64,000 nt of DNA from Pseudomonas sp. GM78 (lineage in GTDB: Bacteria > Pseudomonadota > Gammaproteobacteria > Pseudomonadales > Pseudomonadaceae). Under the pieces are notes generated by a model. It saw nothing but the letters and a program-made list of their open reading frames with translations, was not told where the DNA came from and searched no databases. This document shows, piece by piece, positions 1 through 64,000 of this stretch (the first letter of the stretch is position 1; each line of letters begins with the position of its first letter). A program made the position numbers and the translations under genes. The stretch covers positions 1 to 64,000 of the forward strand of contig NZ_AKJF01000198.1 in the NCBI RefSeq assembly GCF_000282475.1, given 5' to 3'.

Positions 1-2
1 CC

Positions 3-851
3 GCACCGGCTGCCGCCGCCGCACCTGCCCAGGCCGACCACGCCGCTCCAGCAGTGACACCGGTTGCGACCGATCCTGCCCAGGCAGTGCCGGCAGACAC
101 TAACGGTGAAAACGCTCCCGAAGTCCTGGAGGCCGACAACACCCTGGGCATGGCCCATGACCTGTCGCCATGGGGCATGTACCAGAACGCCGACATCATC
201 GTGAAAATTGTGATGATCGGCCTGGCCATCGCCTCGATCATCACCTGGACCATCTGGATCGCCAAGGGTCTTGAGTTGATGGGCGCCAAGCGTCGTCTGC
301 GCGGTGAAATCGCCCAACTGAAAAAATCCGCCTCCCTCAAGGAAGCCAGCGCCACTGCGGCAAAGGAAGGCACCCTGGCCAACCTGCTGGTCCATGACGC
401 CCTCGAAGAGATGCGCCTGTCGGTCAACAGCCGTGAGAAAGAAGGCATCAAGGAACGCGTCAGCTTCCGCCTTGAGCGCCTGGTAGCGGCTTGCGGTCGC
501 AACATGAGCAGCGGCACCGGCGTGCTCGCCACCATCGGTTCCACCGCGCCGTTCGTCGGTCTGTTCGGTACCGTGTGGGGCATCATGAACAGCTTCATCG
601 GCATCGCCAAGACCCAGACCACCAACCTCGCCGTCGTGGCTCCAGGCATCGCCGAAGCCCTGCTGGCGACCGCTCTGGGCCTGGTGGCAGCGATTCCTGC
701 GGTAGTGATCTACAACGTCTTCGCCCGCTCCATCGCCGGTTACAAGGCCCAGGTGTCCGACGCGTCGGCACAGGTCCTGCTGCTGGTCAGCCGCGACCTC
801 GACCACCAGCCTGAGCGCAGCTCGCAACCGCACATGGTGAAAGTGGGGTAA
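3..851 (+). CDS. exbB: ExbB, TonB-system proton channel subunit (5' partial)
   Basis: MotA/TolQ/ExbB family inner-membrane protein that, with ExbD, uses the proton gradient to energise TonB. The reading frame is open to the left edge, so the true start lies outside the window; the first internal start is a GTG at 54. The visible N-terminus is Ala/Pro-rich, as in the long periplasmic extension of pseudomonad ExbB. A first membrane segment follows (about residues 48-70 counted from the GTG), then a cytoplasmic loop, then two C-terminal hydrophobic segments including the conserved stretch GTGVLATIGSTAPFVGLFGTVWG (split by the channel-forming helix). It is followed 6 bases later by exbD, so the three genes form one operon. 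Family assignment is secure. Confidence 0.93.
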   Translation, partial: APAAAAAPAQADHAAPAVTPVATDPAQAVPADTNGENAPEVLEADNTLGMAHDLSPWGMYQNADIIVKIVMIGLAIASIITWTIWIAKGLELMGAKRRLRGEIAQLKKSASLKEASATAAKEGTLANLLVHDALEEMRLSVNSREKEGIKERVSFRLERLVAACGRNMSSGTGVLATIGSTAPFVGLFGTVWGIMNSFIGIAKTQTTNLAVVAPGIAEALLATALGLVAAIPAVVIYNVFARSIAGYKAQVSDASAQVLLLVSRDLDHQPERSSQPHMVKVG

Positions 852-857
852 TCGGCC

Positions 858-1286
858 ATGGGCCTGCATTTGAAAGAAGGGGCAGACGACGATCTGTCCG
901 AAAACCACGAAATCAACGTCACGCCGTTCATCGACGTGATGCTGGTGCTGCTGATCATCTTCATGGTGGCAGCCCCCCTGGCTACCGTGGACATCAAGGT
1001 CGACCTGCCTGCGTCCACCGCCAAGCCGGCGCCACGGCCGGAAAAACCGGTGTTCCTCAGCGTGAAGGCTGACCAGCGCCTGTTCCTCGGCGAAGACGAA
1101 GTGAAGGCCGAAGCACTGGGTGCCACGCTCGACGCCAGGACCCAGGGCAAGAAAGACACGACGATCTTCTTCCAGGCCGATAAAGGTGTGGATTACGGCG
1201 ACCTTATGAGCGTGATGGACAATCTGCGTGCCGCCGGTTACCTGAAGGTCGGCCTGGTCGGACTCGAGACGGCAGCCAAGAAATGA
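858..1286 (+). CDS. exbD: ExbD, TonB-system energy transducer subunit
   Basis: 142-residue ExbD/TolR protein: a short cytoplasmic N-terminus, one membrane segment (about residues 20-42) and a periplasmic domain. The membrane segment contains the PFIDVMLVLLIIFM pattern, whose aspartate is the proton-carrying residue known from the family. It lies between exbB and tonB; its stop overlaps the tonB start by 4 bases (ATGA), which suggests translational coupling. Length is normal for ExbD. Confidence 0.95.
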   Translation: MGLHLKEGADDDLSENHEINVTPFIDVMLVLLIIFMVAAPLATVDIKVDLPASTAKPAPRPEKPVFLSVKADQRLFLGEDEVKAEALGATLDARTQGKKDTTIFFQADKGVDYGDLMSVMDNLRAAGYLKVGLVGLETAAKK

Positions 1287-2032
1287 TCACTACGCGCCAT
1301 AAGCTGACGCGTTACAGCGGTAGCCTGGCCATCGTGCTGGGCGTTCACGCGCTGGCCATCGCGCTGGCCGTCAACTGGACGGCCCACCCGCCCATCGAAT
1401 TGCCACCCCAGGCAATGATGGTCGAGTTGGCGCCGGTTCCCGCCCCGCCACCGCCTGCACCGCCAAAGGTCGTCACACCACCGCAGCCGCCCGCTCCGGT
1501 CGAAGAACTGCCGATACCCAAGCTTGCCGAAGCGCCAAAGGCCGAGATTGCCGTGCCCAAGCCGGTAAAACCCAAGCCGAAGCCTCAGCCGCCCAAACCG
1601 GTAGAGAAGAAGCCCGAGCCGCCGAAGGAAAAACCGTCGGAAGCCAAACCGAGCGAGGCGCAACCGACCCCGGCCCCGTCGGAGAAATCCGCCCAGCCTG
1701 CACCTGGCCCTTCCGCCGCTCAAGTCGCGGCCAAGGCCAGTTGGCAAGGCGCATTGCTGGCGCACCTGCAAAAGTACAAGAAGTACCCGGCCAGCGCACA
1801 GGCACGGGGCAAGGAAGGCATGAACCGCCTGCGTTTCGTGGTGGATGCCGAAGGCAACGTCCTGTCCTTCGAACTGGTCGGCGCCTCGGGTACGGCCGAT
1901 CTGGACCGGGCGACCCTGGACATGATCCGTCGTGCCCAGCCGCTGCCCAAGCCACCGGCCGACATGTTGACCAACGGCTCCATCGAAATCGTTGCACCCT
2001 TTGTTTACTCGATCGACAAACGCCGGCGCTAA
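1283..2032 (+). CDS. tonB: TonB, energy transducer to outer-membrane receptors
   Basis: 249-residue TonB. An N-terminal signal-anchor (about residues 10-32) is followed by a long Pro/Lys/Glu-rich periplasm-spanning region (about 45-150, many KP and EP repeats) and a C-terminal TonB domain (about 160-245) with the YPASAQARGKEG and FVVDAEGNV patterns. Such proteins carry ExbB/ExbD energy to siderophore and vitamin B12 receptors. The start overlaps exbD by 4 bases. A strong terminator sits 30 bases after the stop, so the operon ends here. Substrate receptors cannot be inferred from the window. Confidence 0.94.
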   Translation: MITTRHKLTRYSGSLAIVLGVHALAIALAVNWTAHPPIELPPQAMMVELAPVPAPPPPAPPKVVTPPQPPAPVEELPIPKLAEAPKAEIAVPKPVKPKPKPQPPKPVEKKPEPPKEKPSEAKPSEAQPTPAPSEKSAQPAPGPSAAQVAAKASWQGALLAHLQKYKKYPASAQARGKEGMNRLRFVVDAEGNVLSFELVGASGTADLDRATLDMIRRAQPLPKPPADMLTNGSIEIVAPFVYSIDKRRR

Positions 2033-2061
2033 TCACACCGGCAACCCAGGTAACTGGAACT

Positions 2062-2089
2062 GCAAAAGGCACCGAAAGGTGCCTTTTGC
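2062..2089 (+). terminator. Rho-independent terminator after tonB
   Basis: A perfect 12-bp stem (2062-2073 with 2078-2089) closes on a GAAA tetraloop; the 3' arm itself ends in TTTT. It lies 30 bases after the tonB stop and ends the exbBD-tonB transcript. Confidence 0.85.
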
Positions 2090-2205
2090 ATATCTGGAAA
2101 CGCCAAACCGATATTGCCCCGTGTCACACGCCACATGCCTTCTGATAACGTGCGTCTATCGATTGCAAGCGGTATGCTTGGCCCGCAACTTCATGGACGC
2201 TTGCT

Positions 2206-3135
2206 ATGACCCTCACAGAATTACGCTACATCGTCACCCTCGCCCAAGAACAACACTTCGGCCATGCCGCCGAGCGTTGTCACGTCAGCCAACCAACCCT
2301 GTCGGTGGGCGTGAAAAAGCTTGAAGACGAACTCGGTGTGCTGATTTTTGAGCGCAGCAAAAGCGCCGTGCGCTTGACCCCGGTCGGCGAAGGCATCGTC
2401 GCCCAGGCGCAAAAAGTGCTCGAGCAGGCCCAAGGCATCCGCGAACTGGCCCAGGCCGGCAAGAACCAGCTGACCGCGCCGCTCAAGGTCGGCGCGATCT
2501 ATACCGTCGGCCCGTACCTGTTCCCGCACCTGATTCCACAACTGCACCGGGTTGCCCCGCAGATGCCGTTGTACATCGAGGAAAACTTCACCCACGTGCT
2601 GCGCGACAAACTGCGCAACGGCGAACTCGACGCGATCATCATCGCCCTGCCGTTCAACGAAGCCGACGTGCTGACCTTGCAGCTCTATGACGAGCCGTTC
2701 TATGTCCTGATGCCGGCGCAGCACCCATGGACGCAGAAAGAATCCATCGACGCCAACCTGCTCAACGACAAGAGCCTGCTGTTGCTCGGCGAAGGCCATT
2801 GCTTCCGCGACCAGGTACTCGAAGCCTGCCCGACCCTGGCCAAGGGCAACGACGGCGCCAAGCACACCACGGTGGAGTCCAGTTCGCTGGAAACCATCCG
2901 CCACATGGTGGCTTCCGGTCTAGGCATTTCGATCCTGCCGCTGTCGGCGGTCGACAGCCATCACTACGCCCCCGGCGTGATCGAGGTTCGTCCGCTGTCG
3001 GCGCCGGTGCCATTTCGCACCGTAGCCATCGCCTGGCGTGCGAGCTTCCCGCGGCCGAAGGCTATTGAGATCCTCGCTGACTCCATTCGCCTGTGCTCGG
3101 TGGCTAAACCCGCCGCACCGGTAACGGCCGGTTAA
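2206..3135 (+). CDS. oxyR: OxyR, hydrogen-peroxide-sensing LysR regulator
   Basis: 309-residue LysR-type activator of peroxide defence genes. The N-terminal winged helix-turn-helix (about residues 1-60, with HFGHAAERCHVSQPTLS) binds DNA; the rest is the sensor domain. Two cysteines fall at residues 199 and 208 in the GHCFRDQ...EAC context, the numbering of the redox pair that forms the regulatory disulfide in E. coli OxyR. It is followed 8 bases later by recG, probably co-transcribed, an arrangement known in pseudomonads. Confidence 0.96.
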   Translation: MTLTELRYIVTLAQEQHFGHAAERCHVSQPTLSVGVKKLEDELGVLIFERSKSAVRLTPVGEGIVAQAQKVLEQAQGIRELAQAGKNQLTAPLKVGAIYTVGPYLFPHLIPQLHRVAPQMPLYIEENFTHVLRDKLRNGELDAIIIALPFNEADVLTLQLYDEPFYVLMPAQHPWTQKESIDANLLNDKSLLLLGEGHCFRDQVLEACPTLAKGNDGAKHTTVESSSLETIRHMVASGLGISILPLSAVDSHHYAPGVIEVRPLSAPVPFRTVAIAWRASFPRPKAIEILADSIRLCSVAKPAAPVTAG

Positions 3136-3143
3136 GCGACGCC

Positions 3144-5219
3144 ATGACCGAGTTGTCGCAAGTGTCGGTGACGGCCCTCAAGGGTGTCGGCGAAGCCATG
3201 GCCGAGAAACTGGCCAAGGTCGGCCTGGAAAACCTCCAGGACGTTCTGTTTCATCTGCCGCTGCGCTATCAGGATCGCACTCGCGTCGTGCCGATCGGCG
3301 CGCTGCGCCCAGGGCAAGATGCCGTGATCGAAGGCACCGTCAGCGGTGCCGATGTGGTCATGGGCCGACGCCGCAGTCTGGTGGTGCGCCTGCAGGACGG
3401 TACCGGCGGGCTCAGCCTGCGCTTCTATCACTTCAGTAATGCACAGAAAGAAGGCCTCAAGCGCGGCACGCGGATTCGCTGCTACGGCGAAGCGCGGCCC
3501 GGCGCATCGGGGCTCGAAATCTACCACCCGGAGTATCGCGCCCTCACCGGCGACGAGCCGCCGCCCGTGGATGAAACCCTGACCCCGGTGTACCCGCTCA
3601 CCGAGGGCCTGACCCAACAGCGCCTGCGACAGCTGTGCCTGCAAACCCTGACGCTGCTCGGCCCCACCAGCCTGCCCGACTGGCTGCCAACGGAACTGGC
3701 CCGCGATTACCAATTGGCGCCGCTGGCCGATGCGATCCGCTACCTGCATAACCCGCCTGCCGATGCCGATGTCGACGAACTCGCCCTGGGTCATCACTGG
3801 GCCCAGCACCGCCTGGCCTTCGAAGAACTGCTGACCCATCAGCTGTCGCAGCAACGCTTGCGCGAGAGCATGCGTGCCCTGCGCGCGCCAGCGATGCCGA
3901 AAGCCACGAAGCTGCCCTCCCAATATCTGGCCAACCTGGGCTTCACCCCGACCGGCGCACAGCAGCGGGTCGGCAACGAAATCGCCTACGACCTCAGTCA
4001 GCACGAACCCATGTTGCGACTGATCCAAGGCGACGTCGGTGCGGGCAAAACCGTGGTCTCCGCGTTGGCTGCACTACAGGCACTGGAAGCCGGTTATCAA
4101 GTCGCCCTGATGGCGCCCACCGAAATCCTCGCCGAGCAGCACTTCATCACGTTCAAGCGCTGGCTCGAACCGCTGGGTATAGAAGTCGCGTGGCTGGCCG
4201 GCAAGCTCAAGGGCAAGAACCGTGTCGCCGCGCTTGAGCAGATTGCGGGCGGCGCACCCATGGTGGTCGGCACCCACGCGCTGTTCCAGGACGAAGTGCA
4301 GTTCAAGAATCTCGCGCTGGCGATCATCGACGAACAGCACCGCTTTGGCGTACAGCAGCGCCTGGCGCTGCGGCAGAAAGGCGTCGGCGGGCGGATGTGT
4401 CCGCATCAGCTGATCATGACCGCCACGCCGATCCCCCGGACCTTGGCCATGAGCGCCTACGCCGACCTCGACACCTCGATCCTCGACGAACTGCCCCCGG
4501 GCCGTACCCCGGTGAACACGGTGCTGGTCACCGACACCCGGCGTGTCGAAGTGATCGAACGGGTGCGCGGTGCTTGTGCCGAAGGGCGTCAGGCCTATTG
4601 GGTGTGCACGCTGATCGAAGAATCGGAAGAGCTGACCTGTCAGGCCGCCGAAACTACGCACGAAGACCTCACCGCCGCCCTCGGCGAATTGAAAGTCGGC
4701 TTGATCCATGGACGCATGAAGCCCGCCGAAAAAGCGGCGGTGATGGCCGAGTTCAAGGCTGGCAACCTGCAGCTGCTGGTCGCCACCACCGTGATCGAAG
4801 TCGGCGTGGACGTGCCCAACGCCAGCTTGATGATCATCGAAAACCCCGAACGCCTGGGCCTGGCGCAACTGCACCAGCTGCGCGGCCGCGTCGGGCGGGG
4901 CAGCGCGGTTAGCCACTGCGTGCTGCTTTATCATCCGCCGTTGTCACAGATCGGACGTCAGCGACTGGGCATCATGCGCGAAACCAACGACGGCTTTGTG
5001 ATCGCCGAAAAAGACCTCGAACTGCGCGGCCCTGGCGAAATGCTCGGCACACGGCAAACCGGCCTGCTGCAATTCAAGGTCGCCGACCTGATGCGCGACG
5101 CCGACCTGCTGCCTGCCGTACGCGACGCCGCCCAAGCCCTGCTGGAACGCTGGCCTGACCATGTCAGCCCGTTACTTGACCGCTGGCTACGCCATGGGCA
5201 GCAATACGGCCAAGTGTGA
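3144..5219 (+). CDS. recG: RecG, ATP-dependent branch-migration DNA helicase
   Basis: 691-residue superfamily 2 helicase that remodels stalled forks and Holliday junctions. An N-terminal wedge/OB domain (about 1-200) precedes the helicase core, with Walker A GDVGAGKT at residue 296 and the DEQHRFG box at residue 396. TATPIPRTLAM and the QLHQLRGRVGRG motif VI are intact, and the C-terminal TRG-type helical hairpin is present (LRGPGEMLGTRQTG). Length matches the family. It starts 8 bases after oxyR, so the two are likely one transcript. Confidence 0.97.
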   Translation: MTELSQVSVTALKGVGEAMAEKLAKVGLENLQDVLFHLPLRYQDRTRVVPIGALRPGQDAVIEGTVSGADVVMGRRRSLVVRLQDGTGGLSLRFYHFSNAQKEGLKRGTRIRCYGEARPGASGLEIYHPEYRALTGDEPPPVDETLTPVYPLTEGLTQQRLRQLCLQTLTLLGPTSLPDWLPTELARDYQLAPLADAIRYLHNPPADADVDELALGHHWAQHRLAFEELLTHQLSQQRLRESMRALRAPAMPKATKLPSQYLANLGFTPTGAQQRVGNEIAYDLSQHEPMLRLIQGDVGAGKTVVSALAALQALEAGYQVALMAPTEILAEQHFITFKRWLEPLGIEVAWLAGKLKGKNRVAALEQIAGGAPMVVGTHALFQDEVQFKNLALAIIDEQHRFGVQQRLALRQKGVGGRMCPHQLIMTATPIPRTLAMSAYADLDTSILDELPPGRTPVNTVLVTDTRRVEVIERVRGACAEGRQAYWVCTLIEESEELTCQAAETTHEDLTAALGELKVGLIHGRMKPAEKAAVMAEFKAGNLQLLVATTVIEVGVDVPNASLMIIENPERLGLAQLHQLRGRVGRGSAVSHCVLLYHPPLSQIGRQRLGIMRETNDGFVIAEKDLELRGPGEMLGTRQTGLLQFKVADLMRDADLLPAVRDAAQALLERWPDHVSPLLDRWLRHGQQYGQV

Positions 5220-5297
5220 GCAGCGTCTCAGTTTCCAGACCATGGTTTTGAGCAAGCTGGTTATACTCCTGAAATTGTTTTGGAACGGATACAGACC

Positions 5298-6698
5298 ATG
5301 ACCGAAGTTGCCCTCGCACCCGCTGCCCCGCACGCTCCGTCGGTCATTCGGCTACTGCTGGACAAAATGGGCATTGCCTTCGAAGAAGTGCTCGACCATC
5401 ACGGCCTGAACGCCGCGCGCAAAGTCCAGGCCGTGCTGCTCGATGACAGTGTCGGTGCGCTGATGGTGCTGTATCCGCAGAGCCAATTGCTGGACCTCAA
5501 TCGCCTGACCGAACTCACAGGCCGCCGCCTCACCGCCGTGTCGACCGAGCGCCTGCAGAAAATGCTCGGCAAACACAGCCTGAGCCTGCTGCCGGGCCTG
5601 CCATCGCTGACCAGCTCGCCCTGCCTGTATGAAGAAAGCCTGCTGCGCGAGCCCGTGGTGCTGGTCAATTCGGGTGAGCCAGGCGTGCTGCTGGAGATCA
5701 GCAGTGAAGCCTTCAGGTCCATGCTGACCAAGGCCAGCGCCGCCAACTTCGGCGAGAACCTGAGCAGCATCCGCCCCAACCTCGATCGCCCTGACGATGA
5801 CCGCGAGGAAATCTCCCAGGCCGTCCAGGCGTTCACCGCCCGACGTATCCAGCAACGACTGGAAGCGACCATCGAGATTCCACCGCTGGCCGAAACGGCA
5901 CAGAAGATCATCAAACTGCGCGTCGACCCCAACGCCACCATCGACGACATTACCGGCGTGGTCGAAACCGACCCGGCGCTGGCTGCACAGGTGGTGAGTT
6001 GGGCCGCATCGCCCTACTACGCCTCACCCGGCAAGATTCGTTCGGTAGAAGATGCGATCGTCCGGGTACTGGGTTTCGACCTGGTGATCAACCTGGCGCT
6101 GGGCCTGGCCTTGGGCAAAACCCTGAGCCTGCCCAAGGATCACCCGCAACACAGCACTCCGTACTGGCAGCAATCGATCTACACGGCCGCGGTCATCGAA
6201 GGCCTGACCCGTGCCATGCCCCGCACCCAGCGCCCGGAAGCGGGCCTGACCTACCTGGCAGGCCTGCTGCACAACTTCGGCTACCTGCTGCTGGCCCACG
6301 TATTCCCGCCGCACTTCTCGCTTATCTGCCGGCACATGGAGGTCAACCCGCACCTGTGCCACAGCTACATCGAGCAACACCTGCTGGGCATCAGCCGTGA
6401 ACAGATCGGCTCATGGCTGATGCGCTACTGGGACATGCCGGAAGAACTCACCACCGCGCTACGCTTCCAGCACGACCCGGGCTACGACGGCACCTTTGCC
6501 GAATACCCGAACCTGGTTTGCCTGGCTGTGCGCCTGCTGCGCAGCCGAGGAATTGGCTCCGGACCGGATGAGGACATTCCGGATGCCCTGCTGGAGCGAC
6601 TCGGCCTGAGCCGTGACAAGGCCGAAGACGTCGTCAGCAAAGTGCTTGAGGCTGAAGTGTTGCTGCGTGAACTGGCTTCGCAGTTCAGCCAGCCCTGA
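5298..6698 (+). CDS. YbaK/HDOD-domain protein
   Basis: About 466 residues. The N-terminal part (roughly residues 10-150) resembles the YbaK/ProX aminoacyl-tRNA deacylase fold, and the C-terminal part (about 190-400) is an HDOD domain, a catalytically reduced HD-type domain found in signalling proteins (LAETAQKIIKLRVDPNA; AGLLHNFGYLLLAHVFP). Function in pseudomonads is not established; a regulatory role is inferred. A TTG 18 bases upstream is in frame, but the ATG at 5298 matches the expected N-terminus better; both have weak ribosome-binding sites. It is transcribed alone, convergent with the next genes. Confidence 0.8.
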   Translation: MTEVALAPAAPHAPSVIRLLLDKMGIAFEEVLDHHGLNAARKVQAVLLDDSVGALMVLYPQSQLLDLNRLTELTGRRLTAVSTERLQKMLGKHSLSLLPGLPSLTSSPCLYEESLLREPVVLVNSGEPGVLLEISSEAFRSMLTKASAANFGENLSSIRPNLDRPDDDREEISQAVQAFTARRIQQRLEATIEIPPLAETAQKIIKLRVDPNATIDDITGVVETDPALAAQVVSWAASPYYASPGKIRSVEDAIVRVLGFDLVINLALGLALGKTLSLPKDHPQHSTPYWQQSIYTAAVIEGLTRAMPRTQRPEAGLTYLAGLLHNFGYLLLAHVFPPHFSLICRHMEVNPHLCHSYIEQHLLGISREQIGSWLMRYWDMPEELTTALRFQHDPGYDGTFAEYPNLVCLAVRLLRSRGIGSGPDEDIPDALLERLGLSRDKAEDVVSKVLEAEVLLRELASQFSQP

Positions 6699-6759
6699 CA
6701 GCATCACCTGTAAGCCCACGGGCCAGACGCCGCGGTGTATCTGTCACGCCGCGTCATCG

Positions 6760-6796
6760 TTCTTCGCCGGCAAGCCTGGCTCCTACGGGCGAAGAA
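6760..6796. repeat. REP-like palindrome
   Basis: Nine-base arms TTCTTCGCC and GGCGAAGAA flank a GGCAAGCCTGGCTCCTAC core, related to the GCAAGCCTCGCTCCTAC class of pseudomonad REPs seen elsewhere in the window. It sits between convergent genes, where REPs typically lie and may help termination. Confidence 0.6.
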
Positions 6797-6821
6797 CCCG
6801 ACGCGGTCCAACTGAAAAAAC

Positions 6822-7211
6822 TCAAGCCTTAGGCTTCGCCTTCTTCGGCTTCAAATACTTGGTCAGCCCCTGAAACCAGATCACCAGCGCCGGATTGCCC
6901 TTGATCTGGATCGACTTGTCCTGAATCCCCGTCATGAACGCCAACTGCTTGTTCTTCGCCTGCATCGTGGCAAAACCAAAGGCGGCATCCTTGAAGGCAA
7001 TCGCAAACGCCGGCTCGGCGTATACGCCAGCCTTGCTGGTAATGCGCTGATCCTTCACCCGGAAGTGCCGCGCGACTTTCCCGTCCAGAGTCTGCAGCTG
7101 AAACACCAACTCCTTGTCACCCAGCTGCTGCTGAAACGCCGGATTGGTCCGACTGGCCTTACCCATCAACAAACCCAGCATCCACAGCAGAAAACGAAAT
7201 TTCATGCGCAA
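6822..7211 (-). CDS. SCP2-like lipid-binding domain protein (putative)
   Basis: 129 residues. An N-terminal hydrophobic helix (about 1-17) is followed by a domain with the shape of SCP2/ubiquinone-biosynthesis accessory proteins: FQLQTLDGKVARHFRVKDQR, then a segment ending SIQIKGNPALVIWFQGL. The C-terminus is Lys-rich. By family analogy it may bind a hydrophobic ligand near the membrane, but no substrate is known. It stands alone, convergent with the HDOD gene. The ATG at 7211 is the only good start; the domain call is by eye. Confidence 0.55.
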   Translation of the reverse strand: MRMKFRFLLWMLGLLMGKASRTNPAFQQQLGDKELVFQLQTLDGKVARHFRVKDQRITSKAGVYAEPAFAIAFKDAAFGFATMQAKNKQLAFMTGIQDKSIQIKGNPALVIWFQGLTKYLKPKKAKPKA

Positions 7212-7353
7212 GCCTCAAAAGAAAAATGAACGGCCGGCGCAGTGTATCGATTAAATGCCAGAACGCCACCTTCGAGTTACGTTAGGAGGAGATGCCATGT
7301 TTTTTGACGCCGATGACTACCAAGTCACTGGCGTAAGACCTCCTCTTCCCGAC

Positions 7354-7728
7354 TCAGACAGGGTGTGTCGGGGCGACGTTATCCAGCACTCGATTCACCG
7401 CCAGCTCACCGAGCATGATCACCTGCTGAAGCGCCAGCATCGTACTGCGGTGCGCCCCTTCCAGCATCGCGGCGATTTCACTCGCCATCACATTGGCGGT
7501 CGCCAACGACTCACAGGCATGCGCCAATAGCGTCTCGTTGTCGATGTCAGGCGCCACGACGAAGATCGTGCCGGGCGGATGAGCACCGCTCATGACCAAG
7601 GCATTGGGTTTCAAATAATGGTCCAGGGCACGAGTGGCAGCATGGTGCAACTTTCTTGAAGTCGCGGACATGTACGGGGTAGTGCTTTCGGCCGCTGATC
7701 CGGCGGGTAATTCGTTGACCTTGGGCAT
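7354..7728 (-). CDS. DUF6124 family protein (formerly DUF3077)
   Basis: 124 residues from the ATG at 7728, chosen over a longer frame starting at 7788 because GGAG lies a few bases upstream and the protein then begins MPKVNELP. The mostly helical sequence carries a conserved central ATRALDHYLKP...FVVAPDIDNETLLAHACESLA pattern known from many small pseudomonad paralogues. Function is unknown. No operon partner is seen; about 350 bases upstream are free of genes. Confidence 0.75.
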   Translation of the reverse strand: MPKVNELPAGSAAESTTPYMSATSRKLHHAATRALDHYLKPNALVMSGAHPPGTIFVVAPDIDNETLLAHACESLATANVMASEIAAMLEGAHRSTMLALQQVIMLGELAVNRVLDNVAPTHPV

Positions 7729-8014
7729 GGTGCATCTCCGAGGAATATGGGGAGTGACCACGCTAACCGTCGCGCTTCCGAAGGCCAACCTTAAAAAAGC
7801 GTCGGATGCTTCCGCGATTTTGTAAGGGATTTCATCATTTTCGAATTGTGTTTAATGATTCAAAACTTGCCGTTTGGAGACATTGGAGCTTTCGAAGGTT
7901 CGAATCGCGTTCGGACGATCTTTCACTCCTTCATCTCACAACACTATCGGACATTTCCCTCAAAGACGCCGGGTTATGGGTGAACCCCACGGCGTTAAAG
8001 TCGATGCCAAAAAA
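7729..8014. other. Intergenic stretch upstream of the DUF6124 gene
   Basis: Apart from the terminator at its right edge, I see nothing in these bases beyond a moderately AT-rich presumptive promoter region for the leftward DUF6124 gene. Open frames here (for example 7806-8090 on the plus strand) have no credible start site or protein character. Confidence 0.4.
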
Positions 8015-8044
8015 ATGGGCACCCAACCCGGTTGGCGTGCCCAT
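8015..8044. terminator. Bidirectional terminator after the HU gene
   Basis: A stem of 8 bp (8015-8022 with 8037-8044) continues, after a single bulged base, into 5 bp (8023-8027 with 8031-8035). It is flanked by a run of seven A on the left and six T on the right, so it can stop transcription in both directions. It lies 36 bases after the HU stop on the minus strand. Confidence 0.85.
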
Positions 8045-8079
8045 TTTTTATTGCGCAACCCCGCAAAGGGGGATGCGAA

Positions 8080-8355
8080 TTACGGATTAACACTATCCTT
8101 CAACGACTTACCCGGCTTGAACGCAACAGTGTTGCTGGCCTTGATTTTAACCGGCTCACCGGTTTGCGGGTTTTTGCCGGTGCGGGCACCGCGGTGGCGT
8201 TGCAGGAAGGTACCGAAACCTACCAGCGTCACGCTGTCTTTGCGGTGCAGGGCGCCGGTGATTTCTTCGAGAACGGCGTTGAGGACGCGGTTGGCCTGCT
8301 CTTTGGTGAGATCTGCTTTTTCAGCAATGGCTGCGGCGAGTTCTGGTTTGCGCAT
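8080..8355 (-). CDS. hupA: HU-family nucleoid DNA-binding protein
   Basis: 91-residue histone-like HU protein that bends and compacts DNA as a dimer. MRKPELAAAI...DLTKEQANRVLNAVLEEI forms the helical base; VTLVGFGTF and the arm GKNPQTGEPVKI follow, with the conserved proline. Upstream in-frame starts give a non-homologous extension and were rejected. Position between recG and the rubredoxin genes matches PAO1 PA5348 and P. putida hupP, so the paralogue name varies. It has its own terminator. Confidence 0.92.
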   Translation of the reverse strand: MRKPELAAAIAEKADLTKEQANRVLNAVLEEITGALHRKDSVTLVGFGTFLQRHRGARTGKNPQTGEPVKIKASNTVAFKPGKSLKDSVNP

Positions 8356-8549
8356 ATTAGTGAAGCCCCTTTGACGGTTTTTTGTTGTTATGTCCGTGCC
8401 GCTCTCTGTGGAGCAGCGCCCAAAGCGCCGCAGGTGCTCTACTCTGCGGCCGACGGGAGTGAGGATGGCACGCAGTGAGGAGCCGCGCCAGTGTCGGCGC
8501 GGCCAATGTTTGGGCAAAAGGGGGGTGATTCCGACAGAACGACCGGTAT

Positions 8550-9698
8550 TTACGCCAGCAGTGGTGGAAGCTCTTTGTTGAGGGCCAGTTTTTCCATCAC
8601 GGCCGCGCCTGTCAGGGCATAACCGAGCAGTTTGCCGTTGTTATCGCGGCATAAAACCTTGATGTCAGCGCCCTGCCCTTCGACGGTCCAGATGCCCTCC
8701 GCGCCCCGTGGCGGCGGGGATACCACCAATGGACACACCGGGGTCTTGACGGTGATCGGCATCGGGCCATAGTTGACCACCGTCGGGTTGCCGGCGAGGG
8801 TCTGGGCCAGCGCTCTCGCACAGCTCATCAGGGGCATCACGTACAACAGGTTCAGCCCATCGACCTCGGCACAGTCGCCCAGGGCGTAGATGTTGGCGTG
8901 GGAAGTTTGCAGGTGACGATCGACCACTACGCCGCGATTGACCTGCAGGCCGGCAGCAGAGGCCTGGTCGATGCGCGGACGCAGGCCAATGGCCGACACC
9001 ACCACGTCGCACGGGATAATCTGGCCATCGGAAAGATGGGCTTCCAGGCCGCCAGCAACCCGCTGCAGGCGGTTGAGCACCGGCCCGAGGTGGAAGCGTG
9101 CACCCAGGCTTTCGAGCCCAGCCTGGACCGCTGCGGCCGCCGCCGGGTGCAACAGGGTCGGCATGACCTGCTCGCACGGTGCAACCAGTTGCACCTCGTA
9201 GCCGCCCAGGGTCAGGTCGTTGGCGAACTCGCAGCCGATCAGGCCGGCGCCCAGCAACAAGACCCGACGCTTGCCAGCCGCTGCCGCGCGAAAGCGCGCG
9301 TAGTCTTCCAGGTCGTTGATCGGGAACACGCAATCCGGCGCGTCGCCTTCGATGGGTACGCGTACGGTTTCGGCACCCCAGGCCAGGACCAGATCACGGT
9401 AGATCACCGCTTCCTCGCCGATCCACAAGCGCTTGTGGCCAGGGTCAATGCCGCTGATTCGGGTATGGGTACGCACTTCGGCCTTCAACTGCTCGGCCAT
9501 CGCGCCCGGTTCGGCCATGCTCAGGCCGTCGGCATCCTTGTTTTTACCGAACCCGGTGGAGAGCATCGGCTTGGAGTAGGAGCGCCCGTCATCGGCGGTA
9601 ATCAGCAGGAGCGGGGTTTCGCTGTCGAGTTTGCGAAACTCGCGAGCCACGTTGTAGCCAGCCAGCCCGGTACCAACGATTACGACAGGTGCGTTCAT
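8550..9698 (-). CDS. rubB: Rubredoxin-NAD(+) reductase
   Basis: 382-residue FAD-dependent pyridine-nucleotide oxidoreductase. The N-terminal FAD-binding motif [15 protein letters not shown] and a second dinucleotide fold ([15 protein letters not shown], about residue 150) for NAD are intact; the late [10 protein letters not shown] segment is the second FAD motif. Next to rubredoxin (18 bases away, same strand) it is the AlkT/RubB-type reductase passing electrons from NADH to rubredoxin. The terminal acceptor (alkane hydroxylase or peroxide/oxygen defence) is not in the window. Confidence 0.92.
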
Positions 9699-9716
9699 TC
9701 CTTACTCCTCAGTTAT

Positions 9717-9887
9717 TCAGGCGGCGATTTCGATCATTTCGAAATCCATTTTGCCCACACCGCAGTCCGGGCACAGCCAGTCTGCCGGGACGTCTTCCCA
9801 ACGGGTGCCGGGCGCGATGCCGTCATCGGGCCAACCGTCGGCTTCGTTATAGATCAGGCCGCAGACGATACATTGCCACTTTTTCAT
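9717..9887 (-). CDS. rubA: Rubredoxin
   Basis: 56-residue one-iron electron carrier. The two iron-binding pairs CIVCG (residues 6 and 9) and CPDCG (residues 39 and 42) are in place, with the family patterns [19 protein letters not shown] and [11 protein letters not shown]. It is immediately upstream of the reductase gene and divergent from ubiC. PAO1 has two tandem rubredoxins here; only one is present in this window. Confidence 0.95.
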
Positions 9888-10088
9888 TCAGGTATTTCCT
9901 CGAGATTCAGGCTATTGCCGGCGCGGACGGTCGATGGTTACTGCGTTGCCATCCAGCTCAAAGCGTTTTTTTACTGATCGGGCCCAACAGATGCAAGCCT
10001 GTTCGGCGCAATGGGCCGTCGGTTCAATCAAAATTCGTGGCGCACATGGTAAGCTCGCGACCTCCTTTGCTGCCAATAATGACTCATT

Positions 10089-10652
10089 GTGCAACACACA
10101 GAATCCCCCTGCCCGCCCCCGATCTGGCTCCTTGAAAGCCAACTGACGCCATTGCCCGACACGTCTATCCTCGATTGGTTGTTCGATCATGGCTCGCTGA
10201 CCAGACGCCTTATTCATCTAACGAATGATGCGTTCAGCGTCACGCCGTTGTTCGAAGGCTGGCAGACCCTGCGCACGGATGAATGCGCCGCGCTCGACCT
10301 GGCCGAAGGCAGTGAAGGCTGGGTGCGCGAGGTGTATTTGCGTGGTCACGGGCAAGCCCTGGTGTTTGCCCGCAGCGTCGCCGCACGCAGTGCATTGCAG
10401 GGCGACGGCTTGCACATGGATGAATTGGGCAGTCGTTCGCTGGGCGAGTTGCTGTTTTGCGATCACGCCTTCCAGCGCCGGGCCATCGAGGTTTGCCACT
10501 ACCCGCAGGCGTGGTTGCCAAGCGAAGTGCGGGCGTCTGGGCTGTGGGCGCGCCGCTCGCGCTTCGACCGTGGCGCCTTGAGCGTGCTGGTGGCCGAGAT
10601 CTTCCTGCCGACCCTGTGGAGCGCCGCCCGCGCCCATCCGGAGAATTGCTGA
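10089..10652 (+). CDS. ubiC: UbiC, chorismate lyase
   Basis: 187 residues. It converts chorismate to 4-hydroxybenzoate and pyruvate, the entry step of ubiquinone synthesis. Recognisable patterns are [32 protein letters not shown] and a C-terminal [10 protein letters not shown]. The start is a GTG at 10089. Its stop overlaps the ubiA start by one base (TGATG), so the two are translationally coupled and in pathway order. Confidence 0.93.
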
Positions 10653-11542
10653 TGTACCAGAGCCTGCTCAAGTCCTTGAACCGCTTCAATCCCCGGGCCT
10701 GGGATTTCATTCAGCTGACGCGCATGGACAAGCCGATCGGCATCTACCTGCTGCTCTGGCCGACGCTCTGGGCGCTGTGGATTGCCGGCAAGGGCTCGCC
10801 ATCGCTGGCCAATATCGTGATTTTCGTCCTTGGCGTGGTGCTGACCCGCGCGGGCGGCTGCGTGATCAATGACTGGGCGGACCGCAAGGTCGACGGCCAT
10901 GTGAAACGCACCGAGCAGCGCCCACTGCCGAGCGGCAGGATCAGCTCCAAAGAAGCGCTGGTGTTCTTTGCATTGCTGATGGGCCTGAGTTTCCTGCTGG
11001 TGCTGTGCACCAATGCGGCAACAATCTGGCTGTCGTTTGGTGGCTTGGCCCTGGCCTTCACTTATCCGTTCATGAAGCGCTACACCTATTACCCGCAAGT
11101 GGTGCTGGGCGCGGCGTTTTCCTGGGGCATGCCGATGGCCTTCACCGCCGAGACTGGCGAACTGCCGGCGGCGGCGTGGCTGCTGTGGATCGCTAACCTG
11201 ATGTGGACGGTGGGCTACGACACTTATTACGCGATGACCGACCGCGACGACGATTTGAAGATCGGCGTGAAATCCACGGCGATCCTGTTTGGTGAGGCAG
11301 ACCGGGTGATTATCCTGACCCTGCAAGGGTTGGCATTAGGTTGTCTGCTGCTGGCCGGGTCGAAATTCGAGCTCGGCGGCTGGTTCCATCTGGGACTGAC
11401 GGTGTCGGCGGGCTGTTTTGCATGGGAGTTCTGGTACACCCGCAGCAAGGACCGGATGCGCTGTTTCAAGGCGTTCTTGCACAACCACTGGGCCGGAATG
11501 GCGATTTTTGTCGGGATTGTGCTGGATTACGGGTTGCGCTAA
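10652..11542 (+). CDS. ubiA: UbiA, 4-hydroxybenzoate octaprenyltransferase
   Basis: 296-residue integral membrane prenyltransferase that attaches the polyprenyl tail to 4-hydroxybenzoate. About eight hydrophobic segments are visible. The two aspartate-rich motifs binding Mg-prenyl diphosphate are present: [10 protein letters not shown] and [14 protein letters not shown] longer upstream frame (from 10457) runs through ubiC in another phase and was rejected. A terminator lies 10 bases after the stop. Confidence 0.96.
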
Positions 11543-11551
11543 AACGACGAC

Positions 11552-11570
11552 TGCCCCGCAAAGCGGGGCA
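11552..11570 (+). terminator. Short hairpin terminator after ubiA
   Basis: Eight-bp GC-rich stem TGCCCCGC / GCGGGGCA with an AAA loop, 10 bases after the ubiA stop. The following bases (ATCAAA) lack a good T-run, so it is a weak plus-strand terminator; the convergent gene ends 20 bases later. Confidence 0.6.
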
Positions 11571-11590
11571 ATCAAACCGGGCCGAATCCG

Positions 11591-11977
11591 TTACTTCTGC
11601 GATTCGTGAACGACGTGCCAGACGTCCTTCATTTTGTCGCCCTTCATTTCTCCAGGCTTTTCATCTTTTACAAACGTATAAAGCGGCTTGCCGTCGTAAG
11701 CGTATTGACTGGTACCGTCATCGCGCTTGATCACGCTCCACTTGCCTGTAGCCGCGGCACCCGCCGGCGCCATCATCGGTGGCCAGTTCTTGGCGCACTC
11801 GTCATTACACATCGACTTGCCGCCTGAGTCCTTGTCGAATGTGTACAGGGTCATTCCCTTATGGTCGACCATCATGCCGTCCTTCATCATCGCGGGGTCG
11901 GCGGCGAAGGCCATGGTCGGCAGCGTTAGCGCAGCAGTTACCAGCAAAGCCTTCCAGGATTGAGCAATGTGTTTCAT
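11591..11977 (-). CDS. COG4315-type secreted repeat protein
   Basis: 128 residues with a clear signal peptide (cleavage after about residue 25, MAFA-AD). The mature part has two copies of a lipoprotein-type repeat containing GMTLYTFDKD and GKPLYTFVKDEKPG, with a CNDECAKNWPP segment that may form a disulfide. Function of this family is unknown; exported location is inferred from the signal. It is divergent from phoB and shares its upstream region, but the Pho box is oriented toward phoB. Confidence 0.75.
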   Translation of the reverse strand: MKHIAQSWKALLVTAALTLPTMAFAADPAMMKDGMMVDHKGMTLYTFDKDSGGKSMCNDECAKNWPPMMAPAGAAATGKWSVIKRDDGTSQYAYDGKPLYTFVKDEKPGEMKGDKMKDVWHVVHESQK

Positions 11978-12058
11978 GGAAACCTTCCGTTTGTGGTTGT
12001 CAGGATTCGGAGTTAGAGCTTAGTCCAGGTTCATGACAATCGCCGGGCGACTAAAATA

Positions 12059-12076
12059 CTGTCACACGACTGCAAT
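12059..12076 (+). promoter_or_regulatory. Pho box upstream of phoB
   Basis: Two 7-base half-sites, CTGTCAC and CTGCAAT, are separated by the 4 bases ACGA, the spacing of PhoB binding sites (consensus CTGTCAT repeated). A TATCTA-like -10 element lies 8 bases downstream at 12085-12090. This predicts PhoB autoactivation when phosphate is short. Confidence 0.75.
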
Positions 12077-12129
12077 AATTCCGTTATCTAATGCGGCGCA
12101 AGACAGTTAAATGACAAGAGGATTAAGGC

Positions 12130-12819
12130 ATGGTTGGCAGGAGCATTCTGATCGTCGACGACGAAGCGCCCATTCGCGAAATGATCGCCGTTGCGTTGGA
12201 AATGGCCGGCTATGACTGCCTGGAGGCGGAGAACTCCCAGCAGGCCCACGCCATTATCGTCGACCGCAAACCGGACCTGATCCTGCTCGACTGGATGCTG
12301 CCCGGCACGTCCGGCATCGAACTGGCCCGCCGCCTCAAGCGCGACGAGCTGACCGGGGATATCCCGATCATCATGCTCACCGCCAAGGGCGAAGAGGACA
12401 ACAAGATCCAGGGCCTGGAAGTTGGCGCCGATGACTACATCACCAAGCCCTTTTCCCCGCGCGAGCTGGTTGCACGCCTCAAGGCCGTGCTGCGCCGTGC
12501 CGGCCCTTCCGATGGCGAAGCGCCGATCGAAGTTGGCGGCCTGCTGCTGGACCCGATTGGCCACCGTGTGACCATCGACGGCAAACCGGCAGAAATGGGA
12601 CCGACTGAGTACCGTCTGCTGCAGTTCTTCATGACCCACCAGGAGCGCGCCTACACCCGTGGCCAGTTGCTGGATCAGGTCTGGGGCGGCAATGTGTATG
12701 TCGAGGAACGCACCGTGGACGTGCACATCCGGCGCCTGCGCAAAGCCCTCGGCGATGCCTACGAAAACCTGGTACAAACCGTGCGCGGCACCGGTTACCG
12801 CTTTTCCACAAAAGCCTGA
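12130..12819 (+). CDS. phoB: PhoB, phosphate-regulon response regulator
   Basis: 229-residue OmpR-class regulator. The receiver domain (about 1-120) has the acidic pair D10/D11, the phospho-acceptor D54 in LLDWMLPG, and K in [10 protein letters not shown]. The C-terminal winged helix (about 130-228) contains [20 protein letters not shown]. It activates pst, phoBR and other phosphate-starvation genes. It is followed by phoR 45 bases later and preceded by a Pho box. Confidence 0.97.
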
Positions 12820-12864
12820 CCCGGATTTCCCCCGTTTTAGAAGTAGACAAGGACGCGCTTTCAA

Positions 12865-14187
12865 GTGAACCAAAACTGGCATGGCACCCTGATTCGCCAC
12901 ATGCTGCTGCTGGTCACCGCCTGCCTGGTGATCGGCCTGATTACCGGCTACTACGGCTGGAGCCTCGCCGCGGGACTCGGCGTTTACCTGGTCTGGACCC
13001 TCAAGCAACTGCTGCGCCTGCACGAATGGCTGCGTCTGCACAAACCCGATGAGGCGCCACCTGATGGCTATGGCCTGTGGGGCGAAGTGTTCGACAACAT
13101 CTACCATCTGCAACGTCGCGACCAACGCGTTCGCGGGCGCCTGCAAGCGGTCATCGACCGGGTTCAGGAATCCACCGCAGCCTTGAAGGACGCAGTGGTC
13201 ATGCTCGACAGCGACGGCAACCTGGAATGGTGGAACCGCGCCGCCGAAACCCTGCTGGGCCTCAAGACGCCGCAGGACAGCGGCCAGCCGGTGACCAACC
13301 TGGTTCGCCATCCGCGCTTCAAGGAATATTTCGAACAGGACAGCTACGCCGAACCGCTGGAAATCCCTTCGCCGACCAACGACCGGATGCGCATCCAGTT
13401 GTACATCACCCGCTACGGCAACAATGAGCACCTGATGCTGGTGCGCGACGTGACGCGTATCCATCAGCTGGAGCAGATGCGCAAAGACTTTATCGCCAAC
13501 GTCTCCCACGAGCTGCGCACGCCGCTGACGGTGATCTGTGGCTATCTGGAAACCCTGCTCGATAACGTCGAGGAAGTGAACCCGCGCTGGACCCGTGCCT
13601 TGCAGCAAATGCAGCAGCAAGGCGGGCGCATGCAGACCCTGCTCAATGACCTGCTGTTGCTGGCCAAGCTGGAAGCCACCGATTACCCGTCGGACAACCA
13701 ACCGGTGGCCATCGACGGCTTGCTGCAATCGATCAAGGGTGACGCTCAACAGCTGTCCGGCCAGAAAAACCAGAAAATCTCCCTCGAAGCCGACCCGACG
13801 ATCCTGCTCAAGGGCAGTGAAGCGGAATTGCGCAGCGCGTTTTCCAACCTGGTGTTCAACGCAGTGAAATACACCCAGGCCGAAGGCAACATCCGCATCC
13901 GCTGGTGGGGCGACGAGCAAGGCGCGCATCTGAGCGTGCAGGACTCCGGAATCGGCATCGACAGCAAACACCTGCCGCGCCTGACCGAACGCTTCTACCG
14001 CGTCGACTCCAGCCGCAACTCCAACACCGGCGGCACCGGGCTGGGCCTGGCGATCGTCAAACACGTGCTATTGCGTCACCGCGCGCGGATGGAAATCAGC
14101 AGCGTGCCAGGGCACGGCAGCACGTTTACCTGCCATTTCGCCCCGGCCCAGGTCAGCAAATCCCGGGTGATCAGCACCGCCGACTGA
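12865..14187 (+). CDS. phoR: PhoR, phosphate-regulon sensor histidine kinase
   Basis: 440 residues from a GTG start. Two close N-terminal membrane segments (about 10-50) with almost no periplasmic loop are typical of PhoR, which reads the state of the Pst/PhoU complex rather than binding phosphate itself. A PAS domain (about 95-200) is followed by the H box FIANVSHELRTPL (phosphorylated His215) and an ATP-binding domain with N, G1 (DSGIGID) and G2 (GGTGLGLAIVKH) boxes. It pairs with PhoB. Confidence 0.96.
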   Translation: MNQNWHGTLIRHMLLLVTACLVIGLITGYYGWSLAAGLGVYLVWTLKQLLRLHEWLRLHKPDEAPPDGYGLWGEVFDNIYHLQRRDQRVRGRLQAVIDRVQESTAALKDAVVMLDSDGNLEWWNRAAETLLGLKTPQDSGQPVTNLVRHPRFKEYFEQDSYAEPLEIPSPTNDRMRIQLYITRYGNNEHLMLVRDVTRIHQLEQMRKDFIANVSHELRTPLTVICGYLETLLDNVEEVNPRWTRALQQMQQQGGRMQTLLNDLLLLAKLEATDYPSDNQPVAIDGLLQSIKGDAQQLSGQKNQKISLEADPTILLKGSEAELRSAFSNLVFNAVKYTQAEGNIRIRWWGDEQGAHLSVQDSGIGIDSKHLPRLTERFYRVDSSRNSNTGGTGLGLAIVKHVLLRHRARMEISSVPGHGSTFTCHFAPAQVSKSRVISTAD

Positions 14188-14310
14188 TACCGGCCAGCAC
14201 GCGCCACTAGGCAATCGCCCGGTCAGCCGCTACATTGGCTGACTTGTGCCTGCCTTTCAGGTGCACTTTTTTCTTTCCTTTCGAATACACGGAACCCGCA
14301 AAACTCCATC

Positions 14311-15651
14311 ATGGACCCTTCCCCTGGCTTGACCCTCGCAACAATATTCGCCGACTTCGGCATGATCCTTTTTGCTCTGATCCTGGTATTGCTCAACGGC
14401 TTTTTCGTTGCGGCAGAATTCGCCATGGTCAAATTGCGCTCGACCCGGGTCGAAGCCATCGCTGAGCAGCACGGCTGGCGCGGGCACATCCTGCGCACCG
14501 TGCACAGTCAGCTCGATGCTTACCTGTCGGCGTGCCAATTGGGTATCACCCTCGCCTCTCTGGGCCTTGGCTGGGTCGGTGAGCCGGCATTCGCGCACCT
14601 TCTGGCACCTGTGCTGAGTGCCGTGGGCGTCGATTCGGCCGAAGTGGTCAAGGCCGTGTCGTTCTTCACCGCGTTCTTCATCATTTCGTACCTGCATATC
14701 GTGGTCGGCGAGCTCGCCCCGAAATCCTGGGCCATCCGCAAACCCGAATTGCTGTCGCTGTGGACCGCCGTGCCGCTGTACCTGTTCTACTGGGCCATGT
14801 ACCCGGCCATTTATCTGCTCAACGCCAGCGCCAACCAGATCCTGCGCATCGCAGGGCAAGGCGAACCCGGCCCGCATCACGAGCACCATTACAGCCGCGA
14901 AGAACTGAAACTGATCCTGCACTCGAGCCGTGGCCAGGATCCGAGCGACCAGGGCATGCGCGTTCTGGCCTCGGCTGTGGAAATGGGCGAGTTGGAAGTG
15001 GTCGACTGGGCCAACTCCCGTGAAGACCTGGTGACCCTGGAATTCAACGCCCCCCTCAAGGAAATCCTGGCGATGTTCCGTCGCCACAAGTTCAGCCGTT
15101 ACCCGGTGTACGACAGCGAGCGCCAGGAGTTCGTCGGCCTGCTGCACATCAAGGACTTGCTGCTTGAGCTGGCGGCCCTGGACCACATTCCCGAGTCGTT
15201 CAACCTGGCCGAACTGACCCGCCCGCTGGAGCGCGTGTCGCGGCACATGCCGTTGTCGCAGTTGCTGGAGCAGTTCCGCAAGGGCGGCTCGCACTTCGCC
15301 GTGGTCGAGGAGGCCGACGGCAACATCATCGGCTACCTGACCATGGAAGACGTGCTGGAAGTGCTCGTGGGCGATATCCAGGACGAACACCGCAAGGCCG
15401 AGCGCGGCATCCTCGCCTATCAGCCAGGCAAGCTGCTGGTACGGGGTGATACGCCACTGTTCAAGGTCGAGCGCCTGCTGGGCATCGACCTGGACCACGT
15501 TGAAGCCGAAACCCTCGCAGGCCTGGTCTACGAAAGCCTCAAGCGCGTTCCTGAAGAGGAAGAAGTGCTGGAAGTCGAAGGCCTGCGCATCATCATCAAG
15601 AAGATGAAAGGGCCAAAGATTGTGTTGGCCAAGGTGTTGATGCTCGATTGA
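14311..15651 (+). CDS. CNNM/HlyC-family membrane protein (DUF21, CBS pair, CorC_HlyC)
   Basis: 446 residues. The N-terminal DUF21 membrane domain (about 1-190, FFVAAEFAMVKLRSTR near the start) is followed by two CBS domains (about 215-340) and a C-terminal CorC/HlyC domain (about 355-440). Such proteins are often labelled hemolysins, but family members are linked to magnesium/cobalt handling; the ion here is not known. It stands 123 bases after phoR, with a GTCAGCC/GGCTGAC hairpin (14222-14243) in the gap, so it may be a separate unit. Confidence 0.85.
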   Translation: MDPSPGLTLATIFADFGMILFALILVLLNGFFVAAEFAMVKLRSTRVEAIAEQHGWRGHILRTVHSQLDAYLSACQLGITLASLGLGWVGEPAFAHLLAPVLSAVGVDSAEVVKAVSFFTAFFIISYLHIVVGELAPKSWAIRKPELLSLWTAVPLYLFYWAMYPAIYLLNASANQILRIAGQGEPGPHHEHHYSREELKLILHSSRGQDPSDQGMRVLASAVEMGELEVVDWANSREDLVTLEFNAPLKEILAMFRRHKFSRYPVYDSERQEFVGLLHIKDLLLELAALDHIPESFNLAELTRPLERVSRHMPLSQLLEQFRKGGSHFAVVEEADGNIIGYLTMEDVLEVLVGDIQDEHRKAERGILAYQPGKLLVRGDTPLFKVERLLGIDLDHVEAETLAGLVYESLKRVPEEEEVLEVEGLRIIIKKMKGPKIVLAKVLMLD

Positions 15652-15681
15652 TGCACTGATCCAGACCCGAGTCGATCCCTT

Positions 15682-15760
15682 CGCGAGCAGGCTCGCTCCC
15701 ACAAGGTTCACACGGTACCTGTGGGAGCGGCGGTGCGGCGATCCGACTTGCCCGCGATGG
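15682..15760. repeat. REP pair (imperfect REPIN)
   Basis: CGCGAGCAGGCTCGCTCCCACA is followed, after about 16 bases, by TGTGGGAGCGGCGGTGCGGCG in inverted orientation. The second half belongs to a different REP subfamily, so the pair is asymmetric. It lies between convergent genes. Confidence 0.8.
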
Positions 15761-15779
15761 CGTCAGAACAGGCAACACA

Positions 15780-16676
15780 TTATTGTTTGCCCAACGCAAA
15801 GTTGGGCAACGCATTGACCGGCTGATTGAACTGGTACGGAATCGATACCAGTCCCATCCCGGTATTGCGCTGCACCACGAAGTGCAGGTGTGGCCCGCTG
15901 CTGTTGCCGGTATTGCCCGACAGCGCCAACGGGCTACCCACTGCCACCCGCTGCCCCTCCCGAACGCTGACCGAACCCTGTTTCAGGTGCAGGTACACGC
16001 CCATGGTCCCGTCATCGTGCAGCACCCGCACAAAATTGCCCGACGCGTCGGTGCCGCGCCCGCTCTGACTGTTTTCGGTTTTGATCACAGTCCCGCCTCG
16101 CGCGGCAATGATCGGCGTGCCTTCGGGCATGGCGATGTCGATGGCGTAACGGTTCTTCGGGCCGAAGTGGCTGTATTGGCCATTGGCGCCCTGACTGACC
16201 CGGAACGGCCCGCCCCGCCAGGGCAACGGGTAGCGATAGGCCATGGAGGCGCCTGCAGGGTCGCCCAGGGAATATTCAAACCTGGGGATGTAGGCAATCG
16301 GGCTCCCAGCCCGGGTCGCCGTGAGCTGCGCCAGGCGAATGCTGCTGCGCAACGGCATCACCCGGCGAATCGGTCGACTCGGCGCACCACTGACGTTCTT
16401 CAACCCGGCGAAACTCAACTCGATCTCTACCGGCGCATACAGGTCATTGCGCACGTACACGCTGTCCACCCCGTCCTTCTTCGTGATGACGAGGTACACC
16501 TGCCGCTCAAGGCGCTCGTCCATGCGATCCTGGAAAGTGAACACCTTGGAGCCTGTCGTGGGGCGGTCACTGTAGGAGACCACGCCATTGACGTCGGTGG
16601 ACTTGTAGATGGTCATGGCCATGGCCGCGGTCGAGGCCATGAACAGACCACAGAAAAACAGCAGGCGCGCGAGCAT
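15780..16676 (-). CDS. M23-family peptidoglycan endopeptidase-like protein
   Basis: 298 residues with a signal peptide (about 1-20) and an N-terminal DUF4124-like segment (MTIKYSTDVNG type: TIYKSTDVNGVVSYSDRPT). The C-terminal LytM/M23 domain (about 165-285) keeps its zinc ligands: HFGPKNRYAIDIAMP (H and D) and GPHLHFVV (HxH). It is therefore expected to be an active periplasmic murein hydrolase. It is transcribed alone, with REPs on both sides. Confidence 0.85.
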   Translation of the reverse strand: MLARLLFFCGLFMASTAAMAMTIYKSTDVNGVVSYSDRPTTGSKVFTFQDRMDERLERQVYLVITKKDGVDSVYVRNDLYAPVEIELSFAGLKNVSGAPSRPIRRVMPLRSSIRLAQLTATRAGSPIAYIPRFEYSLGDPAGASMAYRYPLPWRGGPFRVSQGANGQYSHFGPKNRYAIDIAMPEGTPIIAARGGTVIKTENSQSGRGTDASGNFVRVLHDDGTMGVYLHLKQGSVSVREGQRVAVGSPLALSGNTGNSSGPHLHFVVQRNTGMGLVSIPYQFNQPVNALPNFALGKQ

Positions 16677-16781
16677 GGGCGGGATTCTGTCGAGTCAGGT
16701 TTGGGATTGAGCCTAGCAGCTGCAATGGACCCGGGTAGTCGGCAGATGTTCAGACAGATGTGCGGTGATTTCGAAGGCCCC

Positions 16782-16850
16782 ATCGCGAGCAGGCTCGCTC
16801 CCACAGGGTCAGTGCAAATCCTGTGGGAGCGAGCCTGCTCGCGAAGGCGG
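16782..16850. repeat. REPIN (inverted REP pair)
   Basis: Two GAGCAGGCTCGCTCCCACAGG-type REPs in inverted orientation, separated by a 12-base spacer, form a long potential hairpin between two leftward genes. Confidence 0.88.
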
Positions 16851-16870
16851 CCTGGCAGGCAAACCCGGAT

Positions 16871-17764
16871 TTACGCGCCTGGAATGAAATGCTTCTGCGC
16901 GGTACCCCGGGCAATCAGACGGGAGAGGTAGTCCAGTTTCTGCGCGTCCTGATCGACGAAGCGGAAGGTCAGCTGCAACCAGTCACTGTCGGGCTTGGGC
17001 TCATGAGCCACCACAGCGTGCAGATAGCCATTGAGGCGGGCCACTTCGGCACGCTCGCCCTGCTCCAGATCCAGCACGGCACTGTCGAGCACCTGCGGCA
17101 AGCTTTCGGTACGCTTGACCACCAGCAGCGCTTCCTTGAGGCTCAACGCCTTGATCACGCACTGCTGGATGCCATTGGGCAACCGCAGTTGACCCTGGCC
17201 ACGCCCACCGCCGGCAGCCGCCACCGGGGCTTTCACCGGCGAGTTGTTGAGCAAGCCCGGGGACGGTGCAGCGGCCGCTGGAGCGCTCACGGCAGGCTTG
17301 TTGCCGGTCAAGGCGTTCAGGGTGTCGTTGCCGAATGCCGAAACCGTCTTGGTCGCCGCCACGCTCATCAGGCTGTCGAGTTTGCCGACTTTGTGCAGCG
17401 CATGCTTGACCTTGGTGATCAGTTGCTCGTTGGTGAACGGTTTGCTGACGTAGCCGGAAACGCCGGCCTGGATCGCCTGGACGACGTTCTCCTTGTCACC
17501 GCGGCTGGTCACCATCACGAACGGCATGCCTTTGAGACTGTCTTGCTCGCGGCACCAGGTCAGCAGCTCCAGACCGGACATTTCCGGCATTTCCCAGTCG
17601 CACAGCACCAGGTCGAAGGCCTCCCTTGCCAGCAGCGACTGAGCCTTGCGGCCGTTGACCGCGTCTTCGATGCGCATGCCCGGGAAATAGTCGCGCAGGC
17701 ATTTCTTCACCAAGTCACGAATGAACGAGGCATCGTCCACGACCAACACACTGACCTTACTCAT
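16871..17764 (-). CDS. Response regulator with C-terminal PilZ-like domain
   Basis: 297 residues. The receiver domain (about 1-120) has D10/D11, phospho-acceptor D56 in LVLCDWEMP and K in YVSKPFTNEQ. A Pro/Ala-rich linker (about 150-190) leads to a C-terminal domain (about 195-295) that may be a divergent PilZ fold. No DNA-binding domain is seen, so output is probably by protein contact. Its position between the M23 gene and phoU matches PAO1 PA5364. No partner kinase is adjacent. Confidence 0.8.
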   Translation of the reverse strand: MSKVSVLVVDDASFIRDLVKKCLRDYFPGMRIEDAVNGRKAQSLLAREAFDLVLCDWEMPEMSGLELLTWCREQDSLKGMPFVMVTSRGDKENVVQAIQAGVSGYVSKPFTNEQLITKVKHALHKVGKLDSLMSVAATKTVSAFGNDTLNALTGNKPAVSAPAAAAPSPGLLNNSPVKAPVAAAGGGRGQGQLRLPNGIQQCVIKALSLKEALLVVKRTESLPQVLDSAVLDLEQGERAEVARLNGYLHAVVAHEPKPDSDWLQLTFRFVDQDAQKLDYLSRLIARGTAQKHFIPGA

Positions 17765-17894
17765 CCATAACCCCTTTAAAAAATCCCGGCAAGCCTACCG
17801 TCTTGCTGATGGCACATTGCCAAAAATCTTCAGTCACGCCGGGACTTTTCGATCGCGGGTGCTGCTTTTCGAATGCGTGGACCGCAAACGAAAA

Positions 17895-17916
17895 CGCCCG
17901 GCCAATGGGCCGGGCG
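17895..17916 (-). terminator. Terminator after phoU
   Basis: Nine-bp GC stem (17895-17903 with 17908-17916), 4-base loop. Read on the minus strand it is followed by TTTTCG, and it begins 17 bases after the phoU stop, so it ends the pst-phoU transcript. Confidence 0.85.
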
Positions 17917-17932
17917 CTTTGATTGGGCAATC

Positions 17933-18694
17933 TTACTTATCGTCAGATTTGCCCGGAACATTAGCGGTTTCGCCGCTGGTTCCTTCAACTTCTTCCTTCA
18001 TGCGCTTGAGACCCAGGTGACGTACGTCGGTGCCGCGCACCAGGTAAATCACCAGCTCCGAGATATTGCGCGCGTGGTCGCCGATGCGCTCCAGCGAACG
18101 CAGTACCCAGATGATGCTCAAGACCCGCGAGATAGAGCGCGGATCTTCCATCATGTAGGTCGCCAGCTCACGCAAGGCGGTCTTGTATTCGCGGTCGATG
18201 ATCTTGTCGTACTGCGCCACCGACAACGCCAGGTCAGCGTCGAAACGGGCAAAGGCATCCAGCGCATCACGGACCATGTTGCGCACCTGGTCGCCGATGT
18301 GGCGGACCTCGACGTAACCGCGCGGCGCTTCGCCTTCTTCGCACAGCTGGATGGCGCGACGGGCGATCTTGGTCGCTTCGTCACCGATGCGCTCCAGGTC
18401 GATCACCGATTTGGAAATGCTGATGATCAGGCGCAGGTCGGACGCCGCCGGCTGGCGACGGGCCAGGATGCGCAGGCATTCTTCGTCGATGTTGCGTTCC
18501 ATCTGGTTGATCTGGTCGTCGATCTCACGCACCTGCTGGGCCAGGCCGGAATCGGCCTCGATCAGCGCGGTGACCGCGTCGTTGACCTGCTTTTCCACCA
18601 GCCCGCCCATGGCCAGGAGGTGGCTGCGCACTTCCTCGAGCTCGGCGTTGAACTGCGCGGAAATGTGGTGTGTGAGGCCTTCCTTAGAAATCAT
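17933..18694 (-). CDS. phoU: PhoU, negative regulator of phosphate signalling
   Basis: 253-residue protein made of two similar three-helix bundles, each with the metal-binding E/DxxxD pattern (DEECLRILARRQP... and RIGDHARNISELV). It links the Pst transporter to PhoR and keeps the kinase off when phosphate is plentiful. It is the last gene of the pst cluster, 115 bases after pstB, separated by an unusual repeat. Confidence 0.96.
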   Translation of the reverse strand: MISKEGLTHHISAQFNAELEEVRSHLLAMGGLVEKQVNDAVTALIEADSGLAQQVREIDDQINQMERNIDEECLRILARRQPAASDLRLIISISKSVIDLERIGDEATKIARRAIQLCEEGEAPRGYVEVRHIGDQVRNMVRDALDAFARFDADLALSVAQYDKIIDREYKTALRELATYMMEDPRSISRVLSIIWVLRSLERIGDHARNISELVIYLVRGTDVRHLGLKRMKEEVEGTSGETANVPGKSDDK

Positions 18695-18718
18695 TGTGTC
18701 TGCTCCGCAAAAGCTGTG

Positions 18719-18804
18719 AGCTGCAAGCTACAAGCTGCAAGCTGATGTGTGTCGTTATGCTGAACTGCTTTAACTTGCCGCTTGAAGCTTGCGGCTTGCA
18801 GCTC
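18719..18804. repeat. GCTTGCAGCT-type inverted repeat between pstB and phoU
   Basis: GAGCTGCAAGC near 18719 and GCTTGCAGCTC at 18794-18804 form inverted arms. Inside, short motifs AAGCTACAAGCTGCAAGCT and GAAGCTTGCGGCTTGCAGCT repeat the same word in both orientations. It is unlike the GTGGGAGC REPs of the window and may form a cruciform or intercistronic mRNA hairpin. Confidence 0.7.
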
Positions 18805-18809
18805 CCCCA

Positions 18810-19643
18810 CTAGCCGTAGCGCCCCGTAATATAGTCTTCGGTCTGCTTCTTCGCCGGATTGGTAAACAGGGTGTCGGTGTCGCCGAACTCCACCAGTTTG
18901 CCCATGTACATGAACGCCGTGTAGTCGGAAACCCGCGCGGCCTGCTGCATGTTGTGGGTCACGATGACGATGGTGAACTTGGATTTCAGTTCGTAGATCA
19001 GCTCTTCGACTTTCAGCGTCGAGATCGGGTCGAGCGCCGAGCATGGCTCGTCGAGCAGCAGCACTTCCGGTTCCACGGCGATGGTACGGGCAATCACCAG
19101 ACGTTGCTGTTGACCACCGGACAGGCCAAGTGCCGACTCGTGCAGACGGTCCTTGACCTCATCCCACAGTGCCGCGCCTTTCAACGCCCACTCGACGGCT
19201 TCGTCGAGCACGCGCTTTTTGTTGATGCCCTGGATGCGCAGGCCGTAGACCACGTTTTCGTAGATGGTTTTCGGGAACGGGTTCGGCTTCTGGAACACCA
19301 TGCCAACGCGACGGCGCAGCTCGGCCACGTCTTCGCCCTTGCGGTAGATGTTGTTGCCGTACAGGTTGATCGCGCCTTCGACGCGGCAGCCATCCACCAG
19401 GTCGTTCATGCGGTTGAAGGTACGCAGCAGCGTGGACTTGCCGCAGCCGGACGGGCCGATGAAGGCTGTCACGCGCTGTTTCGGGATGTTCATGCTGACG
19501 TCGTACAGCGCTTGTTTGTCGCCGTAGAACAGGCTCAGGCCCGGCACTTCGATGGCCACGGTTTCCTGCTCGAGGCTCAGGCTCTGTTTGTCGCGACCCA
19601 GGGCCGACATGTTGATGCCGTGGGTATGTGCTTCGTGCTGCAT
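18810..19643 (-). CDS. pstB: PstB, phosphate ABC transporter ATPase
   Basis: 277 residues. Walker [10 protein letters not shown], signature LSGGQQQR, Walker [13 protein letters not shown] and the switch histidine (IVIVTHN) are all intact. It powers phosphate import through PstA/PstC. The N-terminus is about 20 residues longer than in E. coli; an internal ATG (residue 12) is an alternative start, but an AGGGAG site supports the ATG at 19643. A REPIN lies between it and pstA. Confidence 0.97.
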
Positions 19644-19680
19644 GGGAGGCTCCCTGTGCTAACAAATTCGGTTCAGTTTT

Positions 19681-19768
19681 TGTGGGAGCCAGCCTGCTGG
19701 CGATTGCATCACCGCGGTTTCACAGATGCACCGCGTTGCCTGAATCGCCAGCAGGCTGGCTCCCACAT
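19681..19768. repeat. REPIN between pstA and pstB
   Basis: TGTGGGAGCCAGCCTGCTGG and its complement at 19749-19768 bound an 88-base element whose inner part (ACCGCGG ... CCGCGT) is also loosely inverted. It interrupts the pst operon and could act as an mRNA-stability or polarity element. Confidence 0.88.
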
Positions 19769-19786
19769 AGAAATCAGTGTTGCAAA

Positions 19787-21457
19787 TTAGCTATCCAGCG
19801 CCTTGTACTTCTCGCGCAGGTGGTTACGGATATAAACGGCCGACAGGTTCAACGTCGCGATCACCAGCACCAGCAGCAGCGCCGTGGCGTACACCAGCGG
19901 CCGCGCGGCCTCGACGTTCGGGCTCTGGAAGCCGACGTCATAGATGTGGAAGCCCAGGTGCATGATCTTCTGGTCCAGGTGAAGGTACGGGTAGTTACCG
20001 TCCACCGGCAGCGACGGTGCCAGCTTCACCACACCCACCAGCATCAGCGGCGCCACTTCACCGGCGGCGCGAGCCACGGCGAGGATCATGCCGGTCATCA
20101 TCGCCGGGCTGGCCATTGGCAGTACGATCTTCCACAGGGTTTCCGCCTTGGTCGCGCCGAGGGCCAACGAGCCTTCGCGCACGGTGCGAGGAATCCGCGC
20201 CAGGCCTTCTTCGGTGGCCACGATCACCACCGGCACCGCCAGCAGCGCCAGGGTCAACGATGCCCAGAGCAGGCCCGGTGTGCCGAAGGTCGGCGCCGGC
20301 AAGGCTTCAGGGAAGAACAGGCGGTCAAGCGAACCACCCAGCACGTAGACGAAGAAGCCCAGGCCGAACACCCCATAGACGATGGCCGGAACGCCCGCCA
20401 GGTTGTTCACCGCGATGCGGATCACCCGGGTCAGGGTGTTCTGCTTGGCGTATTCACGCAGGTACACCGCGGCCAGTACGCCGAACGGGGTCACGATCAT
20501 CGCCATGATCAACGTCATCATCACGGTGCCGAAGATCGCCGGGAAAATCCCGCCTTCGGTGTTGGCTTCACGCGGGTCGTCGCTCAGGAACTCCCAGACC
20601 TTGCTGAAGTAGAAACCGATCTTGGTGAAGGTGCCCATGGCGTTCGGCTGGTAGGCGTGAACCACTTTACCCAGGCCAATTTCGATTTCCTTGCCGTTGG
20701 CATCGCGGGCGGTGAGGCTGTCGCGGTTGAACTGCGCGTGCAGGTCACCCAGGCGTGCTTCGATGTCCTGATACCGGGCATTGAGTTCGGCGCGCTCGGA
20801 TTCCATGTCCGCTTGCGCCGCGGCGTCGAGCTTGCCATCCAGTTCCAGTTTGCGGCCGTGCAGGCGGATGCGTTCGAGACCGGCGTTGATCGCGCCGATG
20901 TCGACTTTTTCCAGGCTCTTGAGCTGGCCAGCCAGCTGGCTCACACGGTCGATCCGCGCCTGCAGCTCAGGCCATGCGGCCTCGCCTTCGGCAATGACCT
21001 TGCCATCCTGTTTGACGTTGACCAGGTAGCCGTAGAAATTGCCCCACTCGCGACGTTCCAGAGCCATGAGTTCGACTGGCGTTTTCTGGTTGGTCAGCCA
21101 CTCGCCGACGATCCAGGTGAAATCGGTGCCGTTCAGGTCACGGTTGCCGACCTTGATCAGCTCGCGGGTCATGAACTCCGGGCCTTCGTCAGGCACCGGC
21201 AGGCCGGCGCTCTTCAGGCGCGCACGTGGCACTTCTTCCTTCTGCACCACTTCGCCAACGACCAGGTGATTGGCCTGGCCCGGTACGTCGTAGCTGGCGT
21301 GGATCAGATCCGCCGGCCAGAAGTGACCCAGGCCACGCACGGCAATCACCGCCAGCAGGCCAATGGTCATGATGACCGCGATGGACACCGCGCCACCGCT
21401 GATCCAGACGCCCGGGGCGCCGCTCTTGAACCATCCTTTCAGGGAGTTCTGTTTCAC
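19787..21457 (-). CDS. pstA: PstA, phosphate ABC transporter permease (long form)
   Basis: 556 residues from a GTG start with an AAGGTAG site. The C-terminal half (about 300-556) is the usual six-segment BPD permease (AALGATKAETLWKIVLPMA is the ATPase-contact EAA loop). The N-terminal half has one membrane segment (about 17-45) and a large predicted periplasmic region with coiled-coil (about 150-240), roughly doubling the E. coli length. This long form is typical of pseudomonads. It lies 15 bases after pstC. Confidence 0.94.
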   Translation of the reverse strand: MKQNSLKGWFKSGAPGVWISGGAVSIAVIMTIGLLAVIAVRGLGHFWPADLIHASYDVPGQANHLVVGEVVQKEEVPRARLKSAGLPVPDEGPEFMTRELIKVGNRDLNGTDFTWIVGEWLTNQKTPVELMALERREWGNFYGYLVNVKQDGKVIAEGEAAWPELQARIDRVSQLAGQLKSLEKVDIGAINAGLERIRLHGRKLELDGKLDAAAQADMESERAELNARYQDIEARLGDLHAQFNRDSLTARDANGKEIEIGLGKVVHAYQPNAMGTFTKIGFYFSKVWEFLSDDPREANTEGGIFPAIFGTVMMTLIMAMIVTPFGVLAAVYLREYAKQNTLTRVIRIAVNNLAGVPAIVYGVFGLGFFVYVLGGSLDRLFFPEALPAPTFGTPGLLWASLTLALLAVPVVIVATEEGLARIPRTVREGSLALGATKAETLWKIVLPMASPAMMTGMILAVARAAGEVAPLMLVGVVKLAPSLPVDGNYPYLHLDQKIMHLGFHIYDVGFQSPNVEAARPLVYATALLLVLVIATLNLSAVYIRNHLREKYKALDS

Positions 21458-21472
21458 AGACTTCTACCTTTC

Positions 21473-23755
21473 TTAAAGCGACGAGTATTTCTTGCGCAGA
21501 CGCTGACGAATCAGTTCCGCGAGGGTGTTCATGATGAAGGTGAACAGCAGCAGCACCAGCGCCGAGAGGAACAGCACGCGGTAGTGGCTGCCGCCGACTT
21601 CCGACTCCGGCATTTCCACCGCGACGTTGGCGGCCAGGGTGCGCAGGCCTTCGAACAGGTTCATTTCCATGACCGGGGTGTTACCGGTGGCCATCAACAC
21701 GATCATGGTTTCACCCACCGCACGGCCCATGCCGATCATCAACGCCGAGAAGATGCCCGGGCTGGCGGTCAGGATTACCACGCGGGTCATGGTCTGCCAC
21801 GGCGTGGCACCGAGGGCCAGGGAACCCAGGGTCAGGCCACGCGGCACGCTGAACACGGCGTCTTCGGCAATGGAGTAGATGTTCGGGATCACCGCGAAGC
21901 CCATGGCCAGGCCGACCACCAGGGCGTTGCGCTGGTCGTAGGTGATGCCCAGGTCGTGGGAGATCCACATGCGCATGTCGCCGCCGAAGAACCAGTTCTC
22001 CATGTACGGGCTCATGTACAGCGACAGCCAGCCGACGAACAGGATCACTGGAATCAGCAGGGCACTTTCCCAGCCATCAGGGACTTTCAGGCGAATCGAT
22101 TCCGGCAGGCGGCTGAAGGCGAAACCCGCGACGAGGATGCCGACCGGCAGCAACATCAGCAGGCTGAAGATGCCTGGCAGATGCCCTTCCACATAAGGGG
22201 CGAGGAACAGGCCGGCGAAGAAACCGAGGATCACCGTCGGCATCGCTTCCATCAGCTCGATCACCGGCTTGACCTTGCGACGCATGCCCGGGGCCATGAA
22301 GTACGCGGTATAGATCGCTGCGGCGACGGCCAGTGGAGCGGCCAGCAGCATGGCGTAGAACGCGGCTTTCAGGGTACCGAAGGTCAGCGGCGACAGGCTC
22401 AGCTTCGGTTCGAAGTCGGTGTTGGCGGCGGTCGATTGCCAGACGTATTTAGGCTCGTCGTAGTTTTCGTACCAGACCTTGCTCCACAACGCGCTCCACG
22501 ACACTTCCGGGTGCGGGTTGTCCAGCAGCAACGGCTGCAACTTGCCGCCGGCTTCGACGATCACGCGGTTGGCCCGTGGCGACAGACCGAACAGGCCTTG
22601 GCCTTCGACCACCTGGTCGACCAGCAAGGTACGGTGTGCGGTGCTGTGGAACACGCCAAGCTTGCCGGAGGCATCCAAGGCGACGAAGCCCTTGCGGCGC
22701 TCTTCGGCGGTGATTTCAACGATGGGCGTGGTGCCCATCTGGAAGGTACGGATCTGCTTCAGGCGCTGCTCGCCATCGGGGTCGCGGGCCATGAACCACT
22801 GGGCCAGGCCACCTTTGGAGTCGCCAAGGATCAGCGAGATGCCGCCTACGAGCTGGGTACTGGCGGTAATTTCGGCATCACCGTTTTCCAGCAGTTTGTA
22901 GCGACCGTTGAGGCTCTTGTCGCGCAGGCTGAAGACGTCGGCCTGGGCACGACCGTTGATCACGTACAGCCACTGCTGACGCGGGTCGACGAAGATGTTC
23001 TTCACCGGCTCGGTCATCTGCGGCAGATCGATGCGCTTCTGCTCGCTGGTGATTTCGCCGGTCATCATGTTTTCTTCGCTGGTCAGCGACAAAACATTGA
23101 GTTGCGAACCGGTAGAACCCACCAGCATCAGGGTCGAATCGTTGGCATTGAGGCTGACGTGTTCCAGCGCACCGCCTGCCTCGTTCAGCGTGATCGGGGT
23201 TTCGCCATACGGATATTCAATGGCCGGCGAGATGGTTTTCTTGCCGTCCGGGTAGCTGACTTTGTAGGTGTGACGGAACACCATGGCCTGGCCGTTGGAC
23301 AAGCCCACCGCCACCAGCGGTTGACCTGGCTGGTCGTCACCGATGGACGTCACGGTGACGCCCGCCGGAATCGGCAGATCGACGCGCTTGAGTTCAGCGC
23401 CACTGTCGATATCGAAGAACAGCGCCTGGCCCTTGTCGGAAACCCGCATGGCGACCTGGTTCTGCTCTTCAAGGGAAAACATCAGTGGCTTGCCGGCATC
23501 TTGCATCCAGGCAGGCGTGATGGCGTCCTTGGCGGTCAGGCTGGCACCCTGGAACAGGGGCATCACCACGTAGGCGAGGAAGAAAAAGATCAGCGTGATC
23601 GCGGCGAGAACGGCGAGGCCGCCCACCAGGACGTACCAGCGGGTCAGGCGATCCTTGAGCGCGCGGATGCGGCGCTTGCGTTGCAGCTCAGGCGTATTGA
23701 AATCAATTCGCTTGGGGGGATTTGTAGTCATTGTGGAATTGGCCAGATCATTCAT
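21473..23755 (-). CDS. pstC: PstC, phosphate ABC transporter permease (long form)
   Basis: 760 residues if translation begins at the ATG at 23755, which has an AGGGTG site; an in-frame GTG 6 bases upstream and an ATG at 23731 are alternatives. One N-terminal membrane segment (about 38-65) precedes a large periplasmic region resembling a beta-propeller/WD-like fold (about 70-430). The permease domain follows (about 465-755, with LALGATPWQTMTRVVILTA). It is more than twice the length of E. coli PstC. A textbook Pho box ends only 22 bases before the start. Confidence 0.92.
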   Translation of the reverse strand: MNDLANSTMTTNPPKRIDFNTPELQRKRRIRALKDRLTRWYVLVGGLAVLAAITLIFFFLAYVVMPLFQGASLTAKDAITPAWMQDAGKPLMFSLEEQNQVAMRVSDKGQALFFDIDSGAELKRVDLPIPAGVTVTSIGDDQPGQPLVAVGLSNGQAMVFRHTYKVSYPDGKKTISPAIEYPYGETPITLNEAGGALEHVSLNANDSTLMLVGSTGSQLNVLSLTSEENMMTGEITSEQKRIDLPQMTEPVKNIFVDPRQQWLYVINGRAQADVFSLRDKSLNGRYKLLENGDAEITASTQLVGGISLILGDSKGGLAQWFMARDPDGEQRLKQIRTFQMGTTPIVEITAEERRKGFVALDASGKLGVFHSTAHRTLLVDQVVEGQGLFGLSPRANRVIVEAGGKLQPLLLDNPHPEVSWSALWSKVWYENYDEPKYVWQSTAANTDFEPKLSLSPLTFGTLKAAFYAMLLAAPLAVAAAIYTAYFMAPGMRRKVKPVIELMEAMPTVILGFFAGLFLAPYVEGHLPGIFSLLMLLPVGILVAGFAFSRLPESIRLKVPDGWESALLIPVILFVGWLSLYMSPYMENWFFGGDMRMWISHDLGITYDQRNALVVGLAMGFAVIPNIYSIAEDAVFSVPRGLTLGSLALGATPWQTMTRVVILTASPGIFSALMIGMGRAVGETMIVLMATGNTPVMEMNLFEGLRTLAANVAVEMPESEVGGSHYRVLFLSALVLLLFTFIMNTLAELIRQRLRKKYSSL

Positions 23756-23777
23756 TCGCACACCCTAGCGATCCTGT

Positions 23778-23795
23778 ATGACAGAAAGATGACAG
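23778..23795 (-). promoter_or_regulatory. Perfect Pho box upstream of pstC
   Basis: On the minus strand it reads CTGTCAT-CTTT-CTGTCAT, an exact match to the PhoB consensus. A separate Pho-controlled promoter for pstCAB-phoU, apart from pstS, is predicted. Confidence 0.88.
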
Positions 23796-23872
23796 TGCAG
23801 TGACGCAACAAATCCGCCACCCGGTGAAACCGGCAGCGGAGCGAGAATTTGGGGGGCCGGCGCACCGGCATT

Positions 23873-23964
23873 TGTAGGAGCGAAGCTTACTCGCGAAGGC
23901 GTCAGTGCATTCAACATCAATGGTGACTGAACCACCGCTTTCGCGGGCAAGCCTCGCTCCTACA
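23873..23964. repeat. REPIN between pstS and pstC
   Basis: TGTAGGAGCGAAGCTTACTCGC and GCGGGCAAGCCTCGCTCCTACA are imperfect inverted REPs about 50 bases apart. Located downstream of pstS and upstream of the pstC Pho box, it may act as the pstS terminator. Confidence 0.8.
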
Positions 23965-23993
23965 GGTCCGGGGCTTACCCCAGACCTAGGGTT

Positions 23994-24995
23994 TTACTTT
24001 TTTGCGACTTCGGTACCGCCTTCTTGCAGACCCAGGTCAGCCAGTGCTTTTGCGGCAACCTTGGCTGGCAGTGGGATGTAACCGTCTTTCACCACAACTT
24101 CCTGGCCCTGTTTGGACAGAACCAGCTTCACGAACTCGGCTTCCAGCGGGGCCAGAGGCTTGTTCGGGGCTTTGTTGACGTATACGTACAGGAAGCGCGA
24201 CAGCGGGTACTTGCCGTTCAGGGCGTTTTCTTCGGTGTCTTCGATGAAGTCAGTGGAGCCTTTCTTGGCCAGGGCCACAGTCTTCACGCTAGCGGTCTTG
24301 TAGCCGATGCCCGAGTAACCGATGCCGTTCAGCGAGGAGCTGATCGACTGCACGACCGAAGCCGAGCCTGGTTGTTCGTTGACGTTTGGCTTGAAGTCGC
24401 CTTTGCACAGGGCTTCTTCCTTGAAGTAGCCGTAGGTGCCGGATACCGAGTTACGACCGAACAGTTGCACCGGCTTGTTGGCCAGGTCGCCGGTCACGCC
24501 CAGGTCACCCCAGGTTTTAACGTCGGTTTTAGCGCCGCACAGACGAGTGGACGAGAAGATCGCATCGACCTGTTCCATGGTCAGGTGCTGGATCGGGTTG
24601 TCCTTGTGTACGAAGACGGCCAGGGCGTCCACGGCAACCGGGATAGCGGTTGGCTTGTAGCCGTACTTCTGCTCGAAGGCAGCCAGTTCGGTGTCCTTCA
24701 TCTTGCGGCTCATCGGGCCCAGGTTGGAGGTGCCTTCAGTCAACGCAGGTGGCGCGGTGGCGGAGCCAGCGGCCTGAATCTGGATGTTTACGTTCGGGTA
24801 TTCTTTTTTGTAGTTCTCAGCCCAGAGGGTCATGAGGTTAGCCAGGGTATCGGAGCCGACGCTGGACAGGTTGCCCGACACACCGGTGGTCTTGGTGTAG
24901 CTCGGGATCGACGGGTCAACAGCGGCAACCGCGTTGGCAGTCGCAACGCCAGCAGCGACAAAAGTCATTGCCGCCATCAAACGCTTCAGTTTCAT
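23994..24995 (-). CDS. pstS: PstS, periplasmic phosphate-binding protein
   Basis: 333 residues with a signal peptide ending near ANA (about residue 24). Phosphate-binding patterns [41 protein letters not shown] and [12 protein letters not shown] are visible. It delivers phosphate to PstC/PstA. It has its own upstream Pho box and a REPIN after it, so it is probably made in excess of the transporter core. Confidence 0.95.
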
Positions 24996-25061
24996 GCCTT
25001 ACTCCTAGCAGATAGGGTGTGTTATTCGGGGCCAAGTATCAGCAGGCCGTGTGAACACTCT

Positions 25062-25079
25062 ATGGCTGAAATATGACAA
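25062..25079 (-). promoter_or_regulatory. Pho box upstream of pstS
   Basis: On the minus strand TTGTCAT-ATTT-CAGCCAT: 7+4+7 spacing with three mismatches to consensus, 67 bases upstream of the pstS start. It is weaker than the pstC box. Confidence 0.7.
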
Positions 25080-25128
25080 TTGGATGAAAGGCCAGTATTC
25101 GAGTTTTTTTGGATGATTCATGGCGCTC

Positions 25129-25196
25129 CAATCGCCAGCAGGCTGGCTCCCACATTGGAATGCATTTCAATGTGGGAGCCAGCCTGCTGGCGATTG
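25129..25196. repeat. REPIN with perfect 29-base arms
   Basis: Arms at 25129-25157 and 25168-25196 are exact reverse complements around a 10-base loop. It lies downstream of the MFS gene and upstream of the pstS promoter. Confidence 0.92.
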
Positions 25197-25225
25197 GGCC
25201 GGTACAGACGATAGGAAAGTCGAAA

Positions 25226-26524
25226 TTAACGACCCTTTTTCCAGAGATACCCACCCACGAGAATCCCGACCCCACACAGCACCGCCACGTAATACGCCGG
25301 CCCCATCGGGCTTTCCTTGAGCAGCAGACTGACAATCATCGGCGTCAGGCCACCAAAAATCGCGTAGGCCACGTTGTACGAGAACGACAGACCGCTGAAA
25401 CGCACCACCGGCGGGAACGCCTTGACCATCACGTACGGTACCGCGCCAATGGTGCCCACCAGCAGACCGGTCAGGGCGTACAGCGGGAACAGCCAGTCGG
25501 GATGGTCGGCCAGGCTGTGGTAAAAGGTCCAGGAACTGGCCAGCAACGCCGTGCAACCAACAACGAACACACGCCCCGCGCCAAAACGGTCCGCCAAGGC
25601 ACCGGCAATGATGCAGCCAATGCTCAGGAACACGATTGCCACGCTGTTGGACTGCAGCGCGGTGGTTGGCGCGAAGTGGTAGACCGTCTGCAGCACGGTC
25701 GGGGTCATCAGGATCAACACCACGATGGCGGCGGACAACAGCCAGGTCAGCAGCATCGAAATGGCTATCGCACCACGATGGTCACGCAACACCGCGCGCA
25801 GCGGCACTTCTTCGGCCAGAGCCTTGCGCTGTTGCAGCTCGGCGAACACCGGGGTTTCGTGCAGCCAACGACGCAGGTACACCGAGAACAGACCGAACAC
25901 ACCACCGAGCAGGAACGGGATTCGCCAGGCGTAATCCGCCACTTCAACCGGCGTGTAAACGCTGTTGATCGCCGTAGCGACCAGCGAACCCAGCAAGATC
26001 CCAGCCGTCAGGCCGCTGGTCAGGGTGCCGCAGGCATAGCCGACATGCCGCTGCGGTACGTGCTCTGAAACGAACACCCAGGCACCCGGCACCTCACCGC
26101 CAATGGCAGCGCCCTGGATCACCCGCATCAGCAGCAACAGGATCGGCGCCCACATGCCGATCTGCGCATAGGTCGGCAACAGGCCCATGATCAGGGTCGG
26201 CACTGCCATCATGAAGATGCTCAGGGTGAACATCTTCTTGCGCCCCAGCAGGTCGCCGAAGTGCGCCATCACGATGCCGCCCAGTGGCCGCGCCAGGTAG
26301 CCGGCGGCGAAGATGCCGAAGGTCTGCATCAGGCGCAGCCACTCGGGCATGTCCGCCGGGAAGAACAGCTTGCCCACCACCGTCGCGAAGAACACGAAGA
26401 TGATGAAATCGTAGAATTCCAGCGCGCCGCCCAAGGCCGACAGCGATAGCGTCTTGTAATCGTTGCGGGTCAACGGACGTGCGGATTGGGAAGGCTGCGC
26501 GATACTCGAGGGCGCTGTGGTCAT
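25226..26524 (-). CDS. MFS transporter, metabolite:H+ symporter type
   Basis: 432 residues from the ATG at 26524 (MTTAPSS); the longer frame adds a cysteine-rich stretch not typical of the family. About twelve membrane segments, with the loop motif GDLLGRKKMFTLSI between segments 2 and 3 and ARPLGGIVMAHFGD before it, characteristic of the MHS family (citrate, proline/betaine, ketoglutarate carriers). Its place after pstS recalls PAO1 PA5370. The substrate cannot be told. Confidence 0.87.
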   Translation of the reverse strand: MTTAPSSIAQPSQSARPLTRNDYKTLSLSALGGALEFYDFIIFVFFATVVGKLFFPADMPEWLRLMQTFGIFAAGYLARPLGGIVMAHFGDLLGRKKMFTLSIFMMAVPTLIMGLLPTYAQIGMWAPILLLLMRVIQGAAIGGEVPGAWVFVSEHVPQRHVGYACGTLTSGLTAGILLGSLVATAINSVYTPVEVADYAWRIPFLLGGVFGLFSVYLRRWLHETPVFAELQQRKALAEEVPLRAVLRDHRGAIAISMLLTWLLSAAIVVLILMTPTVLQTVYHFAPTTALQSNSVAIVFLSIGCIIAGALADRFGAGRVFVVGCTALLASSWTFYHSLADHPDWLFPLYALTGLLVGTIGAVPYVMVKAFPPVVRFSGLSFSYNVAYAIFGGLTPMIVSLLLKESPMGPAYYVAVLCGVGILVGGYLWKKGR

Positions 26525-26888
26525 GGCAAGGCATCTCTTATAGTCAAATCTGCCGCCCCAACAACGCTGGCAAGGGCTCGGGCAGGACCGGCACGATAGC
26601 AAATTGTTCGAAAAAGCACATAGAGGTGCGTATTTGATGGTCAAAATGAGAACCGGATGGTCGTATCGGAGTCTACCGACCGATATACTCGCAATTAAGT
26701 AATAACGTGTAAGGGTTGCTGTGCGAAAACGCCTGTCAGGGGTTCATAGGCGATTTCGCAGAGTTTCCCTTTAGGCGCCTGACGAAAAACGTGACGAACG
26801 CAGTATGTTCGGGGATGAATCGTTTTTCCTGAAGACGGCTATTCACTGAAATACACACGAAGAGTCACGGGTCAGAGGCACCCCCGGC
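26525..26888. other. 364-base intergenic region with two RNA-like hairpins
   Basis: No gene fits here. Two inverted repeats are visible: TGCGAAA/TTTCGCA (26722-26728 with 26754-26760) extended by CGCCT/AGGCG, and GAAAAACG/CGTTTTTC (26784-26791 with 26821-26828). The region must hold the divergent promoters of the MFS and thioesterase genes. It could also be a structured 5' leader of the thioesterase. Confidence 0.5.
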
Positions 26889-27293
26889 ATGATAGAGCTC
26901 GAACAAGAAGATCCGATCCCGCAAGGCGACCTGGCCCTGCAAATCACCGCGCTTCCTCGCGAAACCAATGGCTTTGGCGATATTTTCGGCGGCTGGCTGG
27001 TGGCGCAGATGGACTTGGCCGGTACTGCGATGGCCAGCAAGGTGGCGGGTGGTCGCGTGGCCACTGTCGCGATCGACCGCATGGCATTTCTGGTTCCGGT
27101 TGCAGTGGGTGCCCAGCTCTCCTTCTATACCCAGGCACTGGAAATCGGCCGCAGCTCGATCCAGATGATGGTCGAGGTCTGGAGCGACGACCCACTGTCC
27201 AGCGAATGGCGCAAAGTCACCGAAGCGGTGTTTGTGTTCGTCGCCATCGATGGCAGCGGCCGTACTCGTTCGGTTCCACCCAGAGCACGTTAA
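26889..27293 (+). CDS. YciA-like acyl-CoA thioesterase
   Basis: 134-residue hot-dog fold protein. The pattern ETNGFGDIFGGWLVAQMDLAGTAMAS matches the YciA/acyl-CoA hydrolase family, which cleaves CoA thioesters; the catalytic Asp and Gly positions are present. The preceding sequence is an unusually long leader region. The next gene is 73 bases downstream on the same strand and has no clear functional link. Confidence 0.85.
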   Translation: MIELEQEDPIPQGDLALQITALPRETNGFGDIFGGWLVAQMDLAGTAMASKVAGGRVATVAIDRMAFLVPVAVGAQLSFYTQALEIGRSSIQMMVEVWSDDPLSSEWRKVTEAVFVFVAIDGSGRTRSVPPRAR

Positions 27294-27366
27294 AACCGGG
27301 CTGCGTTAAACCCGACAAGCGTTTTGCGGTCCATTGCAGTCATTGTTACTGATCGAGAGCTGTCCC

Positions 27367-28266
27367 ATGAGCACGCCCAACGTTGAAGCCGTCAAACTGG
27401 ATGAACTGAACTGCTGGCGCATCCGCCACGGCCAGGCCGAATTGCTGGTGGCCCAGCAGGGTGCACACATCCTCAGCTATCAGTTGGCTGGCCAGCCACC
27501 GCTGATCTGGCTCAACGACGAGGCCGTCTTCAAGGCGGGCAAAAGCATCCGCGCCGGTGTGCCGGTTTGCTGGCCGTGGTTCGGCAACCTGGCGCGCAAC
27601 CCACAGAGCGTCCAGGCGATGCGCACCGGCAACGAACCCGCCGCCGCTCACGGGCTGGTGCGGGCGATCGACTGGGAATTGGGCGGCATCGAGGCCGAGG
27701 GCGAAAGCCTGAAGATCGAGTTCCTCCTGCCCTGCCCCGAAGGCGGCTTGCCAGGCTGGCCGCACAAGGTCGACCTGAAGTTGAGCATTCGCCTGGACGA
27801 GCAACTGCATATCAACCTGACCAGTCACAACCAGGGCACCGACACCGTCACGATCAGCCAGGCACTGCACAGCTATTTCGCGGTGAGCGATGTGCGTAAT
27901 GTGCATGTCGAAGGGCTGGACGGGCTGAGCTATATCGAGACGCTGGACGACTGGAAAACCGTGTCCCAGTCCGGTGACTTGCACTTTACCGGCGAAACCG
28001 ATCGCATCTACCTCGATACGCCGCCCCGGCTCAGCATTGTCGACCCGGCCTGGGAGCGACGCATCGAGCTGACCAGTACCGGTTCGCGCTCGGCAGTGAT
28101 CTGGAACCCGTGGACCGAGCGCGCTGCGGCGTTCAGCGACATGGCCGACGATGGCTGGCAGCGCATGCTGTGCATTGAAACGGCGAATGTGATGGGTGAT
28201 GTGGTGACGTTGGCGCCGGGTGCCAGTCATACCCTGGGCGTGAGCATCAACAGCAAACCACTCTAA
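27367..28266 (+). CDS. D-hexose-6-phosphate mutarotase (aldose 1-epimerase family)
   Basis: 299 residues from ATG 27367 (MSTPNVEAVK). The galactose-mutarotase-like fold is shown by RAGVPVCWPWFG, AAHGLVRAIDW (catalytic His) and TISQALHSYFAVSDV; these match YeaD-type enzymes interconverting alpha and beta anomers of hexose-6-phosphates. An upstream in-frame start at 27334 lacks support. A REPIN follows the gene. Confidence 0.88.
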   Translation: MSTPNVEAVKLDELNCWRIRHGQAELLVAQQGAHILSYQLAGQPPLIWLNDEAVFKAGKSIRAGVPVCWPWFGNLARNPQSVQAMRTGNEPAAAHGLVRAIDWELGGIEAEGESLKIEFLLPCPEGGLPGWPHKVDLKLSIRLDEQLHINLTSHNQGTDTVTISQALHSYFAVSDVRNVHVEGLDGLSYIETLDDWKTVSQSGDLHFTGETDRIYLDTPPRLSIVDPAWERRIELTSTGSRSAVIWNPWTERAAAFSDMADDGWQRMLCIETANVMGDVVTLAPGASHTLGVSINSKPL

Positions 28267-28283
28267 GCAACACCAAAAACCAA

Positions 28284-28373
28284 TGTGGGAGCGAGCCTGC
28301 TCGCGATAGCGGCCTGATAGTCAACGAAGATGTTGAATGTCATGGCCTCATCGCGAGCAGGCTCGCTCCCACA
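28284..28373. repeat. REPIN after the mutarotase gene
   Basis: TGTGGGAGCGAGCCTGCTCGC and its complement, about 90 bases end to end, with inner GGCCTGATAG / CATGGCCTCA partly inverted. It separates two convergent genes. Confidence 0.9.
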
Positions 28374-28402
28374 GTTAGTTTGTGCAGAACCGGAATGGCG
28401 AG

Positions 28403-28939
28403 TTACAAATCCGACTCCTGCACCACCCTCACCTTCGCCGCATCCAGCGCATACGCCGCATCCGCCAGGTCATTGCTGACCTTCTCGATCTTCAGCGTGC
28501 CGGTCACCCACAACGGCGTGTAGATATCATCCAGCTTCAAGCCCTTGGGATAACGCACCAGCACCAGCTGATTGGGTGGCGGTGGCGGTACGTGGATGCA
28601 GGCCCCCGGGTATGGCACCAGGAAGAACAATGTGCTGCGGCCCTTGGCGTCGGACTCCAGCGGTACCGGATAACCACCGATACGGATGTCCTTGTCGTTC
28701 ATCGAGGCTACGGTCTTGGTCGAATACATCACCGCGGGCAAACCCTTGCTCTGCTTCATGCCACCTTTTTCAGTGAAGGTGCCAGTGGCTTCCGGGGAGT
28801 TGTGGTCGATTTCGGGCATGGCCTCGAGGGCTTTCTGGTCCGACTTGGGCATCAGTTCGAGCCAGTCGGTTTCCGGCAAATCGCCGGCATGGGCAAGGCC
28901 CGTACTCAGTAAAACAAGAGTCAGCAGAAGACGTCGCAT
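28403..28939 (-). CDS. DUF3299 exported protein
   Basis: 178 residues with a signal peptide (MRRLLLTLVLLSTGLAHA). The mature sequence has IRIGGYPVPLE, STLFFLVPYPGACIHVPPPP and TPLWVTGTLKIEK, typical of DUF3299. Members are often near ABC-type or lipoprotein export genes, but here it is isolated. Function unknown; periplasmic location is inferred. Confidence 0.85.
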   Translation of the reverse strand: MRRLLLTLVLLSTGLAHAGDLPETDWLELMPKSDQKALEAMPEIDHNSPEATGTFTEKGGMKQSKGLPAVMYSTKTVASMNDKDIRIGGYPVPLESDAKGRSTLFFLVPYPGACIHVPPPPPNQLVLVRYPKGLKLDDIYTPLWVTGTLKIEKVSNDLADAAYALDAAKVRVVQESDL

Positions 28940-29022
28940 GAAAATGCCCGGTAGGGTTAAGGAAATCGCCGGGCATTCTAGTCCTCCCGGGCTGCGCAGC
29001 CGAGAGGACTTTGTCGCGTGGA

Positions 29023-29268
29023 TCAGTTCTTTTTGATCAAGCCGTAGATCACCAGCAAGATGACGGCGCCCACCAGTGCACCGATGAAGCCTGCGCCTTC
29101 ACCCGCTTGATAGAAGCCCAGGGCCTGGCCGCCGTAAGTGGCTGCCAACGAACCGCCGATACCGAGCAGGATGGTCATGATCCAGCCCATGCTGTCATCG
29201 CCCGGTTTCAGGAACCGAGCCAGCAGGCCGACGATCAAGCCGATAAAGATGGTTCCGATGATTCCCAT
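29023..29268 (-). CDS. GlsB/YeaQ/YmgE-family small membrane protein
   Basis: 81 residues, three hydrophobic segments with glycine-rich turns (GTIFIGLIVGLLARFLKPG, GWIMTILLGIGGSLAATYGG). This transglycosylase-associated/stress-response family is widespread and often stress-induced; its molecular role is unknown. Transcribed alone between the DUF3299 gene and purK. Confidence 0.9.
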   Translation of the reverse strand: MGIIGTIFIGLIVGLLARFLKPGDDSMGWIMTILLGIGGSLAATYGGQALGFYQAGEGAGFIGALVGAVILLVIYGLIKKN

Positions 29269-29393
29269 GGCATTTCCCTCTGATTTGGTAGATATGCCAA
29301 AGCCTAGTCAGACTTTGGCATCCTGCCATGAGAGAACGGCGGTCCAGCAATGGTTCCGCCGCTGCCACATGAAACCAGATTTACCTGGTGATG

Positions 29394-30476
29394 CTACTCG
29401 GCGATGAGCGCTTCGACCTTGAGGATCTGCGCGGCCAGCGTTTCGCGGTCTGCACAACGCAGGTTGGCGTGACCGACCTTGCGGCCGACCTTGAATGCCT
29501 TGCCGTAGTGATGCAGATGGCAATCGGCGATGGCCAGGACTTTTTCAGTTTCCGGCACTTTACCGATGAAATTCACCATTGCGCTTTCGCCAACCTTGGC
29601 GGTCGAACCCAGCGGCAGACCGGCAACCGCCCGCAGGTGGTTTTCGAACTGGCTGCACTCGGCGCCTTCGGTGGTCCAGTGCCCGGAGTTGTGCACACGC
29701 GGGGCGATTTCGTTGGCTTTCAGGCCGCCGTCGACTTCAAAGAACTCGAACGCCATGACGCCAACATAATTCAGCTGCTTGAGCACCCGGCTGGAGTAAT
29801 CTTCGGCCAAGGCTTGCAACGGGTGATCGGTGCTGGCCACGGACAGCTTGAGGATGCCGCTGTCGTGGGTGTTGTGTACCAGCGGATAAAACCTGGTTTC
29901 GCCATCGCGAGCACGCACGGCGATCAGCGAGACTTCGCCGGTGAAGGGTACGAAACCTTCCAGCAGGCAAGCCACACTGCCCAGCTCGGCGAAAGTGCCA
30001 ACGACATCTTCAGGCGTGCGCAGGACTTTCTGGCCCTTGCCGTCGTAACCCAGGGTGCGGGTCTTCAGCACGGCAGGCAGACCGATGGAAGCCACGGCAG
30101 CGTCCAGGTCAGCCTGGGACTGAATGTCGGCGAACGCCGGGGTCGGAATCCCCAGGTCCTTGAACATGCTCTTCTCGAACCAGCGATCGCGGGCGATACG
30201 CAAGGCTTCGGCGCTCGGATAGACCGGCACGAACTGCGAGAGGAAGGCCACGGTTTCCGCCGGAACGCTTTCGAACTCGAAGGTCACCAGATCGACTTCA
30301 TCGGCCAACTGGCGCAGGTGATCCTGGTCGCCGTAATCGGCGCGCAAGTGCTCGCCCAATGCAGACGCGCAAGCGTCCGGCGCCGGGTCGAGGAAAGCGA
30401 AGTTCATGCCCAGCGGAGTCCCCGCCAGCGCCAACATGCGACCCAACTGGCCGCCACCGATTACACCGATCTTCAT
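29394..30476 (-). CDS. purK: PurK, N5-carboxyaminoimidazole ribonucleotide synthase
   Basis: 360-residue ATP-grasp enzyme that carboxylates aminoimidazole ribonucleotide in purine synthesis. MKIGVIGGGQLGRMLALAG opens the nucleotide fold; KTRTLGYDGKGQ and FEFFEVDGGLKANEIAPRVHNSGHWT are family motifs. The start at 30476 has a GAGG site; the frame extends three codons further without support. It follows purE by 11 bases and its product is the PurE substrate. Confidence 0.97.
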   Translation of the reverse strand: MKIGVIGGGQLGRMLALAGTPLGMNFAFLDPAPDACASALGEHLRADYGDQDHLRQLADEVDLVTFEFESVPAETVAFLSQFVPVYPSAEALRIARDRWFEKSMFKDLGIPTPAFADIQSQADLDAAVASIGLPAVLKTRTLGYDGKGQKVLRTPEDVVGTFAELGSVACLLEGFVPFTGEVSLIAVRARDGETRFYPLVHNTHDSGILKLSVASTDHPLQALAEDYSSRVLKQLNYVGVMAFEFFEVDGGLKANEIAPRVHNSGHWTTEGAECSQFENHLRAVAGLPLGSTAKVGESAMVNFIGKVPETEKVLAIADCHLHHYGKAFKVGRKVGHANLRCADRETLAAQILKVEALIAE

Positions 30477-30487
30477 CGTCAACAACC

Positions 30488-30979
30488 TCAGGCGATGCGT
30501 GGGTCTGGATTTTCCAGGACGCTGTCTGTCTGCTCAGCACGGAAGGTTTTCAGCACCGCGTGGAACTGTGGGTGCTTGGCGCCCAGGATACTCGCCGACA
30601 GCAGGGCTGCGTTGATCGCACCGGCCTTGCCGATGGCCAGGGTGGCAACCGGGATGCCTGCTGGCATCTGCACGATCGAGAGCAGCGAATCGACGCCCGA
30701 GAGCATTGCCGACTGCACCGGCACGCCCAGCACCGGCAGGTGGGTCTTGGCCGCACACATGCCAGGCAAGTGGGCTGCGCCACCGGCACCGGCGATGATC
30801 ACCTCGATGCCACGCGCCTCGGCTTCTTCAGCGTACTGGAACAGCAGGTCCGGGGTACGGTGGGCAGAGACCACTTTCACCTCGTAAGGGATGCCGAGCT
30901 TTTCCAGCATATCGGCGGTGTGGCTAAGGGTGGACCAATCGGACTTGGAGCCCATGATCACGCCAACCAATGCACTCAT
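30488..30979 (-). CDS. purE: PurE, N5-carboxyaminoimidazole ribonucleotide mutase
   Basis: 163 residues. [20 protein letters not shown] and VVSAHRTPD are the class I PurE active-site motifs, and [13 protein letters not shown] is the conserved loop with the catalytic His. It works directly after PurK. A predicted promoter lies about 115 bases upstream, with a complete intrinsic terminator between it and the start codon (see findings). Confidence 0.97.
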
Positions 30980-31026
30980 CGTCGTGCCTCTTCTCTCTGG
31001 GCGCCCGCAGGCGCATCAAAAAACAA

Positions 31027-31051
31027 CAAGCCACGCAGAATGCGTGGCTTG
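31027..31051 (-). terminator. Intrinsic terminator in the purE leader
   Basis: Perfect 10-bp stem CAAGCCACGC / GCGTGGCTTG with a 5-base loop. Read leftwards it is followed by TTGTTTTTTG. It lies about 50 bases before the purE start. It either ends transcripts from the LysR gene or attenuates purEK. Confidence 0.8.
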
Positions 31052-31093
31052 ATTGTACGAATTATGGCCAGGCGAACCGGCCGAAGGCCGCGC

Positions 31094-31099
31094 AGTATA
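31094..31099 (-). promoter_or_regulatory. Predicted purE promoter -10 element
   Basis: TATACT on the minus strand, one mismatch from TATAAT, with a poor -35 match (CTGTTT) about 17 bases upstream. Transcription from here would cross a CGGCC-TTC-GGCCG hairpin (31078-31090) and the terminator before purE. Confidence 0.45.
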
Positions 31100-31211
31100 C
31101 CTCAATGAAGCAGATAAACAGCCCCCATTACGACCATCTGTCATCCACCGCAAAGCACCGGATTTATTGACTTTAAGGTCAGTAGAAATACTCGCCATCG
31201 CCCCGCCCCCC

Positions 31212-31279
31212 TGTAGGAGCACAGCTTGCTGGCGATGGCGATTTCGAAGACGCCATCGCCAGCAAGCTGTGCTCCTACA
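31212..31279. repeat. REPIN with perfect 29-base arms
   Basis: TGTAGGAGCACAGCTTGCTGG-type arms at 31212-31240 and 31251-31279 are exact reverse complements around a 10-base loop. It begins 9 bases after the LysR-gene stop on the minus strand and probably serves as its transcript end. Confidence 0.92.
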
Positions 31280-31288
31280 AAGGCATCG

Positions 31289-32203
31289 TTAACCGGTCGT
31301 GCCCTGCGCTGCCCCGCCCTCCAACTTGCGCCACAACAACCGCACGTTGGCTTTGCGCACCAACGCGCAGCGGTACAAACGAATCTCCAGCGGTACGTGC
31401 CACTGCGGACCGCCACAGACCACCAGCTCACCGCGTGCCAGTTCGGCGCGCACACTCAGTTGCGGGACCCAGGCAATCCCCAGTCCTTCCAGTGCCATGC
31501 TTTTCAGGCTGTCGGCCATGGCGGTTTCATACACCGTGGTAAAGCGCAGCGCGCGCTGGCGCAGCAACCCATTGACCGAACGCCCGAGAAACGCTCCCGC
31601 ACTGTAGGCCAGCAACGGCACGCTGGCCTCGCCCTCCAGATCGAACAGGGGTTTTCCCTGCTCATCTGCCGCGCACACCGGGAGCATTTCGGTATGCCCA
31701 AGGTGCAGGGAAGGAAAGATTTCAGGGTCCATCTGCATGGCCGCGTCCGGGTCATAGAACGCCAGCATCAAGTCACAACCGCCCTCGCGTAACGCATGCA
31801 CGGCGTCGCCGACGTTGGTCGCCACCAACCGTGTAGCGATGTTCAAGCCTTCATTACGCAGTTGCGCGATCCAGCGCGGGAAAAACCCCAGCGCCAGCGA
31901 GTGCGCAGCCGCGACTTGCATCACTTCGCCCTGCCCACCTTCCAGATGATGCAGGTGGCGCAGCACTTCACCGAGCTGCTCGACCACGGTGCGCGCGGTC
32001 ACCAGGAACAACTGGCCTGCCGCCGTCAGCTCGACCGGCGTGCGCGAACGATTGACCAACGTCAGCCCCAGCGCGGCTTCGAGACTGCGGATTCGGCGGC
32101 TAAAGGCCGGTTGAGTCACGAAGCGTCGCTCGGCAGCCTGGGAGAAGCTGCGGGTGGCGGCCAGGGCACTGAAGTCCTCCAGCCATTTACTTTCCAGATT
32201 CAT
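31289..32203 (-). CDS. LysR-type transcriptional regulator next to aspA
   Basis: 304 residues from ATG 32203, which has a GGAGG site; the annotated longer frame adds eight residues. N-terminal winged helix-turn-helix (RSFSQAAERRFVTQPAFSRRIRSLEAALG) and a C-terminal effector domain. It is divergent from aspA with about 180 bases between, so it likely controls aspA and perhaps the asparaginase gene. The inducer is not known. Matches PAO1 PA5428 in position. Confidence 0.9.
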   Translation of the reverse strand: MNLESKWLEDFSALAATRSFSQAAERRFVTQPAFSRRIRSLEAALGLTLVNRSRTPVELTAAGQLFLVTARTVVEQLGEVLRHLHHLEGGQGEVMQVAAAHSLALGFFPRWIAQLRNEGLNIATRLVATNVGDAVHALREGGCDLMLAFYDPDAAMQMDPEIFPSLHLGHTEMLPVCAADEQGKPLFDLEGEASVPLLAYSAGAFLGRSVNGLLRQRALRFTTVYETAMADSLKSMALEGLGIAWVPQLSVRAELARGELVVCGGPQWHVPLEIRLYRCALVRKANVRLLWRKLEGGAAQGTTG

Positions 32204-32383
32204 CTCGCCCTCCCGGGCACGCACCAATTTAGGTCACACGCTCGCCGTCAACACGGCGTCACATGGGCATTATGCCGAATATGCATAGGCCAGTGTTTAA
32301 CAGCATTGGCCCAAAATTCTCCACAAGCCTAGCATTTGCAGTGTTCCGGCACAGCCCGGGTCCATATTGAGATGATTTCTATC

Positions 32384-33808
32384 ATGTCCTCCGCTGCATC
32401 ATTCCGCACAGAAAATGACCTGCTTGGCGCTCTCGAAGTACCGGCTCAAGCGTATTACGGTATCCAGACCCTGCGAGCGGTGAATAACTTCCGCCTTTCA
32501 GGCGTTCCGATTTCGCACTACCCGAAACTGGTTGTCGGTCTGGCCATGGTCAAACAGGCCGCCGCTGACGCCAACCGCGAGTTGGGTCATCTGAGCGAAG
32601 CCAAGCACGCTGCCATCAGCGAAGCCTGTGCACGTTTGATCCGCGGCGACTTCCACGAAGAGTTCGTGGTGGACATGATTCAAGGCGGCGCTGGCACTTC
32701 AACCAACATGAATGCCAACGAAGTCATCGCCAACATCGCGCTGGAGGCCATGGGTCACCAGAAAGGCGAATATCAGTACCTGCACCCGAACGACGACGTG
32801 AACATGGCGCAGTCGACCAACGACGCCTACCCGACGGCGATCCGCCTGGGTCTGTTGCTGGGTCATGACACCCTGCTCGCCAGCCTCGACAGCCTGATTC
32901 AGGCATTCGCGGCCAAGGGTGAAGAATTCAACCACGTCCTGAAGATGGGCCGTACCCAGCTGCAAGACGCCGTGCCGATGACCCTGGGTCAAGAGTTCCG
33001 CGCTTTCGCCACCACCATGGGCGAAGACCTGGCCCGTCTGAAGACGCTGGCTCCGGAACTGCTGACCGAAGTGAACCTGGGCGGCACCGCGATCGGCACC
33101 GGCATCAACGCCGACCCGCGCTATCAGGCCCTGGCCGTACAGCGTCTGGCCCTGATCAGCGGTCAACCGCTGGTTCCAGCCGCCGACCTGATCGAAGCCA
33201 CCTCCGACATGGGCGCCTTCGTGCTGTTCTCCGGCATGCTCAAGCGCACCGCGGTCAAGCTGTCCAAGATTTGCAACGACCTGCGCCTGCTGTCCAGCGG
33301 CCCACGCACCGGCATCAACGAAATCAACCTGCCAGCGCGTCAGCCAGGCAGCTCGATCATGCCAGGCAAGGTCAACCCGGTTATTCCGGAAGCCGTGAAC
33401 CAGGTTGCGTTCCAGGTCATCGGTAACGACCTGGCGCTGACCATGGCAGCCGAAGGCGGCCAACTGCAACTGAACGTGATGGAGCCGCTGATCGCCTTCA
33501 AGATCCTCGACTCGATCCGCCTGCTGCAACGCGCCATGGACATGCTGCGCGAACACTGCATCGTCGGCATCACCGCCAACGAAGCGCGCTGCCGTGAACT
33601 GGTCGAACACTCGATCGGTCTGGTCACCGCACTGAACCCGTACATCGGCTACAAAAACGCCACCCGCATCGCCCGTATCGCCCTTGAAAGCGGCCGCGGC
33701 GTGCTGGAACTGGTGCGCGAAGAAGGTCTGCTCGACGAAGCCATGCTCGCCGACATCCTGCGCCCGGAAAACATGATTGCCCCGCGTCTGGTGCCTCTGA
33801 AGGCTTAA
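32384..33808 (+). CDS. aspA: AspA, aspartate ammonia-lyase
   Basis: 474-residue fumarase/aspartase family enzyme converting aspartate to fumarate and ammonia. The signature GSSIMPGKVNP and the substrate-binding SGPRTGINEINLPARQPG segment are present, as is TSTNMNANEV. Start chosen at MSSAASFRTE (32384); upstream in-frame ATGs add no homologous sequence. Followed by a strong terminator and then an asparaginase, giving a short asparagine-to-fumarate route. Confidence 0.96.
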   Translation: MSSAASFRTENDLLGALEVPAQAYYGIQTLRAVNNFRLSGVPISHYPKLVVGLAMVKQAAADANRELGHLSEAKHAAISEACARLIRGDFHEEFVVDMIQGGAGTSTNMNANEVIANIALEAMGHQKGEYQYLHPNDDVNMAQSTNDAYPTAIRLGLLLGHDTLLASLDSLIQAFAAKGEEFNHVLKMGRTQLQDAVPMTLGQEFRAFATTMGEDLARLKTLAPELLTEVNLGGTAIGTGINADPRYQALAVQRLALISGQPLVPAADLIEATSDMGAFVLFSGMLKRTAVKLSKICNDLRLLSSGPRTGINEINLPARQPGSSIMPGKVNPVIPEAVNQVAFQVIGNDLALTMAAEGGQLQLNVMEPLIAFKILDSIRLLQRAMDMLREHCIVGITANEARCRELVEHSIGLVTALNPYIGYKNATRIARIALESGRGVLELVREEGLLDEAMLADILRPENMIAPRLVPLKA

Positions 33809-33864
33809 CCAACGCTGTAGCACCGCTCACCAGGTCGAGGGACTAGACACCTCTCACCTTTTGA

Positions 33865-33898
33865 GGGCCTGGAGATCACTCTCCAGGCCCTTTTTTTT
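33865..33898 (+). terminator. Strong terminator after aspA
   Basis: Perfect 11-bp stem GGGCCTGGAGA / TCTCCAGGCCC, TCAC loop, then eight T. Confidence 0.95.
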
Positions 33899-33921
33899 GA
33901 CTTTTGAAAACACCGAGCCTC

Positions 33922-33997
33922 CTGTGGGAGCGCAGCGCAACGCTGATCGGTTAAAGTGCGTCATCTCATGTGGGAGCGGCGGTGCGACGATTCGACT
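33922..33997. repeat. Two direct REP-like units
   Basis: TGTGGGAGCGCAGCGCAACGC and TGTGGGAGCGGCGGTGCGACG lie in the same orientation about 45 bases apart, unlike the inverted pairs elsewhere. They precede the asparaginase start. Confidence 0.7.
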
Positions 33998-34028
33998 TGA
34001 TCCCACACATCGTTCCCGGAGTGCCTCC

Positions 34029-35033
34029 ATGAATTCCTCGACCTACCCTGCAGCCCAGCACGTCATGGTGCTCTACACCGGCGGCACCATCGGCATGCAA
34101 GCCAGCGCCCAAGGCCTGACGCCGGCATCCGGTTTCGAAGCGCGGATGCGCGAGTACCTGCACAGCCAGCCTGATCTCGTGGTACCGCAATGGCGCTTTC
34201 GCGAGATGTCGCCGCTGATCGACAGCGCCAACATGAGCCCGGCGTATTGGCAGCAACTGCGTGAAGCGGTGGTCGACGCCGTGGACGTGCAAGGTTGCGA
34301 CAGCGTGCTGATCCTGCACGGCACCGACACCCTCGCCTACAGCGCCGCCGCCATGAGTTTTCAATTACTTGGCCTGCAGGCCCGGGTGTGTTTCACCGGT
34401 TCAATGCTGCCGGCCGGCGTCACCGACAGCGATGCCTGGGAAAACCTCAGCGGTGCGCTGATTGCATTGGGCCAAGGCCTGGCACCGGGTGTTCACTTGT
34501 ATTTCCACGGCGAACTGCTGGACCCGACCCGTTGCGCCAAAGTTCGCAGTTTCGGCCGACATCCGTTCAAGCGGCTGGAACGTCAGGGCGGCGGCATGAA
34601 AGAGCCTTCGATTCCTGCACAACTGATCTACAACCAACCCCGGCAACTGGCGAACATCGCGGTGCTACCGTTGTTTCCCGGCATCGGCGCCGAAATACTG
34701 GACGGCCTGATCGACAGCGGCATTCAGGGCCTGGTGCTGGAGTGCTACGGCAGCGGTACCGGGCCTAGCGACAATCCGGGGTTTCTCACCAGCCTGGAAC
34801 GGGCGCGGGACACGGGCGTCGTGGTGGTGGCAGTCACGCAGTGCCATGAAGGAGGCGTAGAGCTGGACGTCTATGAGGCCGGTAATCGTTTGCGGGTTGC
34901 CGGTGTGCTTTCAGGTGGCGGCATGACCCGTGAAGCGGCGTTCGGCAAGCTGCATGGTTTGCTGGGTGCAGGACTAGAACCCGCTGAGGTTCGCCGGCTT
35001 GTTGAACTGGACCTGTGTGGCGAGCTTGCTTGA
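34029..35033 (+). CDS. ansA: L-asparaginase
   Basis: 334 residues from ATG 34029 with a CGGAG site; a longer frame runs back through the REPs and was rejected. Both catalytic threonine motifs are present: MVLYTGGTIGMQ and VLILHGTDTLAYSAAAM. No signal peptide is seen, so a cytoplasmic (type I) enzyme is likely. It releases aspartate and ammonia from asparagine, feeding AspA next door. The type I/II assignment is inferred. Confidence 0.92.
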   Translation: MNSSTYPAAQHVMVLYTGGTIGMQASAQGLTPASGFEARMREYLHSQPDLVVPQWRFREMSPLIDSANMSPAYWQQLREAVVDAVDVQGCDSVLILHGTDTLAYSAAAMSFQLLGLQARVCFTGSMLPAGVTDSDAWENLSGALIALGQGLAPGVHLYFHGELLDPTRCAKVRSFGRHPFKRLERQGGGMKEPSIPAQLIYNQPRQLANIAVLPLFPGIGAEILDGLIDSGIQGLVLECYGSGTGPSDNPGFLTSLERARDTGVVVVAVTQCHEGGVELDVYEAGNRLRVAGVLSGGGMTREAAFGKLHGLLGAGLEPAEVRRLVELDLCGELA

Positions 35034-35154
35034 TACACCAAACCCAAGCAATTAGCGCGCTCAAGTCTCTCCACGGTTTTTCGAGAACTTGAGCCACAAC
35101 TGCAAACATACGACCTTACAAACATACTGCGATTATAACTCCCACAATAAAGTC

Positions 35155-35194
35155 AAGTTAGATACCTTGCTCGGGCAGGACGCAACTAAACTTG
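35155..35194 (+). promoter_or_regulatory. Structured leader of the small gene at 35212
   Basis: Outer arms CAAGTTAG (35154-35161) and CTAAACTTG (35186-35194) pair with one bulge, and an inner CCTTGC-TCGG-GCAGG hairpin is nested between them. AGGAG follows 7 bases later. The element could control translation or stability. Confidence 0.4.
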
Positions 35195-35211
35195 ATTACA
35201 GGAGTTACATC

Positions 35212-35526
35212 ATGAGCATTAAAACCAAAGACTGGACCGCACAAATCAACCGAATGCCGGGAGCAGCCTCTTTCCGCACCTTTGGCACGGTAACGGTTGC
35301 CCACACGGGAATTACGCCGAAGCTGGTCATGAGTTCACTGCAAGACAAATCCTTTGACCTGCGTCTGGAATTGCAACTTGAAAATTCCAACGATATTTCG
35401 CTGCAGGTAGAAACAGACAAATTTGTCGAATACAAAAAAATGGGCAACTCGAATGTCACCTGCGTCAGCATCTTCTACGAAGGAAAATTGCTGCACCATA
35501 TCGATAAAGTACTGATTACCGACTAA
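35212..35526 (+). CDS. Hypothetical small protein, AT-richer than neighbours
   Basis: 104 residues from ATG 35212, preceded by AGGAG at ideal spacing; an upstream in-frame start at 35089 has no site. The predicted protein is mostly beta-strand (ASFRTFGTVTVAHTG, FDLRLELQLENSNDISLQ, VTCVSIFYEGKLLHHIDKV) with no signal peptide or membrane segment. I do not recognise the family. Base composition is lower in GC than the flanking genes, suggesting recent acquisition. It ends just before a hairpin and faces the GGDEF/EAL gene. Confidence 0.75.
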   Translation: MSIKTKDWTAQINRMPGAASFRTFGTVTVAHTGITPKLVMSSLQDKSFDLRLELQLENSNDISLQVETDKFVEYKKMGNSNVTCVSIFYEGKLLHHIDKVLITD

Positions 35527-35554
35527 GCGAAGTATGTTTCCCGCGCTGTAGAGC

Positions 35555-35586
35555 TTCCCGCCAGACACACAGTTACCTGGCGGGAA
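35555..35586. terminator. Hairpin between convergent genes
   Basis: Ten-bp stem TTCCCGCCAG / CTGGCGGGAA with a 12-base loop, located between the small gene's stop and the GGDEF/EAL stop. It lacks a strong T-run on either side but is well placed to end both transcripts. Confidence 0.6.
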
Positions 35587-35595
35587 ACTCGTCGT

Positions 35596-38460
35596 TCAAC
35601 TTACGCCTTGCGCTTGCAGCAATCCCGCCAGGGCCTCAGCCTCAACCGGCCGACTGATCAGATAGCCCTGCACTTCGTCACAACGCTCAGCTTTCAAAAA
35701 CTCAAGCTGCTCCGGCCGCTCAACGCCTTCGGCCACCACTTTCAATTTCAAGCCGTGGGCCATCGCAATGATCGCCCGGGTGATCGCCGCGTCTTCCGTA
35801 CCCTCTCCCAGGCCCCGGATAAACGCCTGATCGATCTTCACGTAATCCACCGGGATGCGCTTGAGGTAGCTCAGGGACGAATACCCGGTACCGAAATCGT
35901 CGATCGCCAGCTTCACCCCCAACTCACGCAGTTGCTGGAACGTCGCGATAATGTGCTCGACACTGTCGAGCAGCTGACTTTCGGTCAGCTCCAGCTCCAG
36001 GTAATGCGGCGCCAGCCCGGTTTCTTCCAGCACCTGGCGCACCAGGCTGACCAGCTTGCCCTGGCGCAATTGATGCACCGACAGATTGACCGACACCCGG
36101 ATCCCCTCGAGCCCCAGGCGCTGCCACTCGCAGGCTTGCCAGCAGGCCTGGCGTAAGACGAACTCGCCGATCGGGCCGATCAACCCCGTCTCCTCCGCCA
36201 GACCGATGAAATCCCCCGGCGGCACACGCCCCATGGTCGGGTGGTCCCAGCGCACCAAGGCCTCGGCGGCATTGAGCTTGCCCGTGGCGAGGCACAGTTT
36301 CGGTTGGTAAAACACCTTCAGCTGCTTCTCTTCCACCGCTTTACGCAGATGATTTTCCAACTGCAGGCGCTCCAGGGTGCTGGCTTGCAGGCTATCGGTG
36401 TAGAACTGGAAATTGTTGCCGCCCAAATGCTTGGCGTGTTGCATGGCCATGTTTGACTGACTGACCAATGCGGATATGTCCCGGGCGTTGTCCGGCAACA
36501 GGCTGATGCCCATGGATGCGCTAACTACCAGCTCATGACCCTCGACGGTCACCGGCAAACGCAATTTTGCCGACAAGCGCGTCGCCACCCGCGCCAGACT
36601 GGAGAGGTTGCCATAGGCATTGAACAGCACGGCGAATTCATCGCCGGACAAGCGTGCGATGGTGTCTGCCTCAGGCAATGCGTTGACCAGGCGCCGGGCC
36701 ATTTTCTGCAACAGCTGATCGGCCACCTCGTGACCCAGGCTGTCGTTGAGCTGCTTGAAGCGATCCAGATTGATGTGCAACAACGCCAGGCTGCGATACC
36801 CGCCCTGACGCACACGCTGATGCGCCTCGCTCAGCCGTTCGCGGAACATCGAGCGATTGGCCAGCCCCGTGAGTTCGTCATGATGGGTCAGGTAGCGCAT
36901 GCGCTCTTCGGATTCTCGCCGTGCCGAGAGATCCGCGAAGAAGCCCACGATATGGCTGACATTTCCACGAATATTGCGCACTGCAGTCAATTGCAGCCAT
37001 TGCGGATACATCTCGCCATTCTTGCGGGTTTCCACCAGCTCACCCTGCCAACTGCCGTGCTGCTCCAGGGCTTGATGGATCGCACCGTAATGTCGGCGAG
37101 CATCGCGACTGCAAGGCAAATCGACCACCTTACGCCCGAGAATTTCCTCGATTTCATAGCCGGTCACCCGGCTGAAGGCTTGATTGACCGCGATCAGGGC
37201 GTAATTCGGATCGAAAATCACGATACCTTCGCTGGCCGCCTCGAACACCGTCGCCGCCAACTGCAGTTGCTCTTCCTGGGCCTTGCCGACGCTGATATCG
37301 CGCCGCGTGCCCACCATGCGAATCACTCGGCCGTTGTCGGCGCGTTCCACTGCCCGTCCGCGGTCCTCGATCCACACCCAGTGGCCATCGCCATGCCGCA
37401 CGCGGTACTCGATCTGGTAATCCTCGGTACGGCCTTTCAAATGCTCGACCAAGGCCCTTTTCAGTGCAGGTAGATCGTCGGGATGCAGGCGCGGTTTGAG
37501 GTGGCGCAGTAATGCCGTTACCTGTTCCGGCGCCAGGCCGAATAATTCCTGGATATGCGTGTGATGGACTTCGTCGGTTTGCAGGTTCCAGTCCCACAAC
37601 CCCAGCTCGCTGGCTTTCAATGCCAGCGCCAGGCGCGCCTCACTCTGGCTCAGTGCCTGGCTGGCCGCCTCCAGTTCCAGACTGCGCTGGGCGACACGGT
37701 TTTCCAGGTCGACCTGGATTTCGCGCAATTCGTCTTCGGCGCGTCGACGCTGATCGATTTCCCTGGCCAGCTTCTGATTGAGCTGGTCGCTGCAGTTCTG
37801 CGCCTGCTGCAGATTTTCGATCAGCGCCTGATTCTGGAAGCGTCGCAACAGTCCGCGATCGATCAGCCGATTCACCTGCCAGGCGACCACACTCAGCGCA
37901 CCCAGCAGAATCAGGCCGAACCAGCCCCAGCCGTGCTCGTCCCCGCCCCAGAACATATAGGCAATGGCCGGCAACAGACAGGGCAAGGTGAAGGACAGGA
38001 ACGCAGGCAAACTCACCGCGTAGGCCACGCTGGCCGACAGCGCTGCGGCACCGATCAGGCCGAACACCCACGCTTGTTGAATGAAATTATCGGCGGGAAC
38101 CAGGGCGATACCGGCACCGGCCAGGGTCAAGCCGGTGAGACCAGAGCCCAGTAAAAACATGCGGCGCCAGATCGGATGCGCCTGGCGGTTGGGAATCGCC
38201 GAATCGAAGGCCGCCACCTGGATCACCCGCAATGCGACCAACGACAGCAACCACACCAGCCAGACACTGACCAGGAAATAACGCTGCGGACTCCAGAGCA
38301 ATCCGGCGCACACCAGGCCATTGATCAACATGAACAGCGTGGGCAGCAAGGAACCCTGATACAGCAGACGCGTGCGTTCGACCGCCATTTCCATGGCGAA
38401 TTGTTTACGGATCACCCGGGGCTCCACAGTAGGGCCCGACAGGTCGATGCTGAGGGTCAT
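35596..38460 (-). CDS. PAS-GGDEF-EAL cyclic-di-GMP protein
   Basis: About 954 residues. An N-terminal membrane sensor with about six segments (roughly 30-190) is followed by a coiled coil, two PAS domains (about 265-520), a GGDEF domain with RLSGDEF, and an EAL domain with EALVRW. EAL catalytic patterns are complete (NLSVHQLR, ELTESQLL, DDFGTGYSSLSYLK, KIDQAFI, AEGVE), so phosphodiesterase activity is likely; SGDEF is a usual active-cyclase variant. The start at 38460 (MTLSID) is uncertain; 38493 is an alternative. Position next to uvrD matches PAO1 PA5442. Confidence 0.9.
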   Translation of the reverse strand: MTLSIDLSGPTVEPRVIRKQFAMEMAVERTRLLYQGSLLPTLFMLINGLVCAGLLWSPQRYFLVSVWLVWLLSLVALRVIQVAAFDSAIPNRQAHPIWRRMFLLGSGLTGLTLAGAGIALVPADNFIQQAWVFGLIGAAALSASVAYAVSLPAFLSFTLPCLLPAIAYMFWGGDEHGWGWFGLILLGALSVVAWQVNRLIDRGLLRRFQNQALIENLQQAQNCSDQLNQKLAREIDQRRRAEDELREIQVDLENRVAQRSLELEAASQALSQSEARLALALKASELGLWDWNLQTDEVHHTHIQELFGLAPEQVTALLRHLKPRLHPDDLPALKRALVEHLKGRTEDYQIEYRVRHGDGHWVWIEDRGRAVERADNGRVIRMVGTRRDISVGKAQEEQLQLAATVFEAASEGIVIFDPNYALIAVNQAFSRVTGYEIEEILGRKVVDLPCSRDARRHYGAIHQALEQHGSWQGELVETRKNGEMYPQWLQLTAVRNIRGNVSHIVGFFADLSARRESEERMRYLTHHDELTGLANRSMFRERLSEAHQRVRQGGYRSLALLHINLDRFKQLNDSLGHEVADQLLQKMARRLVNALPEADTIARLSGDEFAVLFNAYGNLSSLARVATRLSAKLRLPVTVEGHELVVSASMGISLLPDNARDISALVSQSNMAMQHAKHLGGNNFQFYTDSLQASTLERLQLENHLRKAVEEKQLKVFYQPKLCLATGKLNAAEALVRWDHPTMGRVPPGDFIGLAEETGLIGPIGEFVLRQACWQACEWQRLGLEGIRVSVNLSVHQLRQGKLVSLVRQVLEETGLAPHYLELELTESQLLDSVEHIIATFQQLRELGVKLAIDDFGTGYSSLSYLKRIPVDYVKIDQAFIRGLGEGTEDAAITRAIIAMAHGLKLKVVAEGVERPEQLEFLKAERCDEVQGYLISRPVEAEALAGLLQAQGVS

Positions 38461-38717
38461 AGGCAGTGTTCTTGTTCTTATAATGATGAGCATGTGCCCG
38501 AAACGTGGACGGAGCATACACAAGCCAATGCCCGGACCAAACTGCTCCTGATCAAAAAACAGACCAAAGTATCAGCCGTCAGCAGTGGCAAAATGCCGTC
38601 AGACGGGGCCGGCAAACGATTGCAACCGATGACTGACCGGTCGTCCCGTGCGTAACTTTCATCGGCTAAAACGAAGCGGGGTTTGCCCGTGGTGACGCAG
38701 CCCCATAGAATGCCCCG

Positions 38718-40901
38718 ATGCGCGATGATCTCTCCCTTCTGCTGAACTCCCTCAACGATGCCCAACGCCAGGCCGTAGCTGCCCCCGTGGGTCGTCAGTT
38801 GGTCCTGGCCGGTGCTGGTTCCGGTAAAACCCGAGTGCTGGTGCACCGTATCGCCTGGTTGATCCAGGTCGAAAACGCCTCGCCCCACTCCATCCTGTCG
38901 GTGACCTTCACCAACAAGGCTGCTGCCGAGATGCGCCAGCGCATCGAGCAGTTGATGGGTATCAACCCGGCCGGCATGTGGGTCGGCACTTTCCACGGCC
39001 TGGCGCACCGCTTGCTGCGGGCGCACTGGCAGGAAGCGGGCTTGAGCCAGACTTTCCAGATCCTCGACAGCGACGACCAGCAACGCCTGGTCAAGCGGGT
39101 GATCCGCGAGCTCGGCCTGGACGAACAGCGCTGGCCCGCCCGTCAGGCCCAATGGTTCATCAACGGGCAGAAAGACGAAGGCCTGCGCCCGCAACACATC
39201 CAGGCCAGCGGCGACCTGTTCCTGGCGACCATGCGCGGCATCTATGAAGCCTACGAGGCCGCCTGCCTGCGCGCCGGCGTGATCGATTTCTCCGAATTGC
39301 TGCTGCGCGCACTCGACTTGTGGCGCGATCACCCTGGCCTGCTGGCGCACTATCAGAAGCGTTTCCGGCACATCCTGGTGGACGAGTTCCAGGACACCAA
39401 CGCCGTGCAGTACGCCTGGTTGCGCCTGCTGGCCAAAGGTGGCGACAGCCTGATGGTGGTGGGCGACGACGACCAGTCGATCTACGGCTGGCGTGGCGCG
39501 AAAATCGAGAACATCTACCAGTATTCCGAAGACTTCCCAGACGCCGAAACCATTCGCCTGGAGCAGAACTATCGCTCCACCGCCGGCATCCTCAAGGCTG
39601 CCAACGCCCTGATCGCCAACAACACCGGGCGTTTGGGCAAGGAGCTGTGGACCGATGGCGGCGACGGCGAGGCGATCAACCTGTACGCCGCGTTCAACGA
39701 ACACGATGAAGCTCGCTACGTTGTCGAAACCATCGAAAGTGCGCTGAAAACCGGCTTGGCTCGCAGCGATATCGCGATTCTGTACCGCTCCAACGCCCAA
39801 TCGCGCGTGTTGGAAGAAGCCTTGCTGCGCGAGCGCATTCCGTATCGCATCTATGGCGGCCAGCGCTTCTTCGAACGTGCTGAAATCAAGAACGCCATGG
39901 CCTACCTGCGCTTGCTCGAAGGCCGTGGCAACGATGCCGCGCTGGAACGGGTGATCAACGTGCCGGCCCGGGGCATCGGCGAGAAAACCGTCGAAGCCAT
40001 CCGCGACCACGCCCGCCACAGCGATGTGTCGATGTGGGAAGCGATGCGTCTGCTGGTAGCCAATAAAGGCGTTACCGGCCGGGCAGCCAGCGCGCTGGGC
40101 GCATTTATCGAGTTGATCGAGAACCTCGCCGCCAAGTGCATGGAAATGCCGTTGCACCTCATGACCCAGACCGTCATCGAACAGTCGGGGCTGATCGCCT
40201 ATCACGAAGCGGAAAAAGGCGAGAAGGGCCAGGCCCGGGTAGAAAACCTTGAGGAACTGGTCAGCGCGGCGCGCAACTTCGAAAACAGCGAAGAGGACGA
40301 GGACCTGACGCCACTGGCGGCCTTCCTCGGTCACGCCTCGCTGGAAGCCGGCGATACCCAGGCCGACGAACACGAAGACAGCATTCAATTGATGACCCTG
40401 CACAGCGCCAAGGGCCTGGAATTCCCCTATGTATTCCTGGTGGGCATGGAAGAAGGCCTGTTCCCGCACAAGATGAGCCTGGAAGAGCCCGGCCGCCTTG
40501 AGGAAGAGCGTCGCCTGGCCTATGTCGGCATCACGCGGGCCATGCAGAACCTGGTGATGACCTATGCTGAAACCCGACGCCTGTACGGCAGTGAGACCTA
40601 CAACAAGGTTTCGCGATTCGTACGCGAAGTGCCCAAGGGCCTGATTCAGGAAGTGCGGCTGTCCAACAGCGTCAGCCGGCCGTACGGCGGCAACCAGTCG
40701 ATGAGTGGCAGCAACCTGTTCAGCGGCAGCGAGATTCCGCAGACCGGCTTTAGCCTGGGCCAGACTGTGCGCCATTCGATCTTCGGTGACGGCGTGATCC
40801 TCAACTTCGAAGGCGCCGGGGCGGCGGCTCGGGTGCAGGTCAACTTCAGCGAAGGCAGCAAATGGCTGATGCTGGGTTACGCCAAGCTGGAAGCTATTTA
40901 A
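38718..40901 (+). CDS. uvrD: UvrD, DNA helicase II
   Basis: 727-residue superfamily 1 3'-5' helicase of nucleotide-excision and mismatch repair. Walker A GAGSGKTRVL, motif II LVDEFQDTN, motif III VGDDDQSIYGWRGA, motif IV ENYRST-type and motif VI YVGITRA are all present. The C-terminus (SLGQTVRHSIFGDGVILNFEG) is the Tudor-like RNA-polymerase-binding tail. Length is standard. Confidence 0.97.
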   Translation: MRDDLSLLLNSLNDAQRQAVAAPVGRQLVLAGAGSGKTRVLVHRIAWLIQVENASPHSILSVTFTNKAAAEMRQRIEQLMGINPAGMWVGTFHGLAHRLLRAHWQEAGLSQTFQILDSDDQQRLVKRVIRELGLDEQRWPARQAQWFINGQKDEGLRPQHIQASGDLFLATMRGIYEAYEAACLRAGVIDFSELLLRALDLWRDHPGLLAHYQKRFRHILVDEFQDTNAVQYAWLRLLAKGGDSLMVVGDDDQSIYGWRGAKIENIYQYSEDFPDAETIRLEQNYRSTAGILKAANALIANNTGRLGKELWTDGGDGEAINLYAAFNEHDEARYVVETIESALKTGLARSDIAILYRSNAQSRVLEEALLRERIPYRIYGGQRFFERAEIKNAMAYLRLLEGRGNDAALERVINVPARGIGEKTVEAIRDHARHSDVSMWEAMRLLVANKGVTGRAASALGAFIELIENLAAKCMEMPLHLMTQTVIEQSGLIAYHEAEKGEKGQARVENLEELVSAARNFENSEEDEDLTPLAAFLGHASLEAGDTQADEHEDSIQLMTLHSAKGLEFPYVFLVGMEEGLFPHKMSLEEPGRLEEERRLAYVGITRAMQNLVMTYAETRRLYGSETYNKVSRFVREVPKGLIQEVRLSNSVSRPYGGNQSMSGSNLFSGSEIPQTGFSLGQTVRHSIFGDGVILNFEGAGAAARVQVNFSEGSKWLMLGYAKLEAI

Positions 40902-40921
40902 GGTCGCACTGACTGTTTTTC

Positions 40922-41009
40922 TGTGGGAGCGAGCCTGCTCGCGAAGAACGATGACGTGGTGTTTCAGAGACACCCTGCATTCTCATTCGCGAGCAGGCTC
41001 GCTCCCACA
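40922..41009. repeat. REPIN after uvrD
   Basis: TGTGGGAGCGAGCCTGCTCGCGAA and its complement with an inner spacer of about 40 bases. Confidence 0.9.
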
Positions 41010-41036
41010 GGTTGATCTGACTAAAGGCGCTGAAAA

Positions 41037-41477
41037 ATGGGCTCAGGCTTCTTTTCTTCCTGGACATTCTGGGCCCTGCTATCCGCAGCCTTCGCGGCAA
41101 TGACCGCCATTTTCGCGAAGATCGGCGTCGAAAACGTCAATCCAGACTTCGCCACCCTGTTACGCACCGTGGTGGTGCTGGTCAGCCTGGCCTTGATTTT
41201 GTACGCCACGGGCCAATATCAGTCTTTAGGATCGATCTCTTCCAGGAGCTACCTGTTCCTGTTGTTGTCGGGACTGGCCACCGGTGCGTCGTGGATTTGC
41301 TACTTCCGCGCACTCAAGGTCGGCCCGGCCTCACTGGTCGCTCCCGTGGACAAACTCAGCGTGGTGTTGGTGGCCGTGCTCGGTGTGGTCCTGCTGGGGG
41401 AAAAGCTCGATCTGCGCCAATGGAGTGGGATTGGCCTGATCACGGCGGGCGTCATCATGCTCGCGCTGCGACGCTAG
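41037..41477 (+). CDS. Single-domain EamA transporter
   Basis: 146 residues, about five membrane segments. One EamA repeat only: it begins FWALLSAAFAAMTAIFAKIG and ends with GEKLDLRQWSGIGLITAGVIML. Two-domain family members carry two such repeats; a single one would need to dimerise, as small drug/metabolite transporters do. Substrate unknown. It is preceded by a REPIN and transcribed separately. Confidence 0.85.
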   Translation: MGSGFFSSWTFWALLSAAFAAMTAIFAKIGVENVNPDFATLLRTVVVLVSLALILYATGQYQSLGSISSRSYLFLLLSGLATGASWICYFRALKVGPASLVAPVDKLSVVLVAVLGVVLLGEKLDLRQWSGIGLITAGVIMLALRR

Positions 41478-41657
41478 ATATCCTTTCCTACAGAACTTAT
41501 CCACTTTTCCTACAGACCAAAGTTAACAAGCCCTATTGCGCTGACTGAAGCTGAATGCAACCTGTCAGGCAAAAGCTCGAAACACTCTGCCGCTAGCCAG
41601 TAACACTTCAGCTGTGCAACATGGCGCGCGTGCCTTCCACAAATGGGAATTCCCTTT

Positions 41658-42536
41658 ATGAAACGTTTTCTTAGCATCGCCATGGCGTTGTGCATCGGCT
41701 TGACGATGAGCCTCGACGCCAATGCCGCCAAGCGCTTTGGTGGTGGCAAAAGCGCAGGCGCTGCGCCGACGCACCAGACCAGCCAGATGGCTCCTTCTTC
41801 TCCAGGCATGGGCGGCGCTGCGGCGACCGCTGGTGCAGCCGGTGCCGCGGGCGCCGCAGCCAAGGCCGGTGGCGCTTCGCGCTGGCTTGGCCCTCTGGCC
41901 GGCATCGCCGCCGGTGGCCTGTTGGCATCCATGTTCATGGGCGACGGTTTCCAGGGCATGCAGATTTTCGACATCCTGATCATGGCGGTCATCGCGTTCC
42001 TGGTCTTCCGCTTCATCGCCGCTCGTCGTCGCAAGCAGCAGCCGCAAATGGCTCCGGCAGGCTACGCGCCGATGCAACGTGAAGCGTTCGAACCCAAGCC
42101 TGCTGGTGGTTCGATCTTCGGTGGCGCGGCAGCACCGGTTGCCGCTCGTCCGGTAATCAACGCTCCAGCCTGGTTCAACGAAAACAACTTCATCGAAGCC
42201 GCGCGCAATCACTTCCAGTCCCTGCAGCAACACTGGGACGCGAATGAAATGGACAAGATCGCCGAGTTCGTGACCCCGCAAATGCTGGAATTCCTCAAGC
42301 GCGAACGTGCTGACCTGGGTGACGGCTTCCAGTCCACCTACATTGATAACCTCAATGTGCAACTGGACGGTGTGGATGATCGCGCCGACAAGACCATCGC
42401 CACCCTGACCTTCAGCGGCGTGTCGAAAACCTCGCGTTTCGACCAGGGTGAAGTTTTCAGCGAAAGCTGGAACATGGAACGTGCACAAGGTGAAAACCAG
42501 CCTTGGCTGGTGGCCGGTATCCGCCAGAACGGCTGA
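41658..42536 (+). CDS. Tim44-like domain protein
   Basis: 292 residues from ATG 41658; an upstream ATG at 41643 is in frame. A signal peptide (about 1-22) precedes an Ala/Gly-rich region and a membrane segment (about 75-120, with LIMAVIAFLVFRFIAARRRK). The C-terminal Tim44-like domain (about 170-290, FNENNFIEAARNHFQSLQQHWD) is known from mitochondrial import and bacterial membrane proteins. Bacterial role unknown; membrane-attached by inference. Terminator follows. Confidence 0.88.
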   Translation: MKRFLSIAMALCIGLTMSLDANAAKRFGGGKSAGAAPTHQTSQMAPSSPGMGGAAATAGAAGAAGAAAKAGGASRWLGPLAGIAAGGLLASMFMGDGFQGMQIFDILIMAVIAFLVFRFIAARRRKQQPQMAPAGYAPMQREAFEPKPAGGSIFGGAAAPVAARPVINAPAWFNENNFIEAARNHFQSLQQHWDANEMDKIAEFVTPQMLEFLKRERADLGDGFQSTYIDNLNVQLDGVDDRADKTIATLTFSGVSKTSRFDQGEVFSESWNMERAQGENQPWLVAGIRQNG

Positions 42537-42565
42537 TTCCCCTCCGCGCTTCACTTGATGTAATA

Positions 42566-42591
42566 AAAACCCCAGCCTCGGCTGGGGTTTT
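42566..42591 (+). terminator. Terminator after the Tim44-like gene
   Basis: Stem AAAACCCCAGCC / GGCTGGGGTTTT with a very tight loop (effectively CTCG), ending in TTTT. Confidence 0.92.
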
Positions 42592-42674
42592 CTATTTCGC
42601 GGTTGCATCTATAGCGAGCTACTGTATAAACCGCCCCATATAAACCGCGCCATACAAGCAAGAGGATCCCGGAC

Positions 42675-43082
42675 GTGGAAGAAATCATCGAACAACTGCG
42701 TGAAGCCAACGAACCGGTACCGGTCCCCTTGGAGTTGCCCGACGAAGATCTGCTGGTCGAAATCGAAGAACAACTGTTCATCGACATTCCGTTCGTCTTC
42801 AGAGAGTTCCTGCTGACCGTCAGCGACGTGGTCTATGGCAGCCTGGAGCCGGTCACCGTCACTGACCCGCAATCCCACACCTACCTGCCGGACGTAGCCG
42901 CCAACGCCTGGGATGCAGGCGTCGATCGCAGCCTGATCCCGATCTGCCAGGACGGCGACGACTACTACTGCGTCGAAGAAGACGGCACCGTGGTGCTTTG
43001 GCAGGCCGAAGAAGAGCTGATCGCCGAAGAAACCTGGGAATCGGTATGGCACTGGGCGCGGGACGTCTGGCTGGAAAGCTGA
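42675..43082 (+). CDS. SMI1/KNR4 (SUKH-1) family protein
   Basis: 135 residues from a GTG start with GAGGA 8 bases upstream. Acidic throughout. The SUKH fold is suggested by IEEQLFIDIPFVFREFLLTVSDV and ICQDGDDYYCVEEDGTVVLW. SUKH proteins are often immunity proteins of toxin systems, but no toxin gene is nearby, and single chromosomal copies like this are common in pseudomonads. Its partner is unknown. Confidence 0.8.
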   Translation: MEEIIEQLREANEPVPVPLELPDEDLLVEIEEQLFIDIPFVFREFLLTVSDVVYGSLEPVTVTDPQSHTYLPDVAANAWDAGVDRSLIPICQDGDDYYCVEEDGTVVLWQAEEELIAEETWESVWHWARDVWLES

Positions 43083-43105
43083 GCCGTTCGACGCCCCTCA
43101 CATGA

Positions 43106-44869
43106 TCAATGCCCCGGCGAATCCTTGTGGTTTTCCAGGGTATCGAGCAAGGCCACCTGCATCCGTGTGTGCACTCGGATGAACCAGCGCCAGAGCAGCG
43201 CCGCTACGGCGGCCGCGACCACGGCGATCAGGACCAGCAACTTGTTGGTCGGCAGAATACTGGCCGACAAGGCTGCCAGCAGCAGGAAAATCACCAGCAG
43301 CGAGAGGATCGGGATCACTTCGGAGATCACCCGGCGCACTCGCTGCGTGTGACGGCCCGCCATCTCCGGTTTGACGCCCATTTCCGCCAGCAACATCGAC
43401 AGCGCCTTGAGCTTGCGATACGCGGCAATCAGGAAGGGCAGCGACAGCAGCAGCGCCCCGCCCCAGATCAACGCTTTCTGCCAGCTCGGGTCACTGATCC
43501 AGTCTTGCAGGTAAGTAGATATGCCTTCGGCGAAGTAAGCGCCCGCGAAGAAAATCGCAATCACCAACGCCAGATTGACCCCCACCTGCAGCAAAATCCG
43601 CCGAATCATCGAAGCCAGCAACGCACCCTCACCCTGCGGCTGGATGCTGCGCAACCATTCACCATACATCCCCAACACCCGAGCCAGCCGTTGCGGCATC
43701 ACCGCAGCCAGTTTGATCGACAGCGGGTCGGCTGCGCGGATCAGATAGGGCGTCATCAGCGTGGTTAGCACCGAGACCGCCACGGCCACCGGGTAAAGGA
43801 AGTTACTGGTGACCTGCAGGGTCATGCCCAGCGATGCAATGATGAAAGAGAATTCGCCAATCTGCGACAGCCCCATCCCGACTCGCAGCGAGGTACGCCC
43901 GTCGTTGCCGGCGATAAAGGCGCCAAGGCCGCACGACAGCATCTTGCCGAGCACCACCGCCACGGTGATCACCGCAATTGGCCAGGCGTATTGCAGCAGT
44001 ATCATGGGATCGAGCATCAGGCCGATGGCGACGAAAAAAATCGCACTGAACAGGTCGCGAACCGGTTCGATCAGGCGTTCGATTTTCAGCAACTGCCGAG
44101 ACTCAGCCATGATCGCGCCAATCAGGAACGCACCGAGCACCATGCTGTACTCAAGCTTGACCACCAGCAGGCAGAAGCCAAAACACAGGCCCAGCACAGT
44201 GATCAGCAGCATTTCGTTGCTTTCGAACTTGGCCACGTAGGCCAGCAAACGCGGCACCAGCAAAATGCCAATGACCAGCGCGACAATCATGAACAGCGAA
44301 AGCTTGCCGACGGTGGAGAACACCTCGCTCGAACTGACCGTGCCGCTGACCGCGATACTCGACAGCAAGGCGATGATGCCGATACCCAGGATGTCTTCGA
44401 CGATCAGTACGCCGAATATCAACTGCGCAAAGCGCTGGTTTTTCATCTTCAGGTCATTGAGCGCCTTGACGATGATGGTGGTCGAGGAAATGGCCAGAAT
44501 CGCCCCGAGGAATAGCGAATCCATGGTGTTCCAATCGAACCAGCGGCCGATTTCGTAGCCGATCCAGATCATCAGCACGATTTCCAGGAACGCCGCGATA
44601 AACGCCGTGGCGCCGACCTTGAACAGCTTGCGCAGGCTGAACTCCAGGCCCAGGCAGAACATCAGGAATATCACCCCCAGCTCCGCCAGGGTCTTGATGG
44701 TCTCTTCGTCGTGGATCAGGCTGAACGGCGGAGTGTGCGGGCCGATGATGAAGCCGGCCACAATGTAGCCCAGCACCACCGGCTGCTTGAACCGATGGAA
44801 AAGTACGGTCACCACGCCTGCGACCAACATGATCACTGCCAGATCCTGAATAAAACTGATGGCATGCAT
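43106..44869 (-). CDS. Cation:proton antiporter, CPA2 family
   Basis: 587 residues. About twelve membrane segments form the Na+/H+ exchanger domain (1-400), with LAELGVIFLMFCLGLEFSL and the VEDILGIGI motif containing the ion-binding Asp. A further membrane part (410-565) replaces the usual RCK/TrkA-N domain, which is absent. Probably a K+/H+ or Na+/H+ exchanger; labelled potassium efflux in PAO1 (PA5518). Regulation by nucleotide binding is unlikely because the TrkA-N domain is missing. Confidence 0.88.
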   Translation of the reverse strand: MHAISFIQDLAVIMLVAGVVTVLFHRFKQPVVLGYIVAGFIIGPHTPPFSLIHDEETIKTLAELGVIFLMFCLGLEFSLRKLFKVGATAFIAAFLEIVLMIWIGYEIGRWFDWNTMDSLFLGAILAISSTTIIVKALNDLKMKNQRFAQLIFGVLIVEDILGIGIIALLSSIAVSGTVSSSEVFSTVGKLSLFMIVALVIGILLVPRLLAYVAKFESNEMLLITVLGLCFGFCLLVVKLEYSMVLGAFLIGAIMAESRQLLKIERLIEPVRDLFSAIFFVAIGLMLDPMILLQYAWPIAVITVAVVLGKMLSCGLGAFIAGNDGRTSLRVGMGLSQIGEFSFIIASLGMTLQVTSNFLYPVAVAVSVLTTLMTPYLIRAADPLSIKLAAVMPQRLARVLGMYGEWLRSIQPQGEGALLASMIRRILLQVGVNLALVIAIFFAGAYFAEGISTYLQDWISDPSWQKALIWGGALLLSLPFLIAAYRKLKALSMLLAEMGVKPEMAGRHTQRVRRVISEVIPILSLLVIFLLLAALSASILPTNKLLVLIAVVAAAVAALLWRWFIRVHTRMQVALLDTLENHKDSPGH

Positions 44870-45155
44870 GGCGTGGGGCTCCTTGGGTGCAATGGCTTAA
44901 TCACCGGACGCGGGAAGTCTCCGATTTGAGCAGTGTAAAAACCTGCTTCTCGTGTAGGACTATTCCCTTGGTCTGGGCTTTTGCAGGGTAACACCGCGAC
45001 TTCCGGCGCAAAGGCGGTGCAATATATGGAAACAGATCGATTGGGCGTGACGGCGGTCGCCCGCGCGGCGTCCCGATATCTGTTGGTTTGAAAAAAACCG
45101 CTGAAGCGCCCGCAGAGGTGCGTCCCTCAACCTTGCCTTGACCCGTGAGATCGCT

Positions 45156-45638
45156 ATGGAACCCGGAAACGCCCAGCTGTCGATGACAGTATTGATGACC
45201 CCCGACATGGCCAATTTCTCTGGCAATGTTCATGGTGGCACCCTGCTCAAGTACCTCGACGAAGTCGCTTATGCCTGCGCCAGCCGCTATGCCGGCCGCT
45301 ATGTGGTGACCCTGTCGGTGGATCAGGTGATTTTCCGCGAGCCGATCCATGTCGGTGAACTGGTGACCTTCCTGGCGTCGGTCAATTACACCGGCAACAC
45401 CTCCATGGAGGTGGGCATCAAAGTGGTGACCGAGAATATCCGTGAGCGCTCGGTACGCCATACCAACAGCTGCTTCTTCACCATGGTTGCGGTGGATGAC
45501 CAGCGCAAACCAGCGCCGGTGCCGCCGCTGCAACCTGAAAACAGCGAAGACAAGCGTCGTTATATGCAGGCGCAGCAACGTCGTCAGATTCGTCAGGAGC
45601 TGGAAAAGCGTTATCAGGAAATCAAGGGCGACGCTTAA
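45156..45638 (+). CDS. Acyl-CoA thioesterase (hot-dog family)
   Basis: 160 residues from ATG 45156 (MEPGNAQLSM). The hot-dog core has NFSGNVHGGTLLKYLDEVAYACASRYAG, with the catalytic Asp region, then a positively charged C-terminal helix (QQRRQIRQELEKRYQE). It is similar to the BFIT/YciA group that cleaves medium/long acyl-CoA. It is divergent from the antiporter gene; 286 bases lie between, with no clear element except a weak CACCGC/GCGGTG hairpin near 44992-45019. Confidence 0.88.
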   Translation: MEPGNAQLSMTVLMTPDMANFSGNVHGGTLLKYLDEVAYACASRYAGRYVVTLSVDQVIFREPIHVGELVTFLASVNYTGNTSMEVGIKVVTENIRERSVRHTNSCFFTMVAVDDQRKPAPVPPLQPENSEDKRRYMQAQQRRQIRQELEKRYQEIKGDA

Positions 45639-45646
45639 AGCAAAGA

Positions 45647-45671
45647 ATCGCAGCCTTCTGCAGGCTGCGAT
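45647..45671. terminator. Hairpin between thioesterase and pdxY genes
   Basis: Ten-bp stem ATCGCAGCCT / AGGCTGCGAT with a TCTGC loop, followed by CCTTTCG. It lies between convergent genes and can end the thioesterase transcript. Confidence 0.8.
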
Positions 45672-45689
45672 CCTTTCGCCGTAACCGGA

Positions 45690-46562
45690 TTACAAGCTGA
45701 TCGGAGTCGCCTCGAACCGCACCCGCGGATGGGCGATCCGGTCCTGAGCCCGAACCAGTTCCATCTCGTAACTGGCGCAGGCTTGGGTTTCCAGCAACAC
45801 CTCATGCACCGCGGACGCGGCGAACTCGAAAGCCGCCACCAGGCTGTCGCCCAGCAGGACGCGAGCCAGGAACAACCCCGACGTCAGGTCGCCAACACCC
45901 ACCGGCTGACGGGGAAACGCCAGCAGCGGACGCTGCAGGTGCCAGCTGCCTTCGGCCGTCACCAGCAACATCTCGAAGACATCCGCCTTTTTTCCAGGGT
46001 AATCCAGGTGCTTGACCAGCACCGCCTTAGGCCCACGTGCCAGAAGCGCACGCGCCATCGCCAGGCAATCGAACAGCGACTGCGGCTTGCGCCCCGAAAA
46101 GCTGTCGAGCTCCAGTTGATTGGGGCACATGAAGTCGGCCACGCTGGCTGCCTCCTCCAACAGGAAATCACTGACTTCCGCCGGTACGCTGCAGCCCTTC
46201 TCCGGATGGCCCATTACCGGGTCACACAGGTACAGCGCCTTGGGATTGATCGACTTGATCTTCGCCACGCCCGTCAGTATCGCCCTGCCTTGGGCTGCAC
46301 TGCCGAGGTAGCCGGACAGTACCGCATCGCAATTGCCCAGCTCGCCAATGGCCGCTATACCTTCGACCAGATCGGGAATCTGGTGCGGTGCCAGTACATC
46401 ACCTGCCCATTGGCCATACTGGGTGTGATTGGAGAACTGCACGGTATTGAGCGGCCAGACATTCACCCCGACCCGCTGCATCGGGAAAACCGCGGCACTG
46501 TTGCCGGCGTGACCGAACACCACGTGGGACTGGATAGCGAGCAGATGGGGCGTACGTTTCAT
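45690..46562 (-). CDS. pdxY: PdxY, pyridoxal kinase
   Basis: 290 residues from ATG 46562 ([21 protein letters not shown]). The ribokinase fold is shown by [19 protein letters not shown]-type opening, [14 protein letters not shown], and [13 protein letters not shown] with the catalytic Asp. It salvages pyridoxal to PLP. The position, next to a DUF3301 gene and close to an antiporter and a thioesterase, matches PAO1 PA5516-PA5519. Confidence 0.95.
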
Positions 46563-46682
46563 GCGGTGAGTTATCCGTAAAACGATTGAAATTCGAGCCA
46601 CGCAGTATGCGACTAAACGCAGCCTGTACGACAGACCGACGACACAGTTAAGCTGACACTATCTTGTTGGAGCGCCCTGTTG

Positions 46683-47096
46683 ATGCTGACCCTTGGAAAT
46701 ATTCTAGTGCTGATGCTTTTCGCTACCGCGGGTGCGTGGCTATGGCACAACCACGGCTTGCGCGAACACGCACTGGAGCGGGTCAAGCAGCATTGCGCCA
46801 AGCTCGGCATTGAGTTGCTGGATGGCAACGTAGCATTGAAAAAAATCGCATTCATCAAGGATGCCAATGGTCGGCGACGATTGGCCCGTGTGTATAACTT
46901 CGAATTCACCGTAACCGGCGAAACCCGCCACAACGGTACCATCACACAATTCGGCCCGCACAGCGCACAGATCGAGCTGGCGCCTTATCCCGTACCATTC
47001 GACGACACCCCGACGGTGGCCGACGTGGTCAAGCCACGTGCCGAGGTGATCGAATTGAGCCAGTGGCGCCAGGAACATACCAAGTGGCGGCCTTGA
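46683..47096 (+). CDS. DUF3301 family membrane protein
   Basis: 137 residues from ATG 46683 (GGAG 10 bases upstream); a TTG one codon earlier is possible. A single N-terminal membrane segment (about 3-22) is followed by a soluble domain with the conserved ALKKIAFIKDANGRRRLARVYNFEFT. Function unknown. It is divergent from pdxY. Confidence 0.85.
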   Translation: MLTLGNILVLMLFATAGAWLWHNHGLREHALERVKQHCAKLGIELLDGNVALKKIAFIKDANGRRRLARVYNFEFTVTGETRHNGTITQFGPHSAQIELAPYPVPFDDTPTVADVVKPRAEVIELSQWRQEHTKWRP

Positions 47097-47108
47097 GTCT
47101 TTTGATCT

Positions 47109-48074
47109 TCACCCCAACCGACAGCCGTCCAGGCCTTTTTTCAGCCCCTCGACATTCTGCTGCTCACTAAAAATAAGCTCAATCCGCGAATCTTGCCGCC
47201 ATTCGCTGCTTTTCCATTCCAGTACCGCGTTATCCAGCGCATTCACCGACACCCAACCTCCGACGCTGTGGATAACCAACTTGGCCCGCCGCCATTCAAG
47301 GCCTGCGAGCCACCGAGCGATCCGGTCAGTGTCAAAGGTCTGGCCCGGATGCCAGCGCCAACCAATGCTCCAGCCGCCCTCCTGCCCCTGGCTCAAGCAA
47401 ATCGGCAGCGTCGGATCCATCCAGATCGCCGGCAACTGCGCCAGCCCCTTGGGCGCCACGAAGTTATCCACACCCGCCACCGCCTGAGCGTCCAGGCCAG
47501 GCAATTGGCTCAATGGCAAGGCCGCGTGGTGCGTCCAGTACAACGGGCGAAGCGGCAACTGCGCGACGAGGCGTTGGCGAGCGGCTTCATCAAGGTGTTC
47601 CGACTTGTTCATCAGCAACAGACCGGCACTCTCAAGCGCCTCCTGTTGCGCCGACGGTAGCGGCTTGCCAGCAGCAAGCGCCTGGGCGTCGAGGACCAGA
47701 ACGCAAGGCTGGACACTCAGGACACCTTGCCACGGCGCTTCACGCAACTGCCGAAGCAACTGCGCCGGATGCCCCAGCCCGGACGGCTCGATGAACAGTC
47801 GATCCGGTCGCGCCTTGCGCAGCAAACGCCCGAGGCCGATCTGAAACGGCGCACCGTTGACGCAACACAAACAGCCCCCGGCCACTTCACCCAGTGCGAT
47901 ACCATCGGCATCACGGGTCAACAAGGCAGCGTCGATACCGATCTGCCCGAATTCATTGATCAACACCGCCCAACGCTCACCAGCGGGACGTTGCGCCAGC
48001 AGGTGCCTGATCAGGCTGGTCTTGCCGGCCCCCAATGGCCCGGCGATGACATGGGTGGGTATGTTCTGCAACAT
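47109..48074 (-). CDS. COG0523 GTPase (CobW/YjiA-like)
   Basis: 321 residues from ATG 48074. Walker A GPLGAGKTS, the metal-binding GGCLCC motif that marks COG0523 metallochaperones, and MNKSEHLD (NKxD guanine motif) are intact. The C-terminal CobW_C domain follows (from about 215). It is distinct from the nearby ZigA-like protein; the metal is unknown, but zinc is suggested by context. It is divergent from the next gene with only 26 bases between starts, and no Zur-like site is evident there. Confidence 0.9.
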   Translation of the reverse strand: MLQNIPTHVIAGPLGAGKTSLIRHLLAQRPAGERWAVLINEFGQIGIDAALLTRDADGIALGEVAGGCLCCVNGAPFQIGLGRLLRKARPDRLFIEPSGLGHPAQLLRQLREAPWQGVLSVQPCVLVLDAQALAAGKPLPSAQQEALESAGLLLMNKSEHLDEAARQRLVAQLPLRPLYWTHHAALPLSQLPGLDAQAVAGVDNFVAPKGLAQLPAIWMDPTLPICLSQGQEGGWSIGWRWHPGQTFDTDRIARWLAGLEWRRAKLVIHSVGGWVSVNALDNAVLEWKSSEWRQDSRIELIFSEQQNVEGLKKGLDGCRLG

Positions 48075-48100
48075 GATCGAAGATGTCTTGGGAGGTAAGG

Positions 48101-48457
48101 ATGCGGTGGATAGGCATGTCATTGCTGCTGGCGCTCAATAGCGGAGAGGCGCTGGCCCAGGCTTGCGTGGTCCACAGTCAGGCGGAACGGCTGGACGTGA
48201 AAGTTTGCCAGCAAAACCGCAACATTCCGCAAAAACTCTTTGCCGAAGGCTTCTGCCAGCCCAGCCTTGCAGGGCAGAAAGTCGAGGTGCAGTACGTCGA
48301 CCAATGCCCTGGTGGGGCGTTCGGCGTGTGCAGCAACGCCCAAGTCGCCAATATGCCTTACCGGCAGGATATTCACTATTACGGCGTAGCCACGGATGCG
48401 GCGTATTTGCAGCCGTTTTGCGAAGCCCAGAGCCAGGGCACCTGGCTCAAGCCTTGA
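48101..48457 (+). CDS. Hypothetical exported cysteine-containing protein
   Basis: 118 residues from ATG 48101, preceded by GGGAGGTAAGG. Signal peptide (about 1-20, ending ALA-QA). The mature part contains six cysteines (ACVV, VCQQ, GFCQPS, DQCPGG, VCSNA, PFCEA), suggesting three disulfides. No family recognised beyond conserved pseudomonad homologues beside COG0523 genes (PA5534-like). It is convergent with zigA (4 bases apart). Location next to zinc genes is the only hint of function. Confidence 0.8.
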   Translation: MRWIGMSLLLALNSGEALAQACVVHSQAERLDVKVCQQNRNIPQKLFAEGFCQPSLAGQKVEVQYVDQCPGGAFGVCSNAQVANMPYRQDIHYYGVATDAAYLQPFCEAQSQGTWLKP

Positions 48458-48460
48458 GGG

Positions 48461-49666
48461 TCAAGCAACCTCTTCATACCAAGGGCCGAACGGATCAGGC
48501 AACGAGCACCAGCTCTCTGTTCCCAGCGCCATCTCTTCATCGCTCAACAGACAATCGGCGAGCTCGTCGGCAAGCTGCGTGAAATCGATGTTTTGGCCGA
48601 TGAACACCAGTTCCTGCCGGCAATCCCCGCTATCAGCGTCCCAGTTCTGCAGGATGGCGGCGGTGCTTTCCTGGTCCTGCGGCCACTGGTCCTTCGGCAC
48701 GAAACGCCACCAGCGCCCGGCAAAACCATAACGCATCATCCCACCGGCCTGGGACCAGCTGCCGGCGTCGGTGTGTTTGCTCGCCAACCAGAAGAAACCC
48801 TTGGAGCGCAGCAGCTTGCCATTGAGCCACGGGCCGTCGATGAAATTGAAGAAGCGCTGCGGATGGAAGGGACGACGCGCGCGGTAGGCGTAGGACGCGA
48901 TGCCATATTCTTCGGTTTCCGGCACATGTTCGCCGCGCAGCTCCTGCAACCAGCCCGGTGCCTGCGCCGCTTTCTCGAAGTCGAAGCGACCGGTATCGAG
49001 GATCTTCTCCAGCGGTACTTCACCCATGACCATCGGGATGATCTGCGCCTGAGCGTTGAGGCGCTTGAGGATTGCCGTCAGCTCCTCGCGTTCGCGGCTG
49101 CTGATCAAGTCGATCTTGCTGATCAGGATGACGTCGGCGAATTCGATCTGCTCGATCAACAAATCGGTGATCGCCCGCTCATCCCCCTCCCCCAGCGTTT
49201 CGCCACGGGAAGCCAGGGTTTCGGCCGCCTGGAAGTCGAGCAGGAAATTCATGCCATCGACCACGGTGACCATGGTGTCGAGCCGGACGATGTCGGTGAG
49301 GCTTTGGCCGTTTTCATCGCGAAAGGTAAATGTCTCTGCCACTGGCAGCGGTTCTGAAATGCCGGTTGATTCGATCAACAGGTAATCAAAACGACCCTCC
49401 CGGGCCAGCGAGCTAACCTCCTTCAGCAAGTCTTCACGCAACGTGCAGCAGATGCAGCCGTTGCTCATTTCCACGAGTTTCTCTTGCGCACGATTGAGAC
49501 TGACATCGCGCTGGACCTCGCTGCCGTCGATGTTGATTTCACTCATGTCGTTGACGATGACAGCAACGCGTAGGCCATTTCTATTACGTAGTATGTAATT
49601 AAGAAGTGTACTCTTTCCGGCTCCAAGAAAGCCCGAAAGGACGGTCACGGGAAGGCGATTTGACAT
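48461..49666 (-). CDS. zigA: ZigA-like COG0523 zinc metallochaperone GTPase
   Basis: 401 residues. Walker [24 protein letters not shown] (metal-binding CxCC), and guanine motif LISKIDL are present, with a C-terminal CobW_C domain (about 260-375, [16 protein letters not shown]). ZigA-type proteins are thought to supply zinc to essential enzymes under starvation. It is divergent from folE2 and shares a Zur box. Length and sequence fit the zinc-regulated subgroup. Confidence 0.92.
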
Positions 49667-49713
49667 CAGAGGTTCCTCACAGGGCCATTCATCAAAAATC
49701 TATCGTTGAGTTG

Positions 49714-49730
49714 ATGTTATAATATAACAT
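49714..49730. promoter_or_regulatory. Zur operator between zigA and folE2
   Basis: ATGTTATAATATAACAT is a perfect 8+1+8 inverted repeat matching the core of the gammaproteobacterial Zur consensus (GTTATANTATAAC). It lies 47 bases before the zigA start and 31 before the folE2 start, so it can repress both when zinc is sufficient. Confidence 0.92.
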
Positions 49731-49760
49731 TGCAATCACACTTCCACGATGGATATCCTC

Positions 49761-50657
49761 ATGAACGCGCTGACTCTCCCGGACATCGCCACGCAGGCCT
49801 CACGGCAAGCCCTGCCACTGGAGTGGGTGGGCATGTGTGGCATTGCTCTTCCTGTTTTGCTCGAAGGCAAAAAATCGCCTGCAACGGCCGATGCCGGCGT
49901 GAGTCTCGATAACGGCGAGGCACGCGGTATTCATATGTCGCGGTTGTACCTGGCGCTGGAAACGCTCGAGCAAGAGCCGCTCACACCCAAGCTGCTGCGA
50001 CGGGTTTTGCACCATTTCCTGAGCAGTCACGAAGGGCTGTCAAACAACGCCTACTTGAACATTCACACCGATCTGCTGCTGAAAAGACAGGCACTGCTCA
50101 GTCCTTTGGCCGGCTGGAAAAGCTATCCCGTCAGCATCGAAGCCCGATTGAAAAACCAGATGTTCCACGTGGAACTTAAAATCGCACTGCCTTATTCCTC
50201 AACCTGTCCTTGTTCAGCCGCGCTTTCCCGGCAACTGATTCAGCAGCAATTCGTCGATGATTTTGCCAACCGGACATTGCATCACGCCGAGTTGCTGGCT
50301 TGGCTCGGCTCCCCTGACGGCATCGTCGCGACACCGCACAGTCAACGCAGCACGGCGCAATTGAGTCTGCGTTTGCATGAGTGTGTGGATGAGTTGCCAC
50401 TGATCGCAGTCATCAACGATACCGAGGCTGCGCTCGGCACCGCGGTGCAGACCGCCGTCAAGCGCGCTGACGAACAGGCGTTCGCCTTGGCCAATGGACA
50501 GAACCTGATGTTTTGCGAGGACGCCGCTCGACGCCTGAACCTGGCCCTGAAACGCTCACCCGGCATCAGCGGCTTCCAGATACGGGTCATCCACGCTGAA
50601 AGCCTGCATGCCCACGATGCCGTCGCTGAAAGTCGCTGGAACTGGGAGGCCGCCTAA
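49761..50657 (+). CDS. folE2: FolE2, zinc-independent GTP cyclohydrolase IB
   Basis: 298 residues from ATG 49761 (MNALTLPDIATQ); an ATG 12 bases upstream is possible. It makes 7,8-dihydroneopterin triphosphate for folate and tRNA queuosine synthesis, using metals other than zinc and so replacing FolE when zinc is scarce. The PYSSTCPCSAALSRQ segment holds the catalytic Cys. A parS site is embedded at 50161-50176 and a 41-codon frame overlaps its stop. Confidence 0.96.
   Translation: MNALTLPDIATQASRQALPLEWVGMCGIALPVLLEGKKSPATADAGVSLDNGEARGIHMSRLYLALETLEQEPLTPKLLRRVLHHFLSSHEGLSNNAYLNIHTDLLLKRQALLSPLAGWKSYPVSIEARLKNQMFHVELKIALPYSSTCPCSAALSRQLIQQQFVDDFANRTLHHAELLAWLGSPDGIVATPHSQRSTAQLSLRLHECVDELPLIAVINDTEAALGTAVQTAVKRADEQAFALANGQNLMFCEDAARRLNLALKRSPGISGFQIRVIHAESLHAHDAVAESRWNWEAA
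50161..50176. promoter_or_regulatory. parS site within folE2
   Basis: TGTTCCACGTGGAACT contains the 14-bp palindrome GTTCCACGTGGAAC and matches the Pseudomonas parS consensus TGTTCCACGTGGAACC at 15 of 16 bases. It should bind ParB for chromosome segregation. Confidence 0.88.
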
Positions 50658-50782
50658 TGCGTTTCCAGGCTTTACGCCGGGATATGTACCGAAGTTATGC
50701 CGCCCCTCAACAATCACGCTTCTGCGCGACTACAGGGCTTTGCAGAAAGAGTTTTGAGGGAGCACGACAAACGTCTACATGA
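50657..50782 (+). CDS. Possible 41-residue ORF coupled to folE2
   Basis: The ATG overlaps the folE2 stop by one base (TAATG), which would allow coupled translation. The product is basic and has no recognised domain (starts MRFQALRRDMYRSYAAP). It may be a remnant of a former cluster gene or chance. Reported with low confidence. Confidence 0.25.
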   Translation: MRFQALRRDMYRSYAAPQQSRFCATTGLCRKSFEGARQTST

Positions 50783-50852
50783 CAGCGACCGGGGTTTGGA
50801 TCTAAGGTTAATCCGCTGACGCATGTGATCGAAGCATTCGAGAACAACAATC

Positions 50853-51743
50853 ATGATCCAGATCACTCTGCCCGATGGTTCATTGCGTGAATACGATCAA
50901 CCGCTGTCCGTTCATGAGGTTGCCGCGAGTATTGGCCCCGGGCTGGCCAACGCTGCGGTAGCGGGTCGGGTGGACGGCTTGTTGGTGGACTGTGAGTTTG
51001 TGATCCGGGCCAATGCCAGGGTCAGCATCGTTACGCCCCAGGAACCCGACGGCCTGGAGATTCTCCGGCGCTCCTGTTCGCTGGTGCTGGCGATGGCGGT
51101 CAAGCAATTGCATTCCCATACTCAATTGCGAACCGGCTCGGCGCTGGGTGACGGGTTCTATTGCGAGTTCACTGTCGAGCGCCCAATCAGGACCGCTGAT
51201 TTGCCGCTGATCGAAGCGCGCATGCACTCATTGGCGGCGGCCAACCATTCGATTCGCCGCAATCGCAGTCACTCCCCGTCTTGCGCCGACCTGTCGCTGT
51301 ATCGCCTCGCAGACACCGACTATTTGACGAGCGGCCCGCATGTCCCCACCACCAGGGTCTTGCAGGCGTTTGCCCTCGATCACATCAACGGGACCTTGCA
51401 GCAACGCATCTATGGCACCTGTTGGTCGAGCCCCCAGGAGTTGCAGCATTGGCGCCTGCCGGCCCATGTGGTGGTTGTCAGCATGGATGACCGGCAGGCG
51501 AGCTACGCCCACGCGGTCACCGAACGCCTGCGCCGCAGCGGCGTACGCGCCCTGGCGGACCTGCGTAACGAAAAAGTTCGCCACAAGATTCGCCATCACA
51601 GTCAGACGGTGCCGTACCTGGTGGTGATCGGCGAACAGGAAAAGGTTGGCGGGTATGTCAGCGTGCGCAATCGCAACGGGGAGGATTTTGGCAGGATGAA
51701 GGTTGAGGCGGTGTGTGAGTGGTTGGGTCAGTCGGGGATTTGA
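50853..51743 (+). CDS. Threonyl-tRNA synthetase-like protein lacking the catalytic core
   Basis: 296 residues against about 640 for ThrRS. An N-terminal TGS domain (1-62) and the N2 editing-type domain (about 65-190, ending IYGTCWSSPQELQHW) are followed directly by the anticodon-binding domain (about 203-296, MDDRQASYAHAVTERL, ADLRNEKVRHKIR). The class II catalytic domain with motifs 1-3 and the zinc ligands is absent, and the reading frame is intact across the junction. Editing residues matching E. coli H73, H77 and C182 are L77, M81 and T159; only the H186 equivalent (H163) remains. It cannot charge tRNA and probably cannot edit. Paralogues of thrS are known near zinc-regulated genes. Confidence 0.85.
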   Translation: MIQITLPDGSLREYDQPLSVHEVAASIGPGLANAAVAGRVDGLLVDCEFVIRANARVSIVTPQEPDGLEILRRSCSLVLAMAVKQLHSHTQLRTGSALGDGFYCEFTVERPIRTADLPLIEARMHSLAAANHSIRRNRSHSPSCADLSLYRLADTDYLTSGPHVPTTRVLQAFALDHINGTLQQRIYGTCWSSPQELQHWRLPAHVVVVSMDDRQASYAHAVTERLRRSGVRALADLRNEKVRHKIRHHSQTVPYLVVIGEQEKVGGYVSVRNRNGEDFGRMKVEAVCEWLGQSGI

Positions 51744-51763
51744 GGTGGTTGAACGGACGTCTT

Positions 51764-51786
51764 CCCGGGCAAGCCTCGCTCCTACA
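51764..51786. repeat. Single REP unit
   Basis: CCCGGGCAAGCCTCGCTCCTACA, one copy only, after the ThrRS-like gene. Confidence 0.7.
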
Positions 51787-51811
51787 AAAGAGCAAGGCTT
51801 CCCCGAGAACG

Positions 51812-52333
51812 TTAAGCTCTTGGCTTCACGGTGCCGCAGTCCTGCCCCAGCCAGACCGCGCGGGTATCGAGGCTACCCTTCTGCTGGATGCCGGTGGCGT
51901 TGAACGTACCATTGACCTTGGTGGTGAACTCACGATCGCTGAGGAAGGTGGCAACACCCGCGCCTTGCGCTTTCGGGCAGCTGAAGCGGAATTTCCACTG
52001 GTTGCCGGTGCGCTCGGTGATTTCCTGTTTGCAACCCGATTGTGGGTCGGTCAGCGGAATGTTGTCGCTCTTGACCTGCTCTGGGGTCAAGCACGCCCGA
52101 ATCCCTTTGCCACCCATGGTGATGCCCTGTTTTTCCAGCTGCGCGCGCTGCTCCGGGGTCATCTGGCTTTGTATTTGACCCAGGATCAGTTGCAGATCCG
52201 GCAGGTTCTGGTCATCGACTTTCATGTTGCTCGAGGTCAATTCCCACAAACCTGGCTGAAGCATCTGCGCCTGAGCAGCCACAGGAAGTACCAAACCAAA
52301 TGCCAAGGCCAAACCCAGCAGACGAACGTTCAT
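51812..52333 (-). CDS. DUF3617 exported protein
   Basis: 173 residues with a signal peptide (about 1-22). DUF3617 pattern QPGLWELTSSNMKVDDQ near the start, three cysteines (ACLTPEQV, GCKQEIT, SCPKAQG) and one near the end. Function unknown; periplasmic location is inferred. Confidence 0.88.
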   Translation of the reverse strand: MNVRLLGLALAFGLVLPVAAQAQMLQPGLWELTSSNMKVDDQNLPDLQLILGQIQSQMTPEQRAQLEKQGITMGGKGIRACLTPEQVKSDNIPLTDPQSGCKQEITERTGNQWKFRFSCPKAQGAGVATFLSDREFTTKVNGTFNATGIQQKGSLDTRAVWLGQDCGTVKPRA

Positions 52334-52466
52334 CGAGTAACTCCTGATCAGTAGTGGCCGTTAGACGTCGCCGGCGGGCTTCGGTTCATGGGCCAATTAA
52401 ATAGCGACATTCTGCACGGAACATGGTCTGTTAAGCATTGAATCTTCAGGAGCAAGGCTGCCCCCC

Positions 52467-53906
52467 ATGGATTATTTTGGACCGCATGTCTTCGGCTATG
52501 TCATCGCCCTGCTGCACTCATTGGGCTTGGTTGCGGCAATCCATGCCGTGTTGACCGTCCGCACCGCACAAGGCTCGATTGCCTGGGCCTTGTCACTGTT
52601 GTTCATGCCTTACCTGACACTTATCCCCTATCTGGTATTCGGCCGCAGTTCCTTCGACGGTTACATCAAGGCTCGGCGCCAGGCCAACGAGGAGATGCGC
52701 AAGGCTGTCTCCGAGCTCAACTGGCGGCCGTGGGTGGAGGAAGCACTCACCGCTCGCGCATCCAGCGCGTACGCGTCTCTGAGGGCGATGCCGAAACTGG
52801 GGCGCATGCCCTGTCTGGCAAACAATGAAGTGCGCTTGCTGGTGAATGGGCAGGCAACCTTCGAGGCGGTTTTCCACGCCATCAGCCAGGCCCGGGAAGC
52901 TGTACTGGTCCAGTTCTTCATCATCCACGACGACCGCCTGGGCCGACGCCTGCGTGATTTACTGCTGCACAAGGCCAGCGAAGGCGTGGTGATTTACCTG
53001 CTCTACGACCGAATCGGCAGCCACTCCCTGCCCCACGCTTACGTCCAGTCGCTGCGCGATGGCGGCGTCAAGGTCAAAGCCTTCGCCACCCGCAGCGGCT
53101 GGCTCAATCGCTTCCAGGTCAACTTTCGCAACCACCGCAAGATCGTGGTTGTCGACGGCATCCTTGGCTTCGTGGGTGGCCACAACGTTGGCGATGAATA
53201 CATGGGCGAGAAACCACCGCTGGCACCGTGGCGCGATACCCATGTGCAGGTCCGGGGGCCGGTGGTGGCCTGCATGCAGGAGTCCTTCGCCGAAGACTGG
53301 TTCTGGGCGGCCCGCGAATTACCGCAGCTGATCCTGCCGCAGGTTTATCCGGACGGCGGAGTGCTGTGCCAAATGCTTGCCAGCGGCCCGGCGGATGCCT
53401 ACGAAACCTGCTCACTGTTCTTCGTCGAAGCGATTCACGCGTCGACCGAACGGGTGTGGATCACCAGCCCGTATTTCATCCCCGATGAAGCGGTGCTCGC
53501 TGCGTTGCGATTGGCAGTCTTGCGCGGGGTGGATGTGCGGATTCTGCTGCCGTCACGGCCCGACCACCGAATCGTCTACGCCGCTTCCAGCCTCTATGCC
53601 TTCGAAGCCGTGCGCGCCGGTGTGCGGGTGTTCCGCTACGAACCCGGTTTCCTGCATCAGAAAGTGGTGTTGATCGACAGTGAAATCAGCGCCATCGGTA
53701 GCGCCAACATGGACAACCGTTCGTTTCGATTGAATTTCGAAGTGATGTTACTGACGGTCGACAGGGCGTTCGCCGCCCAGGTGGAGCAGATGCTCAACGA
53801 CGACTTCGACCAGGCTCATGAAATCGCCAAGGAAGAAGGCCGGGAGACCCATCGCTTGCAGCAGGTCGGCATGCGGGTCGCCCGGCTTATTTCGCCCATC
53901 CTCTAG
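52467..53906 (+). CDS. cls: Cardiolipin synthase
   Basis: 479 residues. Two N-terminal membrane segments (about 8-30 and 38-58) precede two phospholipase-D motifs: [17 protein letters not shown] and [23 protein letters not shown]. It joins two phosphatidylglycerols to cardiolipin in the inner membrane. Its stop TAG shares CTAG with the stop of the convergent cfa gene. Confidence 0.95.
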
Positions 53907-55087
53907 GGATTGTAGATATCGTCTCGCGTCCACGGCAGCTCATGGCTGCCATCGGCGTGGGCCTTCACCGCGAGTATCTGGTGCAGGTTGATCCAGCCAC
54001 GAGCGAACGCATAGGCACAACCGGCCAGGTACAGGCGCCAGATACGCAGGGCTTGATCCGGCACCAGTTTCGAGGCGGCCTCCAGGTTGTCTTCCAGGCG
54101 TTCGCTCCAGTGATCCAGGGTGCGCGCGTAATGCAGACGCAGGCTCTCGACATCGACGATCTCCAGCCCTGCTTCACTGATCTCGGCAGAGATCATCGAC
54201 AGGTGGGGCAGTTCGCCGTTGGGGAATACATACTTCTCGATGAACTCCCCGGCACCGCGTCCCACAGGACGCCCATCGATGTGCTTGGCGGTGATCCCGT
54301 GGTTCATCACCAGCCCGCCCTCTTTCACCGCGCCGAACAAGGTTTTGCAATACTCGGCCAGGTTCGCGTGCCCGACGTGCTCGAACATACCGACACTGAC
54401 CACTTTGTCGAAGCGACCGTCTTGAGGCAGGTCGCGGTAATCGAGTAACTGCAGTTCGATCAAATCCTCCAGCCCTTCCGCTTTTACGCGTTCCCGGGCC
54501 AGGGCCAGTTGTTCCTTGCTGAGGGTAATACCGAACACCTTCGCGCCAAATTCCCGGGCTGCATACCGCGCCAACCCGCCCCAACCGCAGCCGACATCCA
54601 GCAGATATTCGCCAGGTTGCAGACGCAACTTGCGACACAGATGGCGGAATTTTGCCTGTTGAGCCTGTTCAAGGGATTCACTTCCCGTCTCGAAATACGC
54701 GCAGGAATACGCCATGTCGCTGTCGAGCCACAGTTGATAAAAGGCGTTTGAGAGGTCGTAATGGTAGGAGATCGCCTTGGCGTCTGCTTCCTTGTCGTGG
54801 GCGGTGCGCACAGGCTGACTGTCGAGATCACCGAGCAATGCCTGACTCCACTCATCACAGACGCGGATCACATCGCTGATGGAACCTTCCAGTTCCAGTT
54901 TGCCCTCGACGAACGCAGCCCCTAGCGCGTCCAGGCTAGGATGGGTGAACTGGGTGACCATTTGTGGGTCCTTGACCACAATTGTGACACTGGGCGTCGG
55001 CCCCAGATTGAACTCATGGCCGTCCCAGAGTCGCAGGCGTAGCGGTAGCTGCAGATTCTGTAAGGCCGGTGGAAGTTGCGCGAGCAT
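53903..55087 (-). CDS. cfa: Cyclopropane-fatty-acyl-phospholipid synthase
   Basis: 394 residues. SAM-binding motif [20 protein letters not shown], the conserved [26 protein letters not shown] substrate segment and [13 protein letters not shown] are present. It adds a methylene bridge to unsaturated membrane lipids, protecting cells in stationary phase. It is convergent with cls, another lipid-modifying gene, with a 4-base stop overlap. Confidence 0.95.
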
Positions 55088-55255
55088 GGAAAATCCCCCT
55101 TGTTTCAGACGTCTGCTGAGAGGTTAGACCATCCTTGAAAAATAGCTGGCTATCGATTTCATAGCGATCTTCTATGATTCCAAAACTGTTCCGAATTCGC
55201 AGAAATGACCGCTCTCACCTAGATGACTGCAAATTCGGCCGACAGTTCTGTATTT

Positions 55256-57169
55256 TTAAAACGGCTGTTCCCTGAGCTTGAACAGTGGCTCCTGAAAGCG
55301 CAGCAAACGCCCGGCATTACCCAACACCAGCAATGTGCTGAGGTTATGCAGCAACGCGGCGATCATCGCCCCTGCTGCCCCGAGCCAGCCAAACGCCGCG
55401 AAAGCAACGATCGCCAAGGTCCAGCCCAATCCAATGATCACGTTCACTTGCAAGGTCTGACGGCATTGTCGACTCAAGCGCACGCAGGTGCCGAGGCGCC
55501 GCAGGTCGCTACCGATCAGCACGATATCCGCTGACGCCAGCGCGATGTCCGCCCCGCCTGCCCCCATTGCCACACCAACAACACCAGCCTTGAGCGCCAG
55601 GGAATCGTTGATGCCATCGCCCACCACCATAGGACGAAAACCGTTACCGATTTCTTTCAACACGCGATTCAATTTGTCCTCGGGCAAGGCCTGCGCTTCG
55701 ACTTCACTGATGCCGACATCCCGAGCAAGTGTGTGAGCGACGCTGTGCCGGTCGCCGGTGAGCAAAAGCTGTCGGCCCAATCCAAGGTCCTTCAGCTCGC
55801 TCAAGGCAAACCTGGCTTCCGGTTTGACGCTGTCGGCCAACAACAGCCAAGCGAGAAACTCACCGTTAAGCGCCAGCCCGGCAATCGGGCCATCGTGGTC
55901 GGGAACATCTGAGGTCGCTATGCCCAATTGGGCGAACAACTCCGGGCGCCCCAGCGCGGCCTCGCCCTGCTCCGTCATGGCAACCACGCCTAAACCCTGA
56001 CGCTCTCGAATGTCCGACAGCAACAGAAAATGCTCTTGTGACACCAGCCCCGCCAGCGCCCGGCTGACCGGGTGACTGCTGGCGGAACCGAGGCTGGCGG
56101 CGAGCTTCAAGACCGGGTTGCGATCCTCCAGCGAGCTCTCGATGGATTGCAGGCGCAAGGTACCGAAGGTCAGGGTTCCGGTCTTGTCGACCACCAGCGA
56201 TGTGAGGTCTGCCAGCTCCTCGAGAAACGCCGAGCTGCGAATCAGAATGCCGTGCCGCGCGGCTACCGCTACCCCGGCAATGGCCGTTGCGGGTGCCGAC
56301 AACACCAACGCACAAGGACAGGCAGCCACCAGCACCGCGAGCATGGCCTGGGCATCGTTGGTGATGAACCAGGTGACTGCGGCCAGCAGCAATACCAGCA
56401 CCAGGTAGCTCCCGGCATAACGCTCCAGCAACCGGGTGATCGGCGGCTTGGAACGCTCGGCGTTTTGCATCAGCGCGATCACTTTGCCGAGGGTCGATTC
56501 GTCGCCGGTCCGAGTCACTTCAACGCGCAGCAGGCCATCGAGATTGATCGCCCCACCGAACACCGCCATGCCGACGCCCGCTTCCATCGGCACCGATTCA
56601 CCGGTAATGGAGGCGGTGTCCAGACTCGCTTGGCCGGACATCACCCGGCCATCCGCCGGCACCCGGTCACCGGCACGGACTTCCACCAGATCGCCAGCCC
56701 TGAGCGTACCGTTGTCGACCTCGACGATGGCGCCGTCGGCCTGCACCTTGCGCGCGTGACTGCGGGTGAGTTTGCCCAGGGCATGAATGGCTTCCTGCGA
56801 ACCGATCACGCTGCGCTCTTCCAGCACATGGCCGAAGATCATGATGATCGGCAGCAATGCCGCCGTCAGCAAATCGCCCGTCCCCCACGCACCGAGCATG
56901 GCCAGGGCGATCAGTTGATCGGTGATGCCATGCAGGCTTGGATACCGCAGGCTGTACCAGGCCGAACGCATCACTGGTACGGCCACCAGCACGGAAGCAA
57001 CACCCAGCAGCAATTGGCTGACGCCACTTTGCTCCGGGGACAACCAGCGCCATACAAGGCCAAGCGCGAGCAAGCCAAGTGCGAGCATGGCCAGGGTCAG
57101 TTGACGGGCAGCGCTGCGTTGTTCGGCCGAGGACAACATGCTCGGTGCAGCGGCGGTTTGAGCGGTCAT
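55256..57169 (-). CDS. hmtA: P1B-type metal-transporting ATPase (HmtA-like)
   Basis: 637 residues. About eight membrane segments; metal-site CPC at residues 284-286, DITGES-type TGES at 189-192, phosphorylated Asp in DKTGTLT (D328), SHP motif and GDGINDSLAL hinge are present. No N-terminal HMA domain is seen. PAO1 HmtA (PA2435), a copper/zinc importer, is associated with SPFH genes, as here, so import of zinc is the leading inference; sequence alone cannot give direction. It overlaps the hflC-like gene by 4 bases. Confidence 0.88.
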   Translation of the reverse strand: MTAQTAAAPSMLSSAEQRSAARQLTLAMLALGLLALGLVWRWLSPEQSGVSQLLLGVASVLVAVPVMRSAWYSLRYPSLHGITDQLIALAMLGAWGTGDLLTAALLPIIMIFGHVLEERSVIGSQEAIHALGKLTRSHARKVQADGAIVEVDNGTLRAGDLVEVRAGDRVPADGRVMSGQASLDTASITGESVPMEAGVGMAVFGGAINLDGLLRVEVTRTGDESTLGKVIALMQNAERSKPPITRLLERYAGSYLVLVLLLAAVTWFITNDAQAMLAVLVAACPCALVLSAPATAIAGVAVAARHGILIRSSAFLEELADLTSLVVDKTGTLTFGTLRLQSIESSLEDRNPVLKLAASLGSASSHPVSRALAGLVSQEHFLLLSDIRERQGLGVVAMTEQGEAALGRPELFAQLGIATSDVPDHDGPIAGLALNGEFLAWLLLADSVKPEARFALSELKDLGLGRQLLLTGDRHSVAHTLARDVGISEVEAQALPEDKLNRVLKEIGNGFRPMVVGDGINDSLALKAGVVGVAMGAGGADIALASADIVLIGSDLRRLGTCVRLSRQCRQTLQVNVIIGLGWTLAIVAFAAFGWLGAAGAMIAALLHNLSTLLVLGNAGRLLRFQEPLFKLREQPF

Positions 57170-58224
57170 TGTGCAGCTCCCTGAATGATCAGGCGGGAAT
57201 CGTCTTTTGGATCAACCGTGGTGACTGAGCCGGCCTGACCAAGAATTTTCGGCATCCGCTCGCGGTAAATTCGCAGCAACATTTGCGGGTCGGCGGCCTG
57301 TTGTTGGGCGTTGGCCAAGCTCATTACCGTAGCGGTATCAGCCGATGCTTTCGCCAGCCGTTCACTCGCTTGAGCATGGGCGACTTGCAGCGTGCGGTCG
57401 GCTTGCTCATTGGCGGTCTGGCTCAGCTTCTCGGCTTCGGTGCGCGCGTTGGCCACGGCCTTGTCGGCTTGCTGGCTGGCGGTCAGTACGGCGTTGAACG
57501 CATTGATCGCAGGGGCCGGCAGACTCGACTGCACGTCGACCCGTGCCACTTCGATCCCCAGCCCCTGCCCCGTCGCGGCCAATTGCGCCAAGCGTTGGTT
57601 GATGCCTTGCACCAGATCGCCGCGCAGACGCTCGCGCCTTTCTGCAGCCTGATTATCAGCGCCGATCAACTCCGGTCGGGCGACCAGAATAGTGTCCAGA
57701 TCTCGTGCAGCAGTGAGTGCCAAGGCGCTGCGGGTCACCAGGCGATCGAGGGCCGGCAGCACATGCTCGCCTTGAAGCACGAAAGCGTACGGCTCAGTGA
57801 CCTTGTAGAACACCCGCACATCCAGTTGCACCACACCGGCATCCCCCGTCAGCAAATAACCGGAGCCTGCCAGTGCGTCACTGATCGGTGTCGCAAAACT
57901 GGCCGCGCGATCGGCCTGCAATGCGGCGTCGGTGCGCAACAGGTTTTCCACTCGACGTTCGATTACCCGGTCCGCCGCTGGCAGCAAAATCACCTGCTCA
58001 AAAGGTCGCGGCCAGGCCAACATCAAACCGGCATTCTGGATGCGATCCAGCGCGCCGAAGTGCAAAACCACCGCGCGATTTTGCGGATCGATCTGTCGAA
58101 CATTGGAGAACGCCCATGCCAAAGCGGCCAACACCGTCACCGCATACAGGGCGAGAAATGCCAAGCGCCCGGCCTGAATCCACGGGCTGCTCAACTCAAT
58201 TGTTCCACGTGGAACCAAACTCAT
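57166..58224 (-). CDS. SPFH-domain membrane protein (HflC-like)
   Basis: 352 residues. One N-terminal membrane segment (about 18-42), then the SPFH/band-7 domain (about 42-240), a helical tail with Ala/Gln-rich coiled coil (about 240-300) and a C-terminal part. Annotated elsewhere as protease modulator HflC, but no FtsH gene is near and the context is metal transport. It overlaps both neighbours by 4 bases, a tightly coupled operon. Codons 4-8 contain a parS site. Confidence 0.85.
   Translation of the reverse strand: MSLVPRGTIELSSPWIQAGRLAFLALYAVTVLAALAWAFSNVRQIDPQNRAVVLHFGALDRIQNAGLMLAWPRPFEQVILLPAADRVIERRVENLLRTDAALQADRAASFATPISDALAGSGYLLTGDAGVVQLDVRVFYKVTEPYAFVLQGEHVLPALDRLVTRSALALTAARDLDTILVARPELIGADNQAAERRERLRGDLVQGINQRLAQLAATGQGLGIEVARVDVQSSLPAPAINAFNAVLTASQQADKAVANARTEAEKLSQTANEQADRTLQVAHAQASERLAKASADTATVMSLANAQQQAADPQMLLRIYRERMPKILGQAGSVTTVDPKDDSRLIIQGAAQ
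58201..58216. promoter_or_regulatory. parS site within the hflC-like gene
   Basis: TGTTCCACGTGGAACC is an exact match to the Pseudomonas parS consensus. It overlaps codons 4-8 (encoding VPRGT) of the hflC-like gene. Confidence 0.92.
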
Positions 58225-59261
58225 GGCTGCGACCCGGGTTTGTTATCGAGCGTCGGCGGACCGTCAACCAACACCCGGAAAGGCGCGGCATCGGTACGCA
58301 GTATCAGTTTGGTGCCCGGGGTGATCACCGTGCCCAAGGTGTCGAGCGAGCGCAGCAGGTTGTAAAGCTGCGGTGAGCCGGCGTAGGCACGCGCATAAAT
58401 CTGCGCCGCTTCGACCCGGGATTGCGCCTCAATGTCAGCCGCTTTCACCGTGGCATCGGCCTGGACGATTCGTGCATCACGTTCCGCCGCGGAGCGAATT
58501 TGCGCCGCTTCGCGCTTGCCGATGGCGGTGCGTTCGGTCGCGATGGTTTCACGCTCGGCGCGCATGCGATCGACCGTCGCAGTGAGCGTGACCGACGGCA
58601 AGGTCAGGCGCTCGATGCCAACTTGCAGCACTCGCACACCATAGGTGGTCAGCAACTGCTGATCGATTTGGTTGCGCAGCTGAGCTTCGAAATCAGCGAT
58701 GTGCACCTGATTGGCGTCGGTGTTCACCAGGTTCGCCAGATCGAAACTACTGGCCGTGGTTTCCAGGGCGGAGCCGACGAAGGTGCGGATCTGCCGAGCC
58801 GCCTCGTCCGGTTGGTTTTGTACCGCGCGCATGAAACGCTGCACGTTGTCCGCATCACCCTGCACCTGCCAGGCCACGTAGGCCTGAACGATGATGCGCA
58901 AGCCGTCCCGCGTCCCCACATCCTGCAAACCGCTGGACGTGGTGCGCAGTCGCAGATCTACCGGGATCGCCGCTTCGAAGGGTGCCGGCCAGCGCCAACC
59001 AAGGCCTGGCTCCAGCAACACTCGCGATGGGTTACCAAACCGCGTGATGACCGTGGCTTCGCCCGAACGCACTTGCACCAGGCTCGCAGCCGCCACGGCA
59101 AACGCCACCAACAACGCCGCCCAGCCCATGCGTCGCCAAGGGAATGGGCCGGCTTCTTGCGGATCGCCGTGGTGGTGATGGTGATGGCCGTGGTGATGTC
59201 CGCCATGGCCGTGATCGTGGCCACGGTGGTCGGCGTGATCGTGGGTGTGTGATTGGCTCAA
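58221..59261 (-). CDS. SPFH-domain membrane protein with histidine-rich N-terminus (HflK-like)
   Basis: 346 residues. Residues 1-33 carry 16 histidines, a likely metal-binding tail. One membrane segment (about 47-68) is followed by an SPFH domain (about 68-260) and an Ala/Glu-rich coiled coil (about 235-300). The His-rich part is on the cytoplasmic side if topology follows HflK. It overlaps neighbouring genes by 4 bases on both ends. With the other SPFH proteins it may form a membrane cage around the ATPase; this is inference. Confidence 0.85.
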   Translation of the reverse strand: MSQSHTHDHADHRGHDHGHGGHHHGHHHHHHGDPQEAGPFPWRRMGWAALLVAFAVAAASLVQVRSGEATVITRFGNPSRVLLEPGLGWRWPAPFEAAIPVDLRLRTTSSGLQDVGTRDGLRIIVQAYVAWQVQGDADNVQRFMRAVQNQPDEAARQIRTFVGSALETTASSFDLANLVNTDANQVHIADFEAQLRNQIDQQLLTTYGVRVLQVGIERLTLPSVTLTATVDRMRAERETIATERTAIGKREAAQIRSAAERDARIVQADATVKAADIEAQSRVEAAQIYARAYAGSPQLYNLLRSLDTLGTVITPGTKLILRTDAAPFRVLVDGPPTLDNKPGSQP

Positions 59262-61222
59262 TTGGCGGCTCCTGGCTGAGCGGTTTTACGCGGCGGCGCA
59301 GGGTCAGCCGGCAACGTGAATGTACGCAGGTCAATGGTCGGCGCATTACTGCTGCCGCCCAGACGATGATCGAGAACCAGCAACCTGGCATTGGCCAGGC
59401 CCTGGGAAAGTTGACCGAGGTATTGCTCCAGCACGAAGGCCTGGCCGGCACTGGCGTAAGCCTTTTTCTCGGCGCTGAATTTCAGCTCGCCGGCCTTGGC
59501 CGTCGCGTTGATTTCATGGGCAGTCGCCGTTGCCTGATCCCGGGCAATGCTCGCCTGCAACTGCGCCTGGTTGGTGGCTTCGGCGGCGGCTCCACGTTCA
59601 CGGGCGATCAACGCCTGTGCACCGATCTGTGCGGCTTGCACCCCGTGATAAGCATTGGCCGCCCCCGCCGGGGGATGAATCGCTTCGACCACCGTGGCGA
59701 GAATTTCCACGCCGCTGTCGAGTTTCTGCAGGTCGGCCTGCACGGCCCGGCCGATTTCCTCGGCGAGCCCTACCCGGTCCTCACCGAGCAAACCGTCAAG
59801 GGTTCGTGAGGCGAAGTCGTGGACCAGAATGCGACTGGCGGTGCTGCGGATCAACGTCGGCACATCCGCGCTGTTGTAGGTCGCCGCCAATGCCGCCTGA
59901 TCGCTCAAGCCGATGCGATAAACAAAACGCACGTCCATGTTGACGATCTGAAAGCTCTGCTTGTCGGCACGGCTGCTGGCAATCACCTGGGATTTGTCAT
60001 TCACATGGCTGGCGTCCCACAACCGGTTGGCGGTCGTCGGCGCCGGGCCTTCGGCCGGATCTGCCTGCACGGGTGCCGACGTTTCGCCGACGCTGGTGGC
60101 CAATTCGTGAACCACTCCATTTTCGACACTCAGCACCCGGCCCAACGGCCACGGTAAACCTGCATGCAGACCCGGACCGAACACCATCACCGGTTTGCCG
60201 AAACGCTCGTAGATCCCCCGCCCTTGCAGCGGAATTTCGTGAACACCGGTGAGTGACCAACCGACGATGGCCACAACGACCAGCACCGGAAAAAATGCCC
60301 GGCGCATGTAAGTGAAGGCCCAAATCTGCCGCAGGTCGATGCCGAAGCGGTTGTGCAATTCGTGCTGCAACGCCTGCAATGGTTGCGGCGGCCAGCGCAG
60401 CATATCGGCGACAAAACTGCGCGCCAGCAGTGCAGGTTCAAGTTGTTCGCGACGTGGGCTGAACAATGACAGTACGGCACGAAGTAGTAATTCGAAGGCG
60501 ACGAACCCCGGCAGCAGGCCGATCAGTACCGCCAGACGCACCGGCCAAACCGACGTTTCATTGCCGAACAACAGGCAAAACGCTCCAAGTATCAGGCTGA
60601 TGATTGCCACGCGGGTCAATTGGGCCAAGGCTCCCGCCTCGGGCCATTGAGCGCTGTTTTCCTGGGCAAGCTGACGCTCCAGAACCAGCAAGCCAAAGGC
60701 CAGCAATAACCCCAGGGCCGCGCCGATGGTGGCCGACATTCCCAGCGCTGCAGGCGGCAAAGCAAGGTTCCAGGCCTGCTCGACGCACAACAACGCCAGC
60801 AGCGCCCAACCACCCAGCCACAGCGTTGGCGCACCGATTTGCCTGAGTAGCTTCAGCCAGCGCTGACTGATTCGCTCCAGCAGCCGCTCGTACCAACCCA
60901 CCGGGACTTCAGCTTCTTCAGAGTCGACCACCGGCGCCAAGGGGTTCATCGCCCTTGAACGCCATTGCGTCACCCACCCGGCGGATTGCAAGCCAGCGAC
61001 CAACACCAGCAACGCGGCGCACTGATTGAACAGCAGGGCAGGCCAAAGGGATTGCGGCGCAAACAACTCGACAAAAAAGCCCAGCACCAGGCCCATTGCC
61101 GCGAACGCGCCGAGGCCGATGGCGAACTGGCGCAATCGTCGCCCTTGAAAAACTGCCTGCTGAAAGCGCGGCAGCCTGGCTACCTGCGCTCCATCATCAC
61201 CCTCTTCGAGATCGACTTGCAT
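59258..61222 (-). CDS. Large SPFH-domain membrane protein, first gene of the metal operon
   Basis: 654 residues from ATG 61222, which has TGGAG 5-6 bases upstream; a GTG at 61249 is in frame. An N-terminal polytopic part with about six membrane segments (roughly 30-240) precedes another membrane segment (about 310) and the SPFH domain (about 330-540), then a coiled-coil tail. The architecture, an SPFH domain fused to a multi-pass membrane part, is unlike HflK or HflC. It is the first gene of the operon; a Zur-like site lies 35 bases upstream. Confidence 0.82.
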   Translation of the reverse strand: MQVDLEEGDDGAQVARLPRFQQAVFQGRRLRQFAIGLGAFAAMGLVLGFFVELFAPQSLWPALLFNQCAALLVLVAGLQSAGWVTQWRSRAMNPLAPVVDSEEAEVPVGWYERLLERISQRWLKLLRQIGAPTLWLGGWALLALLCVEQAWNLALPPAALGMSATIGAALGLLLAFGLLVLERQLAQENSAQWPEAGALAQLTRVAIISLILGAFCLLFGNETSVWPVRLAVLIGLLPGFVAFELLLRAVLSLFSPRREQLEPALLARSFVADMLRWPPQPLQALQHELHNRFGIDLRQIWAFTYMRRAFFPVLVVVAIVGWSLTGVHEIPLQGRGIYERFGKPVMVFGPGLHAGLPWPLGRVLSVENGVVHELATSVGETSAPVQADPAEGPAPTTANRLWDASHVNDKSQVIASSRADKQSFQIVNMDVRFVYRIGLSDQAALAATYNSADVPTLIRSTASRILVHDFASRTLDGLLGEDRVGLAEEIGRAVQADLQKLDSGVEILATVVEAIHPPAGAANAYHGVQAAQIGAQALIARERGAAAEATNQAQLQASIARDQATATAHEINATAKAGELKFSAEKKAYASAGQAFVLEQYLGQLSQGLANARLLVLDHRLGGSSNAPTIDLRTFTLPADPAPPRKTAQPGAAN

Positions 61223-61257
61223 ACCACTCCAGTGTTTATCATGGCCCACACGGCATT

Positions 61258-61274
61258 TCGTTACGATATAACGA
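61258..61274 (-). promoter_or_regulatory. Zur-like operator upstream of the SPFH/ATPase operon
   Basis: On the minus strand TCGTTATATCGTAACGA: inverted TCGTTA/TAACGA arms with 5-base centre, the same geometry as the folE2 box. The core GTTATATCGTAAC matches GTTATANTATAAC at 10 of 12 defined positions. Confidence 0.65.
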
Positions 61275-61440
61275 TATCGGTGAAATTTTCGTACTCAATC
61301 GCCCTATCTAAAGATTCCCAACCTGTCGCTAGGCTGAAGCCTTGACCGAAATGCATCGAAACGCACATATTACGTTCGTAATTTTATTCGAAGGCTACTT
61401 TTATCCCTCCCGATCCCGCTTTCAATCCAGGAGTACATCC

Positions 61441-62841
61441 ATGAGCACCTATGACGTCGTGATACTCGGTGGTGGCCCCGGTGGCTACAACGCAGCCATC
61501 CGTGCGGGCCAACTGGGATTGAAGGCGGCGTGCGTAGAAGGTCGCGCCACGCTTGGCGGTACCTGCCTGAACGTCGGTTGCATGCCGTCCAAGGCATTGC
61601 TGCACGCCTCCGAACTTTACGATGCAGCCATGGGAACGGAATTCGCCAACCTGGGAATCGAGGTCAAGCCCACGCTCAATCTGGCCCAGATGATGAAACA
61701 GAAAGATGAAAGCGTGACCGGGCTGACCAAAGGCATCGAGTTTCTCTTTCGTAAAAACAAGGTCGACTGGATCAAGGGTTGGGGCCACATCGACGGGCCC
61801 GGCAAAGTCACCGTGACGGATAACACCGGTGGCAAGACCGAACTGACCGGCAAAGACATCATCATCGCCACCGGTTCCGAACCCACTCCCCTGCCCGGCG
61901 TGGACATCGATAACCAACGCATCCTCGATTCCACCGGCGCACTGTCGTTGACTGAAGTGCCGAAACACCTGGTGGTGATTGGTGCCGGGGTGATCGGGCT
62001 GGAGCTGGGTTCCGTCTGGCGGCGCTTGGGGGCGCAAGTGACCGTAGTCGAATTCCTTGATCGGATTTGCCCGGGCGTGGACGGCGAAGCGGGCAAAACC
62101 CTGCAACGCTCATTGAGCAAACAAGGCATCAGTTTCAAACTGAGTTCAAAAGTAACCAGCGCCACGACGTCCGCAACCGGTGTGCAGCTCAGCGTCGAGC
62201 CCGCCGCAGGCGGTACCGCCGAATCGCTGGAGGCCGATTACGTGCTGGTGGCCATCGGGCGCCGGCCTTACACCCAAGGTCTGGGGTTGGAGAACGTCGG
62301 CCTCGCCACCGATAAACGCGGCATGCTCGCCAACAAGGGGCACCGCACCGAAGCCGCAGGGGTGTGGGTGATTGGCGACGTCACCTCCGGCCCGATGCTC
62401 GCCCACAAGGCTGAAGACGAAGCCATGGCCTGCGTCGAACAGATCGTCGGCAAGGCCGGCGAGGTCAATTACGAGCTGATCCCCAACGTGATCTACACCA
62501 AGCCCGAACTGGCCAGCGTCGGCAAGACCGAAGAACAACTGAAGGCCGAAGGTCGCGCATTCAAAGTCGGCAAGTTTCCGTTTACCGCCAACAGCCGGGC
62601 GAAGATCAATCACGAAACCGAAGGCTTCGCCAAGGTCCTGGCCGATGAGCGCACCGACGAAATCCTCGGTGTGCATCTCGTGGGGCCAAGCGTCAGTGAA
62701 ATGATTGGCGAGTATTGCGTGGCCATGGAGTTCAGCGCGTCCGCCGAAGACATTGCCCTGACCTGTCATCCACACCCGACCCGTTCCGAAGCCTTGCGCC
62801 AGGCGGCGATGAATGTGGAGGGGATGGCGACGCAGATGTAG
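61441..62841 (+). CDS. lpd3: Dihydrolipoyl dehydrogenase (Lpd3-like)
   Basis: 466 residues from ATG 61441 with AGGAG 7 bases upstream; the longer frame has no homologous extension. FAD motif VVILGGGPGGYNAAIRAGQLG, redox-active GGTCLNVGCMPSK, NAD motif VVIGAGVIGLELGSVW and C-terminal catalytic HPHPTRSEA are all present. It reoxidises lipoyl groups of 2-oxo-acid dehydrogenases or the glycine system. No complex partner is adjacent, as for P. aeruginosa lpd3. It is divergent from the SPFH operon. Confidence 0.92.
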   Translation: MSTYDVVILGGGPGGYNAAIRAGQLGLKAACVEGRATLGGTCLNVGCMPSKALLHASELYDAAMGTEFANLGIEVKPTLNLAQMMKQKDESVTGLTKGIEFLFRKNKVDWIKGWGHIDGPGKVTVTDNTGGKTELTGKDIIIATGSEPTPLPGVDIDNQRILDSTGALSLTEVPKHLVVIGAGVIGLELGSVWRRLGAQVTVVEFLDRICPGVDGEAGKTLQRSLSKQGISFKLSSKVTSATTSATGVQLSVEPAAGGTAESLEADYVLVAIGRRPYTQGLGLENVGLATDKRGMLANKGHRTEAAGVWVIGDVTSGPMLAHKAEDEAMACVEQIVGKAGEVNYELIPNVIYTKPELASVGKTEEQLKAEGRAFKVGKFPFTANSRAKINHETEGFAKVLADERTDEILGVHLVGPSVSEMIGEYCVAMEFSASAEDIALTCHPHPTRSEALRQAAMNVEGMATQM

Positions 62842-62859
62842 GAGTGAGCTTGCTCGCGG
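62837..62859. repeat. Single REP unit overlapping the lpd stop
   Basis: TGTAGGAGTGAGCTTGCTCGCGG. The TAG within it is the lpd stop codon. Confidence 0.75.
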
Positions 62860-62871
62860 GGCATAGCCGGC

Positions 62872-63345
62872 CTACAGCGGCAAATGCCCCAGCGGCAACG
62901 CTCCCGGCGTCTTCACCGTATGAATCGCAAAGTTGCTTCGGATGTCGCTCACACCTGGCAGCTTCAACAAACACCCAGTGAGAAACCGGTCGTAGGCACG
63001 TAAATCCGGTACCACCACTTGCAACAGAAAATCCGATTCCCCTGACACCAGGAACGCCGAAATCACCTCCGGCAATGCGGTCACGGCCAGGCGAAAAGAT
63101 TCAGCCTGCTCATCGTTGTGGCGCTCGACTTTCACCCCGACGAACACGGTCAACCCGAGCCCGACTTCGTCGCGATCCAGATTGGCCTGATAACCACGAA
63201 TCACCCCGGCCTCTTCAAGCATCCGCACCCGGCGCAAGCATGGCGAAGCCGACAGACCGATTTCTTCAGCCAACTGCACATTGCTCAGGCGACCATCCCG
63301 TTGCAGCGCGGCGAGAATCTTGCGGTCGTAGGCATCCAGTTTCAT
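62872..63345 (-). CDS. Lrp/AsnC-family regulator
   Basis: 157 residues. N-terminal helix-turn-helix (DAYDRKILAALQRDGRLSNVQLAEEIGLSASPCLRRVR) and C-terminal RAM ligand domain (about 65-145). Divergent from a LysE-type exporter gene, the usual arrangement for an amino-acid exporter and its regulator (as LysG/ArgP with LysE types or Lrp with RhtB types); the amino acid is not known. Confidence 0.93.
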   Translation of the reverse strand: MKLDAYDRKILAALQRDGRLSNVQLAEEIGLSASPCLRRVRMLEEAGVIRGYQANLDRDEVGLGLTVFVGVKVERHNDEQAESFRLAVTALPEVISAFLVSGESDFLLQVVVPDLRAYDRFLTGCLLKLPGVSDIRSNFAIHTVKTPGALPLGHLPL

Positions 63346-63491
63346 CGTTTGGCAGATCCTGCTGGCTGAGCTGTGATTTGTTGGCAGGTTATGCCAAAAC
63401 AGCCAGCTTTAGAAGCGAACTACGCAAGCACATGCCCTGCTCCCTGGCTCTAGACTGGCCCTACTGAATCGACAACGAACAGGGGTGCAAC

Positions 63492-64000
63492 ATGGCGGGA
63501 TTCGGGCTGTTTTTCATGGCGTTGGCAGTGGTCTATCTGTTACCCGGCCCGGACATGATCCTGCTGCTGCAAACAGGTGCCCGCCAGGGTAAAGGCGCTG
63601 CGTTGGCCACGGCGGTTGGACTGGGGGTCGCGCGTGGTTGTCATGTGGTGTTGGCGGCGTTGGGGTTGGCAGCATTGTTCAAGGCGGCGCCCTGGACCTT
63701 TGACGTGGTGCGCCTGGTTGGTGCTGCTTATCTGCTGTGGATCGGCATTCAATGCCTGCGAACGACGATGCTGCCAAGCCTGAACGGTCCAGGTGCAACG
63801 GACGAAAAACCACGCTGGGGTGAAGCGATTCGCCGCGGTTTATTGACCAACCTACTGAACCCGAAGGCCTTGCTGTTCTGCTCGGTATTGCTGCCGCAGT
63901 TCATCGATCCACTCAACGGACCGGTACTCGCGCAATTTGCGGTCCTGGGCCTGGTGCTGGTCGGTGTCGGCTTGCTGTTCGATAGCACCTACGCCTTGAC
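63492..64000 (+). CDS. LysE/RhtB-family amino-acid exporter (3' partial)
   Basis: The frame runs off the window end after 169 codons. It starts MAGFGLFFMALAVVYLLPGPDM; the PGPDM motif, GLGVARGCHVVLAALGLAAL and GLLTNLLNPKALLFC are typical of the family. About four membrane segments are visible of the usual five or six. Likely controlled by the adjacent Lrp-type gene. Confidence 0.9.
   Translation, partial: MAGFGLFFMALAVVYLLPGPDMILLLQTGARQGKGAALATAVGLGVARGCHVVLAALGLAALFKAAPWTFDVVRLVGAAYLLWIGIQCLRTTMLPSLNGPGATDEKPRWGEAIRRGLLTNLLNPKALLFCSVLLPQFIDPLNGPVLAQFAVLGLVLVGVGLLFDSTYAL

Follow-up and report, generated by a model that had tools for sequence, protein, structure and literature searches.

Four minus-strand genes of Pseudomonas sp. 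GM78 (positions 55256-61222 of the window, by which we mean the whole 64,000-nucleotide stretch analysed) encode three SPFH proteins and a P1B-type ATPase with a CPC motif, and we consider it rather probable that this operon specifies one zinc-starvation membrane machine, which pairs a divergent pump with an SPFH assembly dedicated to it. The evidence from our own analysis consists of gene order, a conserved promoter box, the shared distribution of the genes, residue changes in the ATPase, and histidine-rich tails. The four-gene operon with 4-base overlaps, three SPFH domains and a CPC P1B ATPase, as described in the earlier note, was confirmed by Pfam and by ORF calls (Table 1). The overlaps between consecutive genes are TTGA, ATGA and ATGA, and 4-base overlaps recur in 76/84, 79/85 and 81/85 gene pairs of the first set of relatives. 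Judging from the sequence, SPFH1 probably starts at ATG 61222 (MQVDL), with a GGAG beginning 8 bases upstream, rather than at GTG 61249 (663 aa, 59258-61249); the ATG start places the Zur-like box at the distance listed in Table 1. SPFH1 had no ORF call in two rows (L099, at a contig end, and L092), and we left out SPFH2 rows that were too short (L099 and L146), SPFH1 rows below the length filters and one ATPase row truncated by a contig end (L184). Genes for cardiolipin synthase and cyclopropane fatty acid synthase adjoin the operon.

Table 1. Features of the SPFH-ATPase operon and of the zigA-folE2 region in the window.
Feature	Position	Strand	Remarks
SPFH1, HflK-like	59258..61222	-	654 aa from ATG 61222; counterpart of PA2439 by order
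SPFH2, HflC-like	58221..59261	-	346 aa; one membrane helix; counterpart of PA2438 by order
SPFH3	57166..58224	-	352 aa; one membrane helix; counterpart of PA2437 by order
P1B-type ATPase	55256..57169	-	637 aa; counterpart of PA2435/HmtA by order and type
Zur-like box GTTATATCGTAAC	61260..61272	-	38-50 bp upstream of the probable SPFH1 start codon
SPFH2 His-rich N-terminal tail	59169..59249	-	residues 5-31; predicted cytosolic
ATPase CPC motif	56312..56320	-	residues 284-286
ATPase Trp583-Thr584	55418..55423	-	Thr584 in the ZntA Lys693 column
ATPase H-N-L-S-T	55334..55348	-	residues 608-612; His608 in the ZntA Asp714 column, Asn609 in the sCoaT Glu658 column
Perfect Zur-box palindrome GTTATAATATAAC	49716..49728	.	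between zigA and folE2, ~6 kb from the operon
zigA, zinc metallochaperone GTPase	48461..49666	-	NCBIfam NF038288, E 1e-203
folE2, GTP cyclohydrolase FolE2	49749..50657	+	NCBIfam NF010200, E 4e-95

The ATPase and SPFH1 occur jointly or are both absent: within the genus, both are present in 118/199 genomes and neither in the remaining 81, and across the phylum both are present in 11/398 genomes and neither in 387, counts that are not of independent events since the sampled genomes are related. The pair also occurs in two genomes of another genus of the same family. Seven weak SPFH1 matches (20-28% identity, confined to the SPFH part, E 2e-14 to 1e-10) were not accepted as cassettes; the SPFH1 match in one genome (G034) was split in two pieces, and stops were marked inside some search matches. 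Ten plasmid records were matched, and each of the five loci opened among them holds the complete cassette, on plasmids that belong to other families. Gene order is kept in these 5/5 loci and in five distant ones, with ATPase identity falling to 56%, and the four proteins give closely correlated pairwise distances (r 0.94-0.97 over 435 pairs). That the four genes travel as a unit suggests a pump that works with a protein scaffold. The identical distribution, the plasmid cassettes and the presence of a His tail on either partner (see below) together strongly support a working SPFH-ATPase partnership. The neighbours vary among the distant loci while the four genes remain together; they include a zinc-binding dehydrogenase and a CNNM/CorC-type protein, and no zinc-uptake gene was recognised among the 20 neighbour proteins scanned at the five distant loci. 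In Paraburkholderia, a zinc ABC transporter gene set lies near the cassette and a gene for a PCu(A)C copper chaperone adjoins it.

The operon is probably switched on under zinc scarcity. Its upstream box, GTTATATCGTAAC, has two mismatches to GTTATANTATAAC, which we take to be the Zur consensus; the palindrome GTTATAATATAAC between zigA and folE2 is the only genomic site within one mismatch of it. Taken as a single site, the inverted repeat of Zur geometry singled out in the earlier note is weak and does not exceed chance, as 45 genomic sites match GTTATNNNATAAC with at most one mismatch compared with 86 for the reversed control. What stands is its conservation in relatives: the box is found with at most two mismatches in 80/85 upstream regions, compared with 1.2% of random 180-bp windows from the same loci, and with at most three in 102/104, the two regions lacking it at that threshold being L098 and L144. 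Information content, from mostly closely related rows, is 1.75 bits per base in the box, 0.46 in the 3' flank and 1.18 in the 5' flank. We retain the box as a Zur-like operator because it is conserved, despite its chance-level match as a single site. At the plasmid loci, no box with at most two mismatches was found within 400 bp (0/4).

For Zur control, as for zinc or copper uptake, we draw on published work on P. aeruginosa, as far as the available parts of those publications go. Gene order and annotations agree with the PA2434-2439 (hmtA locus) rows that were available from PMC4542158, upholding the proposed likeness to the HmtA locus: both loci encode a P1B ATPase together with HflK- and HflC-family proteins, and the P. 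aeruginosa cluster comprises HflK-family, HflC, HflC-family and P-type ATPase genes, is Zur-linked and is induced by zinc depletion. PA2437 is printed as HflC family, and the printed cluster has further genes, whereas ours consists of four genes joined by 4-base overlaps. The PA2439 promoter is bound by Zur in EMSA (PMC8531726, in the portion available), transcripts of PA2434-2439 increase 5.6- to 14.4-fold when znuA is mutated, and proteins of the locus rise upon zinc depletion, significantly so for some of them; together with the conserved box, these accessible EMSA, RNA-seq and proteomic data support the zinc-starvation control that had been proposed. As counter-evidence, the excerpts available from one study report hmtA mRNA as low and unrepressed by zinc addition, and those from a review list hmtA as an exception to Zur control.

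All three SPFH proteins match Pfam Band_7 well above its cut-off of 23.6 bits (SPFH1, E 4e-19, 69.9 bits; SPFH2, E 3e-31, 109.2 bits; SPFH3, E 3e-18, 66.7 bits). Among solved structures, SPFH1 matches HflK (E 6e-6) and SPFH2 matches HflC (E 3e-17), and the best match of SPFH3 is HflK (E 4e-10). None reaches the corresponding NCBIfam cut-off, with SPFH1 and SPFH3 at 53 and 94 bits against 159.4 for HflK and SPFH2 at 96 against 134.4 for HflC. The three proteins resemble E. coli HflK/HflC in the complex with FtsH, and in SPFH1, too, an SPFH domain predicted to be periplasmic comes after a membrane helix, but the operon differs from that system in its three subunits, its seven-helix SPFH1, its His-rich tail and its linked P1B ATPase. 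A comparison of the FtsH-contact residue of HflK was dropped because the numbering is uncertain.

The seven predicted membrane helices that precede the SPFH domain of SPFH1 may resemble the six-helix CDF fold, and this in the predicted fold only. Kinship of this N-terminal part to CDF transporters such as YiiP and ZnT found no support in sequence, with a profile comparison probability of 0.7%. The CDF metal site is carried by the second and fifth helices; SPFH1 has no conserved His or Asp in either, and a single conserved Glu starts the fifth. Six histidines of SPFH1 are invariant in 82 rows, and in 36 rows five are invariant and one nearly so; one of them, H362, presumably falls in a common SPFH motif. 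A periplasmic metal site was also considered and set aside, as the model is uncertain there (pLDDT mostly <80) and the clustering of the histidines is not readable.

SPFH2 carries at its N-terminus a His tail, defined as at least 8 His in 60 residues, in 81/83 and 20/20 proteins of two sets of relatives and in 3/4 plasmid copies; the two exceptions in the larger set, as called, are L066 and L089. In the Klebsiella plasmid copy, where SPFH2 has no tail, the N-terminus of the ATPase carries five His instead. As controls, the first 60 residues of HflK and HflC from the same genome contain 0 and 1 His, respectively. The structure model of SPFH2 is poor (mean pLDDT 58.4).

The ATPase belongs to the P1B family (E1-E2_ATPase, E 9e-52; TIGR01525, E 4e-154), with ZntA (P1B-2, 4umv; E 2e-70) and sCoaT (P1B-4, 7qbz; E 1e-71) as its best solved relatives. 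It shares the P1B core with both and the CPC motif, kept in 105/105 rows and 4/4 plasmid copies, with ZntA. A Pfam scan found no HMA domain, in contrast to ZntA. The M2 Glu (Glu202 in ZntA), M5 Lys and M6 Asp residues that mark P1B-2 exporters are replaced by Thr, Thr and His in 105/105 ATPases, where Thr102, Thr584, His608 and Asn609 are all present, whereas L002, a ZntA-like pump encoded in the same genome (NCBIfam PRK11033, 555 bits), keeps Glu, Lys and Asp. The ATPase also lacks the SPC and HEGxT motifs of the P1B-4 class, having CPC and H-N-x-S-T, with Asn in the column of sCoaT Glu658; Ser611 is replaced by Gly in 2/4 plasmid copies. The roles of Lys693, Asp714, His657 and Glu658 follow the part of PMC8880997 available to us. 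Inward transport is favoured, the missing ZntA residues being no proof of import in themselves.

We propose that zinc-loaded Zur would repress the operon and that, as zinc falls, the four proteins would be made together, probably through coupled translation. The divergent ATPase, having neither an HMA domain nor the acidic residues and the lysine through which pumps of the ZntA type release zinc outward, would then move zinc, and perhaps copper, across the inner membrane. We infer that the three SPFH proteins could form an HflKC-like assembly of their own at the periplasmic side of the membrane, a ring with the ATPase held inside and perhaps, as the earlier note proposed, loaded or protected by it, and that the His-rich tail of SPFH2, on the cytosolic face, may act as the ATPase's metal-binding tail in trans; were the pump an importer, the tail would catch zinc at the exit. 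The most elaborate version, a new scaffolded metal importer in which a three-subunit SPFH ring with one CDF-like subunit encloses an inward P-type ATPase above a ring of His tails, encoded by a mobile cassette found on conjugative plasmids too, strikes us as distinctly unlikely. Speaking against the one-machine reading as a whole, P1B ATPases usually export, a His tail would fit an exporter too, and loss of the SPFH trio in P. aeruginosa PA14 had slight effects only (see below).

The ATPase might export metal during zinc starvation, for instance copper, an unsuitable metal liable to mismetallate zinc proteins, or zinc destined for periplasmic enzymes, with the SPFH assembly directing delivery. 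P-type ATPases of this kind are usually efflux pumps (PMC10393844, in the part available), the SPFH2 tail resembles the His-rich N-terminus of L002, and there is the PCu(A)C gene beside the Paraburkholderia cassette. We regard export as possible if unlikely, given the replacement of the ZntA-type Glu, Lys and Asp throughout the 105 ATPase rows and the available review passages, according to which HmtA imports zinc and copper and its overexpression increases the intracellular levels of both metals; one review describes HmtA import as out of the ordinary and asks for it to be confirmed. The import claim becomes testable through the close link to the SPFH proteins and the substitutions at the export residues.

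Two other explanations detach the SPFH proteins from the pump. They could be modulators that retune the zinc protease FtsH in zinc starvation, the ATPase being a mere neighbour that shares their promoter; the HflK and HflC family matches agree with this, and it is the interpretation given in the available parts of PMC9431628 and PMC11761036. The genome also has an hflKC pair elsewhere, however, the matches score under the NCBIfam thresholds for HflK and HflC, and the all-or-none distribution of SPFH1 and the ATPase in the 199- and 398-genome samples would not be expected of a mere neighbour, so that we hold this explanation to be improbable. To a general membrane-microdomain scaffold that serves several transporters or lipids and has no specific hold on the ATPase we give very little credence: this role is commonly assigned to SPFH proteins (PMC13086221, in the portion available), and the genes adjoining the operon would suit it, but at the distant loci the surrounding genes differ and the cassette stays whole, and the partner retained is the ATPase.

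That the role of the SPFH proteins had not been described in detail, as the earlier note put it, is now partly outdated. In the accessible text of a 2026 paper, the SPFH genes PA2437-2439 are PaFlo5-7 of strain PA14, and deletion of the trio gave slight phenotypes only, with the growth test run in LB (PMC13086221); the terms 'hmta' and 'p-type' are absent from that text, and to this extent the statement holds. A joint machine would offer a reason why the function could escape both assays of the pump alone and, in rich medium, deletions confined to the SPFH genes, and, if it is real, a bacterial SPFH assembly gains a client other than FtsH. In L142, a relative from a different genus within the family, an extra 150-codon ORF lies ahead of the ATPase gene.

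The four overlapping SPFH and ATPase genes on the minus strand that the earlier note had described, each overlapping the next by 4 bases, were borne out by the open reading frames and by Pfam (see table). SPFH1 most likely starts at ATG 61222 rather than at GTG 61249, because a GGAG begins 8 bases upstream of the former. The ATPase is 97% identical to that of P. umsongensis, the best named relative among the matches listed, and by sequence the source is a Pseudomonas near that species.

Features of the operon and its surroundings in the window
Feature	Position	Strand	Length	Pfam or remark
Zinc-starvation cluster	47109-50657			zigA, folE2, second CobW-family gene
Second CobW-family gene	47109-48122
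Perfect Zur palindrome	49716-49728			between zigA and folE2
Partial threonyl-tRNA synthetase match	50853-51743		296 aa	residues 199-291 match the C-terminal part
cfaB, then cardiolipin synthase gene farther out	52467-55087			3' side of ATPase
P1B ATPase		minus	637 aa	E1-E2 ATPase
SPFH3		minus	352 aa	Band_7
SPFH2		minus	346 aa	Band_7
SPFH1		minus	654 or 663 aa, by start codon	Band_7
Zur-like box	61260-61272			GTTATATCGTAAC

The four genes very probably form one functional unit. In a survey of 199 genomes of the genus (E up to 1e-150 for the ATPase and 1e-60 for SPFH1), the ATPase was present in 118 and SPFH1 in the same 118; across the phylum (398 genomes; E up to 1e-90 for the ATPase), the ATPase was found in 11 and full-length SPFH1 in the same 11. 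At these thresholds neither sample held a genome with one and without the other, and since the samples share some genomes, and relatives do not count as independent cases, Fisher values for the co-occurrence overstate it. The four proteins also diverge in step, with r of 0.94-0.97 between their pairwise distances (435 pairs). SPFH1 relatives are also present on 10 plasmid records, and all five plasmid loci inspected (four read from annotation, the fifth by tblastn) carry the four genes in order, further support for one unit. The hosts are Klebsiella aerogenes, Paraburkholderia sprentiae, Burkholderia ubonensis and two Rhizobium; the Paraburkholderia cassette has a set of genes for a zinc ABC transporter nearby. 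Two of the five plasmids, K. aerogenes pYD-K10_1 and B. ubonensis pMSMB2035, were typed as conjugative, and on both there are transposase genes a few kilobases from the cassette.

Control of these genes by zinc starvation is also highly probable. The earlier note had proposed a Zur-like operator, and as a single site the box, 38-50 bp 5' of ATG 61222, means little, because the loose Zur pattern has fewer genome sites (45) than its reversed control (86). What stands is its strong conservation upstream of the operon: 80 of 85 upstream regions (79 loci, 5 further loci and the window) have it with ≤2 mismatches to the consensus, against 1.2% of random windows, and with 20 further loci added, 102 of the 104 regions scored have it with ≤3, L098 and L144 being the two exceptions. 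Information per base is 1.75 bits in the box, 1.18 in the 5' flank and 0.46 in the 3' flank. The box is kept at two loci of another family in the class (L145 and L146) and was found at none of the four plasmid loci scored. In this species the operon also adjoins a zinc-starvation cluster, as zigA and folE2 flank a perfect Zur palindrome ~6 kb away, the only genome site with ≤1 mismatch to GTTATANTATAAC; two COG0523 proteins and FolE2 are listed in the P. fluorescens Zur regulon in the portion of PMC2770081 available.

For the P. aeruginosa counterpart, the available parts of the literature report that mutation of znuA raises PA2434-2439 5.6- to 14.4-fold and that the Zur site predicted there is weak (PMC4542158), that zinc depletion raises the proteins, significantly for some (preprint PMC11761036), and that Zur binds the PA2439 promoter in a zinc-dependent manner (EMSA, PMC8531726), in conflict with a review that sets hmtA outside Zur control (PMC10393844). 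Added zinc did not repress hmtA mRNA, and the authors therefore suggest that HmtA (PA2435) could be mainly a copper importer (PMC8531726).

The best explanation would be a zinc-starvation machine in which the pump works together with a private SPFH assembly. That this assembly forms a ring around the pump is an even chance, and inward transport is somewhat favored. In the solved HflKC cage, the match for SPFH2 is HflC and that for SPFH3 is HflK. The structure model of SPFH1 shows six well-predicted helices and then a seventh ahead of the SPFH domain; its loop charges mostly obey the positive-inside rule with a periplasmic SPFH domain, except for one short loop, predicted to be cytosolic, that has no positive charge. 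In predicted fold, residues 20-258 resemble CDF zinc transporters; sequence comparison gives this likeness no support, and the CDF metal residues are not conserved. The N-terminus of SPFH2 is His-rich, with ≥8 His among its first 60 residues at 81 of 83 loci and at all 20 further loci, versus 0 and 1 in the genome's HflK and HflC. The Klebsiella plasmid differs: its SPFH2 has 2 His, and there it is the N-terminus of the ATPase that is His-rich. In Rhizobium tumorigenes, SPFH2 and the ATPase both have a His-rich start. Because the tail can sit on either protein, SPFH2 and the ATPase may share a site of action on the cytosolic face.

The ATPase has no HMA domain by Pfam, and its first hydrophobic stretch starts near residue 21. 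In all 105 alignment rows Thr102, Thr584 and His608 occupy the columns of ZntA Glu202, Lys693 and Asp714, and Asn609 that of sCoaT Glu658; the same four residues recur in 4/4 plasmid copies, at identities down to 56%. Asp99, which lies a single turn of the helix away from Thr102, is invariant too. In contrast, L002, the ZntA-like pump of the same genome and the control here, keeps Glu, Lys and Asp at the three ZntA columns. ZntA, a zinc exporter, has a built-in counterion pair in Lys693 and Asp714, and His657 and Glu658 have a comparable role in sCoaT (available part of PMC8880997). Since its signature differs from both, the ATPase is by its motifs a separate P1B branch, neither ZntA-type nor CoaT-type; the signature argues against ordinary ZntA-like export without proving import.

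A shared SPFH/ATPase cluster is already published for P. aeruginosa, as papers on PA2434-2439 describe it. In the portions available, one preprint remarks that HmtA lies near HflC and HflK genes (PMC11761036), and another study, in which hmtA is not named, reports that N-acetylcysteine induces the SPFH trio and takes the three as FtsH modulators (PMC9431628). The trio has been named PaFlo5-7, with horizontal transfer suggested; its deletion lowered biofilm by ~20% and attenuated virulence in Galleria, with no essential role, and the available text contains neither 'hmta' nor 'p-type' (PMC13086221). That study found the trio in only 2/10 other Pseudomonas species, a narrower survey than the present one, in which SPFH1 and the ATPase occur together in 118/199 genomes. 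Among the matches listed, the available literature contained no proposal of a partnership of the SPFH proteins with the ATPase. To the published accounts available, the present analysis adds how tightly the ATPase and its SPFH partner are paired, the residue signature of the pump, the tail that can sit on either protein and the copies on plasmids.

Several neighboring genes may be mentioned. A relative in another genus of the family (L142) has an additional 150-codon ORF between SPFH3 and the ATPase (11142-11594), with no Pfam match, in the position of PA2436 by P. aeruginosa numbering. In one family of the class, a further gene lies 3' of the ATPase; at L145 (4715-6052) it encodes a CNNM/CorC-type protein, and at L146 (5180-6517) the ORF has the same length. 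The window also encodes a protein matching threonyl-tRNA synthetase in part only; ThrRS paralogs are among putative Zur targets (available part of PMC2770081). Finally, cfaB lies 3' of the ATPase in all 80 named Pseudomonas loci, at a distance of no more than 600 bp in 64 of them and of up to ~2.2 kb in the remaining 16.
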